A program made the translations under genes and the position numbers. From Pseudobythopirellula maris (GTDB lineage Bacteria > Planctomycetota > Planctomycetia > Pirellulales > Lacipirellulaceae): 64,000 nt of DNA. The stretch covers positions 784,279 to 848,278 of the forward strand of contig NZ_SJPQ01000002.1 in the NCBI RefSeq assembly GCF_007859945.1, read 5' to 3'. The notes beneath the pieces are model-generated. The model was given only the letters and a program-made list of their open reading frames with translations, had not been told where the DNA came from and made no database searches. Shown here one piece after another: positions 1-64,000 of the stretch; within the stretch, counting starts at the first letter, position 1; each line of letters opens with the position of its first letter.

Positions 1-79
1 CGGGCCGTGACGGCCCGGCAGAGGCGGCGAACGCCCGGGGAGGGCGCGTCGGAACCGGAATAAAGGGCGACCACTTTGC

Positions 80-110
80 AAAAAAAGGCGTGGCCGCTGG
101 GCCACGCCTT
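80..110 (-). terminator. Rho-independent terminator for the gene at 206-1078
   Basis: An 11-bp perfect stem (85-95 with 100-110, 4-base loop) is followed on the minus strand by a run of seven T. It lies just downstream of the minus-strand secreted-protein gene. The first 79 bases hold only a second small hairpin (1-17) and no gene. Confidence 0.85.
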
Positions 111-205
111 TCGGGGCGCTCTTTAAACGTTAGGTCTGAGACCGCATCCAGTCAAGCAACGCCCGCCGCCCAGGCGAGGGGGGGGGCTCAGCCGGCTGGG
201 GAGAC

Positions 206-1078
206 TCACCGCGTAGCCGCCTCGGGCAGGTTCGCCTGACGGACAGCCCCGTAGGGCGTTCCCAGCGGGGCGGTGTAGTAAGCGGGTGCGGAGCGGTGAG
301 CTTGATCCGAGGCCTCGGCTGGCATGGCGCCGCTCGCCCGCCACACGGAGGGATCGAACACCGGCGGCTCGCCCGCTACCGAGATGCGGGCCTTGGCGAC
401 CATGGGCGCCGAAGCGGGCGCCGCGCCCGGCTTCATGCCAAAGTCGTCGAACGGGAACGCGGGCGGACCCGAATCGTCGTCCGCCGGCTCGTCGAACAGC
501 GGTTGGAACTCCGGTTCTTGAGGTCGGGACGCCGGGGGCTCGACCATCGGCCGGGGCGCGGGACGCCCGGGGGCCGCCGGTCTTGCCATCGGTCCCGCCG
601 CGGGGCGACCCGCCGGACGACCCGTCGGACTGGGTCCGTTCGCCCGACCGGAGGAAGCTTCGCGACTGGCGCGGTTCTCTTCTTCCACCTCGGCGAGCGA
701 GGGGGGCGCCTGACGGTCTTCGACCGCGGGTTGGGGCGGGTCGAGAGGCCTGAGCAGCGGGTCTTGCGAGTCGATCGCTTCGGACGGATCGGCCGCGTCG
801 ACATCGACATCGCCCGGCCAACGGCGCCAGCGCGTCGGGTAGTGACCGTAGGTCGATCGCTTGGGAACGCACGACCCGTCCGCCGCACAAGCAGGCAGGC
901 CGGGGCCATCGAGGCACGGCAGGCACGACCCGTCGCAACCGCCGGGGCAGCCGCCGCAGGAAGACGAAGCCGCTCGCGGGAGCATCGTCGAGATGCCGGA
1001 TGCCATCGCGTCGGTCGAGTACAGGACGGCCGTCAGGCCGAGCGCCGTGGCGGCGGCGCTGATGAGCAAGCGTTTCAT
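206..1078 (-). CDS. Secreted Cys-rich/Pro-rich hypothetical protein
   Basis: This 290-residue protein has a clear signal peptide (residues 1-26, ending near AMA). A short Cys-rich stretch follows at about 38-72 (CGGC, CDGSC, CLPC spacing), and the rest is a Pro/Ala/Arg-rich low-complexity tail. The Cys cluster could form disulfides or bind metal, but no known fold is recognised. It is transcribed with the polysaccharide-export gene just upstream (79-bp gap) and has its own terminator, so a cell-surface role linked to exopolysaccharide is possible but unproven. The coding frame is preferred over the overlapping GC-rich frames because of the signal peptide and terminator. Confidence 0.7.
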   Translation of the reverse strand: MKRLLISAAATALGLTAVLYSTDAMASGISTMLPRAASSSCGGCPGGCDGSCLPCLDGPGLPACAADGSCVPKRSTYGHYPTRWRRWPGDVDVDAADPSEAIDSQDPLLRPLDPPQPAVEDRQAPPSLAEVEEENRASREASSGRANGPSPTGRPAGRPAAGPMARPAAPGRPAPRPMVEPPASRPQEPEFQPLFDEPADDDSGPPAFPFDDFGMKPGAAPASAPMVAKARISVAGEPPVFDPSVWRASGAMPAEASDQAHRSAPAYYTAPLGTPYGAVRQANLPEAATR

Positions 1079-1156
1079 ACGACCGTATCCTCTAGGTAAG
1101 TCCGAATGGTGGATCGTGGCGACGCCGGGCCGCCATGCTGTTGGAGATCAAGCGTG

Positions 1157-2221
1157 TCAGCCGCCTTGGTTCTGGCCCAGACCGAACCGGACGATGCGGT
1201 TGATCGTCGCCGTGCCAAGCGAGACGGTGCCGAACACCCGCTCGATGGGCCGTGAGAATCGCGACAGGACGGCGTCGAGCTTGACCAGCGGGTCCTCGGC
1301 GATGAACACACGGTCGCCGGGGAGGATCTGGTAGTTGGTGGCGGTGGAGGCGCCGCGGGTGATGTCTTCGTAAGCGATGGGCAAGATCTGCTCGCAGCCG
1401 ACGCCGTTGGGGGCGGGGCGGGCGATCCAGATCTTGGTGGACGAGACTTGGCTGATGCCGCCCACCGCCGCGATCGCGTCGAGCACGGTCTCGTTGCCGG
1501 TGATCGGCTGCGGCACGAGGTTGTCGCCGAACCCGCCGCCCTGCGTGATGATGTAGTACTTCTTGCTGTTGTACGAGAAGACGTCGACAATCACTTCCGG
1601 GTCGGCGAGTTTCTCGGAGAGCTTCTCTTCGATCTTGGCCTTGGCCTCTTCCACCGTCAGGCCGGTGACGTACACCGAGCCGTAGGTGCCGAGGTTCACG
1701 CGTCCGTCGGGGCCGACGAGGTGCTCGCCGCTGATCGGCTGGGCGCCCGAAGAGAAGGCGAGCGAGATGCTCACCTGGGGCTCGGCCAGCACCTGGGCGA
1801 CCTGGCGACGGACGGCGTCTTGCGCCTCGTCGATCGTGAGGCCTGCCACGGGCACTTTGCCGTAGGCGGGTCCGAGGTCGACCATGCCCTCCGGGTCGAC
1901 GGCGAACGCGTCGGCGATCGGCTGGTCGGGCAGGGTGCCGGTCACTCGGATCAGCAGCCCGTCGAACGGCTGCACCTTGTGGGGCGGCTTGGGCACGATC
2001 TTGATCGCGGTGATCAGCAAGATATCCGGCGGCTCGATGCGGTAGCGGTCGAGCGACATCATCTCCAGTTCGCGCGGCACGGGCGACTGGGCCGACGGCC
2101 CCTCGGGGGCCGTCGGGATCGGCTGCCGCGGCGCCATGAACGCCGTGCAGCCGGCGCTTGGAATCATCGCCAGGGCCAGGATCGCAAGCCAACAGGCACG
2201 TTGGTTCCGTCGTTGGTTCAT
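1157..2221 (-). CDS. Polysaccharide export outer-membrane lipoprotein (Wza/GumB-like)
   Basis: The start is placed at 2221, where a lipoprotein signal with lipobox SAGC appears (Cys about residue 24); the longer open frame upstream has no signal. A Poly_export domain follows (SLDRYRIEPPDILLI at the start), then two SLBB-type beta-grasp units containing the VDPEGMVDLG and VGPDGRVNLG strands, and a C-terminal amphipathic stretch. By family knowledge such proteins form the outer-membrane channel for exopolysaccharide. Its partner, the Wzc/GumC-like ATPase, is encoded at 4458-6755, with exosortase between on the opposite strand. Length (354 residues) is normal for the family. No strong Shine-Dalgarno is visible. 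Confidence 0.88.
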   Translation of the reverse strand: MNQRRNQRACWLAILALAMIPSAGCTAFMAPRQPIPTAPEGPSAQSPVPRELEMMSLDRYRIEPPDILLITAIKIVPKPPHKVQPFDGLLIRVTGTLPDQPIADAFAVDPEGMVDLGPAYGKVPVAGLTIDEAQDAVRRQVAQVLAEPQVSISLAFSSGAQPISGEHLVGPDGRVNLGTYGSVYVTGLTVEEAKAKIEEKLSEKLADPEVIVDVFSYNSKKYYIITQGGGFGDNLVPQPITGNETVLDAIAAVGGISQVSSTKIWIARPAPNGVGCEQILPIAYEDITRGASTATNYQILPGDRVFIAEDPLVKLDAVLSRFSRPIERVFGTVSLGTATINRIVRFGLGQNQGG

Positions 2222-2865
2222 TGGAGGGTCGCCAGCTGAATTTGAGGGGGGAGCGACTGGCCGCAGCCCGGCTCCGTAGGGACGGCGCCTGCAGCCAGTC
2301 TGTCTGCACACTCGTACTCATCGGCCCGATCGACCCGCAACTTTGCCCCAGCCGTCAAATTCCACCAAACCGGAGCAACCGTCACCAGCAACGCTAGCTT
2401 GCCACACCAAAGCGAGGGGCATTTGTGAAGGCCAGCGCCAGCCGTTTGACAGCATTTCAAAGCACGCGTATCGTCGTTTTAGTAAGGAACTCTTGGCTCC
2501 GGAGACGACGCCGCAGCCCCTCCCAATCGTCCCGTTCGACCCGTCTTACCGACGCCACGGCGGGCTGAGTAAATGAGGGAAGAAGCGACAGACGGCGGGA
2601 TGCCGCCGCACGTGCTCGGCCGGCAGGAGCCGCTCAGGCTCTTATCCATCCGGGGTTGGTCGACCTGGAGCGGGGCGGCGAGCCCGCAAGTGCCCCTGGT
2701 ATCGCAAAAAACAGCGGGCCATCAGGGCGCAAACGGGCCAGAACGACCGCTCTCGCCTCTCGGCAAGCTACTTTTTTTGAGTCCGGCGTGGAACAAAACC
2801 ACGCCGCTTGGCGTCTGACCTACCACTGACCCGTTATGACCGGCGGCTCCGCCGCAGCAGGAATT
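2222..2865. other. Intergenic region between divergent export and exosortase genes
   Basis: About 640 bases with no convincing gene. A hairpin (GGCGTGG pairing with CCACGCC around 2783-2803) follows a T-run at 2771-2777. Promoters for both divergent genes are expected here, but no confident -35/-10 pair was identified. Confidence 0.5.
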
Positions 2866-4074
2866 ATGGCTAACCCGTTCATCAGCCCGGCCCACGTTGA
2901 CCCCCTCTCGAGCGGAGCGGACGCGTACAGCGACCGTTTCTCGTGGGAAGACGCGCCGCAGCGCATCGCCTACTTTCTGCTGGTCGGATTGACCGCAGCT
3001 TTGCTGTACTCCTACTGGAACATGCTGCAGCTAACCAGCGAAGCCTGGAACCAGCCGCAGTATTCCCACGGCTTTATTATCCCGCTGATCGCGCTGTACA
3101 TGATGTGGTCGATGCGCCCGAACCCGGGCGCCCAAGAAGGCCCCGTCGAGCAACGCGAATCGCTCATGGGGCTCTGCGATGCGGACACTCTGCGCAACGG
3201 CTCCATGGCCTGCGGCTTGGTGGCGGTGGTCGGGTATTTCTCGGGGATCTCCCTGCTTACGGGGCTCGCGGGCATCGCCTTCGCCTTGCTCTGTATCGGC
3301 ATGCTGGCTTACATCCTGCTCGGCCAGCCGCTCTCCGGCGTCACTTCGGCCGAGCGTTGGATCGGTTTGGCGGTGATCGTGGCGGCCTACGCCGCGCGGA
3401 TCATAGCCGCCAAGTACAGCATGGACCCGGTCGATCGCCTCAGCTTCGTGGTCGCCCTGTTCGGCCTGTTCGTCCTGGTGGGCGGGTGGCGGCTGATCTC
3501 ATGGGCCGGGCCCGCGGTCGGCTTCCTGCTGTTCATGTATCCTCTGCCGACCGTGATCGAGGGGCGCCTGATGCCCAATCTCCAGAAACTCGCCGCGGTT
3601 TGCAGCGAGATCTCGCTAACGATTCTCGGTCTGCCCGTCGTGCGACAAGGCAACAGCATCTTTGTCGACGGCATGCCGCTGAACATCGCCGAGGCTTGCA
3701 GCGGGCTGCGGATGCTGACGATCTTCATCGCGATGACCGTGGCGATGGCGTTCCTGATCAAGCGTCCTTGGTGGGACAAGCTCATCATGCTCCTGAGCGC
3801 GATCCCGATCGCGATCGTCTCGAACGTCCTGCGGATCTTAGCGATCGCGCTGCTCTTTATGGTTATCCCGACTGACTGGCACATGTTCGGCGTGGACATG
3901 GAAGAAGTGTTCCACCGCACGGTCCACGATTACGCGGGCTACGCGATGATGATCCCCGCCCTGGGGTTGCTGTTCATTGAGCTGAAACTCCTCTCATTGC
4001 TCTCGGTGCAAGAGGAGGGAATCGAGATTCACTCGACCGGCGTCGGCGCCCCCGGCGCCTACACTCCTCAGTAA
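2866..4074 (+). CDS. Exosortase (PEP-CTERM transpeptidase)
   Basis: Integral membrane protease/transpeptidase that cleaves PEP-CTERM tails of exported proteins. The protein has about eight hydrophobic segments. The catalytic triad is visible: Cys in AEACSGLRML (codon 3697-3699), Arg in SNVLRILAI (codon 3832-3834) and His in VHDYAGY (codon 3925-3927). The ATG at 2866 is chosen over the in-frame ATG at 2836 because AGGA sits just before it and the N-terminus then resembles other planctomycete exosortases; both are possible. It sits between Wza-like and Wzc-like genes, the usual exopolysaccharide context of exosortases. Two likely substrates in the window carry VPEP tails: 7914-8909 and 17804-18493. 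Confidence 0.93.
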   Translation: MANPFISPAHVDPLSSGADAYSDRFSWEDAPQRIAYFLLVGLTAALLYSYWNMLQLTSEAWNQPQYSHGFIIPLIALYMMWSMRPNPGAQEGPVEQRESLMGLCDADTLRNGSMACGLVAVVGYFSGISLLTGLAGIAFALLCIGMLAYILLGQPLSGVTSAERWIGLAVIVAAYAARIIAAKYSMDPVDRLSFVVALFGLFVLVGGWRLISWAGPAVGFLLFMYPLPTVIEGRLMPNLQKLAAVCSEISLTILGLPVVRQGNSIFVDGMPLNIAEACSGLRMLTIFIAMTVAMAFLIKRPWWDKLIMLLSAIPIAIVSNVLRILAIALLFMVIPTDWHMFGVDMEEVFHRTVHDYAGYAMMIPALGLLFIELKLLSLLSVQEEGIEIHSTGVGAPGAYTPQ

Positions 4075-4457
4075 AGTCGCAGAGCCAGTCGCCGCACGCC
4101 GGAGCGTGTGGTCCGGCGCCCAACGAGAAACTCAACCAAGCTGATTCCTTCCGCTCCGCAAGACGCGTGTGGCGTGCAGGCGACATGAGGTTGCCAAAAC
4201 TCAACACGCCGGGGCCCCGAGCCGCGGCAGCGAACGATTCGCAAGTCGTTTACGTGCAGGTGTTTACGGCCATTCGTGGGTTATCCAATGCGATTGGACC
4301 CACGATTGCTTAAGGAACGCCGCAGAGACTGCCGGACCGCCGGCTGATCTCCCCTGTCCGAGTCTTGCCAGTCCACGTCGTCCCCCCAAGCTTCGCGGCT
4401 GTTCAGCCGTGTCGCCGGCAGGCCGACCCCGAGCCGCCCGTCTAGGAGAGCTTTTCG
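4075..4457. other. Intergenic region without a gene
   Basis: About 380 bases between exosortase and the chain-length ATPase gene. No ORF with a start and ribosome site, no clear terminator. It may hold a promoter for the downstream gene; none was assigned. Confidence 0.4.
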
Positions 4458-6755
4458 ATGCCTGAGAACGAAACACCTCAAGTCACGCCGTCGGGCGCCC
4501 ACCAGGCGATGGTCGAGACCGCCCCGCACAACAACCAGCTGTCGACGTACGGCCCGCCGTCGGCCTTCCCCGGACCGATGGGTCCCTCTCCCCACGACGT
4601 GATCCGCGGCGGCATCGACGCCAGCTCGCTGATGAACTCGCTGCGTCGCCGCTGGATGCTGGTGCTCGGCATGAGCCTGCTGCTCGGCGCCGCCACGGCC
4701 ACCGGGCTCTTTTTGGTTCTGCCCGAGTCGAGCTCGGCCACGGCCGTTTACATGGTCGAGAGCAAGCCGGTCTCGCTGCTCGACGAGAAGAGCCAGCAGA
4801 GCTCGAAGGACTTCGGCATCTTCAAGAACACGCAGCTCGCGTGGATCAAGAGCCAAGCGGTTCTCACCACCGCGTTGCGCGACCGCGAGATCAACAGCCT
4901 GCCGATGTTCCGCGATCAGACCGACCCGGTCGCCTGGCTCAGCGAAGAGCTGCAAGTGAGCTTCCCGAACAACGGCGAGCTGCTGCAGATCACGCTCGAG
5001 GGCAGCGAGCGGCCCGAGGACCTCAAGAAGGTCGTCGAGGCGGTCAGCCGTGCTTACACCCAAGACGTGTTGTTCAACGAGCGGAACATCCGCAAGCGTC
5101 CGATCCAGATCCTGAAGACCAATATCACGAAGCTCGACAACCAAGTCAGCGAGAAGATGAAGGTCTACTACTCGCTCGCCAAAGACACCGGCTCGTCGGC
5201 CGCGTACGACGGCGGCGTCGACCCCCAGACCCGGCTGCTGATGCACTCGGTCACCGAGCTGCAGAAGCGCGAGGCGGTCCTCAAGTCGAAGTTGGTCGAC
5301 GCGGCGATGAAGTACCGCATGATCGACGAACAGATCAAGGACCCGAGTTATCTCGAGTCGCGCATCGATCAGGCCTTGGCGGGCGACCCGACCGTGAGCC
5401 AGATGCAGAACGAGATGATGATGTACGACGCCCAGATCCGCATGCTGCAGACCACGGTCAAGGGCGGTTCGTCGCCCGATATCCGCCGCCTCGACCGGTT
5501 GCGTCAAAACCTCTCGAGCCAGATCGCTCAGTACCGTCAGCAGATGCGTGCTCAGCTCGCCGGGCAGAACGAGACCGAGCCCGACCCGTACCTCAAGGCG
5601 GCCGTCACCGAGTTCTCCGTCACCCGGGCGATGCTCGACAACGAGCTGAAGCAGGTCCAAACCGAGATCCAGACGATCCAGGAAAAGCTCCTCGACAAGG
5701 CCGAGCGGAACACCGACCTGATGGTCCGCCAGGCGGAGATCGAGCAGCTCAAGGAGGTGCAGCGTGGCATCGCCAGCAAGATCCAGAACCTGCAGGTCGA
5801 GATGGACGCCCCCGAGCGGATCCGCCCGATCGGCGCCGACTCGACCGGAGCCGCCCTCGCCGAGATCCGTGAGCACCGCAACACGCTCCAGCGTTACTTG
5901 CTCTCCGCCTTGGGCGGGCTCACCGTCTTCGGGCTCACCGGCTTCGGCATCGGCTACATGGAGTTCCTCAACCGTCGCCTCAACGGCCCGGACCAAGTGG
6001 ACGAGGGACTCGGCATCCGCGTGATCGGCACCCTGCCGTCGCTCGCCGGCCGCAAGGCCCTCAACCCGAACCACCCGGTTGTGGCCCAGCTGACCGAGTC
6101 GATCGACAGCGTCCGAACCGCCCTGATGCACGAGTCGACCTCCAAGCGTCGGCGCCTGGTGCTCGTCACCAGCGCCGGGGCGACCGAGGGCCGCACCACC
6201 GTGGCGAGCCAGCTGGCCGCCAGCCTGGCCCGCGCCGGACGCCGCACGCTGCTGATCGACGGCGACATGCGTCGCCCCGCCCTGCACACGCTCTTCAGCA
6301 CCCCGCTGGAAGACGGCCTGTGCGAGGTGCTCCGCGGCGAGGCCGAGCTGAAAGACGCCGTCCGGGCGACCGCCGCCGAAGGGCTGTGGCTCTTGCCGGC
6401 CGGTTACTGTGACCCGCAAGCGGTCCAAGCCCTGGCGGGCGACGCCGCCCAGGCGTTGTTCCAGAAGATGCGGGAAGATTACGACTTTGTCATCATCGAC
6501 GGCGCCCCGGTCTTGGACATGAGCGACTCGCTCTTGTTCGGCCAGCACTGCGATGGGGCGATCTTGTCGGTGCTCCGCGATGTCTCCTCCACGCCGAAGA
6601 TCCACAAGACGGCCGAACTGCTCAAGAGCGTCGGCGTCCGGCTCATCGGCTCGGTGGTGAACGGCGTGCCGATCAAGACCGACCGCCGCGTCACCCAACT
6701 GCAAAAGGTCACCCCGAAGAACGGCCAGCGGAAGCTCGAAACAGCCGACGCCTGA
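4458..6755 (+). CDS. Wzc/GumC-like polysaccharide chain-length protein with BY-kinase-type ATPase domain
   Basis: The 765-residue protein has the layout of Wzc: N-terminal Wzz domain with first membrane segment (about 70-90), a long coiled periplasmic part (about 180-460), a second membrane segment (about 480-500), and a cytoplasmic MinD-like ATPase (about 560-735). Walker A' is LLIDGDMRRP and Walker B is VIIDGAPVL. The Walker A loop reads GATEGRTT, so the invariant Lys is Arg579, and the C-terminal tail has no Tyr cluster. It probably regulates or energises polysaccharide export with the Wza-like lipoprotein at 1157-2221, but autokinase activity is doubtful. AGGAG lies 9 bases before the ATG. 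A strong terminator follows at 6792. Confidence 0.9.
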   Translation: MPENETPQVTPSGAHQAMVETAPHNNQLSTYGPPSAFPGPMGPSPHDVIRGGIDASSLMNSLRRRWMLVLGMSLLLGAATATGLFLVLPESSSATAVYMVESKPVSLLDEKSQQSSKDFGIFKNTQLAWIKSQAVLTTALRDREINSLPMFRDQTDPVAWLSEELQVSFPNNGELLQITLEGSERPEDLKKVVEAVSRAYTQDVLFNERNIRKRPIQILKTNITKLDNQVSEKMKVYYSLAKDTGSSAAYDGGVDPQTRLLMHSVTELQKREAVLKSKLVDAAMKYRMIDEQIKDPSYLESRIDQALAGDPTVSQMQNEMMMYDAQIRMLQTTVKGGSSPDIRRLDRLRQNLSSQIAQYRQQMRAQLAGQNETEPDPYLKAAVTEFSVTRAMLDNELKQVQTEIQTIQEKLLDKAERNTDLMVRQAEIEQLKEVQRGIASKIQNLQVEMDAPERIRPIGADSTGAALAEIREHRNTLQRYLLSALGGLTVFGLTGFGIGYMEFLNRRLNGPDQVDEGLGIRVIGTLPSLAGRKALNPNHPVVAQLTESIDSVRTALMHESTSKRRRLVLVTSAGATEGRTTVASQLAASLARAGRRTLLIDGDMRRPALHTLFSTPLEDGLCEVLRGEAELKDAVRATAAEGLWLLPAGYCDPQAVQALAGDAAQALFQKMREDYDFVIIDGAPVLDMSDSLLFGQHCDGAILSVLRDVSSTPKIHKTAELLKSVGVRLIGSVVNGVPIKTDRRVTQLQKVTPKNGQRKLETADA

Positions 6756-6791
6756 GGCTGAGCGGCGAACCTCAAGACTCTCGACCTATCG

Positions 6792-6830
6792 AAGGCGGGG
6801 CCCGGTTGCGGGCCCCGCCTTTTTTATTTT
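6792..6830 (+). terminator. Rho-independent terminator of the chain-length ATPase gene
   Basis: A perfect 12-bp GC-rich stem (6792-6803 with 6809-6820) is followed by TTTTTATTTT. It lies 36 bases after the stop codon. Confidence 0.92.
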
Positions 6831-6992
6831 GTCGGCGGCCTCGGGTATGTTAGAGACGATCCAACTGAAAGCGACCCGTCGTAAACGAGTCGGCTCAATT
6901 TAGTATGCGTCTGGGGTTGGGGGACAAGACGAACCTTGCCTTCGGCCCACCTCTACCCGTTGCCCTCACGCCCGCTTCCCACGATAGACCTC

Positions 6993-7382
6993 ATGGCCGA
7001 AAAGCAAACGACTCCCCACGGCGGCAAGAACGTGCTCGGCGGGCCACTCGCGCCGTGCTGCACGAGCCCGGTGACCGGCTACTACCGCGACGGGTTCTGC
7101 CACACCGGCAAGGGCGACGCCGGCGTGCACACCATCTGCGCCGAGATGACCGAGGAGTTCCTCGTCTTCAGCCGCAGCCGCGGCAACGACCTCTCGACTC
7201 CTGTGCCGGAGTTCGAGTTCCCGGGCCTCAAGCCGGGTGACCGCTGGTGCCTCTGCGCCCCGCGTTGGAAGGAAGCGTACGACGCCGGCATGGCGCCGCG
7301 CGTGCTGCTCGAGGCCTGCCACATGTCTTCGCTCGAGTTCGCGTCGCTCGAAGAACTCCGCGAGTTCGCTATCGAGGAGTGA
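6993..7382 (+). CDS. DUF2237 family protein
   Basis: A 129-residue protein matching the DUF2237 family along its full length from memory: NVLGGPLAPCC, TGYYRDGFC, ICAEMTEEFLVFS, GNDLSTP, FPGLKPGDRWCLCA and the C-terminal ALE-like helix. Conserved Cys residues suggest metal or redox chemistry, but the family's function is not established. The ATG at 6993 is chosen because the family starts at this point; upstream in-frame sequence is not family-like. It is a lone gene, with the preceding gene ended by a terminator. Confidence 0.9.
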   Translation: MAEKQTTPHGGKNVLGGPLAPCCTSPVTGYYRDGFCHTGKGDAGVHTICAEMTEEFLVFSRSRGNDLSTPVPEFEFPGLKPGDRWCLCAPRWKEAYDAGMAPRVLLEACHMSSLEFASLEELREFAIEE

Positions 7383-7913
7383 GGCGCCTTGGCTGTTGGC
7401 TGTTATCGAAGGAGAGTTGTGCGAGGCGTCTCCGACGCCACTAACGTGCCGCCAGCCGCACACCCTCTGACAAACCGTTACCGGCGTCTGTGACACCTCC
7501 CACATCAGAGCTCGATAGCGACCTGCCATTCGCACGGTTGGTGCGGAGCGTTCGTGGGCAGCCGCGCGGACAGAAATAGTTGAAAAGCGCGCGGCGCAGC
7601 GTGAATCGTCGAAAGTCGCGTTAATCTTTTGCTGTGCCATACTTCGGCGTGATTCGAAGAGAGCCGACGAAGGGTAGCGGGGGGCACAGCGCGAAGCGGA
7701 AGCCCCCGTGCCGGGGAGACTGGACCGGCTGGAGATTGGGCCTGGCGTGCTCGAGGGCTTCCCTGGCGGGAGCGCCCCCGCCACCCGTCGCCAGCGGCTT
7801 CGGCTCTTGGGTAGTTCCATGGGCATTACCACCCAGGCGATATTTCGGCGTTACGCGCGTGTGCGGTTATGCTTGAGGCTTGCTGCTCCCGCTCCTCTCA
7901 GGAGAGACCTCCG
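7383..7913. other. Intergenic region without a recognised gene
   Basis: About 530 bases. Apparent reading frames here lack ribosome sites and protein-like composition. The AT-richer patch around 7600-7650 could contain the promoter of the PEP-CTERM gene downstream; no specific motif was secure. Confidence 0.4.
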
Positions 7914-8909
7914 ATGTCCTTCCTCGCTCACGCCGCCGCCCGTGCCGCTTTCGTTGCCCTGCTGCTCGTCCCCTTCGCCCATGCCGCCCGTGCCGACACG
8001 TTCGGCAGCGGTGAGAACGCGTTCTCGATCCCGATGGTCACCGTGGGCGACCCCGGCAACGCCCCCGACACGACCGGCGCGCCCAACCCGGTCGGCGCCG
8101 TCGGCTACACGTACCGCATCGGCAAGTACGAGGTCCCCGAGGAGGCGGTCCGCAAGGCAAACGCGCTCAGTGAACTCGCTGGCGAGCAACTCGGCATCAC
8201 GCTCGATGAGCGCGGCCCCCAGAAACCGGCCACCGGTCTCTCCTGGTTCGAGGCGGCCCGGTTCGTCAACTGGCTCAACGAGGACGCGGGTTTTCACGCC
8301 GCCTACAAGTTCGACGACGGCCCACTAGGAACGGGCGAATTCCAACTGTGGGAGCCGACCGACCCCGGCTTCATCCCCGGCAACCGGTTCCGCAACTCGC
8401 TCGCCCGCTACGTGCTGCCCTCGGCCGACGAGTGGTACAAGGCGGCGTTCTACGATCCGTTTGCTGAGGTCTACTACGACTACCCCACGGGCAGCGACAT
8501 GCCACCGACGCCGGTGATGAGCGGGACCGACCTGGGCACGGCGGTGTGGAATCAAGATACGGGGCCGACCGACGTGGTGCTTGCCGGCGGAAGTAGTCCG
8601 TATGGGACTATTGGGCAAGGCGGCAACGTCAGCGAGTGGCACGAAGGGCCAGCTAGTGCCGTACCCGACATAAAATCATCTTCTAACCTCAGAGCAATTC
8701 GAGGTAGTGACTGGGGGTTAGCTGTGAGCGCTGGCGGAATGTCATCTTTATCATCACCAGCAGACCTGAGTCCAAAGCTGTCGTTCTCAGTGGTTGGATT
8801 TCGGGTTCTCACAGTGCCTGAACCATCGGGCTTTGGAATCATGTTGGCTATAGTGCTTCTTGGCGCCTTTATTCCTAGGTTTGCCAGTCGTCAAGAGCAC
8901 GTATCGTAG
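7914..8909 (+). CDS. PEP-CTERM protein with formylglycine-generating-enzyme-like (SUMF1) domain
   Basis: The start at 7914 follows an AGGAGAG ribosome site and gives a signal peptide (ending near ARA, residue about 28). A SUMF1/FGE-sulfatase fold follows, with GYTYRIGKYEV, VTGLSW-type and FVNWLNE motifs, LPSADEWYKAAFYD, QGGNVSEWHEG, then RGSDWG and VGFRV. The FGE active-site cysteines are absent, so a catalytic sulfatase-activating role is unlikely; a binding role is more likely. The C-terminus is a PEP-CTERM anchor: VPEPSG, a hydrophobic helix and an Arg-containing tail, likely cleaved by the exosortase at 2866. The 3' third (from about 8640) is visibly AT-richer than the 5' part, suggesting a recombined gene. 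Confidence 0.88.
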   Translation: MSFLAHAAARAAFVALLLVPFAHAARADTFGSGENAFSIPMVTVGDPGNAPDTTGAPNPVGAVGYTYRIGKYEVPEEAVRKANALSELAGEQLGITLDERGPQKPATGLSWFEAARFVNWLNEDAGFHAAYKFDDGPLGTGEFQLWEPTDPGFIPGNRFRNSLARYVLPSADEWYKAAFYDPFAEVYYDYPTGSDMPPTPVMSGTDLGTAVWNQDTGPTDVVLAGGSSPYGTIGQGGNVSEWHEGPASAVPDIKSSSNLRAIRGSDWGLAVSAGGMSSLSSPADLSPKLSFSVVGFRVLTVPEPSGFGIMLAIVLLGAFIPRFASRQEHVS

Positions 8910-8959
8910 AGCCCCGCGTATTTACACACATTAACACCGTTATTCTCATGTGAGATTAC

Positions 8960-9619
8960 ATGCGCAATCGCAATTCTAGAGGTGGAAGAAGAGCCCGTTT
9001 TGAAGCACTTGAAGACCGTCGAGTTCTAGCCACGCTGACAATAAACAGCGATGCTGATGCGTTTTCGAACGTCAACGATGGCTCCCTGACGCTGCGTGAG
9101 GCCATCGATATCGTCAACGGCGACTATCTGCCCGCAGATATCCCAGGCAGTCCTGACGATCGAGAGCAAATTGACAACGTGTCGCTTCTCGGCACGAACG
9201 ACCGGATCGTCTTCGACTCCAGCCTTTTCGGCGCGCCAGGAACACCGGGATCGATCGACCTGATCCACGGTGAGCTAGAGGTCGAGCAATCGGTGGTAAT
9301 CGACGGCGGCGGTTACGACCCAGCCACCGGCATGGACGATGGCCTGCTCGGCTGGAGCAAGCTGACGATCGACGCGGGGGGGTTGAGCCGGGCGTATAAT
9401 ATCTACGTGGGAGCGTCGGATTCCGTCACCGTCAAAGAGATCTCGATGACGGGCGGCAACTCTGTCGGCGGCGGTACTCCCGGTGGAGCCGGCGGCGCAA
9501 TCAACGCCGCCATCAATCACGGCGAACTAATCCTTGACAACCTGCAGTTCCTAGACAACTCGGCGAATCGGTGGGGTGGGGCGATGGCGGTCTCGGCCAT
9601 CACGCTTATCGCAGCCTAA
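8960..9619 (+). pseudogene. Truncated CSLREA/beta-helix surface protein
   Basis: The 219-residue product begins with the planctomycete export start GRRARFEALEDRRVLA, then the CSLREA-like motif DGSLTLREAIDIVNGD, then the first rungs of a parallel beta-helix (IDGGGYDP, SVTVKEISMTGG, GGAINAAINHGELILDNLQFLDNSA). Family members are usually many hundreds to thousands of residues with further repeats and an anchor. Here the frame stops right after the first helix repeats with a non-homologous tail (MAVSAITLIAA), 37 bases before the end of a convergent gene. It is read as a 5' fragment left by deletion. A functional short form cannot be excluded. It follows a PEP-CTERM gene by 50 bases. Confidence 0.65.
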
Positions 9620-9656
9620 TGACTGCCGGAATGCGTGTCGCACGACTGGCAGCAGA

Positions 9657-11327
9657 TCACTGGCTGCCACCGCTTCCGCCGCCACTACCCCCGCCGCTCG
9701 TGCCGCCGCCGGTGTTGGCGCCACCTGTTGTCCCGCCACCGGTCGCTACTCCGCCGTTGGCGGTTCCGCCCGATGCCGTGTTGCCCGTCGCCGTATTGCC
9801 TGTCGTCGCGCCGCCCGTGGCGGGCTGGCCGCCGAGGCCGATGCCGCTCCCCTGCCCGAGTCTCGGCTGCTCGCCGGTCGACTGGACGCCGCCGGCCCGA
9901 TTGCCTGCTTGCTGACCTCCGTTCGCGTTGAGCGGCGGGCCGAGGTTCGTCAGGTCGGCGCCGCTCGAGAAGGCGGTGCGGTTCTGCTGAAGCTGTTGGA
10001 AACGGGCCTGCTCGGCACGACTGAGCTGGCCGCCGTTGGACACCCGCTGGCGCAGCTGGGCGTACTCGTTCTGAAGACCTTCGACGGCACGGTTCTGCTG
10101 CTGTGTCCGCAGGCGTCGCATCTCGGCGAGCTGCTGCCGGGTGCGCCCGCCTTGCTGGCTGCTCAACTGCTGGAGGCGGGACTGCTGCTCGGGGCTCAGA
10201 GCGTTGCCCGCGGCGCCGTTGGCGCCGAGTTGATCGAGCACGCGCGAGCGGTTGAGCGCCTGCTGCGTGTTTCGCGAGAGCCCCAGGTTGCGGAGCCGCT
10301 GGAGTTGCTGCTGCTGTTGGTCGGAGAGCAGGCCGGCTTGGGCGCCTTGCTCCAGACGGGCGCGGAGTTCGAACACGTCGCCGCCGTTGCTCTGGGCCTC
10401 ACGGGCGGTCAACTGGCGGAGCGTCGCACGGTCGTCGTCGCTTAGGCGCTCGCCCGACTGGGCCTGTTGCCGGAGTTGATCGAGCCGCGACCTGTCGTCG
10501 TCCGACAGCGGTTGGAGATCGGCAAAGCGTCCGTTCGAGAGCGATTCGAGCCGACGCATCTCCTGCTGCTGGGCGTTCGTCAGGCCACGGCGATCGGCGA
10601 TGCCGCGGAGCCGCTCCTGCTGCTCGAGTTGCGAGGAGGTAAGCACACCCGATCCGCCGCCGTAAAAGTAAGCGTCGACATCGCCCTGCGAATTGTCTTG
10701 TCCCGCGGCTCCTGCTCCGCCCATACCCGAGTTAGAGGAAGCGGCAGCTCTGCCCGCAGAGCCGCTCGCCTGCCGGCTGTCGTAGGGCGAGCCGGCCAGC
10801 GTTTCGCCGCCTTGCTGATTCTGATTGTTGGACTGCTGCTGTTGCTTGTTCTTGCGATTCGATTCGCTTTCGCTCTCGATATCGCTCTCCACGAGCTTAC
10901 GCTCGGTAAGCTCAAGCTGCATCGAGTCGCCGTTGCGACGAACCTCTAAGCTGAGCGTGTCGCCCTCTTCTTTCTTTTCCGCGAGTTGATCAACCGCCTC
11001 GCGGAAGACGTCGAGCGGCTCGGTGCGATAGTCGCCGAGCTTGACCAGCACGTCGCCACGTCGCACCCCCGCTTCGTGGGCCGGTGAAAGGGGCGCCACG
11101 CGAACCACTTCGAGCCCCGAGCCGCTGAGCGGCGCCACGCCCATGCCGAAGAAATGGATCACCGGCCTGCCATCGTCCGGCGACGCTTGCGACTCGCTTG
11201 CGGGGGCCGAATCGGTCGTGGCGGTTTGCCCGAGGGCGGGAGAGCAAATGACAGCCCCGCCAAGAGCACCCGCGAATGCGAGTGATCGTGAGCGGGCCAG
11301 GCGTTGGAATTTTGAAGAAGTATTCAT
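9657..11327 (-). CDS. Secreted PDZ-domain protein with Gln-rich and Gly/Thr-rich regions
   Basis: The start at 11327 gives a signal peptide ending near ALG (556 residues in total). A PDZ domain lies at about 60-145 (FFGMGVAPL, HEAGVRRGDVLVKLG, LSLEVRRNG). It is followed by a Ser/Asn/Gln linker, a long region of Gln-, Leu- and Arg-rich short helical repeats (about 235-470), and a C-terminal Gly/Thr/Asn low-complexity tail. No protease domain is present, so it is an adaptor or scaffold rather than a DegP-type enzyme; exact function unknown. The gene converges with the truncated CSLREA gene. The upstream in-frame extension to 11432 has no signal sequence and was rejected. Confidence 0.78.
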   Translation of the reverse strand: MNTSSKFQRLARSRSLAFAGALGGAVICSPALGQTATTDSAPASESQASPDDGRPVIHFFGMGVAPLSGSGLEVVRVAPLSPAHEAGVRRGDVLVKLGDYRTEPLDVFREAVDQLAEKKEEGDTLSLEVRRNGDSMQLELTERKLVESDIESESESNRKNKQQQQSNNQNQQGGETLAGSPYDSRQASGSAGRAAASSNSGMGGAGAAGQDNSQGDVDAYFYGGGSGVLTSSQLEQQERLRGIADRRGLTNAQQQEMRRLESLSNGRFADLQPLSDDDRSRLDQLRQQAQSGERLSDDDRATLRQLTAREAQSNGGDVFELRARLEQGAQAGLLSDQQQQQLQRLRNLGLSRNTQQALNRSRVLDQLGANGAAGNALSPEQQSRLQQLSSQQGGRTRQQLAEMRRLRTQQQNRAVEGLQNEYAQLRQRVSNGGQLSRAEQARFQQLQQNRTAFSSGADLTNLGPPLNANGGQQAGNRAGGVQSTGEQPRLGQGSGIGLGGQPATGGATTGNTATGNTASGGTANGGVATGGGTTGGANTGGGTSGGGSGGGSGGSQ

Positions 11328-11620
11328 GGGATATCCGATGTTGTTTGGTGTGCGAGGTGATACTTGGCAAGGCATGTGGCGGTTGCGACCAGCCGTGCAT
11401 CTCGCAAAAGCAAAAAGCAAACGTCGCGCCATAGCCTTTGAGCTGCGTTCTTAGTGCAGCGCTGCTGAAGGATCCCGCCGCCCTATGCCCGGAGACCAAT
11501 TGGACTGGCTTCGCTCCGACCGCTGTGACGCCAGAACAGCCAATTGCCAGGTCATCAAGCTGCTTTCATCGAGAGGCGTTCTCCGCCGCAAACCCGAACG
11601 CGTCGCTGATCGGCGCCACG

Positions 11621-11656
11621 AAAAAACCGCGGGCAAGCAATGGGCTTACCCGCGGT
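11621..11656 (-). terminator. Rho-independent terminator of the DJ-1/PfpI gene
   Basis: A perfect 8-bp stem (11626-11633 with 11649-11656) is followed on the minus strand by six T. It lies 35 bases past the stop of the gene at 11691-12290. Confidence 0.88.
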
Positions 11657-11690
11657 GTCGTTGTGATTATCGTTCGCTAGCGATTGCGAA

Positions 11691-12290
11691 TCAGACGGTC
11701 TGTTTCTCGTGCTTGCCTTCGGCGAATTCCTCGACCGCCTTGTCGCAGAAAGCGTTGAGGTCGTCGGGCGAGCGGCTTGTCACCAAGCCCTCGTCGCACA
11801 CACACTCCTCGTCGACCCAATTGGCGCCGGCGTTCACCAGATCGGTCTTGATGCTGGCGTAAGAGGTGACCTTGCGGCCGTTTAGTACGTCGGCCTCGGC
11901 CAACAGCCATGGGCCGTGGCAGATAGCGGCCACCGGTTTGTGCTGCTGGAAGAAGTCGCGAACGAACTGCACCGCCTTGTCGCAGGTGCGCAGCGTGTCG
12001 GGGTTCGCCACGCCGCCGGGCAGCACCAATCCGACGAAGTCGTCGGCTTTCGCTTGATCGACGGTGATCCCCACCGTGAAGCGGTCGCCGTTTTGGTCGT
12101 GGTGCATGCCTTGGATTTCGCCCATCTCGAGAGAGACGAGCACCGGTTGGCCGCCCGCCTTCTCGACCGCCTCCCACGGGCGGGTCAGCTCCGACTGTTC
12201 TACGCCGTCGGTGGCAAGAAACGCGATCTTGTCGCCCTTGAGGCATTGCTCGGTCGTGTCGCACGGTTCGCATTGTTTGGCATCGCTCAT
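11691..12290 (-). CDS. DJ-1/PfpI family protein (class I glutamine amidotransferase-like)
   Basis: A 199-residue protein of the PfpI/YhbO type. KIAFLATDGVEQSELTRPWEAVEKAGG opens the flavodoxin-like fold with the conserved Glu, VGLVLPGGVANPDTLR is the loop before the nucleophile helix, and AAICHGPWLLAEADVLNGRKVTSY contains the nucleophilic Cys followed by His. Family members are described as glyoxalase/deglycase-like or stress-protective proteins; the substrate cannot be read from sequence. The first 20 residues carry two extra Cys (CEPCDTTEQC), unusual for the family. A terminator follows. The next minus-strand gene upstream has its own terminator, so it is probably transcribed alone. Confidence 0.9.
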   Translation of the reverse strand: MSDAKQCEPCDTTEQCLKGDKIAFLATDGVEQSELTRPWEAVEKAGGQPVLVSLEMGEIQGMHHDQNGDRFTVGITVDQAKADDFVGLVLPGGVANPDTLRTCDKAVQFVRDFFQQHKPVAAICHGPWLLAEADVLNGRKVTSYASIKTDLVNAGANWVDEECVCDEGLVTSRSPDDLNAFCDKAVEEFAEGKHEKQTV

Positions 12291-12411
12291 GGTAATTCTT
12301 CCTATTCGCTATTCGTTTCTTGGTTGGGATGGTCTCGATCAGCCCAAAGGGTGGGCGATCTCGGCGCACACGTAACGCCTACGTGTGCCCTAGGGGGTCG
12401 TTGGCTTTTCA

Positions 12412-12480
12412 ATAAAAACACGAGTCGCGGGGCGCCCGGAGGAGTGCTCTCAACGGGCATACGAATACCCGCGACTCGTG
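12412..12480 (-). terminator. Long-loop hairpin terminator of the small Cys-rich gene
   Basis: A perfect 13-bp inverted repeat (12419-12431 and 12468-12480), with a GC-rich inner hairpin, is followed on the minus strand by a T-rich run (TTTTTATTG). It ends the transcript of the 44-residue protein gene upstream. Confidence 0.75.
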
Positions 12481-12560
12481 GAGAGAGAGGCCGCAGCGGA
12501 TAGGGTGGAGCCGCTAGGGGGGAGAGCGGCTCGACGCCACGGTCTCGTAGCCTCGTGTCC

Positions 12561-12695
12561 TTATTCTTTCGCCAAGGGCTGGCTGCAGCATGTCAGTGTT
12601 GGCTCGCCCGAATCGCACTGACAGGGCGACTTCACTTCGAGTTGCATGCCGCAAGTCTGGCATTTGTACGTTTCGCCTTGCTGTGGTTTGGCCAT
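12561..12695 (-). CDS. 44-residue Cys-rich metal-binding protein (desulforedoxin/zinc-ribbon-like)
   Basis: A very short gene with an excellent ribosome site (AAAGGAG, 7 bases before ATG at 12695) and a terminator downstream. The product starts MAKPQQGETYKCQTCGMQLE and contains CxxC at residues 12-15, CQC at 25-27 and a CC pair at 36-37. The YKCQTCGMQLEV start resembles desulforedoxin or rubredoxin-type metal knuckles, and the later Cys could complete a four-Cys site for iron or zinc. Function is inferred only. Its position next to a DJ-1/PfpI gene hints at redox or metal stress. Confidence 0.82.
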   Translation of the reverse strand: MAKPQQGETYKCQTCGMQLEVKSPCQCDSGEPTLTCCSQPLAKE

Positions 12696-13108
12696 CTCGG
12701 GCTCCTTTCAAGAGTGTCGGTGGGGGAATGTGATTCCTAGAAGCGAATCCTTTGCGGTGGCGCTTGTTGCCGGCCGCGAGAGGCACGCTGCTTTCGAGGA
12801 GTAGGATGCACACGCCGTGCCACGCCCTGTAGCCGCTGCATTCGGCTCGGGATGCTCTCGGAAACGGATCGCAAGCGAGCAGCCTAGGCGATAATGCGTT
12901 CGGCCTGGTCGCGTGGCTGGCGCCCACTAGCCGCTGAGCCTGTGATACGCGGTGAGGCAAGCTAGTGGATTGCTAGCGACTTAGATGACAGGCGATCCGA
13001 CGGAAGACAAATCCGATTGATTGGCAACCGATTTGCTCTATGCCCCCTCAGCCCCTCCTTCAGCGGGGATCGAGTTCAAAACCAAACACTTCCACGAGGC
13101 TTGCGACG
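12696..13108. other. Intergenic region between divergent small genes
   Basis: About 410 bases. No gene with a ribosome site was found. Promoters of the Cys-rich gene and of the GlsB/YeaQ-type gene should lie here; none was assigned. Confidence 0.4.
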
Positions 13109-13366
13109 ATGGGTATTCTTTCTTGGATCTTGTTCGGCCTGATCGCCGGCGCCCTCGGTAAACTGCTGATGCCGGGCAAAGACCCCGGCGGTTGCTTGAT
13201 CACAATCATTCTGGGGATCGTCGGCGCCGTGGTGGGCGGCTTCATCGCCACCCAGTTTGGCTATGGCAAGGTGGACGGCTTCAACATCGGCAGCTTCTTT
13301 TTTGCGGTCATCGGCACGATGATCTTGCTGGCGGGCTACCGCTTGATGATCAAGAAAGACGACTGA
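13109..13366 (+). CDS. GlsB/YeaQ/YmgE family small membrane protein
   Basis: An 85-residue protein with three hydrophobic segments and the family signature: ILFGLIAGALGKLLMPGKDPGG near the N-terminus, then ILGIVGAVVGGFIAT and a final helix before a Lys/Asp tail. The family is stress-induced in other bacteria and its molecular function is unclear. The start at 13109 follows a CGAGG site about 9 bases upstream; the longer frame upstream has no membrane or family features. The next gene begins 13 bases later, so the two are probably co-transcribed. Confidence 0.9.
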   Translation: MGILSWILFGLIAGALGKLLMPGKDPGGCLITIILGIVGAVVGGFIATQFGYGKVDGFNIGSFFFAVIGTMILLAGYRLMIKKDD

Positions 13367-13379
13367 ACCCGGAGCAGCG

Positions 13380-13979
13380 ATGCGGCGCGTGCTTAGGATG
13401 ATCCCAGGCCTGCTGCTGCCACGCATATCGCTGTACGACCTGCGCGCCGTGCTCGCCGCCGCCGTGCTGGGGGCGATTGTCGCGGGGGTTTATGGCGCCT
13501 TGCACGACCAGCTGACCTACTCGCTTTCGCGTGAGTACTTCACCAAACTCAAGTTCCACCAGTTCGACTACGCCGATCCGGGGCTCGGCGAGCGCGCGTT
13601 CGCTGCGGTGGTCGGCTTGCTCGCCACTTGGTGGGTCGGTTTCGTCGCGGCGTGGTTTTTAGGCCGGCGTCTGTTCCCGGGCCAGCCGCGCGCGACCGCA
13701 TGGCGGCGGATCGCCCTGGGCTTTGCGGTGGTGCTGGCTGGCGGCCTGCTGGGCGGGCTGGCCGGATACGCCTACGGCGTGTGGCGCGGGCCCGAAGCCG
13801 ATCTGGCTGGCTGGCAGTGGGCGATCGAACGCTTTGGCGTGACCGACGCGCGGTCGTTCGTTCGCGTCGCCTACATCCACAACGGCGGCTACGTGGGAGG
13901 CGCCTTGGGGCTCCTCGCTGCGCTGCTCACGATCCACCCCAACAGGCGCCCGCTGCAGGACATGCCGCCGGTCGAGTGA
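13380..13979 (+). CDS. Hypothetical membrane protein
   Basis: A 199-residue protein with about four transmembrane segments (roughly 20-40, 75-95, 110-135, 168-188). An Asp/Tyr/His-containing loop (about 45-70) and the YIHNGGYVGG motif sit before the last helix. No family recognised. It follows the GlsB/YeaQ gene by 13 bases and ends one base before the convergent esterase gene, so both genes share no spacer at their 3' ends. A GGAGC site lies upstream of the ATG. Confidence 0.72.
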   Translation: MRRVLRMIPGLLLPRISLYDLRAVLAAAVLGAIVAGVYGALHDQLTYSLSREYFTKLKFHQFDYADPGLGERAFAAVVGLLATWWVGFVAAWFLGRRLFPGQPRATAWRRIALGFAVVLAGGLLGGLAGYAYGVWRGPEADLAGWQWAIERFGVTDARSFVRVAYIHNGGYVGGALGLLAALLTIHPNRRPLQDMPPVE

Positions 13980-15353
13980 TCATTCAACCGCGGCGGCGCC
14001 GACCGGCGCCGGCTTGCCTTCGACGAGCGCCGGCAACCACGCCCCATGGGTGCGGCGATTGTACGGCTCTTGGGAACCGCGCACGTTGTAGTGCGTGCCA
14101 TTAGGCAGTGGGACGATCTCGACCGGCCCACGGGCTTGGTTCACCGCGGCGTAAATCCCCTCCGGCGGGCAGACGCGGTCGATGTGCCCCACGCCCACGA
14201 GCAGCGGGCAAGTGATGTGCGACGCGAAGTTAGCCGCGTCGAAGTACCGGATAGCCCTGTGAACGGTTGCCGCGTCGCGGCCCTCGGTCTTGTAGTACCA
14301 CTGCGGCCATCCGGGCGCTCGCCCGACGCGGGGGCCGAGCGCGTCGCAGCCGGCGGGGCAGAGCGCCAGGGCGGCGCTGAGCTCGGGGGCTTCGATCGCC
14401 GTGGCGTGCTCCTTCATCAGCGACAAGAGGCCGGCCGTGACGAGCGTCTGCTGCCCTCCCTGGCTCGCGCCCATGACGACGAGCGTCTCGCCGTCCCAGT
14501 CCTCACGCGACGTGAGGTAGCGCACCGCCTGCACGCAGGAGAGGTACATCCGCAGGAAGTAGCTCTCGTCGCGGCTCTCGACGCCGATCTCCCAGTAGTC
14601 CTTCAGCGGGCCTTGCTTCTGCTGCTTGTAGAACTCGGCCGGCTCGTCGATTGGCAGGTCGTGGGCCAAGATGTTCAGCGCAAGCCACCCCTCGTCCGCC
14701 CGGTCATCAACCCATTGGTTCTCGAGCGGGTAAACGCCCGCCCACTGCGGGATGAACATCGCGGGGAACTTGTCGCCTGCGGCAGGACGCGCGAGCTGAC
14801 CGCGGATCTTCGTGCCGCCCCAGCCGCTCAGCGTGACATGCCAGTAGCCGACGCCCGGCCGTTTGGCTTCCTTCGGCTCGAGCCGCGCCGCGGGCTCGAT
14901 CGCGGCGAGCCGCTCTACCTGCTCGATCCAGAACGCTTCGAAATCCTCGGGCGCCCCAGCGGAGAGCCCGATCTCGCCCGGCGCGACGACCGCCCCGCCG
15001 AACGCCTGCAAGCGTTTCGATTCGTCGTCGCCCGGCGCCACGAACTCGGCGAGCAGGGCCCCGGGCGCATCGAGCGTTGCGGTCCATTGCGCGGCGCCGT
15101 CGTCGAGCTGTATCACGCCCGAGCCGATCTCGGTCCGCCCGCCCCGCTTGAGCGTGTAACGCAGCTCCGCGGGCGCGGGCCGCCCAGACTCTTCGGCGTT
15201 GTAGTTGAGGCGCCAGGTGATCGTCTCGCCAACGGCGTACTGACCGTCGGCGTGGTCGGGGACGACGTCGATCCGCTGGGCAAGGGCGGCGCCATTGCAG
15301 GCGATCGCCGCAAGGGAACCTAGAACGAAGCGGACAAAACGGCGGCGTGGCAT
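13980..15353 (-). CDS. Secreted acetylxylan esterase / cephalosporin-C deacetylase-like hydrolase (AXE1, CE7-type)
   Basis: A 457-residue exported alpha/beta-hydrolase. The signal peptide ends near ALA (about residue 25), followed by a beta-sandwich-like N-terminal region (about 30-120) and the AXE1 catalytic domain. The nucleophile is Ser297 in VMGASQGGQQT, the acid is probably the Asp in VGHIDRVCPPEG, and the base is His421 in NGTHYN. The family removes acetyl groups from xylan oligosaccharides or other small esters; the substrate here is unknown. With the sulfatase at 29732-31282 it suggests use of decorated polysaccharides. Start 15353 is supported by the signal peptide. Confidence 0.85.
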   Translation of the reverse strand: MPRRRFVRFVLGSLAAIACNGAALAQRIDVVPDHADGQYAVGETITWRLNYNAEESGRPAPAELRYTLKRGGRTEIGSGVIQLDDGAAQWTATLDAPGALLAEFVAPGDDESKRLQAFGGAVVAPGEIGLSAGAPEDFEAFWIEQVERLAAIEPAARLEPKEAKRPGVGYWHVTLSGWGGTKIRGQLARPAAGDKFPAMFIPQWAGVYPLENQWVDDRADEGWLALNILAHDLPIDEPAEFYKQQKQGPLKDYWEIGVESRDESYFLRMYLSCVQAVRYLTSREDWDGETLVVMGASQGGQQTLVTAGLLSLMKEHATAIEAPELSAALALCPAGCDALGPRVGRAPGWPQWYYKTEGRDAATVHRAIRYFDAANFASHITCPLLVGVGHIDRVCPPEGIYAAVNQARGPVEIVPLPNGTHYNVRGSQEPYNRRTHGAWLPALVEGKPAPVGAAAVE

Positions 15354-15442
15354 GGCGTCAAACGCTTGCGTGAGAGGAGCAGGGGGAAGCTAGCCCCTGC
15401 AGTCTAACCTCCCCGCCGTACGACGCTCCAGCCAAGCACGCC

Positions 15443-16285
15443 TCACGCCGCCCCGCGTTGCTCGAGCAACCGCTCGAAGTTCGACCAGAACGCCGTGTCG
15501 CGTTCGTAACGCTCGGGCGCCATTTGCTCCTTGAATAGATCGAGGTACTCCAGCATCCGCTGGGACTTCTCGGCGTAGGAGTAGCCCGGCTCGGCCATCG
15601 GGTTGCGGAACCCCGGCTCGCCCGGCTCGGTGTGGCCGACGTAGCGTCCCTCGCTGTCGAGCTCGAAGTTCGCAAACAGCACGTCGACCACCATCTGTAG
15701 CTCGTAGGTCATCCGCTCGCCGAGGTCCATTCCGGCGGTGGCCTCGTCCCATGCGGCGGTCACGTCGGCGGGCGTCGTGCTGCTGGGGAAGCGGATTCCC
15801 CACGCCTCGCCCGAGCGCGTCAAGCCGTCGTGGTTCATGTCGACCTGCGCCGCGGGCGGCAGCAGCAAGTTCAGCGCTCCCTCCTCGCTGAGTCCGTCGA
15901 CGCCGATCGGATCGGCCAGGTGCTGCACCTGCTGCACCGTCGCCAGCTCGTCGCTGGTGAGGCGGCTCAGGAAGCCCTTCGGGTCGGCGTAACCGCCTTC
16001 TGCGTGCGCGCGGACGAGGATCTCGCCGAAGTCGTGCTTGAGCTTCTCGGGCGAGTCGACCTGCGAGTAGCGGGTAACCTGATTCACGTTGAACCAGCCG
16101 TCCCAGGCGGCCTCGAGCGACTCGCCGAGCGGGCCTTCGTCATCGACCTCGGCGGCCGAGGCGTAGCCCTCACGGCCGACGGCCGCTAGCACCTCGCTGA
16201 ACACGCTCTGCACGTGGCGGTCTTCGCCCAGCACGGGCGGCGCGGCGGGATTGGCGGTGCTGGCGCCGAGCGGTGTGATGGCCAT
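15443..16285 (-). CDS. Hypothetical protein with EF-hand-like calcium loop
   Basis: A 280-residue protein without a signal peptide. It begins MAITPLGASTANPAAPP, has a helical middle, and carries VDMNHDGLTRSGEAWG (about residue 148-163), which fits an EF-hand/dockerin-type DxNxDG calcium loop. The C-terminus is helical and rich in Glu, Arg and aromatic residues. No family recognised. The start at 16285 is preferred to the longer frame because the extension is Arg/Trp-rich and not protein-like. It sits between the esterase gene and a secreted hypothetical gene on the same strand. Confidence 0.65.
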   Translation of the reverse strand: MAITPLGASTANPAAPPVLGEDRHVQSVFSEVLAAVGREGYASAAEVDDEGPLGESLEAAWDGWFNVNQVTRYSQVDSPEKLKHDFGEILVRAHAEGGYADPKGFLSRLTSDELATVQQVQHLADPIGVDGLSEEGALNLLLPPAAQVDMNHDGLTRSGEAWGIRFPSSTTPADVTAAWDEATAGMDLGERMTYELQMVVDVLFANFELDSEGRYVGHTEPGEPGFRNPMAEPGYSYAEKSQRMLEYLDLFKEQMAPERYERDTAFWSNFERLLEQRGAA

Positions 16286-16420
16286 CGGGTACCTGGCGAG
16301 TAGACGGCGGAGAGGAGGACCGGCTTGGCCGCTCTTTGACCAATATCGGTTCCCCGCCAAGGATTCTGCACCCCGCCGCCACACCGACCAAACAAGCATG
16401 GAAAGCCTGTGTCGCGGTCT

Positions 16421-16942
16421 CTATCGTTGGCAGCTCGGCCGGCCGCCCATCGTGGGCGTTGAGTAGCAGGGCGCCGGCGCCACGGGCTCGGCCGGCGGCG
16501 CGGCGGTCGAGAACGACCAGTCGTCGAACTCGGGGGCCGCGAAGCGGAGGCCGTTCCAGGCCAAGACCGGCCCCATCTGGCCCTCCTGGTCGACGGTGCG
16601 CCAGGCGCCCTCGAACAGGCTCTTGTCCGGCGTGACGTAGAACTTGAACTCGCCGCGCTGGCCGTTGAAGAACTTCCACTCGCCGCGGACCAGCCACACC
16701 TTGTCGGCGAACTCCGGCCCGGCCGGCTGGTAAGAGATCTTCGAGAGCCGCCCGATGGCGCCCCGCTCGGTGAGGTAAACGCCCCGCTGCCCCTCGAGCC
16801 GCACCTCGGCCCGCACCAGGTTGCCGTCGGCGGTCTCGTACTCGGTCAGCCAGGTCGTGTGCCCCAAAATCACGCCCGTCTTAGCGAGGGCGTCGTGGGC
16901 GATCAGGCAGAGCGAGGCGGCGAGGAGCGTCTTGGCGAGCAT
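16421..16942 (-). CDS. Secreted hypothetical protein
   Basis: A 173-residue protein with a signal peptide (MLAKTLLAASLCLIAHDALA, cleavage near ALA/K). The mature part reads as a compact beta-rich domain (TTWLTEYETADGNLVRAEVRLEG, WLVRGEWKFFNGQRGEFKFY, PVLAWNGLRFAAPEFDDWSF), ending in a Pro-rich tail with two Cys. No family recognised. It has an unusual abundance of Trp and Phe in beta strands. The start at 16942 is set by the signal sequence. Confidence 0.68.
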   Translation of the reverse strand: MLAKTLLAASLCLIAHDALAKTGVILGHTTWLTEYETADGNLVRAEVRLEGQRGVYLTERGAIGRLSKISYQPAGPEFADKVWLVRGEWKFFNGQRGEFKFYVTPDKSLFEGAWRTVDQEGQMGPVLAWNGLRFAAPEFDDWSFSTAAPPAEPVAPAPCYSTPTMGGRPSCQR

Positions 16943-17226
16943 ATTAGAAAGCTTGGTTCGGGGCGGCGTTCTTGCACGTTGGGCCGGCTCGCTGCCGGCT
17001 CCTACCAAGCCTCAGCGGAAGGGGGGCCGCGGGGGGGACATATGGAGCACAGAATCCGCTAAATACCGCCATATATTGGGTATTACTGCCGTGAGGACTG
17101 CACCGCATGGCGTCTTCGAGCGAGCTTTGCTTTGTGTTTGCTTTAGGCGTAGACTGGAGTGAGGCAGAGTCGAATCTTCGCGATGCTCTGCCGTTCTCAT
17201 GATTCTCAAACGGCTTCAAGCGTCCA

Positions 17227-17484
17227 ATGGCTAACGACTCGCTCCACTCGTCGCTCCGCCAATTGGTCGATACAGGCCAGGGGATGGCCGAGGTCGTCGA
17301 TCCGGAGACCAACCGGGTGTTCCTAGTAACCGAGCGGACCGACCCTCAAGTCACGCTGCCGGACGTGTACATCGAGTCGAAGCTCGCCGAGGCCCGGGCC
17401 GAAATCGAGGCGGGGCAAACTTCGGCGAAGTCCACCGCCGAGATCCTCGCCGAGGCGCGCCGGCGCCTTGAGGCAAACGGATGA
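17227..17484 (+). CDS. Antitoxin-like small protein of a ParDE-type pair
   Basis: An 85-residue protein whose stop overlaps the start of the next gene by four bases (ATGA), the usual layout of toxin-antitoxin pairs. The C-terminal half is a charged helix (AEARAEIEAGQTSAKSTAEILAEA) of the type that wraps a ParE/RelE toxin. The N-terminal half (about 20-45, VVDPETNRVFLVTER) looks like a small beta-rich DNA-binding or dimer part. Assignment rests on size, overlap and the ParE-like neighbour. The partner is truncated, so the pair is probably inactive. Confidence 0.65.
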   Translation: MANDSLHSSLRQLVDTGQGMAEVVDPETNRVFLVTERTDPQVTLPDVYIESKLAEARAEIEAGQTSAKSTAEILAEARRRLEANG

Positions 17485-17690
17485 CGCTGCCGATTGTCCG
17501 CAGCACGGCATACGCCGAAGACTTGATCGCGATCTGGACACACGTCGCCTGGGACTCGGTGGAAGCGGCGGACCGACTCGTCGAGAGGATCAACGCAATC
17601 ATCGGTAGGCTCGCTGCGAAACCGGCACTTGAAATGCACCAATTTCCCGATGGGCTAAGAGGGCGTAGGCAAACGCCGACAACTGAGTAG
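17481..17690 (+). pseudogene. Truncated ParE/RelE-type toxin
   Basis: The 69-residue product starts like ParE toxins (YAEDLIAIWTHVAWDSVEAADRLVERINAIIGRLAAKPALE), with the two N-terminal helices intact. It then runs into an unrelated tail (RGRRQTPTTE) instead of the C-terminal beta strands that carry the toxin's active surface. Full ParE proteins are about 95-100 residues. None of the three frames downstream continues the family, so the 3' part was deleted rather than shifted. Likely inactive. Confidence 0.7.
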
Positions 17691-17803
17691 ACCGGACACC
17701 CCAAGTCATGTGATTGCACGACGCTAATTATCGAACTACAAAGGATTCATCCACGGCTGCTCAAGTGAAGCGACACTCACAACTCAGAAACAATGGAACG
17801 AAA

Positions 17804-18493
17804 ATGAATAACCTTAACGAGTTTTCGTCAGTCAGCAACGAAATCAAATGGTTTGCAGTAGCACTCCTCACACTGAGCTACTTCACCTCGGCTGCACAGG
17901 CAGATTCGCTCTTGCAGTTCAGCGGGATTTCTGACAGGAGCTCCGCTTACCGATTCTATAACCAAGACGCCTACAACGCCCCTCCTGGATCGGTGTCTCT
18001 CACCTACCGCCAGAATGGCCCCGACACCGATCCCAATCCATATGTAGGCGAGTACGCAATTGAAATCAAAGATTTCGTCGTTGAATTCGCTGGCGATCGT
18101 CTCGAAATCGACAAGACTGATGGGCACGCAACGATTCGCGATGGCTGGGGCTGTGACTGTCTCTACATCAGCTTTGACTATGTTGGTGAATTGGCGTGGC
18201 AACCATTTGATTCTATTACCATTTCCACCGATGACGATTTCAGCGAAGGCCCCGGGCAGTCTTATGACAGCGACTCGCTTCCTGTAGACGGTATCAGTTT
18301 GCCGCAAGGCACGGCGACTAGAATGACCCTTTACAATGGAAGTGACCGAACCTTTTTTAGAATCGACCAAGATTCGATGACCCTGACCCAACTCAATGTC
18401 CCGGAACCAAATACTATGGCCCTTGCGTCGGCCATAGTTTTATCTCTGTGCGTCCGGAGAAAACGAGCGCAGTCAACTGGGGTATATCGATGA
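17804..18493 (+). CDS. PEP-CTERM exported protein
   Basis: The 229-residue product (start 17804) has a hydrophobic export segment (WFAVALLTLSYFTSAAQA) and a beta-rich body, and ends with VPEPNTMALASAIVLSLCVRRKR: the PEP motif, a hydrophobic helix and a basic tail. It is therefore a probable substrate of the exosortase at 2866-4074. The body (about 35-200) has no recognised domain; a CDC pair of Cys occurs at about 120. Base composition is clearly lower in GC than surrounding genes, suggesting recent acquisition or rapid evolution. An upstream TTG start at 17714 is possible but adds no signal features. Confidence 0.8.
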   Translation: MNNLNEFSSVSNEIKWFAVALLTLSYFTSAAQADSLLQFSGISDRSSAYRFYNQDAYNAPPGSVSLTYRQNGPDTDPNPYVGEYAIEIKDFVVEFAGDRLEIDKTDGHATIRDGWGCDCLYISFDYVGELAWQPFDSITISTDDDFSEGPGQSYDSDSLPVDGISLPQGTATRMTLYNGSDRTFFRIDQDSMTLTQLNVPEPNTMALASAIVLSLCVRRKRAQSTGVYR

Positions 18494-18615
18494 CAGATAG
18501 CGCGCAGGGTCCGCTACGGTGACCACAGCGCGAGGCTTATCTTGAAGAAAAGTAATGGTCCGCACAGCGGACCCAACAACTTCCTCTGCACCTCCACGCG
18601 ACAGATTGGGCCCGC

Positions 18616-20553
18616 TCAGATCACGCCGCGTTCTTCCAGCAGCCCCACGATCGCCGCCGCGCAGTCTTCGACCGAGGTCTCGGCCGTTTTGAGCACGAGG
18701 TCGGCGGCGGCCGGCTCCTCGTACGGGGCGCTCACGCCCGGGAAGTCGGGCAGCTCGCCGGCGTCGGCCTTGGCGTAGACGCCTTGCTCGTCGTTCGCCC
18801 GGCGCCACGCGTCGGGGGCGTCGAGGTGGACGACCAGGAAGCGGTCGCGGCCAACGGTCTCGGCCGCCTTCTGGCGGACCTCCTCGTGCGGCGCGACGAA
18901 CGCGCCGACGACGATCAGGCCGGCGTTGTTGAGCGTCTTGGCCACCTCGGCCGCGCGGCGGAGGTTCTCGCTGCGGTCGTCGGCGGTGAACTTCAGGTCG
19001 CGGCTCAGGCCGCGACGCATGTTCTGGCCGTCGATCACGGCCACGGCCCGGCCCTGGTCGAACAGCAGGCGCTCGACGGCGCCGGCGATCGGCGTCTTGC
19101 CCGCGGCGGGCAGCCCCGTGAGCAGCACCGTGACCGGCTGCTGGCCGTAGCGGGCCGCACGCTCTTCGGGGGTGACCGAACTCTTGCGGGCCTCAAGGCC
19201 CTCGGCGGCCTCCTTCTCCCACAGGTCCTCTTCGTCCTCGCTCGACTTGCGGTCGAGGATCATGCCGGCGCCGACCGTCACGTTCGTGACCTGGTCGATG
19301 ACGATGAACGCGCCGGTCCCCTTGTTGCGTTTGTAGTCGTCCAGGGCGATCGGCGAGTTGAGCCTGAGCTCCGCGCGGCCGATCTCGTTCAGCGCCAGCG
19401 TGGGCGTCGGGCTGCGGTGCAGCGTGTTCACATCGATCTTGTAGCGCAGCGTGCTCACCCGGCCTGAAGTGAGCTTCGTGCCGTGCTTGATGAAGTAGTC
19501 CTTGCCCGGCGTCATGGCCGACTCGTCCATCCAGACGAGCGTGGCGTCGAAGCGGTCGGAGACGGTCGGCACGTTGTCGGGGCGCACGAGCATGTCGCCG
19601 CGGCTGATGTCGATCTCGTCCTCGGTGGTGAGCGTCACGGCGAGCGGGGCGAACGCCTCGTCGAGCTCGCCCTCGTACGTGACGATCGATTTGACGCGGG
19701 TCCGCTTCTTCGAGGGGAGCGCGAGGATCTCGTCGCCCTTCTTCACCACGCCCGAGGCGATCGTGCCGCAGAAGCCGCGGAAGTTGAGGTTCGGGCGGTT
19801 GACGTACTGCACCGGCAGGCGGAAGTCGATCAGGTTCCGGTCCGAGGCGATGTGCACGTTCTCGAGGTGGTGCATGAGCGTCGAGCCCTCGTACCACGGC
19901 GTGTTCGGGCTGCGGTCGATGAGGTTGTCGCCCTCCAGCGCGCTGATGGGGATGAAGTGCTGGTCCGGCATGTCGAGCCGGGTGGCGAACTCGCGGTAGT
20001 CGCGTTTGATCTCCTCGTACCGCTCCTCGGACCAATCGACGAGGTCCATCTTATTGACCGCAATCAGCACGTGCTTGATGCCCAGCAGCGAGACGATGAA
20101 CGAGTGCCGCTTGGTCTGGGTCATCACGCCGTGCCCCGGGCGGGCGTCGACCAAGATGATCGCCAGGTCGCAGGAGCTGGCCCCGGTGGCCATGTTGCGG
20201 GTGTACTGCTCGTGGCCGGGGCAGTCGGCGATGATGAACTTGCGCTTCGCCGTGGAGAAGTAGCGGTACGCCACGTCGATCGTGATCCCCTGCTCGCGCT
20301 CGGCCTTCAGGCCGTCGGTCATCAGGGCCAGGTCGACCTTGTCGCCCGTCGTGCCGTGCGTGGCCGAGGCCTTCTCGATCGCGGCGAGCTGGTCCTCGTA
20401 GATCATCTTCGACTCGTAGAGCAGCTTGCCGATGAGCGTGCTCTTGCCGTCGTCGACGCTGCCGCAAGTCAAGAAGCGCAGGAGCTCCTTGTTCTCGTGC
20501 TGCTCGAGGTAGGCGTCGATGTCGGTGGCGATCAGGTCGGATTGATGGCTCAT
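18616..20553 (-). CDS. cysNC: Bifunctional sulfate adenylyltransferase subunit 1 / APS kinase
   Basis: A 645-residue fusion. The N-terminal GTPase (CysN) has G1 [10 protein letters not shown]3 DCPGH and G4 NKMD, followed by EF-Tu-like beta-barrels. It powers ATP sulfurylase with CysD (21470-22396). The C-terminal 170 residues are an APS kinase with P-loop [23 protein letters not shown], and [21 protein letters not shown]. Variants are visible in the kinase: Thr-Pro in place of Ser/Thr-Thr after the P-loop Lys, and DGQNMRRG where DGDNxRxG is common. I recall DGQNMR in other fused CysNC proteins, so activity may be kept. Product is APS/PAPS for assimilation or sulfation. The usual tight cysD-cysN spacing is broken by a 1-kb insert. 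Confidence 0.93.
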
Positions 20554-20561
20554 AAGGTATT

Positions 20562-20735
20562 TACCACAGAGGGCACAGAGAGCACGGAGGAAGAATGGGG
20601 CGCGGACGAACGCGGATTGGACGGATCAGCGCGGATCGTCTGACTAATCATCCGCGTCGATCCGCTTGATCCGCGTTCATCCGCGCCCCATTCTTCTATT
20701 GTGATTTCTCTGTGTCCTCTGTGTTCTCTGTGGTG
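20562..20735. repeat. Large imperfect palindrome (intergenic repeat)
   Basis: The left arm (about 20562-20640) contains ACCACAGAG, CACAGAG, GAAGAATGGGGCGCGG and repeated GCGGATN units. The right arm (about 20657-20735) is its reverse complement with few mismatches, ending CTCTGTGGT. RNA from either strand would fold into a stem of roughly 75 bp. It occupies the gap upstream of cysNC. Dispersed elements with this ACCACAGAG...GCGGAT character are known to me from other bacterial intergenic regions (recollection). Confidence 0.8.
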
Positions 20736-20750
20736 ATTTCGTCAGGACTC

Positions 20751-20828
20751 AGAAGTAGCCTTTTTTTCTTCTCTTCCATGCTGCCGACTAGGCCATGGTC
20801 GATCACGCGGTCATAACGCTCGTGGCGG
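20751..20828 (-). pseudogene. Relic of the 3' end of a second cysD copy
   Basis: On the minus strand this stretch translates to [20 protein letters not shown], against [20 protein letters not shown] at the true CysD C-terminus (21470-21550). A net 2-base deletion near the end shifts the frame and removes the stop. The nucleotide match continues over about 75 bases with scattered substitutions. It lies directly downstream of the orphan gene at 20837-21418, so that gene is flanked by two cysD 3' ends. Confidence 0.82.
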
Positions 20829-20836
20829 TCGCGCGG

Positions 20837-21418
20837 CTACAGCCGCCACCAAGAGCTTCGTCGCATGGCTGATTTTAGGTACCGGTTGAGTGAGACGTGC
20901 TCGCAGTAATTGAACACGCCAGAGACGTCGCCGTATTCATTAAAGACCATTCTTTCAACTCCCTCTGGTGCAATTCCACCAAAGCATCCTCTGGCTTCTA
21001 TGCTCAGTGAGGTGAGTTCCTGGGTCACGACAGGGTCGAGGAGCGCTTCGGCGGTCGCGATGTAGGCTAAGTTGACAACCGCCTGGCTTGCTTCCTCGTC
21101 CTCGTCTAAGTGCTCAAGCAATGAGGCGCAGTACTCTTGGGCGACATCGATCTCCGGGACTTCTCCCTCGGCGAAAAAGAACTGATGCTCCCAGTCGCCA
21201 AGGCTGTACTTGATTTCATGCATTTCTTCCCAAGATCTAAAATAGAGGCCGAATCGATCGCCGGGCATCAAGTAGACCGCGATTCCACTGATAGGGCGAT
21301 CTTTGATTAGGGGGTTGGGGGGAAACGGTATCTTTTCGATCTCGGGCTGCACTCGACGCAACGAAGCCACGATCGCTGCGAGCATCATCTCGCGGTATTT
21401 GTGGTATTTGAACTTCAT
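20837..21418 (-). CDS. Hypothetical protein inserted between cysD and cysNC
   Basis: A 193-residue protein (ATG 21418; a TTG at 21436 is an alternative). It is mostly soluble and mixed alpha/beta: an N-terminal helix (MKFKYHKYREMMLAAIVAS), then GIAVYLMPGDRFGLYFRSWEEM and an acidic helix (LEHLDEDEEAS). No family recognised; it has the flavour of immunity-type or DUF4303-like proteins, but this is only an impression. It is visibly lower in GC than cysD and cysNC and flanked by a cysD relic, so it was probably inserted into the operon. Confidence 0.65.
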   Translation of the reverse strand: MKFKYHKYREMMLAAIVASLRRVQPEIEKIPFPPNPLIKDRPISGIAVYLMPGDRFGLYFRSWEEMHEIKYSLGDWEHQFFFAEGEVPEIDVAQEYCASLLEHLDEDEEASQAVVNLAYIATAEALLDPVVTQELTSLSIEARGCFGGIAPEGVERMVFNEYGDVSGVFNYCEHVSLNRYLKSAMRRSSWWRL

Positions 21419-21469
21419 CGCTGGACCGCCACTCAAGCATGCTTCACCGCGTCGCCCGCGATTGCCGAC

Positions 21470-22396
21470 CTAGAAGTAGCCTTCTTTTTTCTTCTCTTCC
21501 ATCGACCCCGCTTGGTCGTGGTCGATCACGCGGCCTTGGCGTTCGCTCGTGGTGGTGAGCAGCATCTCTTGGATGATCTCGGGCAAGGTGGTCGCCTCGC
21601 TCTCCACCGCGCCGGTGAGCGGGTAGCAGCCGAGCGTGCGGAAGCGGACCATCTTCTCTTGGACCACGTCGCCCTCTTCGATCGGCATGCGGTCGTCGTT
21701 CACGAAGATCAGCGTGCCGTCCTTCTCGACCACCGGGCGCTTCTTGGCGAAGTACAGCTCGGGGATCGGGATCTGCTCCAGGTGGATGTACTGCCACACG
21801 TCGAGCTCGGTCCAGTTCGAGATCGGGAACACGCGGATCGACTCGCCGAGGCTGCGGTTCACGCGGCCGTTGTAGAGGTTCCACAGCTCGGGGCGCTGGT
21901 TCTTGGGGTCCCAGGCGTGGCTCTTGTCGCGGAAGCTGTAAACGCGTTCCTTGGCCCGCGACTTCTCCTCGTCGCGGCGGGCGCCGCCGAACGCGGCGTC
22001 GAAGCCGTGCTTGTCGAGCGCCTGCTTCAGGGCCACGGTCTTCATGATGCGGGTGTGGACGTCCGAGCCGTGGGTGAACGGACCGACGCCTTCTTTGACG
22101 CCCTCTTCGTTGATGTGGACGATCAGGTCCCAGCCCAACTCGTTACGCACGTAGTTGTCGCGGTACTCGATCATCTCCTTGAACTTCCACGTCGTGTCGA
22201 CGTGCATCAAGGGAAACGGCGGCTTGCCGGGCGCGAACGCCTTCTCGGCGAGCCGCACCATGCAGGCGGAGTCTTTGCCCACGGAGTAGAGCATGACCGG
22301 GTTGTCGAACTCGGCCGCCACCTCACGGATGATGTGGATGCTCTCGGCCTCGAGCTGCTTGAGGTGGGTCAGGTTGTAGCTGGTGCTCATGCTCAC
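21470..22396 (-). CDS. cysD: Sulfate adenylyltransferase subunit 2
   Basis: A 308-residue ATP sulfurylase small subunit of the PP-loop ATPase family. The PP-loop is [14 protein letters not shown], and family landmarks include [56 protein letters not shown] and the C-terminal [21 protein letters not shown]. It forms a heterodimer with CysN to make APS from ATP and sulfate in the cytoplasm. Full length with no missing motif. Start 22396 gives [22 protein letters not shown], as in other CysD proteins. Its partner lies downstream on the same strand after the insert. Confidence 0.96.
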
Positions 22397-22553
22397 GCTT
22401 GCGGGGGCGTGTTAGGGGGAGATGACGTGCCTGGCCGAACGGCTCCCCTTACGAGGTGAGAGCCGGCCGGCGAGACCCCCCATCATGATTGCCAGGGGCC
22501 GGGCCGTAAAGCCGTGGCAGCGAGCGGTTTGCGGCGTGCTGCGGAGAGCGGTC

Positions 22554-22985
22554 TCAGGCGCCGTCTCCGGCCGAGCGGAGCCAAAACGCCCCTAAAACCA
22601 TCATCAGCGCTCCGCCGACAGCGATAACGCGGCCCAGATGGTTGCGGGCGAAGCGGGCTCGGCCAAGCCGCTGCTGGGCCTGCTCGAAAAAGCGCTCGGC
22701 GGCCGCGAGATCGGCGCCGTGGTCCTCAGTCTTGTAGGGCTCGGATTCGTGTTCTTCGGATCCGGGACCCATTGCCTCGTGATCGTGGGACGACGAGTGA
22801 GCCGCGTGTTGGTCCGCCTGGGCGGCGTTATAGGCCTCGGCGTCAGTGGTGGACCAAAAGACCTCATCGGGGATGAATCGCGACCAGCCCAGTCCAACAA
22901 CCACTGCGAGCAGCCCGAAACCGACGAGCCCTCGACCTATAGCACGCCGCCACCTGATCGTTTCCTGCATTCGAGAGAGGCTCAC
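22554..22985 (-). CDS. Hypothetical His/Glu-rich membrane protein
   Basis: A 143-residue protein with a transmembrane segment near each end (about 15-35 and 120-138). Between them is a hydrophilic loop rich in His, Ser and Glu (HAAHSSSHDHEAM, EEHESEPYKTEDHG) that could bind metal. The second half of the loop is a helix (AERFFEQAQQRLGRARFARNH). No family recognised. It is upstream of cysD on the same strand with a 157-base gap. Confidence 0.65.
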   Translation of the reverse strand: MSLSRMQETIRWRRAIGRGLVGFGLLAVVVGLGWSRFIPDEVFWSTTDAEAYNAAQADQHAAHSSSHDHEAMGPGSEEHESEPYKTEDHGADLAAAERFFEQAQQRLGRARFARNHLGRVIAVGGALMMVLGAFWLRSAGDGA

Positions 22986-23014
22986 TCGGGAGGGATTTAA
23001 CTATCAATGATGGT

Positions 23015-24094
23015 TCAGAGCGACTCTTCGACCGCCACCCCGTCGTTACCCCAAATCATATAATTCATCTCGAGCGAATCGATGTCTTCACTTAAGAAGA
23101 CGACATGGCCGTCGGCAAAGGCCGTGTTAACGCCCCCCGTGTGCAGGCTGCGTGAGGCGGCGGACTTGTACCCGGTGCTCGTACGGCACGGCATATCATC
23201 AAGCTGAGCCCGCCCGGGATGATCGCAAACTTCGAGCACGTCGGACTTGTTCGCGTTCGGGGTCAACGCCCCCCCGGAGTCAGCGGGGTCGGGCGTGAAA
23301 TCGTATTCAGTCGGAGGGAACCACTCGGTAGTCGGGTAATACTTGGGGTGGTAGTCGAGCGAGAGTAGCGTCGCCGCATTCCACGGCAAGGCCCATACGC
23401 CGCGTTCATCGGTCAAGTCGTCCCGGGTTCTTACCTCCGCGAGGACGAGCGTCTTCGAAAGCCCGTCGGTGATCTTCGCCAGCTTCATGCCGTAAAAAGC
23501 CATCGGACCGGAGCGATAGAAGCTCTCTGTATGGAACGGATTGGCGTATGCCGCGTAGTTTGCCTTGCCGAACTGAGCGGATCGGTCCCCGTAACCCTCG
23601 GGCGATTCGTAGAAGCGGCCCCAGGCCTGATCCGTGGGACAGAGCAGCGTGGGAGGCTGCGCCCTGAGCGATTCGTCGGGCGACGCGGTGATGTGCCCGC
23701 GGAGGTCGAGCCGGTCATGAAGCCCCTGCTCTTCCATGTAGGGCAGCACCTTGCAGACCCAGCTGTGATTACGGCCGCTGTGCATATCGAGGCGCCAGTC
23801 AGAATAGCTAAAATAAATCGCCTCCTCTTTTGGAGCAAAAGCGCCTGCGGGCGGGAGTTTGCCCTCGCTCGTCTCGTAATTTAGCACTGCGAGCATCAGT
23901 TGCTTCAAGTTGTTCTGGCACTGCAACCGCCGAGCCGATTCGCGCGCCGATTGCACCGCCGGCAGCAGCAGCGAGATGAGCACCGCAATGATCGCGATCA
24001 CCACCAGCAGCTCAACAAGCGTGAAGCCGCCTGGCGCCGGCCGCTGCGAAGCGGGGTGTCGAGGGATCGATCGTCTCATGAGGCGGCGCCGCAT
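23015..24094 (-). CDS. DUF1559 domain protein with type II/IV prepilin N-terminus
   Basis: A 359-residue member of the large planctomycete DUF1559 family. The prepilin-type start is [26 protein letters not shown], followed by [19 protein letters not shown], and the C-terminal [19 protein letters not shown] motif with ADGH is typical. The precursor is expected to be cut after the Gly before Phe-Thr and inserted as a pseudopilin-like membrane protein. The many paralogs in planctomycetes have no agreed function. Start 24094 is used; the in-frame ATG at 24079 is equally possible. Confidence 0.93.
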
Positions 24095-24516
24095 TCTTGA
24101 CGTAGAGAAAGTGAGGAAAGGTCACCCGGCACGTTTCGCCGTCGGGGGGCATGGTCGCGGGACAAGACAGGATGGCGGCCTAGAAAAGTGACTTAATAGG
24201 GCCGGTAACTATTATAGGCCAACTCTCGCCGCGAGCGACTCTTCTGGCGGCATGGGGCGACGTTTTCGGCGCAGCCGGTGTGAACCGCTTTACCCAAGGC
24301 CCCCGGCGCCATCGCCACGCTTAAGGCGTCGGACGCCACGGCCACCCGCAGCGAGCTGGGGGCCTTCGCCACCGCTGCCCGCCGATGGTAGGCTGCCTGT
24401 CGTTTGATTTATGCCGCCGCGCGACATAAGGTTCGGCCGGCGCGGCCCATTTCATAGCGACGCCGCGCTGCGTTACGACGCGCGCCATCTTCACCCCACG
24501 CCCAGAAAGAGTCGTC
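24095..24516. other. Intergenic region between divergent genes
   Basis: About 420 bases without a gene. An AT-richer patch at about 24188-24222 is the likely promoter area of the DUF1559 gene. No confident promoter pair was assigned. Confidence 0.4.
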
Positions 24517-25293
24517 ATGCGGTTCGCCAATCCCTTGTTCGCCCTTCCCGTGGCCGGGACGCTGGCCCTCGCGATTGGGGCTCCCGGAACGGCCCATAGC
24601 CAGCAGGAAAACATGCCCTCCCCCGATCAATCCGCCGCGCAATCCCAGCCCGCCGCCGGCGAGCAAGCCGCCAACCCCGAGGCGGTTTTCATGCAGCAGG
24701 TGAGCTACTGCATCGGCCTTCAGATTGGCGGCAATCTGAAGAAGGACGGCATCCCAGTCGACCCCCAAGGTTTGCTGCAAGGCATTACCGACTCCCTGCG
24801 CGGCGTCGAGCCTCAGCTGACCGAAGAGCAACAGGCCGCCGTGATGGGCCGATTCCAGCAACTTATGCAACTCAAAGCCCAGGAGACCGCCGGACCGATG
24901 GCAAGCGACAACCAGACCAAGGGCGAGGCCTTCCTCGCCGAGAACAAGCAGAAGCCCGGCGTCCAGGTGACCGAGAGCGGCCTGCAATACCGGGTCGTCG
25001 AGCAGGGCACAGGCCCGTCGCCCTCAGCGACCGACACGGTGCGTTGCCACTACGAGGGAACGCTTATCGGCGGTGAGGTGTTCGACTCGAGCTACAAGCG
25101 CGGCCAACCCGCCACCTTCCCGGTCAACCGCGTGATCGCCGGTTGGACCGAGGCGCTGCAGATGATGAAGGTGGGCGGCAAATGGGAGGTCTTCTTGCCG
25201 AGCGAAATCGCCTACGGCGAGAGCGGCGCTCCGGGAGCGATCGGCCCGAACGAGACGCTGATCTTCACGATCGAGCTTCTCGGCATCGAATAA
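24517..25293 (+). CDS. FKBP-type peptidyl-prolyl cis-trans isomerase, exported (FkpA/Mip-like)
   Basis: A 258-residue protein. It has a signal peptide (to about residue 28, AHS), an N-terminal helical dimer domain (about 55-150) and a C-terminal FKBP domain (about 165-258). Visible FKBP hallmarks are VRCHYEGTLIGGEVFDSSYKRG, FPVNRVIAGWTEALQMMKVGGKWEVFLPSEIAYGE and LIFTIELLGIE. It should catalyse prolyl isomerisation and chaperone folding outside the cytoplasm. GAAAGAG lies before the ATG. It stands alone between the DUF1559 and YTV genes. Confidence 0.94.
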   Translation: MRFANPLFALPVAGTLALAIGAPGTAHSQQENMPSPDQSAAQSQPAAGEQAANPEAVFMQQVSYCIGLQIGGNLKKDGIPVDPQGLLQGITDSLRGVEPQLTEEQQAAVMGRFQQLMQLKAQETAGPMASDNQTKGEAFLAENKQKPGVQVTESGLQYRVVEQGTGPSPSATDTVRCHYEGTLIGGEVFDSSYKRGQPATFPVNRVIAGWTEALQMMKVGGKWEVFLPSEIAYGESGAPGAIGPNETLIFTIELLGIE

Positions 25294-25591
25294 GCACAAA
25301 CCGTCTCGTCGATATCTTTGCGTTCCTCCGTAGGCGGCCTAGACTCCGGCAGGCGAGAGCCTGGCGGATGGCCCGCCGCGGAAGGCGTGGCCCCTGGCCG
25401 CTCGTCGACCAGCCTGATTTGCAGCAGTTTCCCCCCTATAAATCTCGAGCCTTCGTTGCAGCGGCCGCATCGGCTTCGCCGCAAGAAATCTGGGCTGGGG
25501 GTCGTGGGTAAGCAGAATTCCCATTAATTGCGGAGGCCTGCAGCGCTAATAGGGTAAATTGGGATTATTGCAACATTTGGGCGGAGGTTTA

Positions 25592-25619
25592 TTGACGCGT
25601 AGGTAAGGGGAGATAGAAT
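25592..25619 (+). promoter_or_regulatory. Sigma70-type promoter of the YTV gene
   Basis: TTGACG (25592-25597) and TAGAAT (25614-25619) are separated by 16 bases, about 150 bases before the YTV start, giving a 5' leader of roughly 140 bases. The rest of the 475-base gap after the FKBP gene (25294-25768) shows no gene. Confidence 0.6.
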
Positions 25620-25768
25620 CCACGGCTGTTGCTGTGCCATCCCCCCAGTTTGGGTGTCTGCTGCAAGAATCGCAGCGATCTTTTGGGCGCAGCTAGGTGA
25701 ACAAACCTGCCGTCGGAGGACCTGACGGCTTAGCTGTACTTGTTCAGAATCTTATGAGGAGTGCTTCG

Positions 25769-27388
25769 ATGCGGCGTATTTTGTTTGCCTTGCTGCCGGC
25801 TTTGGCCCTGCTGGCGGCTCCGAGCTTGGCTGAGGCCTGTTCGTCGTGCGGCGGCGATTGTGGATGTGCGGCGACCTCCGACTGCTCCGGCGGTTGCGAA
25901 GGCGACGCCGGCTGTGGCGACGCGGGTTGCGGTGGGTGCGCCCAGGCGGCCCCGGCGATGGTCACCAAGACCATCTACGTGCCGACCCAAGTCACCGAGC
26001 TTCGCACGGTCAGCTCGACCGAGTACCAGAAGGAAGAGCGCGAGCGGACCTACACGGTCTACACCCGTGTTCCGACGACCGAGACCAAGACCCGCACGTA
26101 CACGGTCATGGTCCCCGAGACCAAGACCAAGACCGTCGAGTACACGGTCATGAAGCCGGTCACCGAGACCAAGACGGCTGAGTACACCGTTCGGGTCCCG
26201 TACACCGAAGAAGTCGTGCAGACCTACACCGCCATGGTGCCGGTCCAAGAAGAGATGACCAAGACCTACACGGTCATGGTCCCCTCTTACGAGGAGAAAG
26301 AAGTTGAGTACACCGTGATGACCCCGGTCCAAGAAGAGATGACCAAGACCTACACGGTCATGGTCCCCTCTTACGAGGAGAAAGAGGTCGAGTACACGGT
26401 GATGACCCCCGTTCAAGAAGAGAAGACCTCGACCTACACCGTGCAGGTCCCGTACACCGAAGAGGTCGAGCAGACCTACACGGTGAGCGTTCCTTACACC
26501 GAAGAGATGACCGGCTCGCGCACCGTGACCAAGCGTGTTCCTGTCACGACGATGAAGACCGTTACGGTCAACGGCGGCCACTGGGAAACCCAGATGGTTG
26601 AGGTTGGCTGCGGCTCCGGTTCGGCCGGCGGCTGCGGTGGGTGTGGCGACTGCGGCGGCTGCGGCTCGTGCGGCGGATGCGGCTGTGCGACCAAGACCGT
26701 TTGCAAGAAGGTTTGGGTCCCCTCCTGCGAGACCAAGGAAGTTCCTTGCACCACGTACGAGTGCGTGACCGAAGAGGTGCCTTACACCTACACGGTCTGC
26801 AAGACTCGCACCGAGGATCGCACCCGCACGGTCAACGTGACCAAGTGCCGCTCGGAAGAGCGCACCAAGACCTACACGGTCACCAAGTGCGTCCCCGAGA
26901 CCAAGACCAAGACCGTCAAGGTCTGCAAGATGGTCCCCGAAGAGCGCACCAAGACCTACACGGTCACCAAGTGCGTCCCCGAGACCAAGACCAAGACCGT
27001 CAAGGTCTGCAAGATGGTCCCCGAGGAGCGCACCAAGACCTACACGGTCACCAAGTGCGTCGCCGAGGAGCGTGAGCGCACCGTTCAGGTGACCAAGTGT
27101 CGCGACGAGGTTCGCACCCGCGAGTACAACGTCACGACGTGCGTCCCCGAGACGATGACCAAGGAAGTCACGTACACCGAGTGCGTGCCGACCGAGAAGA
27201 CCGAAGAGTACACGGTCACCACTTACGAGTGCGTGCCCGAGGAGAAGACCTCGACCTACACCGTTTGTGTGCCGGTCACGGTCGAAAAAGAGGTTGAGGT
27301 CACCGTCTGCAAGATGGTCGCCCAAGAGGTCGAGGTCGCCGCTCCGTCTTGTGGCGGTTGCGGTTCGTGCGGCGGTTGCTGCAACTGA
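25769..27388 (+). CDS. YTV-repeat exported protein, Cys-rich
   Basis: A 539-residue planctomycete YTV-family protein. The ATG at 25769 has AGGAG 7 bases upstream and gives a signal peptide (MRRILFALLPALALLAAPSLAEA). A Gly/Cys cluster follows (about 24-60), then about 20 repeats built around TYTV with Thr/Glu/Lys/Val, a central Gly/Cys block (about 278-315), a second repeat array in which Cys appears regularly (VTKC, KVCK), and a final GGCGSCGGCCN tail. The repeats predict a long beta fibre, with Cys for cross-linking in the second half. Function is unproven; a surface or S-layer/cell-wall structural role is plausible. The gene has its own promoter and a very strong terminator, consistent with high expression. 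Confidence 0.92.
   Translation: MRRILFALLPALALLAAPSLAEACSSCGGDCGCAATSDCSGGCEGDAGCGDAGCGGCAQAAPAMVTKTIYVPTQVTELRTVSSTEYQKEERERTYTVYTRVPTTETKTRTYTVMVPETKTKTVEYTVMKPVTETKTAEYTVRVPYTEEVVQTYTAMVPVQEEMTKTYTVMVPSYEEKEVEYTVMTPVQEEMTKTYTVMVPSYEEKEVEYTVMTPVQEEKTSTYTVQVPYTEEVEQTYTVSVPYTEEMTGSRTVTKRVPVTTMKTVTVNGGHWETQMVEVGCGSGSAGGCGGCGDCGGCGSCGGCGCATKTVCKKVWVPSCETKEVPCTTYECVTEEVPYTYTVCKTRTEDRTRTVNVTKCRSEERTKTYTVTKCVPETKTKTVKVCKMVPEERTKTYTVTKCVPETKTKTVKVCKMVPEERTKTYTVTKCVAEERERTVQVTKCRDEVRTREYNVTTCVPETMTKEVTYTECVPTEKTEEYTVTTYECVPEEKTSTYTVCVPVTVEKEVEVTVCKMVAQEVEVAAPSCGGCGSCGGCCN
26243..26410 (+). repeat. 84-bp tandem duplication in the YTV gene (first array)
   Basis: Two nearly identical 84-bp units (26243-26326 and 26327-26410) encode a 28-residue module starting VQEEMTKTYTVMVPSYEEKE. 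Only a few silent differences separate them, so the duplication is recent and keeps frame. Confidence 0.9.
26855..27022 (+). repeat. 84-bp tandem duplication in the YTV gene (second, Cys-bearing array)
   Basis: Two nearly identical 84-bp units (26855-26938 and 26939-27022) encode a 28-residue module starting EERTKTYTVTKCVPETKTKT with two Cys. The unit length equals that of the first array although the sequence differs. Confidence 0.9.
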
Positions 27389-27414
27389 ACGACCTCTCGC
27401 TGAGCGTTAAAACC

Positions 27415-27455
27415 AAGCGGCCCCGGGTTCCCTGGAACCCGGGGCCGCTTTTTTT
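27415..27455 (+). terminator. Strong Rho-independent terminator of the YTV gene
   Basis: A perfect 17-bp stem (27415-27431 with 27434-27450) with a 2-base loop is followed by seven T. It sits between convergent genes and may also stop transcripts from 27493-28374. Confidence 0.95.
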
Positions 27456-27492
27456 GCGCCCCCACCCGGGGCGACACTCTCCCCACCCAGCC

Positions 27493-28374
27493 TCAGTCGA
27501 ACCGCACCCCTACCTCGTAGAAACGGCCGATCGATTCGCAACGCACCACATGAGCCGGCACCGTGACCCGCAGGTTCTTGGTCACGCAATACCAACGCAT
27601 CGCCAAGTTGGTGAGCGGCACCGCTCGGGTATGAATCATCAGTGCGCCCGCCTCCGAGATGTCGCACAGGATCGCCCGGAATCCCTCCCCGGCGCACTCG
27701 CCATGCTTCGTGACCGGCACGTTCTCGGTCGAGGTCCGTGTCGTCACGCGGGCGAACTCACGCTGCTCTCCCGTGGTCCGCAGCCACAGGCTCCCCGAAG
27801 CGGACCTCGGCGAGTTGTAGCTCTCGATAAATTCGTAGATGCCCAGAGGCGGCTCGCCCGCGTCGCCCTCTTGGTCGAACACCGCGTCGTAGCAGCCGCC
27901 CAGCTCGTCCGACCGGCTTAGCAGTGTTTTCTCGATGCGGCGTAGCAGGTCTTGTGGGCTCTCCGCTCCGAGCGGCGTGCTGAGTTCGGCGCGCCAGCGA
28001 TCGATCTCGAACAGCGACAACGCCTTCATGGCAAAGCCGCTCATATCGATCGGCGCGATCGCGACCTCGTCCACACCGTAGGCGAAGAGCTTGCGCATCA
28101 GGTCCGGGTTGCCGGCGTTCGTGATGGCGACGGTCTTGGCGCCCGGTGCGCGAGCGACCGCGGCCGCCAGCACCGCGAGTTGCCGTCGCTCGGCCGCACG
28201 CACGTCAACGACCGCCAGGTCGTGATCGACGCCGTGCATCAGCTTCTTCGCTTCGGCCGTCCGGCCGGAGCCCCGACAGCTGAACCCGACTCTTTCGAGC
28301 GCTTCGCACGTCACCGCTCGCCGTCGTGGATCGTCGTCGTAAACAAGCGCGCTGTAGGTGGCTATGGCTTCCAT
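27493..28374 (-). CDS. Receiver-like + PilZ domain protein
   Basis: A 293-residue protein. The N-terminal half resembles a response-regulator receiver: acidic pocket ALVYDDDPRR, candidate phospho-acceptor in LAVVDVRAAE, and VAITNAG for the Thr strand. The conserved Lys loop is VAIAPID, lacking Lys, so signalling by phosphorylation is uncertain. The C-terminal about 100 residues look like PilZ, with an Arg-containing start (EFARVTTRTS) and CDISEAGALMIH for the D/NxSxxG motif, suggesting c-di-GMP binding. A linker carries helices typical of output adaptors. Start 28374 is chosen because the long upstream extension is not protein-like. Confidence 0.8.
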   Translation of the reverse strand: MEAIATYSALVYDDDPRRRAVTCEALERVGFSCRGSGRTAEAKKLMHGVDHDLAVVDVRAAERRQLAVLAAAVARAPGAKTVAITNAGNPDLMRKLFAYGVDEVAIAPIDMSGFAMKALSLFEIDRWRAELSTPLGAESPQDLLRRIEKTLLSRSDELGGCYDAVFDQEGDAGEPPLGIYEFIESYNSPRSASGSLWLRTTGEQREFARVTTRTSTENVPVTKHGECAGEGFRAILCDISEAGALMIHTRAVPLTNLAMRWYCVTKNLRVTVPAHVVRCESIGRFYEVGVRFD

Positions 28375-28752
28375 AGAATTGCCCGCGGCGCCGGCGCTAT
28401 CGAGAAAACGCAGACCGCTTCTTAAGGGGAGGGGGGGGTTCTTGGGAGAAGAGCCGTCGGAAAAGCAGCGTCCGGGGGACACGGCGTCCACCCAGCCACA
28501 TTTAATATCTAGCATGCGTATTCCCCACATGCCGAGGGTCGTGGGGGTTCGGCGCGGCCGGGCGCCCCTCCCAAAGCCGCAGACACTGTAAACCCCGAGT
28601 TTTTCCTCGGCTTCGGTCGTTGTGTGACAGTTTGTCGCCTCCCTACCAGCGAGGGGCCCCCTTACCCTCAACGGGCCATCCCGTCACGTGGCTTTGGATT
28701 CGCTCGGTCTTCTGGCGAGAATCTCCGCGGCGCGGACGGTACGCTGTCCGTC

Positions 28753-29487
28753 ATGAAAGAGTCCCTCCGCGTCATCGTTGAACGCAGTGACACCGCCGCC
28801 GGCCGGGCGTTCGACCTCGCCGTGCAATCGGTCATCTTGGTGTCGTTGGTCGCCTACTCGCTCGAAACACTGCCCGGGCTCTCGCCCTGGGCGCGGCAAA
28901 CCTTGGGTGCGATCGAAACGGCGACCACCATGCTGTTTGTCGCCGAGTACGGGTTGCGGCTGGCTGTCGCGCAGCGTCCGCTCGCTTACGCCGGCAGCTT
29001 TTTCGGAGTGATCGATCTGCTCGCCTTTCTGCCGTCGCTCCTGTCGCTTGGTTTCGACGCCCGCGCGCTACGCGCGCTCAGGCTGCTGCGGTTGTTCCGG
29101 CTTCTCAAGCTCGCCCGCTACAACGCCGCGGTGCGTCGGTTGCACCTCGCCCTGCGGATCGCCTGGGAAGAACTGGTGCTCTTCTTTTGCGGAGCGACGA
29201 TCCTGCTTTACTTGGCGGCGGTCGGCATCCACCACTTCGAGCACGAGGCCCAGCCCGAGGCGTTCGCCTCGGTGTTCCACGCGCTGTGGTGGGCAGTGGC
29301 GACACTCACGACCGTGGGCTACGGCGACGTGGTCCCGGTGACCAGTGGGGGTCGGGCGTTCACCTTCCTGGTGTTGGTCGGGGGCCTGGGAGTGGTGGCG
29401 ACCCCCGCCGGGTTGGTCGCCTCGGCCCTGTCAAAAGCCCGCGAGATCGAGGCCCTCGAGAAATCCAGCGATTCCGACCCGGCTTAG
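28753..29487 (+). CDS. Voltage-gated-type potassium channel (ion transporter family)
   Basis: A 244-residue six-helix channel subunit. S4 is Arg-rich (ARALRALRLLRLFRLLKLARYN), and the pore loop carries the K+ selectivity filter TTVGYGD before the last helix (FTFLVLVGGLGVVATPAGLVASAL). It forms a tetramer in the inner membrane by family knowledge. It has no RCK/TrkA-N or cyclic-nucleotide domain; the C-terminus is a short coiled tail. ATG 28753 is chosen since upstream frame sequence is non-membrane and unlike the family. Confidence 0.9.
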   Translation: MKESLRVIVERSDTAAGRAFDLAVQSVILVSLVAYSLETLPGLSPWARQTLGAIETATTMLFVAEYGLRLAVAQRPLAYAGSFFGVIDLLAFLPSLLSLGFDARALRALRLLRLFRLLKLARYNAAVRRLHLALRIAWEELVLFFCGATILLYLAAVGIHHFEHEAQPEAFASVFHALWWAVATLTTVGYGDVVPVTSGGRAFTFLVLVGGLGVVATPAGLVASALSKAREIEALEKSSDSDPA

Positions 29488-29640
29488 AGTGGTATTCGAA
29501 TTGGTGTGGACGAGCGGGGAAGCGATTGGCGGCGTGGCGAGGAAGCCGAAGCAGGCAATGCGGTGCATTGTCGATGCAGGCTGACGAAGCCATGACGCCA
29601 ATCGCGAGCCGAGCGTCTACACCAATGAGCAAACCGCTCT
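29486..29640. repeat. Long imperfect hairpin element (about 155 bp)
   Basis: The left arm (29486-29533; contains ATTGGTGTGGACG and GCGATTGGCGG) is complementary to the right arm (29595-29640; contains CGTCTACACCAAT and GCCAATCGC). Between them is a further small hairpin (CAATGC/GCATTG, about 29558-29572). The element begins inside the stop codon of the channel gene. It looks like a mobile palindromic (REP/MITE-like) intergenic element; no coding capacity. Confidence 0.8.
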
Positions 29641-29731
29641 AGATTGCGGCATGGGGACCAGGTAAAGAAACCAAGGCGTGACGCATGCCTCCTTGAGGCG
29701 CACCCGCGATGCGCCCGTCCCCGGAGAGGGA

Positions 29732-31282
29732 TCATCGCGCCGCCGTTGGCGTTCGCACCCGCGGCGCTCTGGTCGTGGTCGGCAGGCCCGGCGGGTCTTC
29801 GTCGGGAACCTTCAGCTCGGCTCGCAGCCGCTGTAGCTCTGCTTCTAAGCGCAGCCGCTCGGCGGCGTAGGCTGGGTTGTCGAATTGGTTGACCACCTCG
29901 TCGCGGTCGTTCACCAGGTCGTAGAGCTCCCACTCGTCGACCTCCGGCTCGTAGAAGTGGATCAGCTTCATGCTGCCGTCGGTCACGCCGTAATGCTTCC
30001 TGACGTAATGCCATGCCGGGTACTCGTAGTAGTGGTAGTAGAACGACTCACGCCAGCCGTCGGCCGGTTCGCCGCGCAGCAGCGGCGCCAACGAGGCGCC
30101 CTGCACGCGCTCGGGCGCCTCGACCCCGGCCGCCTCGAGGAACGTCGGCGCCAGGTCGATGAGCGACACGATGCGGCGCTCGACCGAGCCGGCCGCCGCG
30201 ACCCCCGGCCAGCGGACGAGCAGCGGCGTGCGCAACGACTCCTCGTACATCCAGCGCTTGTCGAACCAACCGTGCTCGCCGAGGTAAAAGCCTTGGTCCG
30301 AGGCGTAGACCACGATCGTGTTGTCGGCCAGGCCCGCCTCGTCCAAGTAATCGAGCAGCCGGCCAACCTGGTCGTCCACCGCGTCGACGCAACGCAGGTA
30401 GTCCTTCATGTAGCGTTGGTACTTCCAGCGCACGAGGTCGTCGCCCGTGAGGTTGGCGTCGCGGAAGGCCCGGTTCTTCGGCCCGTAGGCGGCGTCCCAC
30501 GCCGCGCGCTGCTCGGGGGCGAAGCCCGCCTGGCGCGAGAGCTTCAGGTCGTTGTCGTTCATCGTCTCGGCGATCGTCATGTCCTGCTCACGCACCGCCC
30601 GGCCGCGACGCGAGTAATCCTCCAAGAGCGACGGGGGCTCCGGCAGCTCGACGTCGTCGTAGCGGTCGAGGTAGCCCGGCCCCGGCTGCCAGTTGCGGTG
30701 CGGCGCTTTGTGCTGGCACATCAGCAGGAACGGCCTCTCCGGGTCGCGCTCTTCGCGGAGCCAGTCGAGTGACAGGTCGCCGATGATCTCGGTCGTGTAG
30801 CCGGTGCGGCGGAGCCGCTCGCCGTTCGCCAACATCGTCGGGTTGTAGTACGGCCCCTGGCCGACGAGCACGTCCCAGTGGTCGAACCCCGTGGGGTCGG
30901 ACCCCAGGTGCCACTTGCCGACGATCGCCGTCTGATAGCCCGCCTCGCGCAGCAGCTTCGGGAAGGTCGGTTGCGAGCCGTCGAACCGCTTGCGGCTGTT
31001 GCCGTAGTAGCCGTTGACGTGGCTGTAGGCGCCGGTGAGCACCGCGGCGCGGCTCGGGCCGCAGATCGAGTTGGTCACGTAGCAGCGGTCGAACCTGGCG
31101 CCCTCGACCGCCAGCCGGTCGATGTGCGGCGTGCGGTTGAGCCGCGAGCCGTACGCGCTGATCGCCTGGTAGGCGTGGTCGTCGCTGAAGACGAGCACGA
31201 TGTTCGGCCGCTCGGCCGCCGCCGCGGGCGAGCCGGTCAGCGCGAGGCCGATGAGCAGGAAGAAAAGGTTCGATCGGTGCAT
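29732..31282 (-). CDS. Exported sulfatase (family S1)
   Basis: A 516-residue arylsulfatase-fold enzyme with a signal peptide (to about residue 23). The active-site motif is CGPSR (Cys74) within [13 protein letters not shown], the CxPSR signature converted to formylglycine. Metal-binding FSDDHAY, GKWHLG, APH and the [12 protein letters not shown] strand are all present. The C-terminal sub-domain ([33 protein letters not shown]) resembles N-acetylglucosamine-6-sulfatase-like members, which is only a hint to substrate. It should remove sulfate from polysaccharides outside the cytoplasm. No dedicated FGE activator was found nearby; the FGE-like protein at 7914 lacks active Cys. Confidence 0.94.
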
Positions 31283-31451
31283 GACGCCCTGCGGAGCAAA
31301 GGAGTGGGACCTGCTGCGATTCTATCGCGCGGCGCTCGTCGGGATGGATCGCTAGCGCATAGGAGAGAGACGGCGGCGCAGGTAGTGGCGCCCTCTCGGA
31401 TGCGATAAAATCGCCCGCCTGACGCCGCCAATCGACGAATCGCGAGAAGCC

Positions 31452-32456
31452 ATGCCAGCCACGCCCGAAGCCCTCGACCGCCTGCCGCGCTTGCGGCTCG
31501 GCAAGCTGCCGACGCCGCTCGACGAGGCGCCGCGGCTCACGCGGCTGCTCGGCGGCCCGCGGCTGCTGGTCAAACGCGACGACCTGACCGGCCTCGCCAC
31601 GGGCGGCAACAAGACGCGCAAGCTCGAGTTCCTGGTGGCCGACGCGCAGGCGGCGGGGTGCGACGCGCTGATCACCGCCGGCGGGCCGCAATCGAACCAC
31701 TGCCGCCAAACGGCCGCCGCCGCGGCGATCGCCGGCATGGAGTGCCACTTGGTGCTCGGCGGCGACGACCAGCCGCCCATCGGCAACTCGCTGCTCGACC
31801 TGCTGCTCGGCGCCACGCTGCACTGGACCCCCAAAGAGCGCCGCAACGCCCGCATGGACGAGCTGGCCGAAGAACTCCGCACGGCGGGCAAGCGGCCGCG
31901 GGTGATCCCGGTCGGCGGCTCCACGCCGCTCGGCGCCGTCGGCTACGTGGCGGCGATGTTCGAGCTCGTGGGGCAGCTCGCCGAGCGCGACCTGCGCGTC
32001 GATCACCTGCTGCTCGCCACGAGCTCGGGCGGCACGCAAGCGGGCGTGGTGCTCGGCGCTCGGCTCGCCGGGTTCACCGGCAAGGTGACGGCGATCAGCA
32101 TCGACCAAGTTGCTGACGCTGACTCCGACGAGAAGTTTATCGAAGGCGTGTGCGGCATGGCCAACGGCGCCGCCGAGCTGCTCGAGTCCGAGATACGCCT
32201 CACGACCGACGACTTCGCGACCAACTACAACTACCTGGGCGGCGGCTACGGCGTGGTCGGCGACCCGGAACGCGAGGCGATCCGGCTCTTCGCCCAGAGC
32301 GAGGGCCTGCTGCTCGGCCCGGTCTACACCGGCCGCGCGGCGGGAGCGATGATCGACCTGGTCCGCCGCGGCGCGTTCGGCGAGGACGAGACGGTCCTGT
32401 TCTGGCACACCGGCGACGAGTCGGCGCTGCACGCCTACGCGGCGGAGCTGGCGTAG
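31452..32456 (+). CDS. D-cysteine desulfhydrase / ACC deaminase-family PLP enzyme
   Basis: A 334-residue fold-type II PLP enzyme. The Schiff-base Lys is K54 in LATGGNKTRKLEF, followed by the family loops TAGGPQSNHCRQTAAAAA, VIPVGGSTPLGAVGYV, and SSGGTQAGVVLG (phosphate binding). It is closest from memory to D-cysteine desulfhydrase/ACC deaminase, releasing sulfide or ammonia with pyruvate or 2-oxobutanoate; the exact substrate cannot be decided. It is divergent from the sulfatase gene with a 169-base spacer. Confidence 0.88.
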   Translation: MPATPEALDRLPRLRLGKLPTPLDEAPRLTRLLGGPRLLVKRDDLTGLATGGNKTRKLEFLVADAQAAGCDALITAGGPQSNHCRQTAAAAAIAGMECHLVLGGDDQPPIGNSLLDLLLGATLHWTPKERRNARMDELAEELRTAGKRPRVIPVGGSTPLGAVGYVAAMFELVGQLAERDLRVDHLLLATSSGGTQAGVVLGARLAGFTGKVTAISIDQVADADSDEKFIEGVCGMANGAAELLESEIRLTTDDFATNYNYLGGGYGVVGDPEREAIRLFAQSEGLLLGPVYTGRAAGAMIDLVRRGAFGEDETVLFWHTGDESALHAYAAELA

Positions 32457-32556
32457 GGAACCATGACGGCGCGACGAGCACGATGGTCGAATTGCAGCCA
32501 GGTCAACGCTCTGCGAACGCTAGCGTAAGGCGTAATCCCAACTAAAGCATCGCCGG

Positions 32557-32695
32557 GTGTAATCCAATCGTCCGCTGCGGTGCTCTGATTACAGAACACA
32601 GTTGCAATGGATCGCTTGTGGCAGGGCAGGAAGTCCCCACTGGGTTCTTACAGCCTGTTGGTCACGCGGCAACGCGTGGCCAACAGGTTTTTTTT
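32557..32695 (+). ncRNA. Putative small RNA cassette, copy A1 (with terminator)
   Basis: The 139-base element shares its whole length with a second copy at 33171-33310. Both start GTGTAATC, share a conserved core (GGATCGCTTG, GGCAGGGCAGGAAGTCCCCACTG), and end in a hairpin plus T-run. The terminator here is a 15-bp stem with one G-T mismatch pair (32654-32668 and 32673-32687) followed by eight T. No ORF is conserved between copies, while the hairpin is. No promoter was confidently found. Family unknown. Confidence 0.6.
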
Positions 32696-33007
32696 GCCCA
32701 GACGGCGACCGGCTCCGCGACGCCCGCCCACCCCCGCTCGGCCGTGGGTCGTGGGCTCGTGGGATCATGGGTCGCCCAGGTTTTTCAAACCTGGGTCGCC
32801 GCAGGCGACAAGAAGCATCGCGGCGGGCGTGGCCACAGGGAAAGCCACGAATCATGCCGCGTCTTGCGACGGCTTCTTGTGGCTCCGCCACACCGGTTCA
32901 AGAACCGGCGCCACCCGCTTGGGGCCAAGATCTTGGCCGATCACCCAGTGCTTTGCCCTGGGCTGACATATCGGGCCCCCATTGGGACTGACTACTGACG
33001 CCGCGTA
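32696..33007. other. Non-coding spacer between cassette A1 and repeat B1
   Basis: No gene with plausible start and composition. Several short GC-rich self-complementary stretches (for example CCCAGGTTTTTCAAACCTGGG near 32776-32796) are present. Confidence 0.4.
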
Positions 33008-33099
33008 GGGTGGCCGGGGTCGGAGGCGTCAGCCGCAGCCCCCGGATTGAGCCGATTGGTGATTACCCGGGGGCTCCGCTTCGCTGCGACCCCGGGCAC
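33008..33099. repeat. Dispersed repeat B, copy 1
   Basis: The 92-base unit is nearly identical to 33528-33619. Both begin GGGTGGCCGGGGTCGGAGGC and end in GCGACCCCGGGCAC. Internal self-complementarity (CAGCCCCCGG with CCGGGGGCT) predicts a hairpin. Confidence 0.85.
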
Positions 33100-33170
33100 C
33101 CCGGCGCCGGGCGTGTCGCCACGTTGCTAGCATCTCAAGCCGCCTGGAACCCCAGATTTATCTTAGGGTC

Positions 33171-33310
33171 GTGTAATCTCCTAGCCCCCCGTGCGCTTTA
33201 GTTACAGGACGCAGTCGCAACGGATCGCTTGAGGCAGGGCAGGAAGTCCCCACTGAGTTCTTATTTTGCCTGTTGGCCACGCGGCAGGGCGTGGCCAACA
33301 GGCCTTTTTT
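33171..33310 (+). ncRNA. Putative small RNA cassette, copy A2 (with terminator)
   Basis: The second 140-base copy of the element at 32557-32695. The terminator stem is perfect (33268-33282 with 33289-33303), with T-run to 33310. The loop differs from copy A1 (GGCAGG against GCAA), and a T-for-C change in A1 turns one pair into G-T, so pairing is preserved despite change. Confidence 0.6.
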
Positions 33311-33527
33311 ATGCGCGGGCGCCGATCAATCGGACATGCGGGGCGGCAAAGGGAGTTGCCCGTTCTTGCATATCGAGGCTAGCCGCTTCCGGCCCGAAGG
33401 GCCGCTCTACGATAGCCCAGGGCATCGCCCTGGGACCGAGGGGGAAAGCTTTGCACCGATCCCAGAAGGGGCATACTACGCCGGCCCTTAGGTAGAACGC
33501 CCCATTGGTGCTGACGGCGACGCACAG

Positions 33528-33619
33528 GGGTGGCCGGGGTCGGAGGCGTTAGCCGCAGCCCCCGGATTGAGCCGTTTGGTGATTCCCCGGGGGCTCCGCT
33601 CCGCTGCGACCCCGGGCAC
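33528..33619. repeat. Dispersed repeat B, copy 2
   Basis: The copy of repeat B downstream of cassette A2, with about five substitutions from copy 1. The order A1-B1-A2-B2 shows that an A+B unit was duplicated; the spacer between A2 and B2 (33311-33527) has no gene. Confidence 0.85.
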
Positions 33620-33649
33620 TCTACGCCAGGCGTCAGCCGCTCACTGGAC

Positions 33650-34238
33650 TCAATAGTTCATGTATTTATCGGGAATAGGACGCGGAAAATTGTCCTCAGG
33701 TAAATCACGAGAAAACTCATAGCTAGATGTGATAGCGCCGCCACTCGCAAACCTTGACATAAATGTCGCTGCCCCCAGGAAGCAGTCGGATAGGCATCCA
33801 CCAGACGACTTGGAGTACAGGCAACCTCCATGGGCTGTCACCGTACTTTCCCCATCTATAGTTGAATACCCTGCAAGAAGCGGGTAAGTAGAAAATACGA
33901 AAATAAAGTCAATTGCAACCGAATCCGGGTCTGGTAATTCAAAGCACTCAATTTCGGCGTGCAGCAAGTCCCTAAGTTCGCAGTGATTCTTCTGCGCATA
34001 CGGAGAAATCTTTTTTGACGCGAAATCAACTAGTTCGTCTTTGAATTCTTCGGTGTCGAGTTTTGGTGCTTGCCCACGAATAGCGTCTAAGCATTCCGGG
34101 AGATTAGTATGGAATGTAATGCTGGTGCCAAGCAGGCTACAGTCGCTAGATAGGTTGTCGGCGAGCTGCGGAGAGGTTGAATTCCGATTCTTGCAAAACC
34201 CTTTGTCAGCGCTGACGAAGTGAACGTCATGCTCTTTA
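33650..34238 (-). pseudogene. PIN-domain protein, C-terminal part (split by IS)
   Basis: This is the 3' part of the gene whose 5' part is at 35088-35551. Minus-strand translation starts EHDVHFVSADKGFCKNR, the last acidic strand of a PIN fold, then continues about 180 residues with an acidic, Ser/Cys-rich C-terminal domain and ends PIPDKYMNY. Removing the IS and one TTA target copy joins the halves in frame as LQLSK-EHDVHF and restores a 349-residue protein. GC is low for the genome, suggesting acquisition. The separate start at 34282 lies inside the IS and is unlikely to be natural. Confidence 0.88.
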
Positions 34239-35087
34239 GAGGTTGTCCAATAACTGCTATATGAGTGATTCGCCGCAGTCACTACCCTCCGCGGTATGAG
34301 CAGGAAGCCCTACCCAACCGACTTGACGGATCACCAGTGGCGACGGATGAAGCCCTGGGTTCCCGTTGACGCCGCCACCGGTCGGCCGTCGAAGTACACG
34401 AAGCGTGAGATCATCAACGCGATCCTGTACGTCACCCGCAACGGCTGCACCTGGCGTGCGTTGCCGCACGACCTGCCGCCCTATCGGATCGTATTCCACT
34501 GGTTTCGTAAGTGGCAGGCCGATGGGACCTGGGAGCGGGTCCATGAGAAGCTCCGCGACCGAGTTCGCAAGAAGGCGGGCCGGACGGCGAAGCCTTCCGC
34601 CGCAGTGCTCGACAGCCAGACCATCAGGACGACCGAACAAGGCGGGCCGCGTGGCTACGACGCCGGGAAAAAAAGCTCTCGGCCGCAAGCGGCACGTTGT
34701 CGTTGACACGCTCGGGCTGGTCTGGTCCTTGGTCGTCACGCCCGCCGACGTGCAGGACCGCGACGGGGCGAAGCTGGCCCTCAAAGCGTTCCGTGAGTCG
34801 GTGAAGTTCCCCAGGGTCATCTGGGCCGACACGGCGTACCGCTCGGTCGTTGATTGGGCGTGGGTGAAATGGCTCTGGGCAGTCGAGATTGTCACGCGGC
34901 CTCGCGGTAAGTTCGTACTCCAGAAGAAACGCTGGATCGTCGAACGGACCTTTGGCTGGCTGAACCGATCACGCCGCCTCGCCAAAAGCTTCGAACGGAC
35001 CGTCGAGAGCGACACCGCCTTCGTCCAGATTGCGATGATCCACCTCATGGTCAAGCGGCTATGATATCGCCCTTATTGGACAAGCTC
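34239..35087 (+). mobile_element. IS5-family (IS427-like) insertion sequence, 849 bp
   Basis: Terminal inverted repeats GAGGTTGTCCAATAA (left) and GAGCTTGTCCAATAA (right, reverse complement) bound the element. A 3-bp target duplication TTA lies at 34236-34238 and 35088-35090, fitting the TNA preference of the IS427 group. It encodes one DDE transposase in two frames and splits a PIN-domain gene. One copy is in the window. Confidence 0.95.
34296..35064 (+). CDS. IS5-family DDE transposase, two frames
   Basis: The first frame (34296-34706) gives the N-terminal helix domain (LTDHQWRRMKPWVP, NAILYVTRNGCTWRALPHDLPPY) and the first catalytic Asp (AVLDSQTIRTTEQGG). The second frame continues GKKALGRKRHVVVDTLGL with the second Asp (WADTAYRS) and the Glu (WIVERTFGW) to the stop at 35064. 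The switch lies at a run of seven A (34668-34674); a +1 step, or six A, would give GYDAGKKALGRKRH, matching the family. It may be made by slippage on the A-run or may be a disabling mutation. Confidence 0.85.
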
Positions 35088-35551
35088 TTAGAAAGTTGGA
35101 GTACAGCTTGCCAGATGGCTGAGTCCTTGAATTGTTGATTCTTGTCACCGTTGGGGGGCAACTTGCGCTCAACCATGTCCAGCGCTGCTATCGCATGTTC
35201 GTGAGTAAATGGAACTCTAACAAGGATTTTATTGAGGTCGGAGATACGGTCGTGAATCACCGCTTCAAGCTCGGACTGCTCAGGCTGCGAGAAAGTGAAT
35301 TCCCCCTCAGATAATGCACTCAACACTCTGCCTTTGTCGGATATAGAATCGGCGGCGTCCTGGGCATGCTTCAACATGTGTTGCACGGTTTCGCCCTCAA
35401 CTATTTGAGGGAATCCGATCTGCGCATGGCGTCGTCTGATGGCATAAACAAGCGACTTCCCAACATAGGATTGGAGAAGCAACTCTCTGATCCAGATATT
35501 TGTGTCAAGAACAACACAGAGCGGCTTGGAGCTTATTGAGTTAATTGTCAC
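35088..35551 (-). pseudogene. PIN-domain protein, N-terminal part (split by IS)
   Basis: The N-terminal 154-155 residues of a PIN (DUF4935-like) protein. CVVLDTNIWIREL holds the first acidic residue, GFPQIVEGETVQHM the second, and NQQFKDSAIWQAVLQLSK the third. The intact frame then runs into IS sequence and stops (SNKGDIIAA). With the C-terminal part at 33650-34238 the fourth acidic strand (VSADKGF) is restored. PIN proteins are usually RNases, often toxins or defence proteins; no antitoxin gene is seen next to it. Confidence 0.88.
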
Positions 35552-35617
35552 GTGTTTGAGGCTCCTCGACTACTCGCCGCGGGGAGTGTGCACGGATAAA
35601 CGCTGTTGTTTCACGTA

Positions 35618-38600
35618 CTAAACCACCGTCGGCCCCGACCCAAACCGTTCCTGCAAGCTCTCCACCTCCATCTCCTCCTCACGCAGCGCGGCCATCGCGC
35701 GGACGGCCGCCTCGGCCGCCTCGATCGTCGTGAGGCACGGCACGCCGGCGGCCGTGGCGGCGGCGCGGATGCGGCCCTCGTCGGTGCGAGCGCCCTTGCC
35801 GACCGGGGTGTTCATCACCAGCGCGACGCGCTCGTCGGTCAGCAGGTCCAAGAGGTTCGGCTGGCCCTCTTTGATCTTCTTGACGCGCTCGGCTTCGACG
35901 CCGGCCTCGGCGAGCGCCGCGCAGGTGCCGGCCGTGGCCAGCAGGTCGTAGCCCAAGCGTTTGAGCTCCTTGGCGAGCTCCACGGCGCGCGGCTTGTGCT
36001 TCGGGGCGACGCTCAGGAACACCGCGCCGCTCTCGGGCAGCACCGTGCCGGCGGCGAGCTGGCTCTTGGCGAACGCCATCGAGAACCGCGGGCTGACGCC
36101 CATCACCTCGCCGGTGCTGCGCATCTCGGGGCCCAAGACGATGTCGACGCCGCGGAACTTGATGAACGGGAAGACCGCCTCTTTGACCGACACCTGGGCC
36201 GGGATCGGGTCGCTCGTCACGCCCTGCTCCTTGAGCGACACGCCCGCCATCACCTTGGCCGCCACCTTGGCGGCCGGCAGGCCGGTCGCCTTCGAGACGA
36301 ACGGGGCGGTGCGGCTGGCCCGTGGGTTGACCTCGATGATGTAAAGGACCGGCTTCGCCGTGGAGGGGCTAGGGGTTGGGGGCTGGGGGTTAGGGGACGC
36401 GCCGGGGGCGGAGCTTGCGGCGCCGAGCGCGTCGCTAGCCCCTAGCCCCTCGCTGCTAGCCCCTTCATCCGTCTCCCACCGCACGGCGTATTGCACGTTC
36501 ATCAGCCCCACCACGCCCAGGTCCATCGCCATCGCGACGGTCGCCGCGCGGATCTCGGCGAGCACCGGGCCGGGCAGGCTGTAGGCGGGGATCGCGCAAG
36601 CCGAGTCGCCCGAGTGGACGCCCGCCTCTTCGATGTGCTCCATGACGCCCGCGACGACGACGTCTGTGCCGTCGCAGATCGCGTCGACGTCGACCTCGGT
36701 CGCCCCCTCCAGGAAGCTGTCGATCAGCACCGGCTGGCCCTCGGCCGCCAGGAACGCCGCGGCGACGAAGCGGTCGAGCTGCGAGGCGTCGTAGCAGATC
36801 TCCATCGCCCGGCCGCCCAGCACGAAGCTGGGACGCACGAGCACGGGGTAGCCGATTCGCTCGACGATCAGCCGCGCCTCGTCCATCGTGCGGGCGATGC
36901 CGTTGGCCGGCTGGCGGAGGTTCAGCCGCTCGAGTAGCTGCTGGAACTGCTCGCGGTCTTCGGCGGCGTCGATCGCGTCGACCGGCGTGCCGATGATCGG
37001 CACGCCCGCCTCCTGGAGCGCGCGGGCCAGGTTGAGCGGCGTCTGCCCGCCGAACTGCACGATCACGCCGTCGGGCTGCACGCGGTCGCAGATGTTGAGC
37101 ACGTCTTCGACGGTGAGCGGCTCGAAGAACAGCAGGTCGCTCGTGTCGTAGTCGGTCGAAACGGTCTCGGGATTCGAGTTCACCATGACCGACTCGATGC
37201 CGAGCTCGCGCATCGCGAAGCTGGCGTGGCAGCAGCAGTAGTCGAACTCGATCCCCTGGCCGATGCGGTTCGGCCCGCCGCCGAGGATCATGATCCGCTT
37301 CTTGTCGCCCTTGGCCGGGGTCTCGTCCTCGGTCTCGTAGGTCGAGTAGAAGTAGGGGGTGTAGGCCTCGAACTCGGCCGAGCAGGTGTCGACCGCCTTG
37401 TAGGCGGCGCGGATGCCTCGCTTGAGCCGCTCGGCGCGGACCTCGGTCTCGCTGCGGCCGAAGATCGTGGCGATCTGGCGATCGGCGAAGCCGTGGCGTT
37501 TGGCGCGGCGGAACGCCTCGTCGCTGAGGTTCGACAGATCGCCGATTTCGCGGAGCGCGTCTTCCGTCTCCACGATCTCGTACAGGTGGTCGAGGAACCA
37601 CGGGTCGATCGCCGTGATCTCGTGCAGCCGCTCGGGCGACATGCCGGCCTTGATTGCGTACCGCAGGTACCACACACGCTCGGGGCAGGGCCGAGAGAGA
37701 CGCTCCTGGATCTCGTCCTCGTCCGGCTGCTCGGGCGTGCCCCACAGGTCTTTCTTGTCGCTGCCGAAGCCGAAGGCGCCGACCTCCAGGCCGCGCAGGG
37801 CCTTCTGGAAGCTCTCCTTGAACGTCGAGCCGATGGCCATCGTCTCGCCGACGCTCTTCATCTGCGTGGTGAGCGTGTCGTCGGCCTCGGGGAATTTCTC
37901 GAACGCGAAGCGCGGGATCTTCGTCACGACGTAGTCGATCGCCGGCTCGAAGCAGGCGGTGGTCTCGCGCGTGATGTCGTTCGGCAGCTCGTGCAGGCGG
38001 TAGCCGACGGCGAGCTTGGCGGCGATCTTGGCGATCGGGAAGCCGGTCGCCTTTGACGCGAGCGCGCTAGAGCGGCTCACGCGGGGGTTCATCTCGATGA
38101 CGATCATCCGCCCGTCATCCGGGTTGATCGCGAACTGGATGTTCGAGCCGCCGGTCTCGACGCCGATCTCGCGGATGACGGCGAGCGAGGCGTCGCGCAT
38201 CCGCTGGTACTCTTTGTCGGAGAGCGTTTGCGCCGGGGCCACGGTGATCGAGTCGCCGGTATGTACGCCCATCGGGTCGAAGTTCTCGATCGCGCAGATG
38301 ATCACGACGTTGTCGTCGGCGTCGCGCATGACCTCCATCTCGTACTCTTTCCAGCCGAGGATCGATTCTTCGATCAGCACCTCGGTGGTGGGCGAGAGGT
38401 CGAGGCCGCGGCGGACCATGTCGTCGAACTCTTGGCGGTTGTAGGCGATGCCGCCGCCCGAGCCGCCCATGGTGAAGCTGGGACGGATAATGGCCGGCAG
38501 GCTGATCTGATCGATCCACTCGCGGGCCGCCTCGAGGGTCTGGACCGTCATGCCTTTGCAGACGCCCAGGCCGAGCTTGTCCATCGCGGCCTTGAACCGC

Positions 38601-38989
38601 TCACGGTTCTCCGCCTTGTCGATTACGTCCGCGTTGGCGGCGATCATCTCGACGCCGTGCTTCTCGAGCACGCCGTTCGCGTCGAGGTCCATCGCTAGGT
38701 TCAGCGCGGTCTGGCCGCCGAGGGTCGGCAGCAGGGCGTCGGGCTTCTCGCGCTCGATGATCTTCTCGACGACCCGCCAGGTGAGCGGCTCGATGTAGGT
38801 CCGGTCGGCCATCGACGGATCGGTCATGATCGTCGCCGGGTTCGAGTTGACGAGCACGACCTCGTAACCCTCTTCCTTGAGCGCTTTGCACGCCTGGACG
38901 CCGGAGTAGTCGAACTCGCACGCCTGGCCGATGACGATCGGGCCGGAGCCGAGCAGCAGGATCTTCTTGAGGTCTTCGCGTTTGGGCAC
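35618..38989 (-). CDS. carB: Carbamoyl-phosphate synthase large subunit
   Basis: The gene starts with GTG at 38989, giving [29 protein letters not shown] as in other CarB proteins; the upstream frame is non-homologous. The 1123-residue product has two ATP-grasp halves (N-terminal to about residue 400; C-terminal from about 570 with [23 protein letters not shown]), the oligomerisation part between, and an MGS-like allosteric domain at the C-terminus. It makes carbamoyl phosphate for arginine and pyrimidines with CarA, which is not in the window. An extra segment of about 40 residues (838-877, Ala/Ser/Pro-rich) sits in the second ATP-grasp just before [12 protein letters not shown] and is encoded by a palindromic repeat. 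Confidence 0.95.
36364..36464. repeat. Palindromic repeat inserted in frame within carB
   Basis: The left arm (36364-36402) is rich in GGGGCTAGGGG/GGGTTAGGGG units and ends GACGCG. The right arm (36428-36464) is its reverse complement (CGCGTCGCTAGCCCCTAGCCCC...). The whole block is a multiple of three in effect, and its translation ([20 protein letters not shown] and onward) has no counterpart in normal CarB. It resembles intergenic REP-like elements and Rickettsia-type in-gene palindromes. Confidence 0.85.
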
Positions 38990-39203
38990 GGCGTTTGTGG
39001 GCGTTCTGGCGGGGCGGGCGGGGCGGGTAAAATCGCTCCAGCGTAGCACGCCGCCAGAAGGCCCATCAACCGGCCCCGGCGCCCGAAGAACAGGTCCCAA
39101 ACGCGACCAGAGAAGGCGCCACGTCAACAATTCGGCGACAGCCGGCGACTTGCAGTCGCCGGGAGCCTTGGACGCACGCCACGTCCCGTGGGGCCCAAGC
39201 CGC

Positions 39204-40064
39204 TTACCAGCGGTCGGTGGGGCGGGTGAGCACTTCGTTGAGAACCACCGCCTGGCGTATCCCCGCAGGGCTGCGCAGCTGCGCGACGAGCTGCTCGGCG
39301 ATGGTCGCCGGCGGCGGGGGGTCGTCGCGCGAGTCCCAGTCGACCGCGTCGTGCGACAGGTTGCCGATCTGGTGGTCGAACTTGGCGTGGACCCGCTCGG
39401 CGGCGTGGTCGTCGGCCATCGCGATCTTGGCCCCGAGGTGCGCCGCCTGCTCGGCGAGCTGGCTCTCGGGAAGACGGCTCATCTGCTTCCGTCTGAGTTC
39501 TTTGTCCTTCCGGCCGGCGAGGCGGCGTAGGTCGTCCTGGTCCGCAGCGCGGCGGACCGAAGCCGCCTCGGCCGCGGCGCCGCGGGGCGCGTCGTTGCGA
39601 TCGCTGCTGAACACCTCGATCCGCGGTTTGCGCGGTTGGGGCTTCTCCACGACAACGGGCTGCGGCTGCGGACGCGGCGGCTGGGTGTGTTGCGATTGGC
39701 CGTGCTGCGGCGGGTCGGCCTTCTTCTTGGGCTCGTGGCCTAACTGCTTGAGGAAGTCTTCCACCTCGCTGCGCAGCTGCTTCTGCTCGGGCGTCGGCTG
39801 GGGCCGGCCGGCGGCCGCTTGGGCCTGGTTGGCGTCGCGCTGCTGTTCGTCACGCTGATTGCCTTCGCGCCGCTCGGGGCGCAGCTCGACCAACTCGTCC
39901 GCTTCCTGCAACCGCTTAGCCTCGCGGGCCTCGCTCATCGCCGTAAGGATGTGCCGCATCAGGATGAAGCCGACGAACAAGAACGGCGCGAGCACGTCGA
40001 GCAGCCCGGCTTGCAGGAAGCCGGCGGCGAGCGGGTCGACGGTGAGGAGCTGTGTGAGCGTCAT
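39204..40064 (-). CDS. Membrane-anchored charged hypothetical protein next to floA
   Basis: A 286-residue protein with one N-terminal membrane segment (about 18-40, [21 protein letters not shown]), then a long Gln/Arg/Glu-rich, probably helical and disordered cytoplasmic region, and a conserved-looking C-terminal motif ([34 protein letters not shown]). No family recognised. It starts 36 bases downstream of floA on the same strand, so it is likely an accessory protein of the FloA module. A hairpin (39142-39162, perfect 9-bp stem) lies between it and carB. Confidence 0.75.
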
Positions 40065-40100
40065 GGATTAACTCCCTCGCCCGTGGGCGAAGAGAAACGT

Positions 40101-41147
40101 TTACTTCCCGCCCGTGGCGATCGCTTCGCGCATGTCGGTGTCGGCCTGCACGTTCTTCATCTTGTAGTAATCGAGGATCCCCAGCTTGCCGGTCTGGAAC
40201 GCCTCGGCCATGGCGCGAGGCACCTCGGCCTCGGCCTCGACGAGCTTGGCTCGCTTCTCTTCGATGCCGGCGAGGTTCTCCTGCTCTTGCGAGACGGCCA
40301 TCGCCCGGCGCCCCTCGGCCTGGGCGCGGGCCACGCGGGTGTCGGCCTCGGCCTGATCGGCCTGGAGGCGGGCGCCGACGTTGTCGCCCACGTCGATGTC
40401 GGCGATGTCGATCGACACAATCTCGAACGCCGTTTGCGAGTCGAGGTTCCGATCGATCACCGCCTTGGTGATACGATCGGGATTCTCCAGCACCTCCTTG
40501 TGGCTGTCGGCCGAGCCGATCGCCGAGACGATTCCCTCGCCCACGCGGGCGATGATCGTCTCCTCCGTGGCGCCGCCGATCAGCTGGTTGAGGTTCGCGC
40601 GGACCGTGACGCGGGCCTTCACCTTGAGCTGGATGCCGTCTTTGGCGATCGCGTCGAGCGAGGGCCGCTTGCTCCCCTTGGCCGGGCAGTCGATCACCCG
40701 CGGGTAGACGCTCGTCTGCACCGCCTCGAGGATGTTGCGGCCGGCCAGGTCGATGGCGGTGGCCTGCTTGAAGCCGAGTTCGACGATCTTGGCCTTGCGC
40801 GCCGCGATCATCGAGCGGATCACGAGCGGCACGTTGCCGCCCGCCATGTAGTGCGCCTCGAGGCCCTTGGTCGTGACGCCCTCCTCTTCGGTGATGCCGG
40901 CCTGCACGGCCATGATCTTGCTACGCACGATCACGGTGGGGTTCACCTTGCGGAAAGTCATCCGCAGGAGGTCGAAGAGCCCGATGCCGGCGTCGGTCGT
41001 AATCGACTGGATGTAGAGCCGGAAGAAACGCGCCAAGATCGCGATGAACACCAGCACGGCGATCAGCGCGCCGATCGTCAGCACGATCCACAGGCGGGAG
41101 TCGTTGAGGATCCCTTGGGCGAGGAGCGGCATGGGGTGCGTGGCCAT
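40101..41147 (-). CDS. floA: Flotillin-like membrane scaffold protein
   Basis: A 348-residue FloA (YqfA-type) protein. One N-terminal membrane hairpin (about 20-42) is followed by the SPFH/band-7-like domain ([81 protein letters not shown]) and a coiled C-terminal region rich in Ala/Glu repeats ([41 protein letters not shown]). Family proteins organise membrane microdomains. It sits downstream of two NfeD-family genes, the standard flotillin partner context. Confidence 0.95.
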
Positions 41148-41308
41148 AGGGAAGTGTCTGCGTGGGGTGACCGAAGAGCGGCGCCAAGCGGGGCTTGGCT
41201 ACTGTTGTTTGTAGACGCCCGCAGCCGGGGCTTCAAGCTCGGAGGCGTGCTTGCCACGGGAAACAAGGCCGCAAGAGGGACCGCCCTCCGCGGTGTTGCC
41301 GGGCTTCT

Positions 41309-41420
41309 GTAGGGAACGCCCTCCGTGGCGTCCCGGCCCTGGACACACGCTTTTCCGCCAGTGCTTTCAGGGACAGCCTTGCCCGCCGGGGTTCGGAACG
41401 CCACGCAGAGCGTTCCCTGC
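41309..41420. repeat. REP-like inverted repeat between floA and the short NfeD gene
   Basis: AGGGAACGCCCTCCGTGGCG (41311-41330) and its imperfect reverse complement (41397-41420) flank about 65 bases. A related partial unit (GACCGCCCTCCGCGGTG) lies just before, at 41278-41295. The repeat fills the gap between two genes usually close together. Confidence 0.7.
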
Positions 41421-41425
41421 AGCGA

Positions 41426-42022
41426 TCAGCTTGATTGTGAGTCTGTGTCGAAATCGAAGTCTCCCAGCCCCAGCGTCTCGGCGGGGCGGGCCAGCGGGTC
41501 GACCGACGTCTCCTCGGCGGTGGCGAGTTCGCTCTGCTCGGCCCGGCGGACCATGATCCGGTTGCCACGCACCTCGATCACTTTGACCGCCTGCCCGGGG
41601 TCGATCGCCTGGCCCTGGCTGATCGCGTCGAGACGCTCGCCGTCGATCTCGATGACGCCCGAGGGGAGCATCTTCGACTTGGCCAGCCCGATGCGGCCCT
41701 CCAGCGCGTGGCGGGCGTCGTCGTTGCGGACCTCGTCGCTCGTCGGCGCCGAGCCGAGCAGCAGCTTGCCTAGGGGGGTGTAGGGCAGGTAGGTGAACGC
41801 CGCGTAAACGGCCGTCGGCACGACAATCGCCTCCATCCCGGCGAACAACACGCCGCGGAAAATGCCGCCCGACAAGTAGGCGTAATAAACCGACGCCACG
41901 AGGCTGAGCCCCGCGAACAACCCCAGCACGCCCCCCGACGGGAAGAAGACTTCGGCCACGATCAACAGGCTGCCGATGATCATCAGCAGCGTGGCGATCG
42001 AGAGGTCGTCGAGCAGATTCAT
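41426..42022 (-). CDS. Short NfeD family membrane protein
   Basis: A 198-residue protein (start 42022) with two to four N-terminal transmembrane helices and a C-terminal OB-fold NfeD domain (GRIGLAKSKMLPSGVIEIDGERLDAISQGQAIDPGQAVKVIEVRGNRIMVRR). Such short NfeD proteins pair with flotillins by family knowledge. It lies between the long NfeD protein and floA on the same strand. An acidic tail (LGDFDFDTDSQSS) ends the protein. Confidence 0.9.
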   Translation of the reverse strand: MNLLDDLSIATLLMIIGSLLIVAEVFFPSGGVLGLFAGLSLVASVYYAYLSGGIFRGVLFAGMEAIVVPTAVYAAFTYLPYTPLGKLLLGSAPTSDEVRNDDARHALEGRIGLAKSKMLPSGVIEIDGERLDAISQGQAIDPGQAVKVIEVRGNRIMVRRAEQSELATAEETSVDPLARPAETLGLGDFDFDTDSQSS

Positions 42023-42120
42023 TGCTGCACGGGGGGAAGGATTCGGGAGGCGGCGGTCGGAAGATACGGCGGACAACAACAGTGTAGCGGAGAACGGCGG
42101 GGTGAGAACTTCGGGATGTC

Positions 42121-44493
42121 TCACACCTGCCGCACCAGCACCCGCGTCCCCTGAACCTTCACGACCTCGACCCGCGCGCCGCGGTCGATCGCTCCGCCGT
42201 CGGCCATCACGTCGACCAGTTCGCCGTCGATCTCCGCCTTGCCGGAGGGCAACAAGGAGGTGGTCGCTTCGCCCCGTTGGCCGACGAGGTGGGTGTAGTC
42301 GGCGATCGCTTCGCGGCGTTCTTGCTCGATGCGGTCGGCCTCTTCGCCGCCGGCGAGGGTGAGCCTCTGGAACACCGGCGAGTGGGGCAGGTACTTGCGC
42401 AGCGCGAGCCCCACCACCAGGCAGCCGACCGCCGAGCCGGCCACCACGCTGAGCGAATCACGCAGCTGATCGAGCTGCGATTCGGTTTGCGGCAAAATGA
42501 ACGTTTGGCTCGCCAGCACCAAGGCGGCGATCACCATCGCCCCGCCCCCCAGCCCAAAAATGCCAAACCCCGGCAGCACGAAGATCTCGACCAGGATGAA
42601 CATCAGACCAACGATAAACAGCAACGCCTCGAGCCAGTCGGCCGTGCCGTGCAGAAACTTGCTCCAAAAGAACAGCATGAAGGCGACGGCGGAGATAAAC
42701 CCGCCGATGCCGAGGCCGGGCGTGTTGAGCTCCAGGTAGATCCCGGCGATCGCGGCCACCAGCAGCAACGCGGCGAAGCCGGGCGACGCGAGCGCCTCGA
42801 CCAGTTCGAGCGCCCAGTTGGGCTCGGCGGTGCGGGGCGCCGACTCGAGGCCGTAGAGCCGCGCGAGGCCGTCGACGCTGTCGACCACCGCCCAGGCGAC
42901 GCCGAGCCGCTCGGCCCGTTCGGCGTCGAGCGCGAGCGGCTCGCCCGCCTCGGTGACCACCTCGCCGACCCGCCAGTCGTCGGGGTTGGGCTGCTCGGCG
43001 AGCTCCTCGGGACAAAAGTCCCGCTGAGCCCCATTGATGTTGTGGCTGTAACGCCGCACCTCCAGCGCGGGATCGACCACGGAGGAGAGCAACGACCAGG
43101 TGCGGCCGGTCCGCTCGGCGAGCGACTCGCGGAGCGTCGTGACGATCGACTCGAGTTCGGCACGGCCCAGCGGCGGGTCGGCGGCCGCCTCGTTGGCGGC
43201 GACGGCGTCGGCGGGCTCATCGTCCGCCGCTTCGCGTTTGAGATTGCGGCCGCCGTCGGCGTTCTCGTCGCCGGCGGGATCGGGGACCTCTTCGGCCACC
43301 CGGGCCACCCCTGTCAGCCGGGCGCCGGGGTGCATGACAATCTGATCGCAAGCGAGCGCAACGAGCGCGGCGCCCGCGCCCGCCTCGTTGGGAACGTAGG
43401 CCACGACACGCGCCTCCGCCTCACGCAGGTCGGCGACCGTCCGGGCGAGTTGCAGCGAGTTCCGCCAGTCGCCGCCGGGGCTGTCGATCCGCAAGCCGAT
43501 CCAGTTCGAGCCGCGGGCAATCTCCTCGCCGAGCAACGTTTGGGTGCGTTTGACCACGGCGGGGGTGAGCGGGCCGGCGAGGTCGACCATCACCGGTCGC
43601 CACTCGGCGACCAGCGAGAGGTCCTCGCTGACGTCCGCCTCGGCGGCGCCGAGCACGCGGGCCAAGGTCGCCCGATCGGGCGCCAGGTAGCGCGCCACGC
43701 CGAGCTCGCGGGCCTCGCGACCCGTGAGCACGCCCAACGAACCGGCGGGGACGAGCACCTGCTCGTCGACCACGGTTTGCTCTTCGCTCAGCGTCTGGAG
43801 TTCGGCGCGCGTGACAAACTCCACTCCCCCCTCGGTCTCGACACGCAGCACCTCGAGCCGCGGGTCGACCATGCCGAGCGCCAGGGCCACCGGCGCAGTG
43901 CGTCGTTGCTCGGATATCTGGCGGTAGAGAGCCGCGACGCCCGGCTCGATCGGTTTGGCCGGATCTTCGTCGGCGCCCGCGCGGCCGAACTCGGCGGTCG
44001 GGTCGATCGCGATCTCTTCGCACGCCAACGCCACCAGCACGCCGTGCCCCTCGAGCGACTGCGGAATGTAAGCCACGGTCCGTACGGCGGCGAGCTCGTC
44101 GCTCACCAGGAAGCGGGCGATCGACACGGCCCGCTCGAACGCCGTGCCGGCGCCGCGGCCCTCGCCCGCCTCGGTCGGCCGCAACTCGACCACGAGCACC
44201 GGCCGGCGGCCGTCGACGCTAGGCGATTCGGTCAATTGCGTCACGGCACGCTGCAAGCGTCCTTGCAGCGTGCGGTCGTCGTTGCCAACGATCGGCAACG
44301 CCACCCGCACGACCCTGGCCGGCAGAGTCGCGGGCTGGCCGGCAACGGGCGGCTCGGCGGCGTCTTGGGCCGTCGCGCGGCCGCTGGCGAGCCCACCCCA
44401 GAGGAGCAGCGCCAGCAGCAGTGACGGCGTGAGCCCCCACGCAAGCCGCGCGGTGCGCGGGGTCGATTTCGTGTTCAGCGGAGCGAGCCGCAT
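42121..44493 (-). CDS. Long NfeD family protein with two degenerate ClpP-like domains
   Basis: A 790-residue NfeD1b-type protein. It has a signal peptide, a first ClpP/crotonase-like unit (about 60-260), a second (about 310-470), 4-5 membrane helices (about 570-690) and a C-terminal OB domain (about 715-790). In membrane NfeD proteases the nucleophilic Ser lies in an SAG motif before ALA; here the matching positions read EGHGVLVALACEEI (Glu148) and GAGAALVALACDQI (Gly372), so neither unit has the Ser. It is probably a scaffold, not a protease. The gene is upstream of the short NfeD and floA genes, the usual flotillin operon order. Confidence 0.88.
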   Translation of the reverse strand: MRLAPLNTKSTPRTARLAWGLTPSLLLALLLWGGLASGRATAQDAAEPPVAGQPATLPARVVRVALPIVGNDDRTLQGRLQRAVTQLTESPSVDGRRPVLVVELRPTEAGEGRGAGTAFERAVSIARFLVSDELAAVRTVAYIPQSLEGHGVLVALACEEIAIDPTAEFGRAGADEDPAKPIEPGVAALYRQISEQRRTAPVALALGMVDPRLEVLRVETEGGVEFVTRAELQTLSEEQTVVDEQVLVPAGSLGVLTGREARELGVARYLAPDRATLARVLGAAEADVSEDLSLVAEWRPVMVDLAGPLTPAVVKRTQTLLGEEIARGSNWIGLRIDSPGGDWRNSLQLARTVADLREAEARVVAYVPNEAGAGAALVALACDQIVMHPGARLTGVARVAEEVPDPAGDENADGGRNLKREAADDEPADAVAANEAAADPPLGRAELESIVTTLRESLAERTGRTWSLLSSVVDPALEVRRYSHNINGAQRDFCPEELAEQPNPDDWRVGEVVTEAGEPLALDAERAERLGVAWAVVDSVDGLARLYGLESAPRTAEPNWALELVEALASPGFAALLLVAAIAGIYLELNTPGLGIGGFISAVAFMLFFWSKFLHGTADWLEALLFIVGLMFILVEIFVLPGFGIFGLGGGAMVIAALVLASQTFILPQTESQLDQLRDSLSVVAGSAVGCLVVGLALRKYLPHSPVFQRLTLAGGEEADRIEQERREAIADYTHLVGQRGEATTSLLPSGKAEIDGELVDVMADGGAIDRGARVEVVKVQGTRVLVRQV

Positions 44494-44666
44494 GTCGCCT
44501 TCCCTCGGATGAAGCGTGGCGGCCTTGCCGCATGTCGTCATTATAGACCTTCGCTTCGCGATCGGGCAAAGCAGCACCGCGCCGCAGAAGCCTAGCGGGT
44601 GCAGGGACAAGGCGCAATCGTTGCGGCGAGTGCTCTTCGCCGCGGAGAGGACGATCTTGGTCAATT

Positions 44667-45572
44667 TCAGCGGGCGTCGGCGTACTGCGACTCGATCGCC
44701 ACTACGATCTTGCCCGTCGCATCGACCTGGTACCGCATGCCCACCCCGCCGCGCGACTCGCTCATGCCGAGCGGCCCCGAGAGCTCCGCCGTGAGGGTGC
44801 GGCAGGTGGCTGCATCGATCACCACGGGCCCGGCGACCACCAGCCGCATCTGCGCCCCGCGGGCGCCGGAGGCCTCGATCTCGCCCTCGAACCGGGCTGC
44901 GGGGCCTGCGGGTCCTTGCTCGACCGCGACAAGCCGCAAGGTGAACCGCTCGACGGCGCCCATCTCGCCGTCGAAGCTCAGCAGCTGCTTGGCGATCTCC
45001 GGCGGCAGGTTGAGCGTTTCGCCCGTACGCACCGTGCGGCCGGCGAGGAACGCCCCCAGCGGGTTCGGCTTGCCGAGCGTCGCCATGCTTTCGGAGACGA
45101 GACGGAACTCCTCGAGCGGCGGCGTGTCGCCCGCGGGCGTGGTGACGCGCAGCTGCTCGCCCTGGCGGCGGCAGTGGTAAGTGCGTCCGGCGATCGGGTC
45201 GGCGTCGCCCGGTTCGCCATTGAGCGTTTTTCGCGACTCGACGAATCGGGCGACGGCGGCGATCGCTTGGCCGTCGACCACCTCGGCGGCCGTGACCTCG
45301 CGTCGCTGCACGCGGTCCATGGTCATGTCGAGTTCTTCGACCACGCGCTCGCCTTGCCTTGCGACCGAGTGCAGGTTCATCTTGACCGTGATCCGTTGCT
45401 CGACCACGTCGCCTTGGCGGGCGTAGCGTCGGCCGAAGGTCGCCGAGCGGGCGGCGGGCGTCGCCAGGGGCGCCTCGGCCGCGGCGGGGGTGACCGGGCT
45501 GAAACGCTGCGCGGGGGCGGCGCCGGCTGACAGGAAGAGCGCGACACACGCCCCAGCAACGATTCGTGGCAT
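44667..45572 (-). CDS. Secreted hypothetical protein
   Basis: A 301-residue protein with a signal peptide (start 45572, cleavage near APA). The mature protein is beta-rich with regular hydrophobic-polar strands (RYARQGDVVEQRITVKMNLHSV, FTLRLVAVEQGPAGPAARFEGEIEAS, MRYQVDATGKIVVAIESQY). No domain was recognised with confidence. It is upstream of the long NfeD gene on the same strand (173-base gap). Confidence 0.75.
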   Translation of the reverse strand: MPRIVAGACVALFLSAGAAPAQRFSPVTPAAAEAPLATPAARSATFGRRYARQGDVVEQRITVKMNLHSVARQGERVVEELDMTMDRVQRREVTAAEVVDGQAIAAVARFVESRKTLNGEPGDADPIAGRTYHCRRQGEQLRVTTPAGDTPPLEEFRLVSESMATLGKPNPLGAFLAGRTVRTGETLNLPPEIAKQLLSFDGEMGAVERFTLRLVAVEQGPAGPAARFEGEIEASGARGAQMRLVVAGPVVIDAATCRTLTAELSGPLGMSESRGGVGMRYQVDATGKIVVAIESQYADAR

Positions 45573-45814
45573 AACACACCATCCGTGGCGGAAGATTATT
45601 TTATATCGACCCCCGTAATCGTCCGGCAGAAAGGGGACGGGGGTCAAGAGGAAACGCACAAACGCCTGCAACGAGGCGTGAGAGGCGTGCCGAGCGGCGT
45701 AAGCCCCCTGGAGTCTGTATTTTCCGTGACGCCGAGCGTGTGCCTGCTGCCTTCCGGGGGCTCACGCCCGCCGGCTCGCCAGGCGCGCCGGTTTCTTTGG
45801 CGGCGTGATCGGGG

Positions 45815-48800
45815 CTACTGCGGCGCCTCGGAGAGCTGCTTCTGCACCTCGGTCCAGCTGAGCCGCACCTGGTCGATCCGCGGCAGGTACTCCTCGGGAT
45901 TGAGCTGGTGGCGGCGTTGCTGGCGGACGATGGTGACCTCGTCCTCGAGCGCCGTGATCCAGTCGGGGGCGTCGAGCCCGGCGCCGCACGGCTCTTGCAT
46001 CAGCGCCTCGATCTCCTCACGCATGACGTCAAACACCGGCGAGGCGCCCTCCTGGCGGTGGGCCGACTGGTCGATCGCCGCCCCCACGAGCGCACGCAGC
46101 CGGTCGATCGTCAGCGGACGGACGAACCGCTCGGCGATCCGCTCCGCCACGCTCGAGAGCCGCATGCCGTACGCCTCGCACATCTTGTGGTAAGCCTGGC
46201 TGTGCGAGTCGGCCGCCTCGCTGGTCCGCTCGGCGACGGCGCGGCGCCACAGCTCGGCCGCCTCGTGCCGCTGCTTGCGCACGAGGATCTTGTGGGCGAG
46301 GAACACGGGGGTCAGGTTCCAGACCACGCGGTCGTAGCCGCTGCGGAGCCGCAAGAAGTCGACGAACACGTACAGCATCTCGCCGTGGTCCGACATCGTC
46401 GTCGTGACGTTGTAGTCGCGGTACTCGCGGTAGTTCTCCACGACCGCCTCGATGGCCACGGCCAGCAGCGGCGCGGCCTCTTCGCGGGTGATCCCCTTGC
46501 CCAGCTCTTGGAAGAGAACGATCTCCTCCATTTCCTCGTCTTCGGTGATGTTGTCGAGCCAAACGCCGACCCGCTGGTGCAAGATCGCCCGCAGGTTGCT
46601 GAGGTTCAGGAACTTCTGGGTGAACAGGTCGGCGCCGAAACGCTTGACGAAGTCGACGAACCGCAGCCACTCGCGTTTCGAGCCGAGCCGTTCGACCACG
46701 CTCAGCCGCACGGTGCGGCTGTGACGCAGCCAGCGTTCGAGTTGCGACTCGGTGAGGTCTTGCAGCGCCTGCACGAGCAGGCCGTCGGAAGGCTTCACGC
46801 CGCTCGCCGAGTCGCCCGCCAGGATGCCCGACTCCGAGGCGTCCCACGCGTCGGCCGACGCCACGAGGCAGCGGACGATCGCCTGGTAGCCGTTCTCGAA
46901 CAGCCGGTCGTACTCGGTGACGGCGCCGCGGCCGACCGGGTGGTCGACCTCCATCCGCTGGGCGACATCCAAAAGCTCGCACGTCTCGCGGACCATGCCG
47001 AGCCGCGGCAGCCAGCCCAGGAGGTCGTGGATCAGCTGGTGCGTGGCGCGGGCGTTGACGATGCGGCGTGGGTCGCCCCCCTTGCTGAGCGGGATGTAGA
47101 GCAGCTCGCGCTCCAAGAGCGCGGCGGTGAAGTCGCCCCAGCGGCTGCGCACGGCGTCGGCGTCGCCCCGCAACACGCCCCGCAGCACGGCGATCGTTTG
47201 GCCGAGCAAGGTCTTCTCTTCACGCGTAGCCGCGGCGCCGTTGCTCGCGGCCGCGCGGAGCAGGCGGCCCGCGTCGGACATCTCGACGCAGGCGGCGATG
47301 ACCATCTCGACCATCGTGTCCTTGATCGACCGACGCCGGTCGTAGGCGACCATCGACTCGTGGTCGCCGCGCGGCTGCGGGATCTGGTGGGTGTGGACCG
47401 CCTCGAGCAACTCGCCCAGCCGGGCCACCCGCTCGGTGGCCTCACGTTCCCAGCCGGCGAGCGCTGCGCGGCGGCCGTCGGCGTCGGCGCCGCCGACGCC
47501 CCACGCCACGGCGGCGTGTTTCCAGAGCCCCGCGACGGTGCGCAGGAAGTCGAGCCGTTCTTCCAGACGCTCGGCCTCGGCCTCGAGCTCGTAATCGGTC
47601 TCGTCGTCCGCGTCCGGGTCGAACACCGGTCCCTGCATGCCGTCGTCGCTGCTGTCCTCGAACGTCATGTCGTCGTAGGCGGCGCCGAACAGGTCGCGGT
47701 CTTCTTCCTCGTCGTCCTCGAACGGGGCGTCGTAGCCCGTGTCCGAGAAGTCGGCGCCGAGCGTCCCCTGGCCGTAATCGTCCTCGTCGCCCTCTTCGAA
47801 GGCGTCGGCCAGGTCGTCGTCCTCGCCGTCGCCCAGCAGGTCGTCGAGCGGGTCGGAGTCGAGGTCGCTCTCCCAGCCCTCGCCGTACTCGAACTCGGGG
47901 GCGTGCCACATCTCCTCGGCGTTGGCCTCGAGGTGGGCGAAGAACCGCTCGACGGCGGGCCACTGGTCCTCGCCGCTCTCGCGCTCGTAGGCCTCGGTCA
48001 TGCGCAGCCAGCGCTCGGCCAAGGGGTGGAACGAGGCGTCGCCGTCTTCGAGCGGGGTGTGCTCCACCTGGCAGAGCCACCGCATCATCAGCGCCATCGA
48101 CGCCACCCGGTCGCCCTGCTCCAGGAGCGCTTCGATCACCAGCTGGAACGCCTTGGGCGAGTCGAACTGGTCGACGAACATGCCCCAAAAGCTCACGTCG
48201 CCCGCAGCCGAGCCCGCCTTGTGCCAGGCGTTGAGCGCCCCGGCAACGAGGTTCGTGGAGATCTCGGTCTCCTTGGCGTAGAAGCGGCGCACGTCGCTGA
48301 CCATCGGCGTGGCGAACTGGTCCCACCAGCTGGAGAGCCGGTGCAGGGTGGTCTCGAACGACTTCTCGAGCCCCTCGTCGTCGCGTGCGGCGGCCTCGGT
48401 CCAGGCCCGCGAGCAGAGGTCCACGACCTGCTCGACGAGCACGATTAGGTCGTCCACCCGGTAGTCGTGCACCGTGTTCTCGAGCGCCGGGAACAGGCTG
48501 AAGTTGCCGCCAAAGCCGATCACGTTCCAGGGGTCGACCAAAGCGCCACACTCAATGGCGCGGTGCAGCAGCGACTCGATCTCGGGCAAGGTTTCCGTAA
48601 CGGCGGCCACGTCGCCGGCGTCGATCGCGTGGTGCCCCTCGGTCAGCCGGCAGTAGATCTCGCTGAGCATCCGCGCCGAGGCGACCCGCACCGTGTGGGC
48701 CTGCTCCATGGCGGCCTCGGGGTAGCCCATCCGCGCGAACACCTGCGCCAGGTGAACGTGCTGCAACTGCACCGCGCGGCGGTTGGCCATCTCTTGGTTC

Positions 48801-49933
48801 AGGTGCTGCCGCGCGCCGGCAAACGGCTGCCGCTGACGCTCGGCCTCGGCGCGCAACCGCTCGCCATGGGCCCCTTCGGCGCGGGCCAGCAGGTCGTCGT
48901 AGAAGTTGTCGCGGTAGCGGGCGATGTGCGGCAGCAGCGTGGCGAGCGTCGTGTCGGAGTCGTGCGCCGTCGGCCCCGAGCCGCACGTGCCCGACGCCAT
49001 CAGCATCGTGCCGGCCAGCACGGCGGCCGCCTCGAACTCGAGCTCGCCGCGGTCGAAGCTGCAGCCGCTGCGGTCGGCGCTCGCGCTCTCCACGCGGCTG
49101 GCGAGCGCCTCGAGCACGACCGGCTGCAACACGAACCGCCGGTAAAAGCCGTTCTGGTCGATCCGGTTCGGGTCCCACTGGCCGAAGTGGTAGTTGGGCC
49201 GCTTGTTCACCGGGTGGTCGAAGTCGTAGGCCCGCGGGTCGACGGCCAGCTCCTCCATGAGCGCGGGGTCAAACCACGCGTCGCGCAAGATCGTGTCGTC
49301 CGTCGCGTGGAGGATCTCGATCGTCCCGGCGATGATGTTGCTGTAAGGCCCGTGCGACACGCCAGCCGACTCGATGTAGAGCGGGCAGGGGCGGATCCAC
49401 TCGTGGCGGTACGGCTCGACCTTCTGGTCGCCCTCGAGCACGGCGATCGGGCGGTAGCCGATGTAGTCGTCCAGCTGGTCGCGGGCGCGATCGATGATGC
49501 GTTCGGGCTGCTCCCAGGTTGGTCCCTGCGACAGCAACGCCTCGAACGTGCGGCCGATGAACAGCGGCCGGAACAGCGACCGGCCGGTGCGACGCCACAG
49601 CAGGTCGCTGTGGAACCGCTGGTAAGACTCGCGGAACGGCGCGAGCATGCCGACCACGGCGCGGGCCTGGGTGGCGTCGGCGAAGGCGCCCCCTTCGGCC
49701 GCCAGCTCGTCGACCCGGGCGCCGAGCCATGCGACCAGCGTGGCGAGCGAGTCGACATCGGGCTCGCCCGGCTCGTGGCTCGCCACCAACGCCTGCTCGA
49801 TGGCCGAGTGGAGTTCGTTGATCGCGCGGAGGAACTTGCCGTCGGTCGCCCCCGAAGAGAAATTCAGGTAGCCGGCCGCCTCGCGGAGCAACTCGCGCTG
49901 CGCGTCGTTCGGCGAGATCTCTCCGGCTGCCAT
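45815..49933 (-). CDS. Very large hypothetical cytoplasmic protein (1372 residues)
   Basis: The ATG at 49933 gives MAAGEISPNDAQRELLREAAGYLNFSSGATDG; the upstream open frame is Arg-rich and rejected. No signal peptide or membrane helix. The protein is mainly helical: an N-terminal region (about 1-670) with repeated amphipathic helices resembling TPR-like packing, a very acidic, probably disordered linker (about 680-785) rich in Asp/Glu/Gly, and a second helical region (about 790-1372). No catalytic motif or known family was recognised. It is the largest gene in the window. Confidence 0.8.
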   Translation of the reverse strand: MAAGEISPNDAQRELLREAAGYLNFSSGATDGKFLRAINELHSAIEQALVASHEPGEPDVDSLATLVAWLGARVDELAAEGGAFADATQARAVVGMLAPFRESYQRFHSDLLWRRTGRSLFRPLFIGRTFEALLSQGPTWEQPERIIDRARDQLDDYIGYRPIAVLEGDQKVEPYRHEWIRPCPLYIESAGVSHGPYSNIIAGTIEILHATDDTILRDAWFDPALMEELAVDPRAYDFDHPVNKRPNYHFGQWDPNRIDQNGFYRRFVLQPVVLEALASRVESASADRSGCSFDRGELEFEAAAVLAGTMLMASGTCGSGPTAHDSDTTLATLLPHIARYRDNFYDDLLARAEGAHGERLRAEAERQRQPFAGARQHLNQEMANRRAVQLQHVHLAQVFARMGYPEAAMEQAHTVRVASARMLSEIYCRLTEGHHAIDAGDVAAVTETLPEIESLLHRAIECGALVDPWNVIGFGGNFSLFPALENTVHDYRVDDLIVLVEQVVDLCSRAWTEAAARDDEGLEKSFETTLHRLSSWWDQFATPMVSDVRRFYAKETEISTNLVAGALNAWHKAGSAAGDVSFWGMFVDQFDSPKAFQLVIEALLEQGDRVASMALMMRWLCQVEHTPLEDGDASFHPLAERWLRMTEAYERESGEDQWPAVERFFAHLEANAEEMWHAPEFEYGEGWESDLDSDPLDDLLGDGEDDDLADAFEEGDEDDYGQGTLGADFSDTGYDAPFEDDEEEDRDLFGAAYDDMTFEDSSDDGMQGPVFDPDADDETDYELEAEAERLEERLDFLRTVAGLWKHAAVAWGVGGADADGRRAALAGWEREATERVARLGELLEAVHTHQIPQPRGDHESMVAYDRRRSIKDTMVEMVIAACVEMSDAGRLLRAAASNGAAATREEKTLLGQTIAVLRGVLRGDADAVRSRWGDFTAALLERELLYIPLSKGGDPRRIVNARATHQLIHDLLGWLPRLGMVRETCELLDVAQRMEVDHPVGRGAVTEYDRLFENGYQAIVRCLVASADAWDASESGILAGDSASGVKPSDGLLVQALQDLTESQLERWLRHSRTVRLSVVERLGSKREWLRFVDFVKRFGADLFTQKFLNLSNLRAILHQRVGVWLDNITEDEEMEEIVLFQELGKGITREEAAPLLAVAIEAVVENYREYRDYNVTTTMSDHGEMLYVFVDFLRLRSGYDRVVWNLTPVFLAHKILVRKQRHEAAELWRRAVAERTSEAADSHSQAYHKMCEAYGMRLSSVAERIAERFVRPLTIDRLRALVGAAIDQSAHRQEGASPVFDVMREEIEALMQEPCGAGLDAPDWITALEDEVTIVRQQRRHQLNPEEYLPRIDQVRLSWTEVQKQLSEAPQ

Positions 49934-50324
49934 GCTCTGTCGTCGCCTGCGGCGCCCGCTTCGTTGGTGATAAAAATAGTGGCGGCTCGAAGAAGCAGCC
50001 GAGAGGCGCGGCGCCTTCGCTCCGCCGCCCCGCTCCCGTCGCCTGGCCCACGGGCCGGCTCTGCCGCCCGGCTGGCCTTTCCGAAGGGCCAACCGTCTCG
50101 CAATCAGCTCCCACTCTACGGGATAGCGCCTCGGGGGGTCTAGCGCCGCTCGCCCCCCGTAGGAGCCGCGCAGGCCGCACAACCGCCCGTTGGGGCGCCC
50201 GCAACACCCTCGGGCCGTGTCGTTGCGTGCAGTCGTCGTCGCGGGCGATTATGATGGAGGCTTGGCGAGCAGCCCCCTCGACGCCCTCCCCACGCCCTGC
50301 CGACAAGCACCGACTAGCGCCACG
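49934..50324. other. Intergenic region between divergent genes
   Basis: About 390 GC-rich bases with no gene having a ribosome site. Promoters of the large orphan gene and of the beta-propeller gene are expected here but were not identified. Confidence 0.4.
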
Positions 50325-51680
50325 ATGAAGCACCCCATGCACCGAGCCTTCCGCAAAGTATTTCTCGCCCTCGCCATCGCGGCGGGTTCCTCGGCCGCAG
50401 CGCACGCCGCTCTCGTGAGCGCCGACGCGGCCGCCTACCTCGGGCTCGACCGCGATTGGTCGACCCAGGCGCCGATCGACACGTCGCGCAGCCGCGTGGC
50501 CCAGTCGGCGCTCGCGGGCGATCGGTTGTACGTGCTCTCGACCGCCGGCGTGCTGCAGTCGGTCGACACCGCTACCGGCGCCAGCTTGTGGACTACCCGG
50601 CTGGGCGACCCGCGGTTTCCCAGCCTGGGCGTCGCCGCACAGGGTGAGGACGTGGCCGTGGTCAACGGCACGACGCTCTACGTGTTCGACTCCGCCAACG
50701 GCCGCGAACGTTTCCACGCGCCGCTCAAGGGCGCCCCGGGAGCGGGCCCGGTGATCGCCGCCGGTTCAGTCTTTGTTCCGCTCATCGACGGCCGCATCGA
50801 GGCGCTAGCCATCGACCGCGATAAGGGCAGGAGTTGGTCGTACCAAGCCTCCGGCAACCTGTTCTACCCCGGCGCCGTGGGCGAAGAGCGGGTCTTCTTC
50901 GCCAACACGAGCGGCGAGCTGTTCGCCGTCGCCAGCGATCGCAGCGGGGCCGCCTTCCGATACGAAACCGACTCGCCGATCGTCGCCCCCCCGGCGCCTT
51001 TGGGCGGGATGGTCTACATCGCCACTCGCAACGGTTACTTGCACGCCCTCGATCAGCTAAGCGGCCAGCAACGCTGGCGCGGCGTGGTGGGCGAGATCGT
51101 CTCGCACGGCCCGCACGCCATCGACGGACGGGTCTACCTGCTGACCGACGCCCCCTCGATGCACGCCTTCGACGCCGCCACCGGCGAGATGCTGTGGCAC
51201 ACGTCCGGCATCGAGCGTTTCGTCAGCGCCAGCGACAAGCGGGTGCACGCCATCGACCGCCGAGGGGCGCTCGTTGTGCTCGACCGCGAGACCGGCCGCG
51301 TCGTCTCACGACGCTCGGTTGGCGAGTCGTTCAACACAGTCCGCAACGACGAGAACGACCGCCTGTTCCTGCTCACCGACAGCGGCTACCTGCAGTGCCT
51401 GCACGAGAAGTCGCCCGAAAAAGGTGAAGCCGACGCCGCGACCGAGACGCCCGCCGCCGATGAGCCGGCGGCCGACGATCCCGCCGACGCCCCCATCGCC
51501 GACGACCCCTTCGCCGTGATCGAAGAGGAAGAGGAGCCCTTCACCGCCGACGAGCCGGAAGAGCCTGTCGTGGAAGAGCCAGCCGAAGAGGAGCCGGCCG
51601 CCGAAGACCCGTTCAACGCGGCCGACCCGTTCGGCGGCGATGACCCCTTTGGCGGCGAAGACCCGTTCGGCGATTTCTGA
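50325..51680 (+). CDS. Exported PQQ-like beta-propeller protein with acidic tail
   Basis: A 451-residue protein (ATG 50325; 50337 also possible). It has a signal peptide ending near AHA, then about seven blades of the BamB/PQQ-enzyme-like repeat (LYVLSTAGVLQSVDTATGASLWTTRLG, VFFANTSGELFAVASD, YIATRNGYLHALDQLSGQQRWRG, VYLLTDAPSMHAFDAATGEMLWHTSG). From about residue 365 a long Asp/Glu/Pro-rich tail ends in repeats of DPFGGDDPFGGEDPFG. A binding or assembly role outside the cytoplasm is likely; there is no enzyme signature. Confidence 0.85.
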   Translation: MKHPMHRAFRKVFLALAIAAGSSAAAHAALVSADAAAYLGLDRDWSTQAPIDTSRSRVAQSALAGDRLYVLSTAGVLQSVDTATGASLWTTRLGDPRFPSLGVAAQGEDVAVVNGTTLYVFDSANGRERFHAPLKGAPGAGPVIAAGSVFVPLIDGRIEALAIDRDKGRSWSYQASGNLFYPGAVGEERVFFANTSGELFAVASDRSGAAFRYETDSPIVAPPAPLGGMVYIATRNGYLHALDQLSGQQRWRGVVGEIVSHGPHAIDGRVYLLTDAPSMHAFDAATGEMLWHTSGIERFVSASDKRVHAIDRRGALVVLDRETGRVVSRRSVGESFNTVRNDENDRLFLLTDSGYLQCLHEKSPEKGEADAATETPAADEPAADDPADAPIADDPFAVIEEEEEPFTADEPEEPVVEEPAEEEPAAEDPFNAADPFGGDDPFGGEDPFGDF

Positions 51681-51706
51681 GCGACGGTCATTTTCTGAGC
51701 CCTAGC

Positions 51707-53782
51707 TCAGTGCACCCGCTGCCCCGGCTTGGCGCCCTCGTCCGGCGAGAGGACGAACACCTCTTCGCCCCCCGGGCCGGCGGCGGCGATCATGCCGTGG
51801 CTCATGCCGAAACGCATCTTGCGCGGCGCCAGGTTCGCCACGTACATCACGAGGCGGCCGACGAGCTTCTCCGGCTCGTAAGCCTTCTTGATGCCGGCGA
51901 ACACGTTGCGTGTCTCGCCGCCACCGAGGCTGAGGGTGAGCTGCAGCAGCTTGTCGGCGCCCTCGACCTGGTTGGCTTCGATCACACGGGCGATCCGCAG
52001 GTCGACCTTCATGAAGTCGTCGAACACGCACTCCTCGGCCAAGGGCTCGGCCTCGAGCGGCTCGGGGCCGTCGTTCCATTGGTCCGAGGCGCCGGCGGCT
52101 GACGCCGTCGACTCGGCTGCGACTGCGGCGTCTTCTTTGGACTCTTCGATCATGGCTTGCACCTTCTCCGGTTCGACTCGGGTCATCATGTGTTTGAATT
52201 TCGCCACCGGCGTGCCGGTGAGCGGCGTTTGCGATTGGTCCCAGTGGGTGATCGGCTCGCCCAGCAGCTTGCCGGTCTTCTCCGCCAACTCGGGCAGCAC
52301 CGGCGTCAGGTAGACGACGATCTGCCGGTAAAGGTTGATCGCAATCGTGCAAACGTCTTGCAGCCGCTGCGTCTGGTCGGTCTCCTTGCGCAACTCCCAC
52401 GGCTTGTTTTCTTCGACGAACGGGTTCGCCCGGTCGGCCAGGGCCATGATGAGCCGCATCGCCTGGCTGAAGTCGGTTCGCTCGTAGGCGGCGGCGATCT
52501 CGGCGCCTTGAGCGGCGGCGTGCTCGAACAGCCCGCCGTCGTCGGGGTACTCGCTAGAGAGGCCGGTCTGCTGGACGAACTTCGCCGAGCGGCTCGCCAG
52601 GTTCACCACCTTGCCCACTAGGTCGGTGTTGATCTTCGTGACGAACTCTTCGCGGTTCAGATCGAAGTCGTCGACGCGGCTGGAGAGCTTCGTTGCGTAG
52701 TAGTAGCGCAGGTACGCCGGGTCCAAGTGGTTGAGGTACGCCCGCGCTTTGACGAACGTCCCTTTGCTCTTGGACATCTTCTCGCCGTCGACCGTGAGGA
52801 ATCCGTGCACGCGGACTTTGGTCGGCAGCGAGAAGCCGGCCGTCTTGAGCATGCCGGGCCAGAACAGCGTGTGGAAGTAGGTGATGTCCTTGCCGATGAA
52901 GTGGTGCACCTCGCAGTCGTCCGACCGCCACCAATCATCAAAATTCTCGCCCTCGCGGTCGCACCACTGCTTGGTGCTCGCCATGTAGCCGATCGGGGCG
53001 TCGAACCAGACGTACCAGTAGTTGCCCGGCGCGTCGGGGATCTCGAACCCGAAGTAGGGCGCCGGCCGGCTGATGTCCCAGTCGCGCAGCGGCTCGGGCT
53101 TCTCGGGCGGGCCAAGGAAGTGGCCCCTGAGGTAGTTGGCGATCTCGCCCTGCAGCGCGCCGGAATTTTGGCTCCACTCCTCGAGGAAGCCGTGCAGCTT
53201 CTCGAGCTCGATGAACAGATGGTCCGCCTCGCGCGGCTCGGGCGTCGCGCCGCTGAGCGTGCTCACCGGGTCGATCAGGTCGGCCGGCGAGTAAGCCACG
53301 CCGCACTTGCTGCAGTTGTCGCCCGGCTGGTCCTCGGCGCCGCACTTGGGGCACGTGCCGCGGACAAAGCGGTCGGCAAGGAAAACGCCCTCCTCGGGGT
53401 CGAACAGCTGCTCGACGCGCTCGTTCTTCACGAGCCCGGCGTCGCGGATCTTGCCCCAGATCTCGCCGCACAGCGCGCGGCTCTCGTCGCTGTGGGTGCT
53501 ATGAAAATTGTCGAGCGAGATGCCGAAGTCGCGCAGGTCTTGCTCGTGGGCCTTTTGCACCTCGGCGAGCAGTTCCTCCTCGCTGCGGCCCTCGCGGCGG
53601 GCGCGGATCATCGTCGCCGTGCCGTGCGTGTCGTCCGCGCAGACGTAGACGCACCGCGCCCCCGTGAGCCGCTGGAACCGCACCCAAATGTCGGTCTGGA
53701 TCGCCTCGACCATGTAGCCGAGGTGGATGTCGGCGTTCACGTAGGGCAGGGCGGACGTGACGAGCAGGCGTCGCTGGGGCAT
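51707..53782 (-). CDS. metG: Methionyl-tRNA synthetase
   Basis: A 691-residue class I synthetase. HIGH-type motif IHLGYM (near residue 20; Tyr in the last position), zinc knuckle with [18 protein letters not shown], and KMSKS (335-339) in [14 protein letters not shown]. The anticodon domain follows, and a C-terminal EMAPII/Arc1-like tRNA-binding domain (about 580-691) includes [24 protein letters not shown]. It charges tRNA-Met in the cytoplasm. Domain order and length are normal for the form with a C-terminal binding domain. Confidence 0.96.
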
Positions 53783-54246
53783 CGTGCTTGGGTGCTAGCA
53801 GGGGAAATGGGCGGGAGAAGCGACATTCTATCGGCGCGCGCGCAGACGAGCGACCCGGCATTGGCGCGCCGTGTGCAACAGAGGCCTCGCGTAGCGTTTC
53901 GGCCCCCTAGCCGCCTCGCTACACGAGGCGGAGCGACAACCGTTGGTCGTCAGCGAAAGTCTTTCGTTGCGGCAGCTTGGAGCTATGCAGCTCGGATCGC
54001 GACGGCGATGCTAGCACGCATTCGCGGCGATTCGCCTTGTAAGTTTTACCCAACTGGAACAAATTGACCCGCGGTTGGAGCAAGGGACCCGCGGCGTGCG
54101 AACGGAGTTCGCCCGTCGCGCCCCACCGGTTGGCCTGCCAGTACGGCCGACACCCCCCCCAAGCGACACAGGACGTGTCGCCAAGCGTTTGCCCCGCCGC
54201 TGCACCCGCGTTCACGCGCGACCACGAGATCCATGGAGGGATACGG
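53783..54246. other. Intergenic region between divergent genes
   Basis: About 460 bases with no supported gene. A GGAGGG ribosome site at 54235-54240 belongs to the downstream gene. No clear promoter was assigned. Confidence 0.4.
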
Positions 54247-55848
54247 ATGGTCTACTCATTTTGCGCCCGCGTTGCCTTAAGCCTGGTCGCGGCCCTGCTG
54301 CTCGGCGCCGCCGCGCCGCCCGCCTTGGCCGAGGCGGTTCTGCTCGACTTTTACCTGCCCACCTGCCCGCCGTGTCGGGCGATGGCCCCCACGGTCGACC
54401 GCCTCAAGGCCGAGGGCCTGCCGATCCGCAAGATCGACGGCTCGCGTGAGCCGGCGCTCGCCCAGCGGTTCGGCGTGTCGAGCTATCCCAGCTTTGTGAT
54501 GACGGTCGATGGCCGCGAGACCGGCCGCGTGGTCGGCATGTCGAGCTACGGCGAGTTGCGTGGCATGATCGACGCCGCCGCCACGGCGACACGGCCCGCG
54601 GCCGCTGCGATGAACGCTCCGACGGATCCGTCCGCCGTGGGCGTCGTGCCCGTGGCCGGTTCGTTCACCCGACCGGGCGCCGAGGGCGACCGCACCTTCG
54701 CCGTCGGCCAGAACCTGGGCGCCGGCCGCCCCGCTCCCCGACCGACCACCCAACCCCGTTCCGCGACCGGCGGCGCCGCCCCTTCGGCGGGCGACGCCGG
54801 GCTGCTCAACGCCACGGTGCGGTTCCGGATCGAAGACGGCACGGGCCGCTCTTACGGCACGGGCACGGTGATCGACGCCCGCGCGGGCGAAGCGCTCGTC
54901 GTCACCTGCGCCCACCTGTTCCACGACGGCCCGGGCGAACCGCTCAACCCGAACCAGCAGATCTTCGTCGAGCTGTTCGAGGCGACGGGCGCCGGCGTGC
55001 GGATCGCCGAGACAACCCAAGGCCAAGTCGTGCGGCACGACTTCGACGCCGACGTGGCGCTGGTGAGCATCCGCACCACGCGGCCAACGGGGGTCGCCCC
55101 CGTCGTCGCCTCGCCCACCGCCACCCGCATCGGCGACACGCTCAAGAGCGTCGGCTGCGACCTGGGCGCCGACCCGACGGTCCGCAGCGGCGCTGTGGTC
55201 GACCTCGACCGCTACCACGGCGCGCCCAATATCGAAGTGACCGGCGCCCCGATCCAGGGACGCAGCGGCGGCGGGCTGTTCAATGCCCGCGGCGAGCTGG
55301 TCGGCGTTTGCTTCGCCGCCGACGAAGAAGCGAACGAGGGCCTCTACACCGGCATCGCCGCCGTCCACGCCGAGCTCGACGCGATCCAACTGAGCGAGAT
55401 CTACCGAGGCTCCGGCGGCTTGGCCCAGTTGGCCTCGGTCGCGGCGCCCCCGGCGGCGGCCGCGGTGATGGCGACGCCCGAGCCGGACCGTCTCGCCGCT
55501 TCCTCCCGGCAGGCTGATTCGGGCTGGCAAGCGGAACCCACGCAGCAGGCGACCCCCGCTCAGCTGGCGAGCGAGCCGGCAAGCCGCATGGCGCCCGTTT
55601 CCGATTGGCCCGCTCCCGAGCGGTCGGAGCCGGTCATCCGCGGGCAGAGCCCCGCGCCCGCGGCGAGCGACCTGTCGCGTTTGGCGCCGGTCGAGCGGGC
55701 GACTCTCGAGGAGATCGCCGCACGGGCCTCCGATTCGGAGGTCGTGCTGCTGATCCGCCCCAAGACGCCCGACGGGCAAACCGAGGTGATCACGATCGAC
55801 AGCGCTTCGAGCCGCTTCGTCGAGACGGTGCGGGCGATGCGGAGATAG
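54247..55848 (+). CDS. Exported thioredoxin-like + trypsin-like serine protease fusion
   Basis: A 533-residue protein with GGAGGG 6 bases before the ATG. Signal peptide (to about residue 28), then a thioredoxin fold with redox motif C40-PP-C43 (FYLPTCPPCRAMAPTV) and the cis-Pro loop (SSYPSFVM), then a Pro/Ala linker (about 110-195). A trypsin-like domain follows (about 198-385) with His223 (VTCAHLF), Asp269 (DFDADVALV) and Ser340 (GRSGGGLFN), all three catalytic residues present. The C-terminal about 140 residues are Ala/Pro/Ser-rich with a helical end. The active Cys pair and triad suggest an envelope protease coupled to disulfide chemistry; substrate unknown. Confidence 0.88.
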   Translation: MVYSFCARVALSLVAALLLGAAAPPALAEAVLLDFYLPTCPPCRAMAPTVDRLKAEGLPIRKIDGSREPALAQRFGVSSYPSFVMTVDGRETGRVVGMSSYGELRGMIDAAATATRPAAAAMNAPTDPSAVGVVPVAGSFTRPGAEGDRTFAVGQNLGAGRPAPRPTTQPRSATGGAAPSAGDAGLLNATVRFRIEDGTGRSYGTGTVIDARAGEALVVTCAHLFHDGPGEPLNPNQQIFVELFEATGAGVRIAETTQGQVVRHDFDADVALVSIRTTRPTGVAPVVASPTATRIGDTLKSVGCDLGADPTVRSGAVVDLDRYHGAPNIEVTGAPIQGRSGGGLFNARGELVGVCFAADEEANEGLYTGIAAVHAELDAIQLSEIYRGSGGLAQLASVAAPPAAAAVMATPEPDRLAASSRQADSGWQAEPTQQATPAQLASEPASRMAPVSDWPAPERSEPVIRGQSPAPAASDLSRLAPVERATLEEIAARASDSEVVLLIRPKTPDGQTEVITIDSASSRFVETVRAMRR

Positions 55849-56030
55849 TCGCTGCAACCGGCACGACCGGCGCCGCCCGCGCGGCTCGCTTGGTTTGGCG
55901 CCCGCGGTTAAGCGTCACTTGGCGAGAGACGCCTCTCGCTTGGCGGCGCGTGGCGTAGCCTATTGGGTTGATATTCTCGGCTGGCGTTTCGCCGCCGAGT
56001 CACACGCTCCCAAGCGCCGCGGGCCGTTCG

Positions 56031-57416
56031 ATGTCGATGCTGGTATATTTCGTGTTCGTCGCGACCCTCAATTTTTTGGTGGGCTATCTCGTCGGCGCCG
56101 ACCTGATCCGCATGCCGAAGTGGCTCAGCCGCTTCGAGCGCGGCGCGCTCGACGACGAGCCGCTGTTGCCTCCCGAACCGGCTGCCGCAGCCGTTGCCGC
56201 TCCGGCGGCCGCGGTGGAGCCCGCCCCCCCGGCGCCGGCCCCTGCCCCGGCGCCCGAGGCGGCTGCGGCCGAGCCCGTCGCCGCGGCTCCGGCGGCCGCC
56301 GACCCCGCCCCGCCAGCTGCCCCGCCCCCCGAACCTGAACCGGCCCCGGTTCCCGAGCCCGCTCCGGAACCGGTTGTCGAGGCCGAGGCGGCGCCCGCCG
56401 CCCCCAGGCCGAAGCCGACCGCCCAAGAGGTGATGGCCGGCCTGGCCGATTTTCGCGCGCAGCTCACTTCGGTTAACACCGAGATGAAAGACTCGATCGA
56501 GAACGCCGAGGCGTTTGGCGAGTGCGCCAGCCGGCTGCAGAAGGTCAATCACGACTACATCGAGAAGACCCACGAGACCATCGAAGACATGGGCGTGGAC
56601 GACGGCGACGTCGAGAGCAACAAGCTCCGCAACGCCATCGCCAACGGAGCCCAGCAGGTCATGGGGCTCAGCGAAGAGATCGACCAGCTCATCGGCGAGG
56701 GACTCGACGAGGCGAAACGCGGCAAGATCGTCGCCATGGCGGATCAGATCAACGCCGCCGCCGGCGGTGTCGAGACTCAGATCGGCGGCCCCCAAGAACC
56801 GGAGCAGCCCGCCCCGGCGGCCGTCGTAGAAACGGCCGCTCCCGAGCCCGCCGAAGAGGCTGCGGAAACGCCCGAGTCGGAGGAGGAACCCGTCGGTCCG
56901 ACCTTCGAATCGCTCGACGCTCTCTACGACATGGTCCAGCAGGCCGTGGACGCGGCGGAGGGGAACGACACAAAGTTCGTGGCGGCGATCCAACGCGACC
57001 CGTCCCCCGAGCCGGACGAGGCCACCATCGCCGCCCGTCTTCTCGACGGCGTCGGCCAGTTGCTCTCGGAGATCGGCGTCACCAAGACGCCTGTCGCGCG
57101 CAGCGACGATCGCTACTACTTGCTTCTCGACGCCAACCAGGTGGATCAAGCAACCGAGCGGATCGAGGTCTTGCGGCAGCAAGTTGAATCGGCCGACTTT
57201 ATCGCCGAAGGCGACACCAAGAAAGCCACGGTCACCTGCGCCATCGCCGACGCGTCGAAAGACGCCGACCGCGACGAATTGATGCGGCGACTCGGCGACG
57301 CGTTGAGCGAAGCCGAGAGGTTCGGCGCCAACCGCACGTTCCACCACGACGGGGCTTTCCCCACGCCCGTGCCGGAGCAAGAGGTGAAGATCTCGGCCAA
57401 GAAGTTGTCGATCTGA
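56031..57416 (+). CDS. Membrane-anchored protein with degenerate GGDEF-like C-terminal domain
   Basis: A 461-residue protein starting MSMLVYFVFVATLNFLVGYLVG, one membrane helix. Then comes a Pro/Ala/Glu-rich spacer (about 45-125), a helical region (about 130-240, AQEVMAGLADFRAQLTSVNTEM), a second acidic linker, and a C-terminal domain (about 290-430) that reads like GGDEF. The catalytic strand is SDDRYYLLL instead of GGDEF, and the ending DELMRRLGDALSEAERFGANR resembles the last GGDEF helix. It is therefore predicted to lack cyclase activity. The helical part could be a dimer or sensor coil. Confidence 0.72.
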   Translation: MSMLVYFVFVATLNFLVGYLVGADLIRMPKWLSRFERGALDDEPLLPPEPAAAAVAAPAAAVEPAPPAPAPAPAPEAAAAEPVAAAPAAADPAPPAAPPPEPEPAPVPEPAPEPVVEAEAAPAAPRPKPTAQEVMAGLADFRAQLTSVNTEMKDSIENAEAFGECASRLQKVNHDYIEKTHETIEDMGVDDGDVESNKLRNAIANGAQQVMGLSEEIDQLIGEGLDEAKRGKIVAMADQINAAAGGVETQIGGPQEPEQPAPAAVVETAAPEPAEEAAETPESEEEPVGPTFESLDALYDMVQQAVDAAEGNDTKFVAAIQRDPSPEPDEATIAARLLDGVGQLLSEIGVTKTPVARSDDRYYLLLDANQVDQATERIEVLRQQVESADFIAEGDTKKATVTCAIADASKDADRDELMRRLGDALSEAERFGANRTFHHDGAFPTPVPEQEVKISAKKLSI

Positions 57417-57440
57417 GGCGTGCGTCGTCCGTCACGCGCG

Positions 57441-57905
57441 TCAGTCACAAACCGTGAAGACCGCCTCGATCTCGACCGCCCAGCCTGCCGGAAGCGACGC
57501 CGCGCCAAACGCGCTGCGAGCCGCCACGCCCGCTTCGTCGCCGAGCGCGTCGCGCATCAGCTCGCTGAAGCCGTTGATCACAGCCGGGTGAGCGGCAAAG
57601 TCGGGGGTCGCTTGCACGAGCCCCAGCGTCTTGACCAGCCGCCCCACGCGGTCGAGCGAGCCGAGTTCCGCCTTGAGCGAGGCGAGCATCGCCAGCCCGG
57701 TCATCCGCGCCGCGGCGCTCCCCTCGTCCACGCCGAGGTCGTCGCCGAGCCGGCCGGTAACAAACCCGCCCTCGGGTTTCAGCGGGCCGTGGCCCGACGT
57801 GTAGGCCAACCCGTCCACGACCAACACCGGTTTGTAGAGTCCCAAGATGCTGGGGGCTTCGGGCAGCTCAAGGCCCAGTTCGCTAAGTCGCTTCTCGATG
57901 CTCAT
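57441..57905 (-). CDS. RidA/YjgF-family protein
   Basis: A 154-residue RidA-like protein. Family landmarks: LVVDGLAYTSGHGPL, MTGLAMLASLKAELGSLDRVGRLVKTLGLV, FAAHPAVINGFSELMRDALGDEAGVAARSAFGAASLPAGWAVEIEAVF. RidA members hydrolyse reactive enamine/imine intermediates; this belongs to the longer branch with an N-terminal extension. The Arg of AARSAFG is present, in the usual position. It is 115 bases downstream of hisI on the same strand. Confidence 0.92.
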   Translation of the reverse strand: MSIEKRLSELGLELPEAPSILGLYKPVLVVDGLAYTSGHGPLKPEGGFVTGRLGDDLGVDEGSAAARMTGLAMLASLKAELGSLDRVGRLVKTLGLVQATPDFAAHPAVINGFSELMRDALGDEAGVAARSAFGAASLPAGWAVEIEAVFTVCD

Positions 57906-57940
57906 CTCGGCTCACGGTAGTTGGAAAGTGGTAGCGATTA

Positions 57941-58023
57941 ATAAATGACCTATGCCCAAATCCCAATGGCCAAATAGGACTACTGTCGAAATCGAATGGT
58001 CATAGGGGCGTGGTCATCGGTCA
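57941..58023. repeat. Imperfect palindrome between hisI and the RidA gene
   Basis: AATGACCTATGCCCAAATCCCAATGGCCA (left) and the reverse complement of TGGTCATAGGGGCGTGGTCATCGGTCATT (right) match at most positions. It is AT-richer than both neighbours and ends at the hisI stop codon. It resembles GGTCATT-type intergenic repeats. Confidence 0.65.
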
Positions 58024-58416
58024 TTCCCCCCCGTAGGTCTTCTTGGCGTCGTAGGCCATCTCTTCAACGACTCGCAGGCCGTCGGGGGTGACCTCGCGGT
58101 AGAAGCACGTGGGGTAGCCAACGTGGCAGGCGCCGGGGCCCACTTGGTCGACTTTCACCAAGATCGTGTCGCCGTCGCAATCGACGAGCAACTGCCGCAC
58201 GTGTTGCACGTGGCCGCTGGTCTCGCCCTTACGCCACAAAGAGTTGCGGCTGCGGCTGTAGAACACCGTGGCGCCGGTGCGCAGAGTCTCCTCGTACGCC
58301 TCGCGGTTCATGTAGGCGAGCATCAGAACCTTGCCGCTGTCGGCCGACTGCACGATGGCGGGCAACAACGTGTCGTCGCTGCTGAAGGCCGGGATTTGGT
58401 CGGGGTCAGACGCCAT
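58021..58416 (-). CDS. hisI: Phosphoribosyl-AMP cyclohydrolase
   Basis: A 131-residue HisI protein (start 58416). Motifs: [43 protein letters not shown], the metal-binding [30 protein letters not shown]. It hydrolyses phosphoribosyl-AMP in histidine synthesis. There is no fused HisE domain. No other his gene is nearby, except that the inositol-monophosphatase-like gene at 60997 could in principle act as a HisN. Confidence 0.95.
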
Positions 58417-58784
58417 CGAGCGCAGCCAAGGTTCGAGTGGGTGGGCGGAACGCCGCTCGAGCCCCACAGTGGGAGGCTCGTCAGCCCCCGGAGTTTAACG
58501 CAGCCGCCGGCGAGCCGCTATTCAGGGCCAATCGGCGGCTGAACCATGCGGACAAACGCCCCTCGGAACACCGTCCCGCCCGGGGGCCCCCGCGCACGCG
58601 GCGCCACGGGCCGAACCCGTGCAACCGGCGCGACGCGCAGGGTCGTCGCATGCGTCGATCTGTGGGGTCGCTTCGATTCCGACGCACGGACGGGCCGATG
58701 CCTTAGAAGCCAGCGCTCAGGCGATCGGTCTCGCACCGACCGGGCGCCCTCCCAAGAAGTCGAAGACCCCGGAGCCCCCCCGCC
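58417..58784. other. Intergenic region between divergent genes
   Basis: About 370 GC-rich bases; apparent frames are Arg-rich and without a ribosome site. No regulatory signal was identified. Confidence 0.4.
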
Positions 58785-59384
58785 ATGAAACCCTCGTTGA
58801 CCGTTGTGCTGCCGGTCCACAATGCCGAGGCGTCGCTGCGTCGCGACACGTACGCCGTTGTCGAGGCGTGTTCCGAGCTCACCGGGCGCTTCGAGCTGCT
58901 GATCCTCGACGACGGGTCGACCGACGACACCTACGAGGTCGCCAACGAGTTGGCCGCCGAGTACCGGCAGATCCGCGTGACGCGTCGCTCGAAGCGGGCC
59001 GGTCTGGGCGAGGCGCTCGAGACGATCCGCCGCCGCATCAAGTCGGACGTGGTCATCGTCCACGACGGGGCGTCGCGCGTGAACGCCGAGCAACTGCGGC
59101 TCGTTTGGAAGCAGCAAACGCTCGCCGCCCGCGGCGGCGCCCAGCCCGACGCGGGGGTGTCGTTCGCCGACCTCCGCCGCCCCGGCCAGACGCACGCCGC
59201 GATGGCCGAAGCGCACCGCCGGTTGATGGGCTTCCAGCGGATCACGGTCGACGCGAGCGCCGAAGAGTCGCCGACCGCACCACTCGACAAGCCGCAAGAA
59301 CGCCGCGACGGGGTCGGCAGCATCCCGCCGTTGCCGCGGCCCAACTTGCTTAGCGCGCTGACCGCTTTTGCTCTGAACGAGTGA
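58785..59384 (+). CDS. Minimal GT2-like glycosyltransferase fold protein
   Basis: A 199-residue protein. The first 115 residues match the nucleotide-binding half of family-2 glycosyltransferases: SLTVVLPVHNAEASLRRD, LLILDDGSTDDTYEVANELA and VVIVHDGASRVNAEQLR at the place of the DxD metal motif. The acceptor half and any membrane anchor are missing; the remainder is a Pro/Arg-rich tail ending in LPRPNLLSALTAFALNE. It may be a reduced protein that only binds sugar nucleotide or a remnant. No neighbouring glycan genes on this strand. Confidence 0.78.
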   Translation: MKPSLTVVLPVHNAEASLRRDTYAVVEACSELTGRFELLILDDGSTDDTYEVANELAAEYRQIRVTRRSKRAGLGEALETIRRRIKSDVVIVHDGASRVNAEQLRLVWKQQTLAARGGAQPDAGVSFADLRRPGQTHAAMAEAHRRLMGFQRITVDASAEESPTAPLDKPQERRDGVGSIPPLPRPNLLSALTAFALNE

Positions 59385-60094
59385 GACAGCGGCGGCAACC
59401 GACTGCCGCTGAAAAATCCAGGCGTTGCTGGACACCCCGCCGGCCCGACAAGCGGCGCTGCGTGAAGCCGCCTCGCGTGCGAGGCGCTGAGACGGTTGCA
59501 AGTAGTTGCAAGCGGTCGCCCCGCGACCGCTCCGCCAGCTGTCGCGTCGGCCGCGGGACGCGTGACAAACAGAGTGGCTGTCAGCCGATCCGTTTTGGCG
59601 CCGGCGCCATAAAAACTTTTTTTGCGTAGCATTCTCATACGCACACATGTGTTGTTTTGCGACGCACGCCGCTAAGACCGCAGAGTCTGCGGCTGTGCGC
59701 GTCTCATCTTGGAAGCCGTTAGCGCGCGAGCCTTCTGGGACCGCTGCAAAGCGCGGTGTTTCCGCTTGTCCGCACTCCAGAGCCTGACTAGGATTTGGGC
59801 GTCGACCGGAACGACCAGTGGAACCCGCGTTCCGGTTTGCTCCTTCCCTTGGCGGGGCCACGACAGCCCCGCTCAAGCGTTAGGGAAGAGGCTCTTCAAG
59901 CCACTCGTCATGGCCAGTGTGCCGGCCTTCAGCAAGCCGGCTACGGACGAGTAGGGCGACCACGCTGTACGCGACGGCCCCGCGCGCTCGGCGTTGCGAT
60001 CGTCGGAGACGATTGTTCGAGAAGCACGGCGCGAGGCGTCTCTCTTCTCTCTAGCTCTTCTCTTCTCGCGACCCTGGTATTTGGAGAACTGGCC
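59385..60094. other. Intergenic region without a gene
   Basis: About 710 bases. There is an AT-rich stretch at 59606-59660 (AAAAACTTTTTTTGCG...) and several small hairpins (for example CCGCAGA/CTGCGG near 59679). No coding sequence was supported. A GGAGA ribosome site at 60083-60087 belongs to the next gene. Confidence 0.45.
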
Positions 60095-60649
60095 ATGAAC
60101 CTTTCAGACGACTACGAAGCAAAGCACAGCTTGGACCCCAACGCGCAGCCGCTGCCCCCGCCCGTCGTGGCGCCGATCGCTCGCCCCGAAGCCGCCGTCC
60201 TGCATCGCGTGGCCGAGGTGCGCCGCGAGCAGGGCCTGTCGGTCCGCAGCGCGGCGAGACGCATGGGCGTGTCGATGGAGCAGGTGCGCACCGAGGAGGA
60301 CCCCTCGTTCGACCTGTCGCTGACCGCCCTGAGCCGCTGGCAGAGCGCGCTCGAGGTGCCGATCGTCGACCTCTTGGTCGAGCAAGACACGCCGCTGTCG
60401 CGGCCGGTGCTCGACCGGGCCCGGCTGCTGCGCGTGATGAAGACCGTGCGGGCGATCAAAGAGTCGTGCACCCACGCCTCGACCGTCCGCCAAGTCGATA
60501 TGCTCGAGCAGCAGATGCTCGAGATCATGCCGGAGCTCGCCGAGGTGAGCGCCTGGCACTCGGTCGGCCAGCGCCGCACGCAAGAGGAGCTGGGCCGAAT
60601 CGCGGAGCGTCCGATCTCGGACAGCTTTGCGCGAGAGGGACTCTCTTAG
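60095..60649 (+). CDS. XRE-like helix-turn-helix protein
   Basis: A 184-residue protein with GGAGA 7 bases before the ATG. Residues about 33-85 form a helix-turn-helix (LHRVAEVRREQGLSVRSAARRMGVSMEQVR, then LTALSRWQSALEVPIVDLL) of XRE type. The rest is a helical region (LDRARLLRVMKTVRAIKESCTH, VRQVDMLEQQMLEIMPELAEV) that may dimerise. It is probably a transcription regulator; target unknown. The long frame upstream of 60095 is discarded as non-coding. Confidence 0.82.
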   Translation: MNLSDDYEAKHSLDPNAQPLPPPVVAPIARPEAAVLHRVAEVRREQGLSVRSAARRMGVSMEQVRTEEDPSFDLSLTALSRWQSALEVPIVDLLVEQDTPLSRPVLDRARLLRVMKTVRAIKESCTHASTVRQVDMLEQQMLEIMPELAEVSAWHSVGQRRTQEELGRIAERPISDSFAREGLS

Positions 60650-60996
60650 CCGCCATTCGTCGGCAAGGACGCGTCAGCCGTTGACGAAGCCGCCGCGCAC
60701 GCGCGGTCGGTCTCCGCACGTGTTCCAGTCGCGATGCGCGCACTCGCGCGTCGCCACGCGGAGGGGCCGCGCGCGCTTTGAAACATTAGCCCTCGGGCTC
60801 TACCAGCGAGCCGCCCGCTGGCGTCTTGGAATCCGCAACTAAGAATCCGCACCTCCGGCGCCCCATCACAGAGACGACACCGCGAGCGTTGCACCTAAGA
60901 GACCGCACCCTTGCTCGGCGCCGACCGACAGGGCGGCTCGTTGTTCCGAGTCGGCACCTGGGGAGTTCAGCACCGTTCGGGGCGTCTGGCGTCGCC
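60650..60996. other. Intergenic region between convergent genes
   Basis: About 350 bases with no supported gene and no clear terminator hairpin with a T-run. Confidence 0.4.
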
Positions 60997-61854
60997 TCAA
61001 GGCGTCAGGCGCCCCGACACCGATTGGTGCAGGTCTTCCGTCGCCGCCGCCAAGTAGTCGCCGTCCCACACGTGGAACGGACCGCCACGCGCCCCGGTCA
61101 CCACCCCTCCCGCCTCGCTCACCAGCAGCACCCCCGCCGCCGCGTCCCACGGATAGGTCTGCCGCGCCCAATGCGCGTCGAGCCGGCCGCACGCCACGTA
61201 GGCCAGATTGAGCGCCGCCGATCCGATCCGACGGAGCGCGCGCACCTGCGGGGCGATGCGGATAAAGTCTTTCAAGTCGGGCGACTCTTCGAGAACCTCG
61301 GCCGGCAGGCTCACCGCGGCGAGCGACTCTTCGAGCGTGCGGGCCTGGCTCACGGCGATTGGCGCCTCGTTCAAGAACGCCCCCGCCCCCAAGCCGGCGG
61401 AGAACATCTCGCCGGCCACAGGATCGAACACCGCCCCGGCGACAACCCGCCCGTCACGCACGGCGGCCACCGACGGGCCGAAGCAAGGGAATCCGTGCAC
61501 GTAGTTGGTCGTGCCGTCGAGCGGATCGACAACCCAGCAGACCTGGCCGGGCGCCAATCCGGCCGCCGCCTCGGCGGGGGGCTTCTCGCCGAGTTCCTCG
61601 CCGATGAACGCGTGCGCGGGAAACGACTCTTGGATCACGTGACGGATGGCGGACTGCGACGCCAGATCGGCGTCGGTCACCAGGTCCGACGGGCCTTTGA
61701 CCCGCGTGGTGAACTTGCCCCGCCAGTGCATCAGCACCGCTCCGCCGATGCGTGCGGCGAGTTTGGCCGTGTCGACCAGCATGGCGACTTCGGCGGGGGC
61801 GATTTCGGACGGCTGGGTCGACGGATTCGGGTCAGACAAGGGTGGGAGCACCAT
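60997..61854 (-). CDS. Inositol-monophosphatase family phosphatase
   Basis: A 285-residue IMPase-fold enzyme. Metal-binding motifs are GEELGEK, WVVDPLDGTTNYVHGFP and WDAAAGVLLVSEAGG; the last two are the family signatures. It could be an inositol-1-phosphatase (SuhB-like), a histidinol-phosphatase (HisN) or a related sugar phosphatase, and sequence alone does not decide. hisI about 2.6 kb away makes HisN worth considering. Start 61854 is used; Met25 is an alternative that would trim the Pro/Ser-rich N-terminus. Confidence 0.9.
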   Translation of the reverse strand: MVLPPLSDPNPSTQPSEIAPAEVAMLVDTAKLAARIGGAVLMHWRGKFTTRVKGPSDLVTDADLASQSAIRHVIQESFPAHAFIGEELGEKPPAEAAAGLAPGQVCWVVDPLDGTTNYVHGFPCFGPSVAAVRDGRVVAGAVFDPVAGEMFSAGLGAGAFLNEAPIAVSQARTLEESLAAVSLPAEVLEESPDLKDFIRIAPQVRALRRIGSAALNLAYVACGRLDAHWARQTYPWDAAAGVLLVSEAGGVVTGARGGPFHVWDGDYLAAATEDLHQSVSGRLTP

Positions 61855-62016
61855 GCAAGCAGGAACGACGGGATCCGCTCGACGGCCGAGTCGGGATCGA
61901 CCTAAAGCATTCGCATATCAGGGCTAAGATCAAGGCGGAGTAATTGGCGCCCTCAAGGCGTGCATTTGTGACTTGTGTACGCAAGGAACGCATTGTTTCT
62001 TTTCTTCACAAAAAGC

Positions 62017-62044
62017 TGGACACGAGCCCCTGAGTTGGTATCAT
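62017..62044 (+). promoter_or_regulatory. Sigma70-type promoter of the putative 6S-like RNA
   Basis: TGGACA (62017-62022) and TATCAT (62039-62044) with a 16-base spacer. Each box differs from consensus at one position. Transcription would start near 62052. Confidence 0.6.
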
Positions 62045-62051
62045 CGGGGCA

Positions 62052-62214
62052 GTGAACCGAACGAGGAGGCCAGGAGCTTTTCTTCCTCGCGACATATTAT
62101 CGATAGTTGCGAGAGGCGATTGCCTCATCAACATTATCTCGCTCCGAAAGATAGGCCTCTTCTCTGTTCCGGCCCCGTCGTGACACCCTTCGGGGTGTTC
62201 GGCGGGGTTTTTTA
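62052..62214 (+). ncRNA. Putative small RNA, about 163 nt, 6S-like fold
   Basis: A unit bounded by a promoter and a terminator with no coding frame of its own. The 5' part (GAACGAGGAGGCC, about 62058-62071) can pair with GGCCTCTTCTCTGTTC (about 62153-62168), and an inner GGAGC can pair with GCTCC, leaving an open central region. That is the general plan of 6S RNA (long hairpin with a central bubble), at about the right length. Alternatives are an unrelated sRNA or a leader read into the gene at 62386. 6S identity is an inference only. Confidence 0.5.
62173..62214 (+). terminator. Rho-independent terminator
   Basis: Stem CCCCGTCGTGACACCC (62173-62188) with GGGTGTTCGGCGGGG (62193-62207), a TTCG loop and a T-run to 62214. 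It ends a transcript that contains no ORF, which supports the ncRNA call upstream. Confidence 0.88.
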
Positions 62215-62385
62215 TTGGTCTGATGGCTCGCGTGATTCTTCGAGGGACTCTCCCTCTGCGCGAAGGCCGACACCGCGATGGTGAACCGAGCGCAGCGGCG
62301 TGCTCTCGTGACGATCACACACGAACGACTCTCCCATAATGCCCATTCGCTCGTTACTCGCGCGGCGCCGCGAACCTCTAGAAGC

Positions 62386-63081
62386 ATGACCGAAACGAAT
62401 CCGGCGACGCGCTCGCCGTGGCTGATCAACGATGACCACCATGTCGAACTTTCCTGCGGAGCGTGCAACGCGACGCTCGACTTGGCCGACCCCGCCAGCG
62501 GTGTTAGCGCGCTTTGCTTCGACGGCCACGCGGTCGAGGGCGCGCTGTGGCGTGTCACGCTCGGCGAGCGTCCCCAGCTTGCCGAGTCGTACGCCAGGGG
62601 CGCCGACTTGGTCGCCGTGTACGACCCGACCGAAGGCTTCCCATTCCGCACGCGGCTGGTGTGGGAGTGCGAGGCTCTCGACCGGGGCGTGCGGCTCACG
62701 CTCACCTGCTCGGTACAAACCCACCTGCTCGACACGAGCCCACAGCTCGGTGTGGCGTCGGACCTGGGCGCGGAACTGATCGACGCCGAGCAACGCGATG
62801 CGGACGCCGGGGCCATGCCGCTCGGCGCGCGGTGGCTCTGCCGTGGCGGGGCTGCGGGGGTCGCCTGCTTCGAGGCGGCCCATCCTGCCGACCTGAGCGG
62901 GGCGCTGATCGAGCCGCTCGGCGCCGAGGGGCGGCGATCGCTCGGAACGGCGTTCCTTGAGAAGGGCGTGATTTGCTGCGGCCGTCTCGTCGCCCTCGTG
63001 CTTCCGCCCGACGCCCGCCTGGCGGACGCCCTGCCGCACTACGAGCGTTTCGTCGCGGCCGAACTGCCGCTGACGACCTAG
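62386..63081 (+). CDS. Hypothetical protein with Cys-containing beta-rich fold
   Basis: A 231-residue protein (start 62386). It reads as a sugar-binding or beta-sandwich-like protein: DDHHVELSCGACNATLDLADP, ADLVAVYDPTEGFPFRTRLVWECEA, VRLTLTCSVQTHLLDTSP, VICCGRLVALVLPPDARLADALPHYERFVAAELP. No family recognised. No signal peptide or membrane helix. It is downstream of the terminator of the putative RNA, so it needs its own promoter. Confidence 0.72.
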   Translation: MTETNPATRSPWLINDDHHVELSCGACNATLDLADPASGVSALCFDGHAVEGALWRVTLGERPQLAESYARGADLVAVYDPTEGFPFRTRLVWECEALDRGVRLTLTCSVQTHLLDTSPQLGVASDLGAELIDAEQRDADAGAMPLGARWLCRGGAAGVACFEAAHPADLSGALIEPLGAEGRRSLGTAFLEKGVICCGRLVALVLPPDARLADALPHYERFVAAELPLTT

Positions 63082-63146
63082 ACACTTCCGTGAGAAAAGA
63101 CGAGCTTAGGCACGTTCCCGCGGGGCTCTCGCTTGAGCGGCGCCTG

Positions 63147-64000
63147 TCACTCGAAGCTCCGCACCACCGGTTCGAGCAGCTCGTCGTCGCCCGCCAACAC
63201 GCGGATGAATCCTCCTTCGGCGCGTAGCTCGTAAGGCTCGCCCGTGGCGGGGTTCGTGTCGTGGCCGAGCGGCTCGATCCCGACGGCGGTCGCCAACGCG
63301 AGAGACCATGTCTCGCACCGCGCCCGGTCGCGCGCCACCAACCGTTGGGCGATCACCAAGTCACCCGCGAACAGCAGCTTGGCGAACGGCGCGGGGGTGA
63401 CGTCGAACGCGCGCATCGCGCGCTCGATCGTGACGCCGCGGGTGTGGTACGGGTCGCGGGCGGCGGCCACCAAGGGCGCCATCGCACGCAGATAGATCAG
63501 CTCGTCGGCCGCCACGAGCGCAGGGCTCGTTTCTTGCAACTCGACAAGCTTGCCCTCGGCGATCAGCCGCTTGCGTTCCTCTGGCGTGATGATCTGGTTG
63601 AGCATGCCCAGCCGCAACGCCTCGTAGGCGTGCATCGTGGCGGCGCGGTCGCCCACGAGCATCCGCTCGTCGCCCGGCCAAGCGGCCAACTGGGCCCGCA
63701 GCGTCGCCTCGAGCCGCTGGGCCTCGCGGGCGGTCGCGCTGTCGCGTTCCAGCAGGAAGCGGACCCCTTCGAGGCACTCGGCCCGCAGGTTGGCGGCGAG
63801 CACCCGGCTCTCGATGCGGGGCACGCGGCTGAGCACCTCGGTCCAGCCCAGGGCCGCGTCGATCCGCTCGGCCGCCGGCCACGCTTCGGCCCCGCCGTGC
63901 GTGGCGTCGAGCAGCAGCAGCCGCACCGCGGCCTGCACCTCGTCGAGCATCGGCATCGCGGCGAAGTGGCCCAGGCGATGGTTCACCCGGAACTGGCGCC
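63147..64000 (-). CDS. Hypothetical protein, 5' end beyond the window
   Basis: The frame stays open to the right edge. A GTG at 63986 could start it, but upstream codons (reading QFR before it) are also open, so it is best treated as partial. The visible part of about 283 residues is mainly helical, Ala/Leu/Arg/Glu-rich (LLLLDATHGGAEAWPAAERIDAALGW, LRLGMLNQIITPEERKRLIAEG, YHTRGVTIERAMRAFDVTPAPFAKLLFAGDL), with a beta-rich C-terminus (PYELRAEGGFIRVLAGDDELLEPVVRSFE). No family or catalytic motif recognised. Possibly the C-terminal part of a larger secreted protein. Confidence 0.7.
   Translation of the reverse strand, partial: RQFRVNHRLGHFAAMPMLDEVQAAVRLLLLDATHGGAEAWPAAERIDAALGWTEVLSRVPRIESRVLAANLRAECLEGVRFLLERDSATAREAQRLEATLRAQLAAWPGDERMLVGDRAATMHAYEALRLGMLNQIITPEERKRLIAEGKLVELQETSPALVAADELIYLRAMAPLVAAARDPYHTRGVTIERAMRAFDVTPAPFAKLLFAGDLVIAQRLVARDRARCETWSLALATAVGIEPLGHDTNPATGEPYELRAEGGFIRVLAGDDELLEPVVRSFE

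Follow-up and report, generated by a model that had tools for sequence, protein, structure and literature searches.

Tandem or sibling small RNAs are known in bacteria, among them PrrF1/PrrF2 and OmrA/OmrB. The window analysed here, a stretch of 64,000 nucleotides from the planctomycete Pseudobythopirellula maris, contains two similar, adjacent units (A1 and A2) which resemble these siblings in their size of about 100-140 nt, in having terminators of their own and in carrying no ORF. They differ from them in that no homologs were found and in that their flanks have diverged past recognition.

A second described system concerns one of the repeats lying next to the A units. Acido-Lenti-1 (RF01687) appears in Table 1 of Weinberg et al. 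2010 (PMC2864571) among candidate non-coding RNAs, and the paper gives Acidobacteria and Lentisphaerae as its source. Elements of this type are listed as non-coding RNAs in a genome paper (PMC10059132), and they may regulate adjacent genes according to a paper of 2026 (PMC13298647); the available portions of these last two papers contain no link between Acido-Lenti-1 and a transposase. Based on the accessible part of the 2018 survey of Y1 HUH transposases (PMC6006769), proteins with the signature Y---Q--HH constitute subclass 1.2, which occurs mostly in Cyanobacteria and Bacteroidetes and is generally without typical terminal IS200 hairpins. Class 3 of the same survey, found in planctomycetes and acidobacteria, possesses atypical flanking hairpins with up to ~600 copies in one genome; its signature is a different one (Y----Q), and its hairpins have a CnGA foot (PMC6006769, same part). 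In R. baltica, repeats adjoin such transposases, as stated in the available text of PMC3733652. The word "Rfam" is absent from the main text of PMC6006769, and in the searches of open-licence papers no link between RF01687 and RAYT was found.

The features of the two A units, in order of position, were identified as follows:
32557 to 32695, plus strand: A1, candidate small-RNA gene of 139 nt, delimited by alignment with A2
32582 to 32650, plus strand: conserved core of A1, 87% identical to the A2 core over 69 nt
32653 to 32695, plus strand: intrinsic terminator of A1, hairpin and T-run (terminator scan; pair probability 0.97-1.0)
33171 to 33310, plus strand: A2, paralogous candidate small-RNA gene of 140 nt, delimited by alignment with A1
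33195 to 33263, plus strand: conserved core of A2, paired with the A1 core in the alignment
33268 to 33310, plus strand: intrinsic terminator of A2, 15-bp stem and T-run (terminator scan; pair probability 0.99-1.0)

Pairwise alignment revealed homology of A1 and A2 over their full length, with a global alignment score above that of all 500 shuffles. The duplication of the A unit is real, and the common start, core and end which the first-pass annotation had ascribed to two units of about 140 bases are borne out by the end-to-end alignment. The terminator blocks (32653-32695 and 33268-33310) are 88% identical over 43 nt. The local alignment starts at GTGTAATC and runs to about 13 nt past the T-run. 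Beyond these limits the observed alignment scores were equalled or exceeded by 164 of 500 shuffles for the 50 nt upstream, 188 of 500 for the 100 nt upstream (where the A2 side takes in part of the repeat B1), 394 of 500 for the 73 nt downstream and 202 of 500 for the 54-nt spacer preceding the repeat B. Since homology is confined to A and the flanks are shuffle-like, the similarity of A1 and A2 is outlined like a transcript. Within the units divergence is uneven: 12 of 23 positions differ in alignment columns 9-31, a segment picked after the alignment had been inspected, versus 16 of 118 elsewhere (Fisher p = 1.3e-4). Columns 32-94, on the 5' side of the terminator linker, differ at 7 of 63 positions and are 89% identical.

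The strong hairpin and T-run previously noted at the end of each copy were both recovered by the terminator scan. The accompanying statement that the pairing survives base changes holds in so far as the terminator stem contains two pairs which stay paired after a change on one side only (G-U to G-C and U-G to C-G), but a two-sided change between A1 and A2 was present at none of the 41 pairs predicted by RNAalifold. Whole A1 and A2 have more stable folds than their shuffles (z = -5.10 and -3.21, respectively); this excess is due to the terminator, since the leading 94 nt by themselves are indistinguishable from shuffles in stability (z = -0.20 and +0.17). The lowest-energy folds of the isolated cores (59 and 60 nt) of A1 and A2 are nearly alike, with a stem formed by AGRAC/GUUCU and CAGU/ACUG. 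These isolated folds do not stand out from shuffles (z = -0.82 and -0.25, with 45 of 200 and 69 of 200 shuffles equalling or surpassing them), and when A1 and A2 are folded at full length, the pairs of the shared structure model, which is that of RNAalifold with four weak pairs omitted, have probabilities of no more than 0.02 in A1 and 0.0 in A2. The terminator stems are the only near-certain helices, by pair probability, among the helices tested. These predictions suggest that only the terminator is clearly structured, and structure outside it is poorly supported. If A acts as an RNA, its core would, as far as these tests show, be kept in sequence rather than in fold.

The absence of a conserved ORF, also noted earlier, was upheld. 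The single frame common to A1 and A2 reads DRLxQGRKSPLxSY; it was ruled out as a gene because it is broken by a 2-base indel, has an ATG in A1 only and differs between the copies mostly by replacements. No sigma-70-type promoter site was identified in 32400-33700, a result that says little as shuffles average just 0.2 sites, and host promoters may differ.

The main rival explanation arises from the position of A1, which starts 100 nt past the stop of a PALP-fold gene (31452-32456) on the same strand. A1 would then be the 3' UTR and terminator of that gene and A2 a duplicated, perhaps non-functional copy, which implies no independent small RNA. The failure of the scan to find a promoter-like site agrees with this, as does the terminator being the only clearly structured part of A. 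A bare 3' UTR, however, has no need of the identity seen in columns 32-94, and no evident gene immediately precedes A2 on its strand. Moreover, eight relatives with a close PALP-fold homolog (58-70% identity) contain no A-like sequence in the ~5.7 kb downstream of it. The 7-kb stretches compared in these relatives run from ~0.2 kb before to 5.7 kb after the gene, with proteins upstream of the gene out of view, and within them none of six other window proteins queried was found; the weak matches to the A model at PALP-fold relatives were one of 12.2 bits within that gene (L147) and another of 5.5 bits. Taken as a whole, the 3' UTR explanation is considered rather unlikely.

The own genome, at 5.07 Mb and 96.5% completeness, contains two copies of A. 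These two, A1 and A2, served to build a covariance model (R1), and with permissive settings its extra matches in the own genome were confined to the opposite strand of the A hairpins and to one locus, L154, which at 16.8 bits and E = 1.7 is of no weight. A blastn search of 58 other genomes, in each of which at most 14 candidates were scored, detected no A homolog at E <= 0.001, and neither did R1 in 395 other genomes of the order with strict Infernal filters and no more than 8 scored candidates in each. Using permissive filters, R1 gave matches at E <= 5 in 6 of 39 other genomes of the family, the best with 32.1 bits and E = 5.9e-4. Loci L184 and L185 match through the terminator hairpin and loci L188 and L189 by weak partial pairing, while L186 and L187 (E = 0.11 and 0.70, respectively) lie antisense to an ORF resembling a DEAD-box helicase, a label which is a reading of its letters; none of the six is a convincing homolog spanning core and terminator. 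The genomes shown in the search tables include none from the genus of the window, so that restriction of A to the species and restriction to the genus are indistinguishable.

Other collections were searched as well. A 23-mer of A had 0 matches in genome contigs, and an 18-letter pattern with 17 fixed bases hit 69 genome-contig stretches, all of which were scored by the covariance model with 11.2 bits as the best result. A1 had no blastn match in the plasmid collection, and one 27-letter A pattern was absent from viral contigs. No Rfam family reached its gathering score on A, and relaxing the threshold to E <= 5 added just two weak overlaps that fall far short of the cut-off; no tRNA or tmRNA was found in the window. 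The covariance-model check proposed at the outset returned no convincing homologs, and a family of two members precludes a real covariation test.

As a separate observation, L186 (1501-1625) and L187 (1501-1550) contain a DEAD-box-like motif, GFLPDLKRIVAAV, whose antisense is weakly similar to the A core, probably by chance.

Alternatively, A may be the decayed remains of another sequence, such as one lying antisense to a coding gene, with the duplication as the sole cause of the likeness between its copies. The weak matches antisense to the DEAD-box-like ORF lend something to this explanation, together with the antisense frame of A, which reads SGDFLPCxKRS. Their E-values, however, are expected by chance over 39 other genomes, the resemblance extends over ~11 residues only, stops are present in the antisense frame of A2, and the own genome yielded no comparable core match apart from the weak one at L154. 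Given chance-level E-values and so short a resemblance, a core antisense to a DEAD-box gene was judged to be chance, and the decayed-fragment explanation is regarded as very improbable.

The reading of A1 and A2 as lineage-restricted, paralogous, intrinsically terminated candidate small-RNA genes is given about an even chance. It is based on the sharp 5' start, the conserved core, the intrinsic terminator, the diverged flanks and the lack of an ORF. In this form the original proposal of an unannotated small-RNA family accounts best for A, but just two members are known, both of them here, and structure past the terminator is unsupported. A1 and A2 would be two paralogous transcription units, each yielding a non-coding RNA of ~140 nt with its 5' end near GTGTAATC and its 3' end at its own intrinsic terminator, the hairpin of which would serve as a stable 3' end. 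Such an RNA would most likely act in trans via the conserved core GGATCGCTTGNGGCAGGGCAGGAAGTCCCCACTG, by base-pairing with mRNA or by protein binding. The elements between and after the A copies, namely B, R and Acido-Lenti-1, are dispersed and form no part of the RNA.

These elements and the associated flank are located as follows:
32769 to 32922, no strand assigned: R, dispersed inverted-repeat element (BIME-like), in unit 1 only (repeat matches)
32938 to 32962, no strand assigned: probable Acido-Lenti-1 hairpin remnant of unit 1, matching 33410-33434 at 20 of 25 nt and not reported by Rfam at E <= 5
32977 to 32992, no strand assigned: short flank upstream of B1, which pairs with 33500-33515 and lies beyond the limits of similarity to the remaining copies of B
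33008 to 33099, no strand assigned: B1, dispersed palindromic repeat (element ~33003-33115; repeat matches)
33390 to 33434, minus strand: Acido-Lenti-1 (RF01687), REP-like repeat (Rfam 40.3 bits, gathering 37)
33528 to 33619, no strand assigned: B2, second local copy of the dispersed palindromic repeat, with 96% identity to B1 over 92 nt (repeat matches)

A 92-base repeat following each A had been described, and B1 and B2 do exist with the identity given above, but B is not specific to A and is dispersed genome-wide without it. Besides B1 and B2 there are at least 18 further match rows in the own genome (40 of 139 candidates scored), and B is present in 6 of 58 other genomes. R has at least 26 further own-genome match rows among the 47 obtained from the same 40 scored candidates, and some of these represent both strands at a single place. 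Several of the R rows are clustered at C4:144287-144844. The notion of a linked repeat as part of a cassette was consequently abandoned: B and the other repeats occur without A, and the local order of A, repeat and B was merely co-duplicated. With two copies in the own genome against the at least 18 further match rows for neighbouring repeats, A is not itself a dispersed repeat.

Where other B copies match over their full length, similarity sets in at ~32998-33008, so that the match between 32977-32992 and 33500-33515 falls outside the mobile element and points to a trace of local duplication. This flank match and the order A, Acido-Lenti-1, B common to both units indicate one local duplication. 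The two units would have originated by a single duplication of the stretch containing A, Acido-Lenti-1 and B, after which R would have been gained by one copy or lost by the other. The flanks would then have diverged past recognition, with the core and terminator held at 87-88% identity, presumably by purifying selection. It counts against this explanation that B1 and B2 are more alike than A1 and A2, so that conservation within the duplication is not highest in A. A single clock does not account for 96% identity in the B copies, 87% in the A core and unrecognisable spacers; our guess is that B1 and B2 owe their likeness to local gene conversion.

Surrounded by three kinds of dispersed repeats and near an IS, A could itself be a non-autonomous mobile or REP-like element which has just two copies here. 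No convincing further copy was found in the own genome or in the relatives searched, however, no terminal repeats of A were seen besides the terminator hairpin, and the order of elements shared by both copies fits duplication better than two insertions. A mobile origin of this kind is therefore thought improbable.

Downstream of B2 the following features were identified:
33650 to 34282, minus strand: second PIN piece, a plausible C-terminal part (no Pfam match; reading of its letters)
34238 to 34262 and 35064 to 35088: ends of an IS5-like element, 25-nt inverted and 84% complementary
35051 to 35551, minus strand: PIN_12 piece (PIN_12 match)

The IS5-like element between the PIN pieces has transposase domains in two overlapping frames and was apparently inserted in a minus-strand PIN_12 gene (33650-35551). 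Both components of the PIN-domain/IS hot spot suggested in the first annotation are hence present, but they read as an IS in a gene. The PIN stretches are ~46-53% GC, compared with ~67-75% around them, and the PIN gene is for this reason probably foreign; PADLOC gave no match on either piece. A1 and A2 are convergent to the PIN gene, and no tie between A and this gene was found. Elsewhere in the window, 25697-27388 is occupied by an ORF of 563 aa with highly repetitive Y-T-V-x-V-P and C-rich units, and a long open frame is present on the opposite strand as well.

The Acido-Lenti-1 copy on the minus strand at 33390-33434 covers positions 1-46 of the 46 in the RF01687 model. With a score above the cut-off and both hairpins present, it agrees with the element as described in the available part of PMC2864571, while the copy number, inverted pairs and Y1 transposase neighbours observed here depart from that description. 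RF01687 is carried by 29 of 39 genomes, with at least 9 matches in the own genome and at least 84 in the richest (G014); 117 candidates were scored per genome and the figures may be lower bounds. Among the matches listed, a minus-strand copy is followed by a plus-strand one at least 15 times, the two starts being separated by 144-169 bp. A second copy in the own genome (G000:C1:990284-990329) precedes the Y1_Tnp (PF01797) domain at C1:990360-990704 by 31 nt, and a partial copy lies ~180 nt downstream of that domain.

The association with such genes was investigated using 33 Y1_Tnp loci (L155-L183 and L040-L043), mostly the best match per genome. RF01687 was found in 15 of them, which include loci among L162-L182, and was absent from 18. 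All 24 elements in these loci, which extend up to 1500 nt on either side, lie 8-304 nt from the domain. As a control, 20 of 30 loci from the PALP-fold search were scored, and RF01687 occurred in 1 of 20, this being the window's own locus, and in 0 of the 19 others. The difference between 15 of 30 Y1 loci (three own-genome loci without a match being left out) and 0 of 19 controls is significant (Fisher p = 1e-4). RF01687 was present in 13 of 20 loci with a Y---Q--HH protein versus 2 of 10 others (p = 0.05), and 13 of the 15 flanked Y1 genes have this signature. None of the seven highest-scoring Y1_Tnp loci (L155-L161) contained it, and these probably encode true IS200-type transposases. At the four Y1 transposase loci of the own genome, Acido-Lenti-1 was the only query with a match, in L040; B, R and A had none at E <= 0.01, and B or R as partner of these four genes was rejected on that basis.

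Two-sided changes hold 8 of 13 hairpin pairs of Acido-Lenti-1 among 16 copies, picked from the 25 listed by their match to the structured model, which favours the result; the shuffle mean is 3.0 and 0 of 500 shuffles reach 8. Paired changes of this kind are equally compatible with DNA and RNA hairpins, and a transcribed role may be possible. Because it is adjacent to Y1 transposase genes, multi-copy and arranged in inverted pairs, Acido-Lenti-1 looks like a REP-type partner of HUH (Y1) transposases. It shares with REP/BIME and RAYT (TnpA-REP) systems, as far as the available parts of PMC3733652 and PMC6006769 describe them, high-copy hairpin repeats, inverted pairs and a flanking HUH Y1 gene. 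Unlike REP/BIME, the copies listed have no constant GT[AG]G foot, so that the element is REP-like and not a canonical GTAG REP. It also differs from RAYT systems in that most of the flanked genes carry the signature which the accessible part of PMC6006769 assigns to subclass 1.2.

On balance, a reading of these sequences slightly favours Acido-Lenti-1 being not primarily an RNA gene but a REP-like DNA hairpin repeat of Y---Q--HH (subclass 1.2) Y1 HUH transposases, with which it would form a REPtron of a type not yet named that lacks a GTAG foot, with A1 and A2 as an orphan, lineage-specific small-RNA pair born and duplicated amid such repeats. Small RNAs of planctomycetes seem to have been little studied, judging from the titles in a literature search. 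If the reading is true, A1 and A2 are a very young small-RNA gene pair, which would be useful for studying the origin of such genes. The Acido-Lenti-1 result may outweigh A1 and A2 in importance. If true, the database label of Acido-Lenti-1 as a non-coding RNA would need correcting, and a hairpin partner would be supplied for a transposase subclass which the available part of PMC6006769 describes as generally without one.
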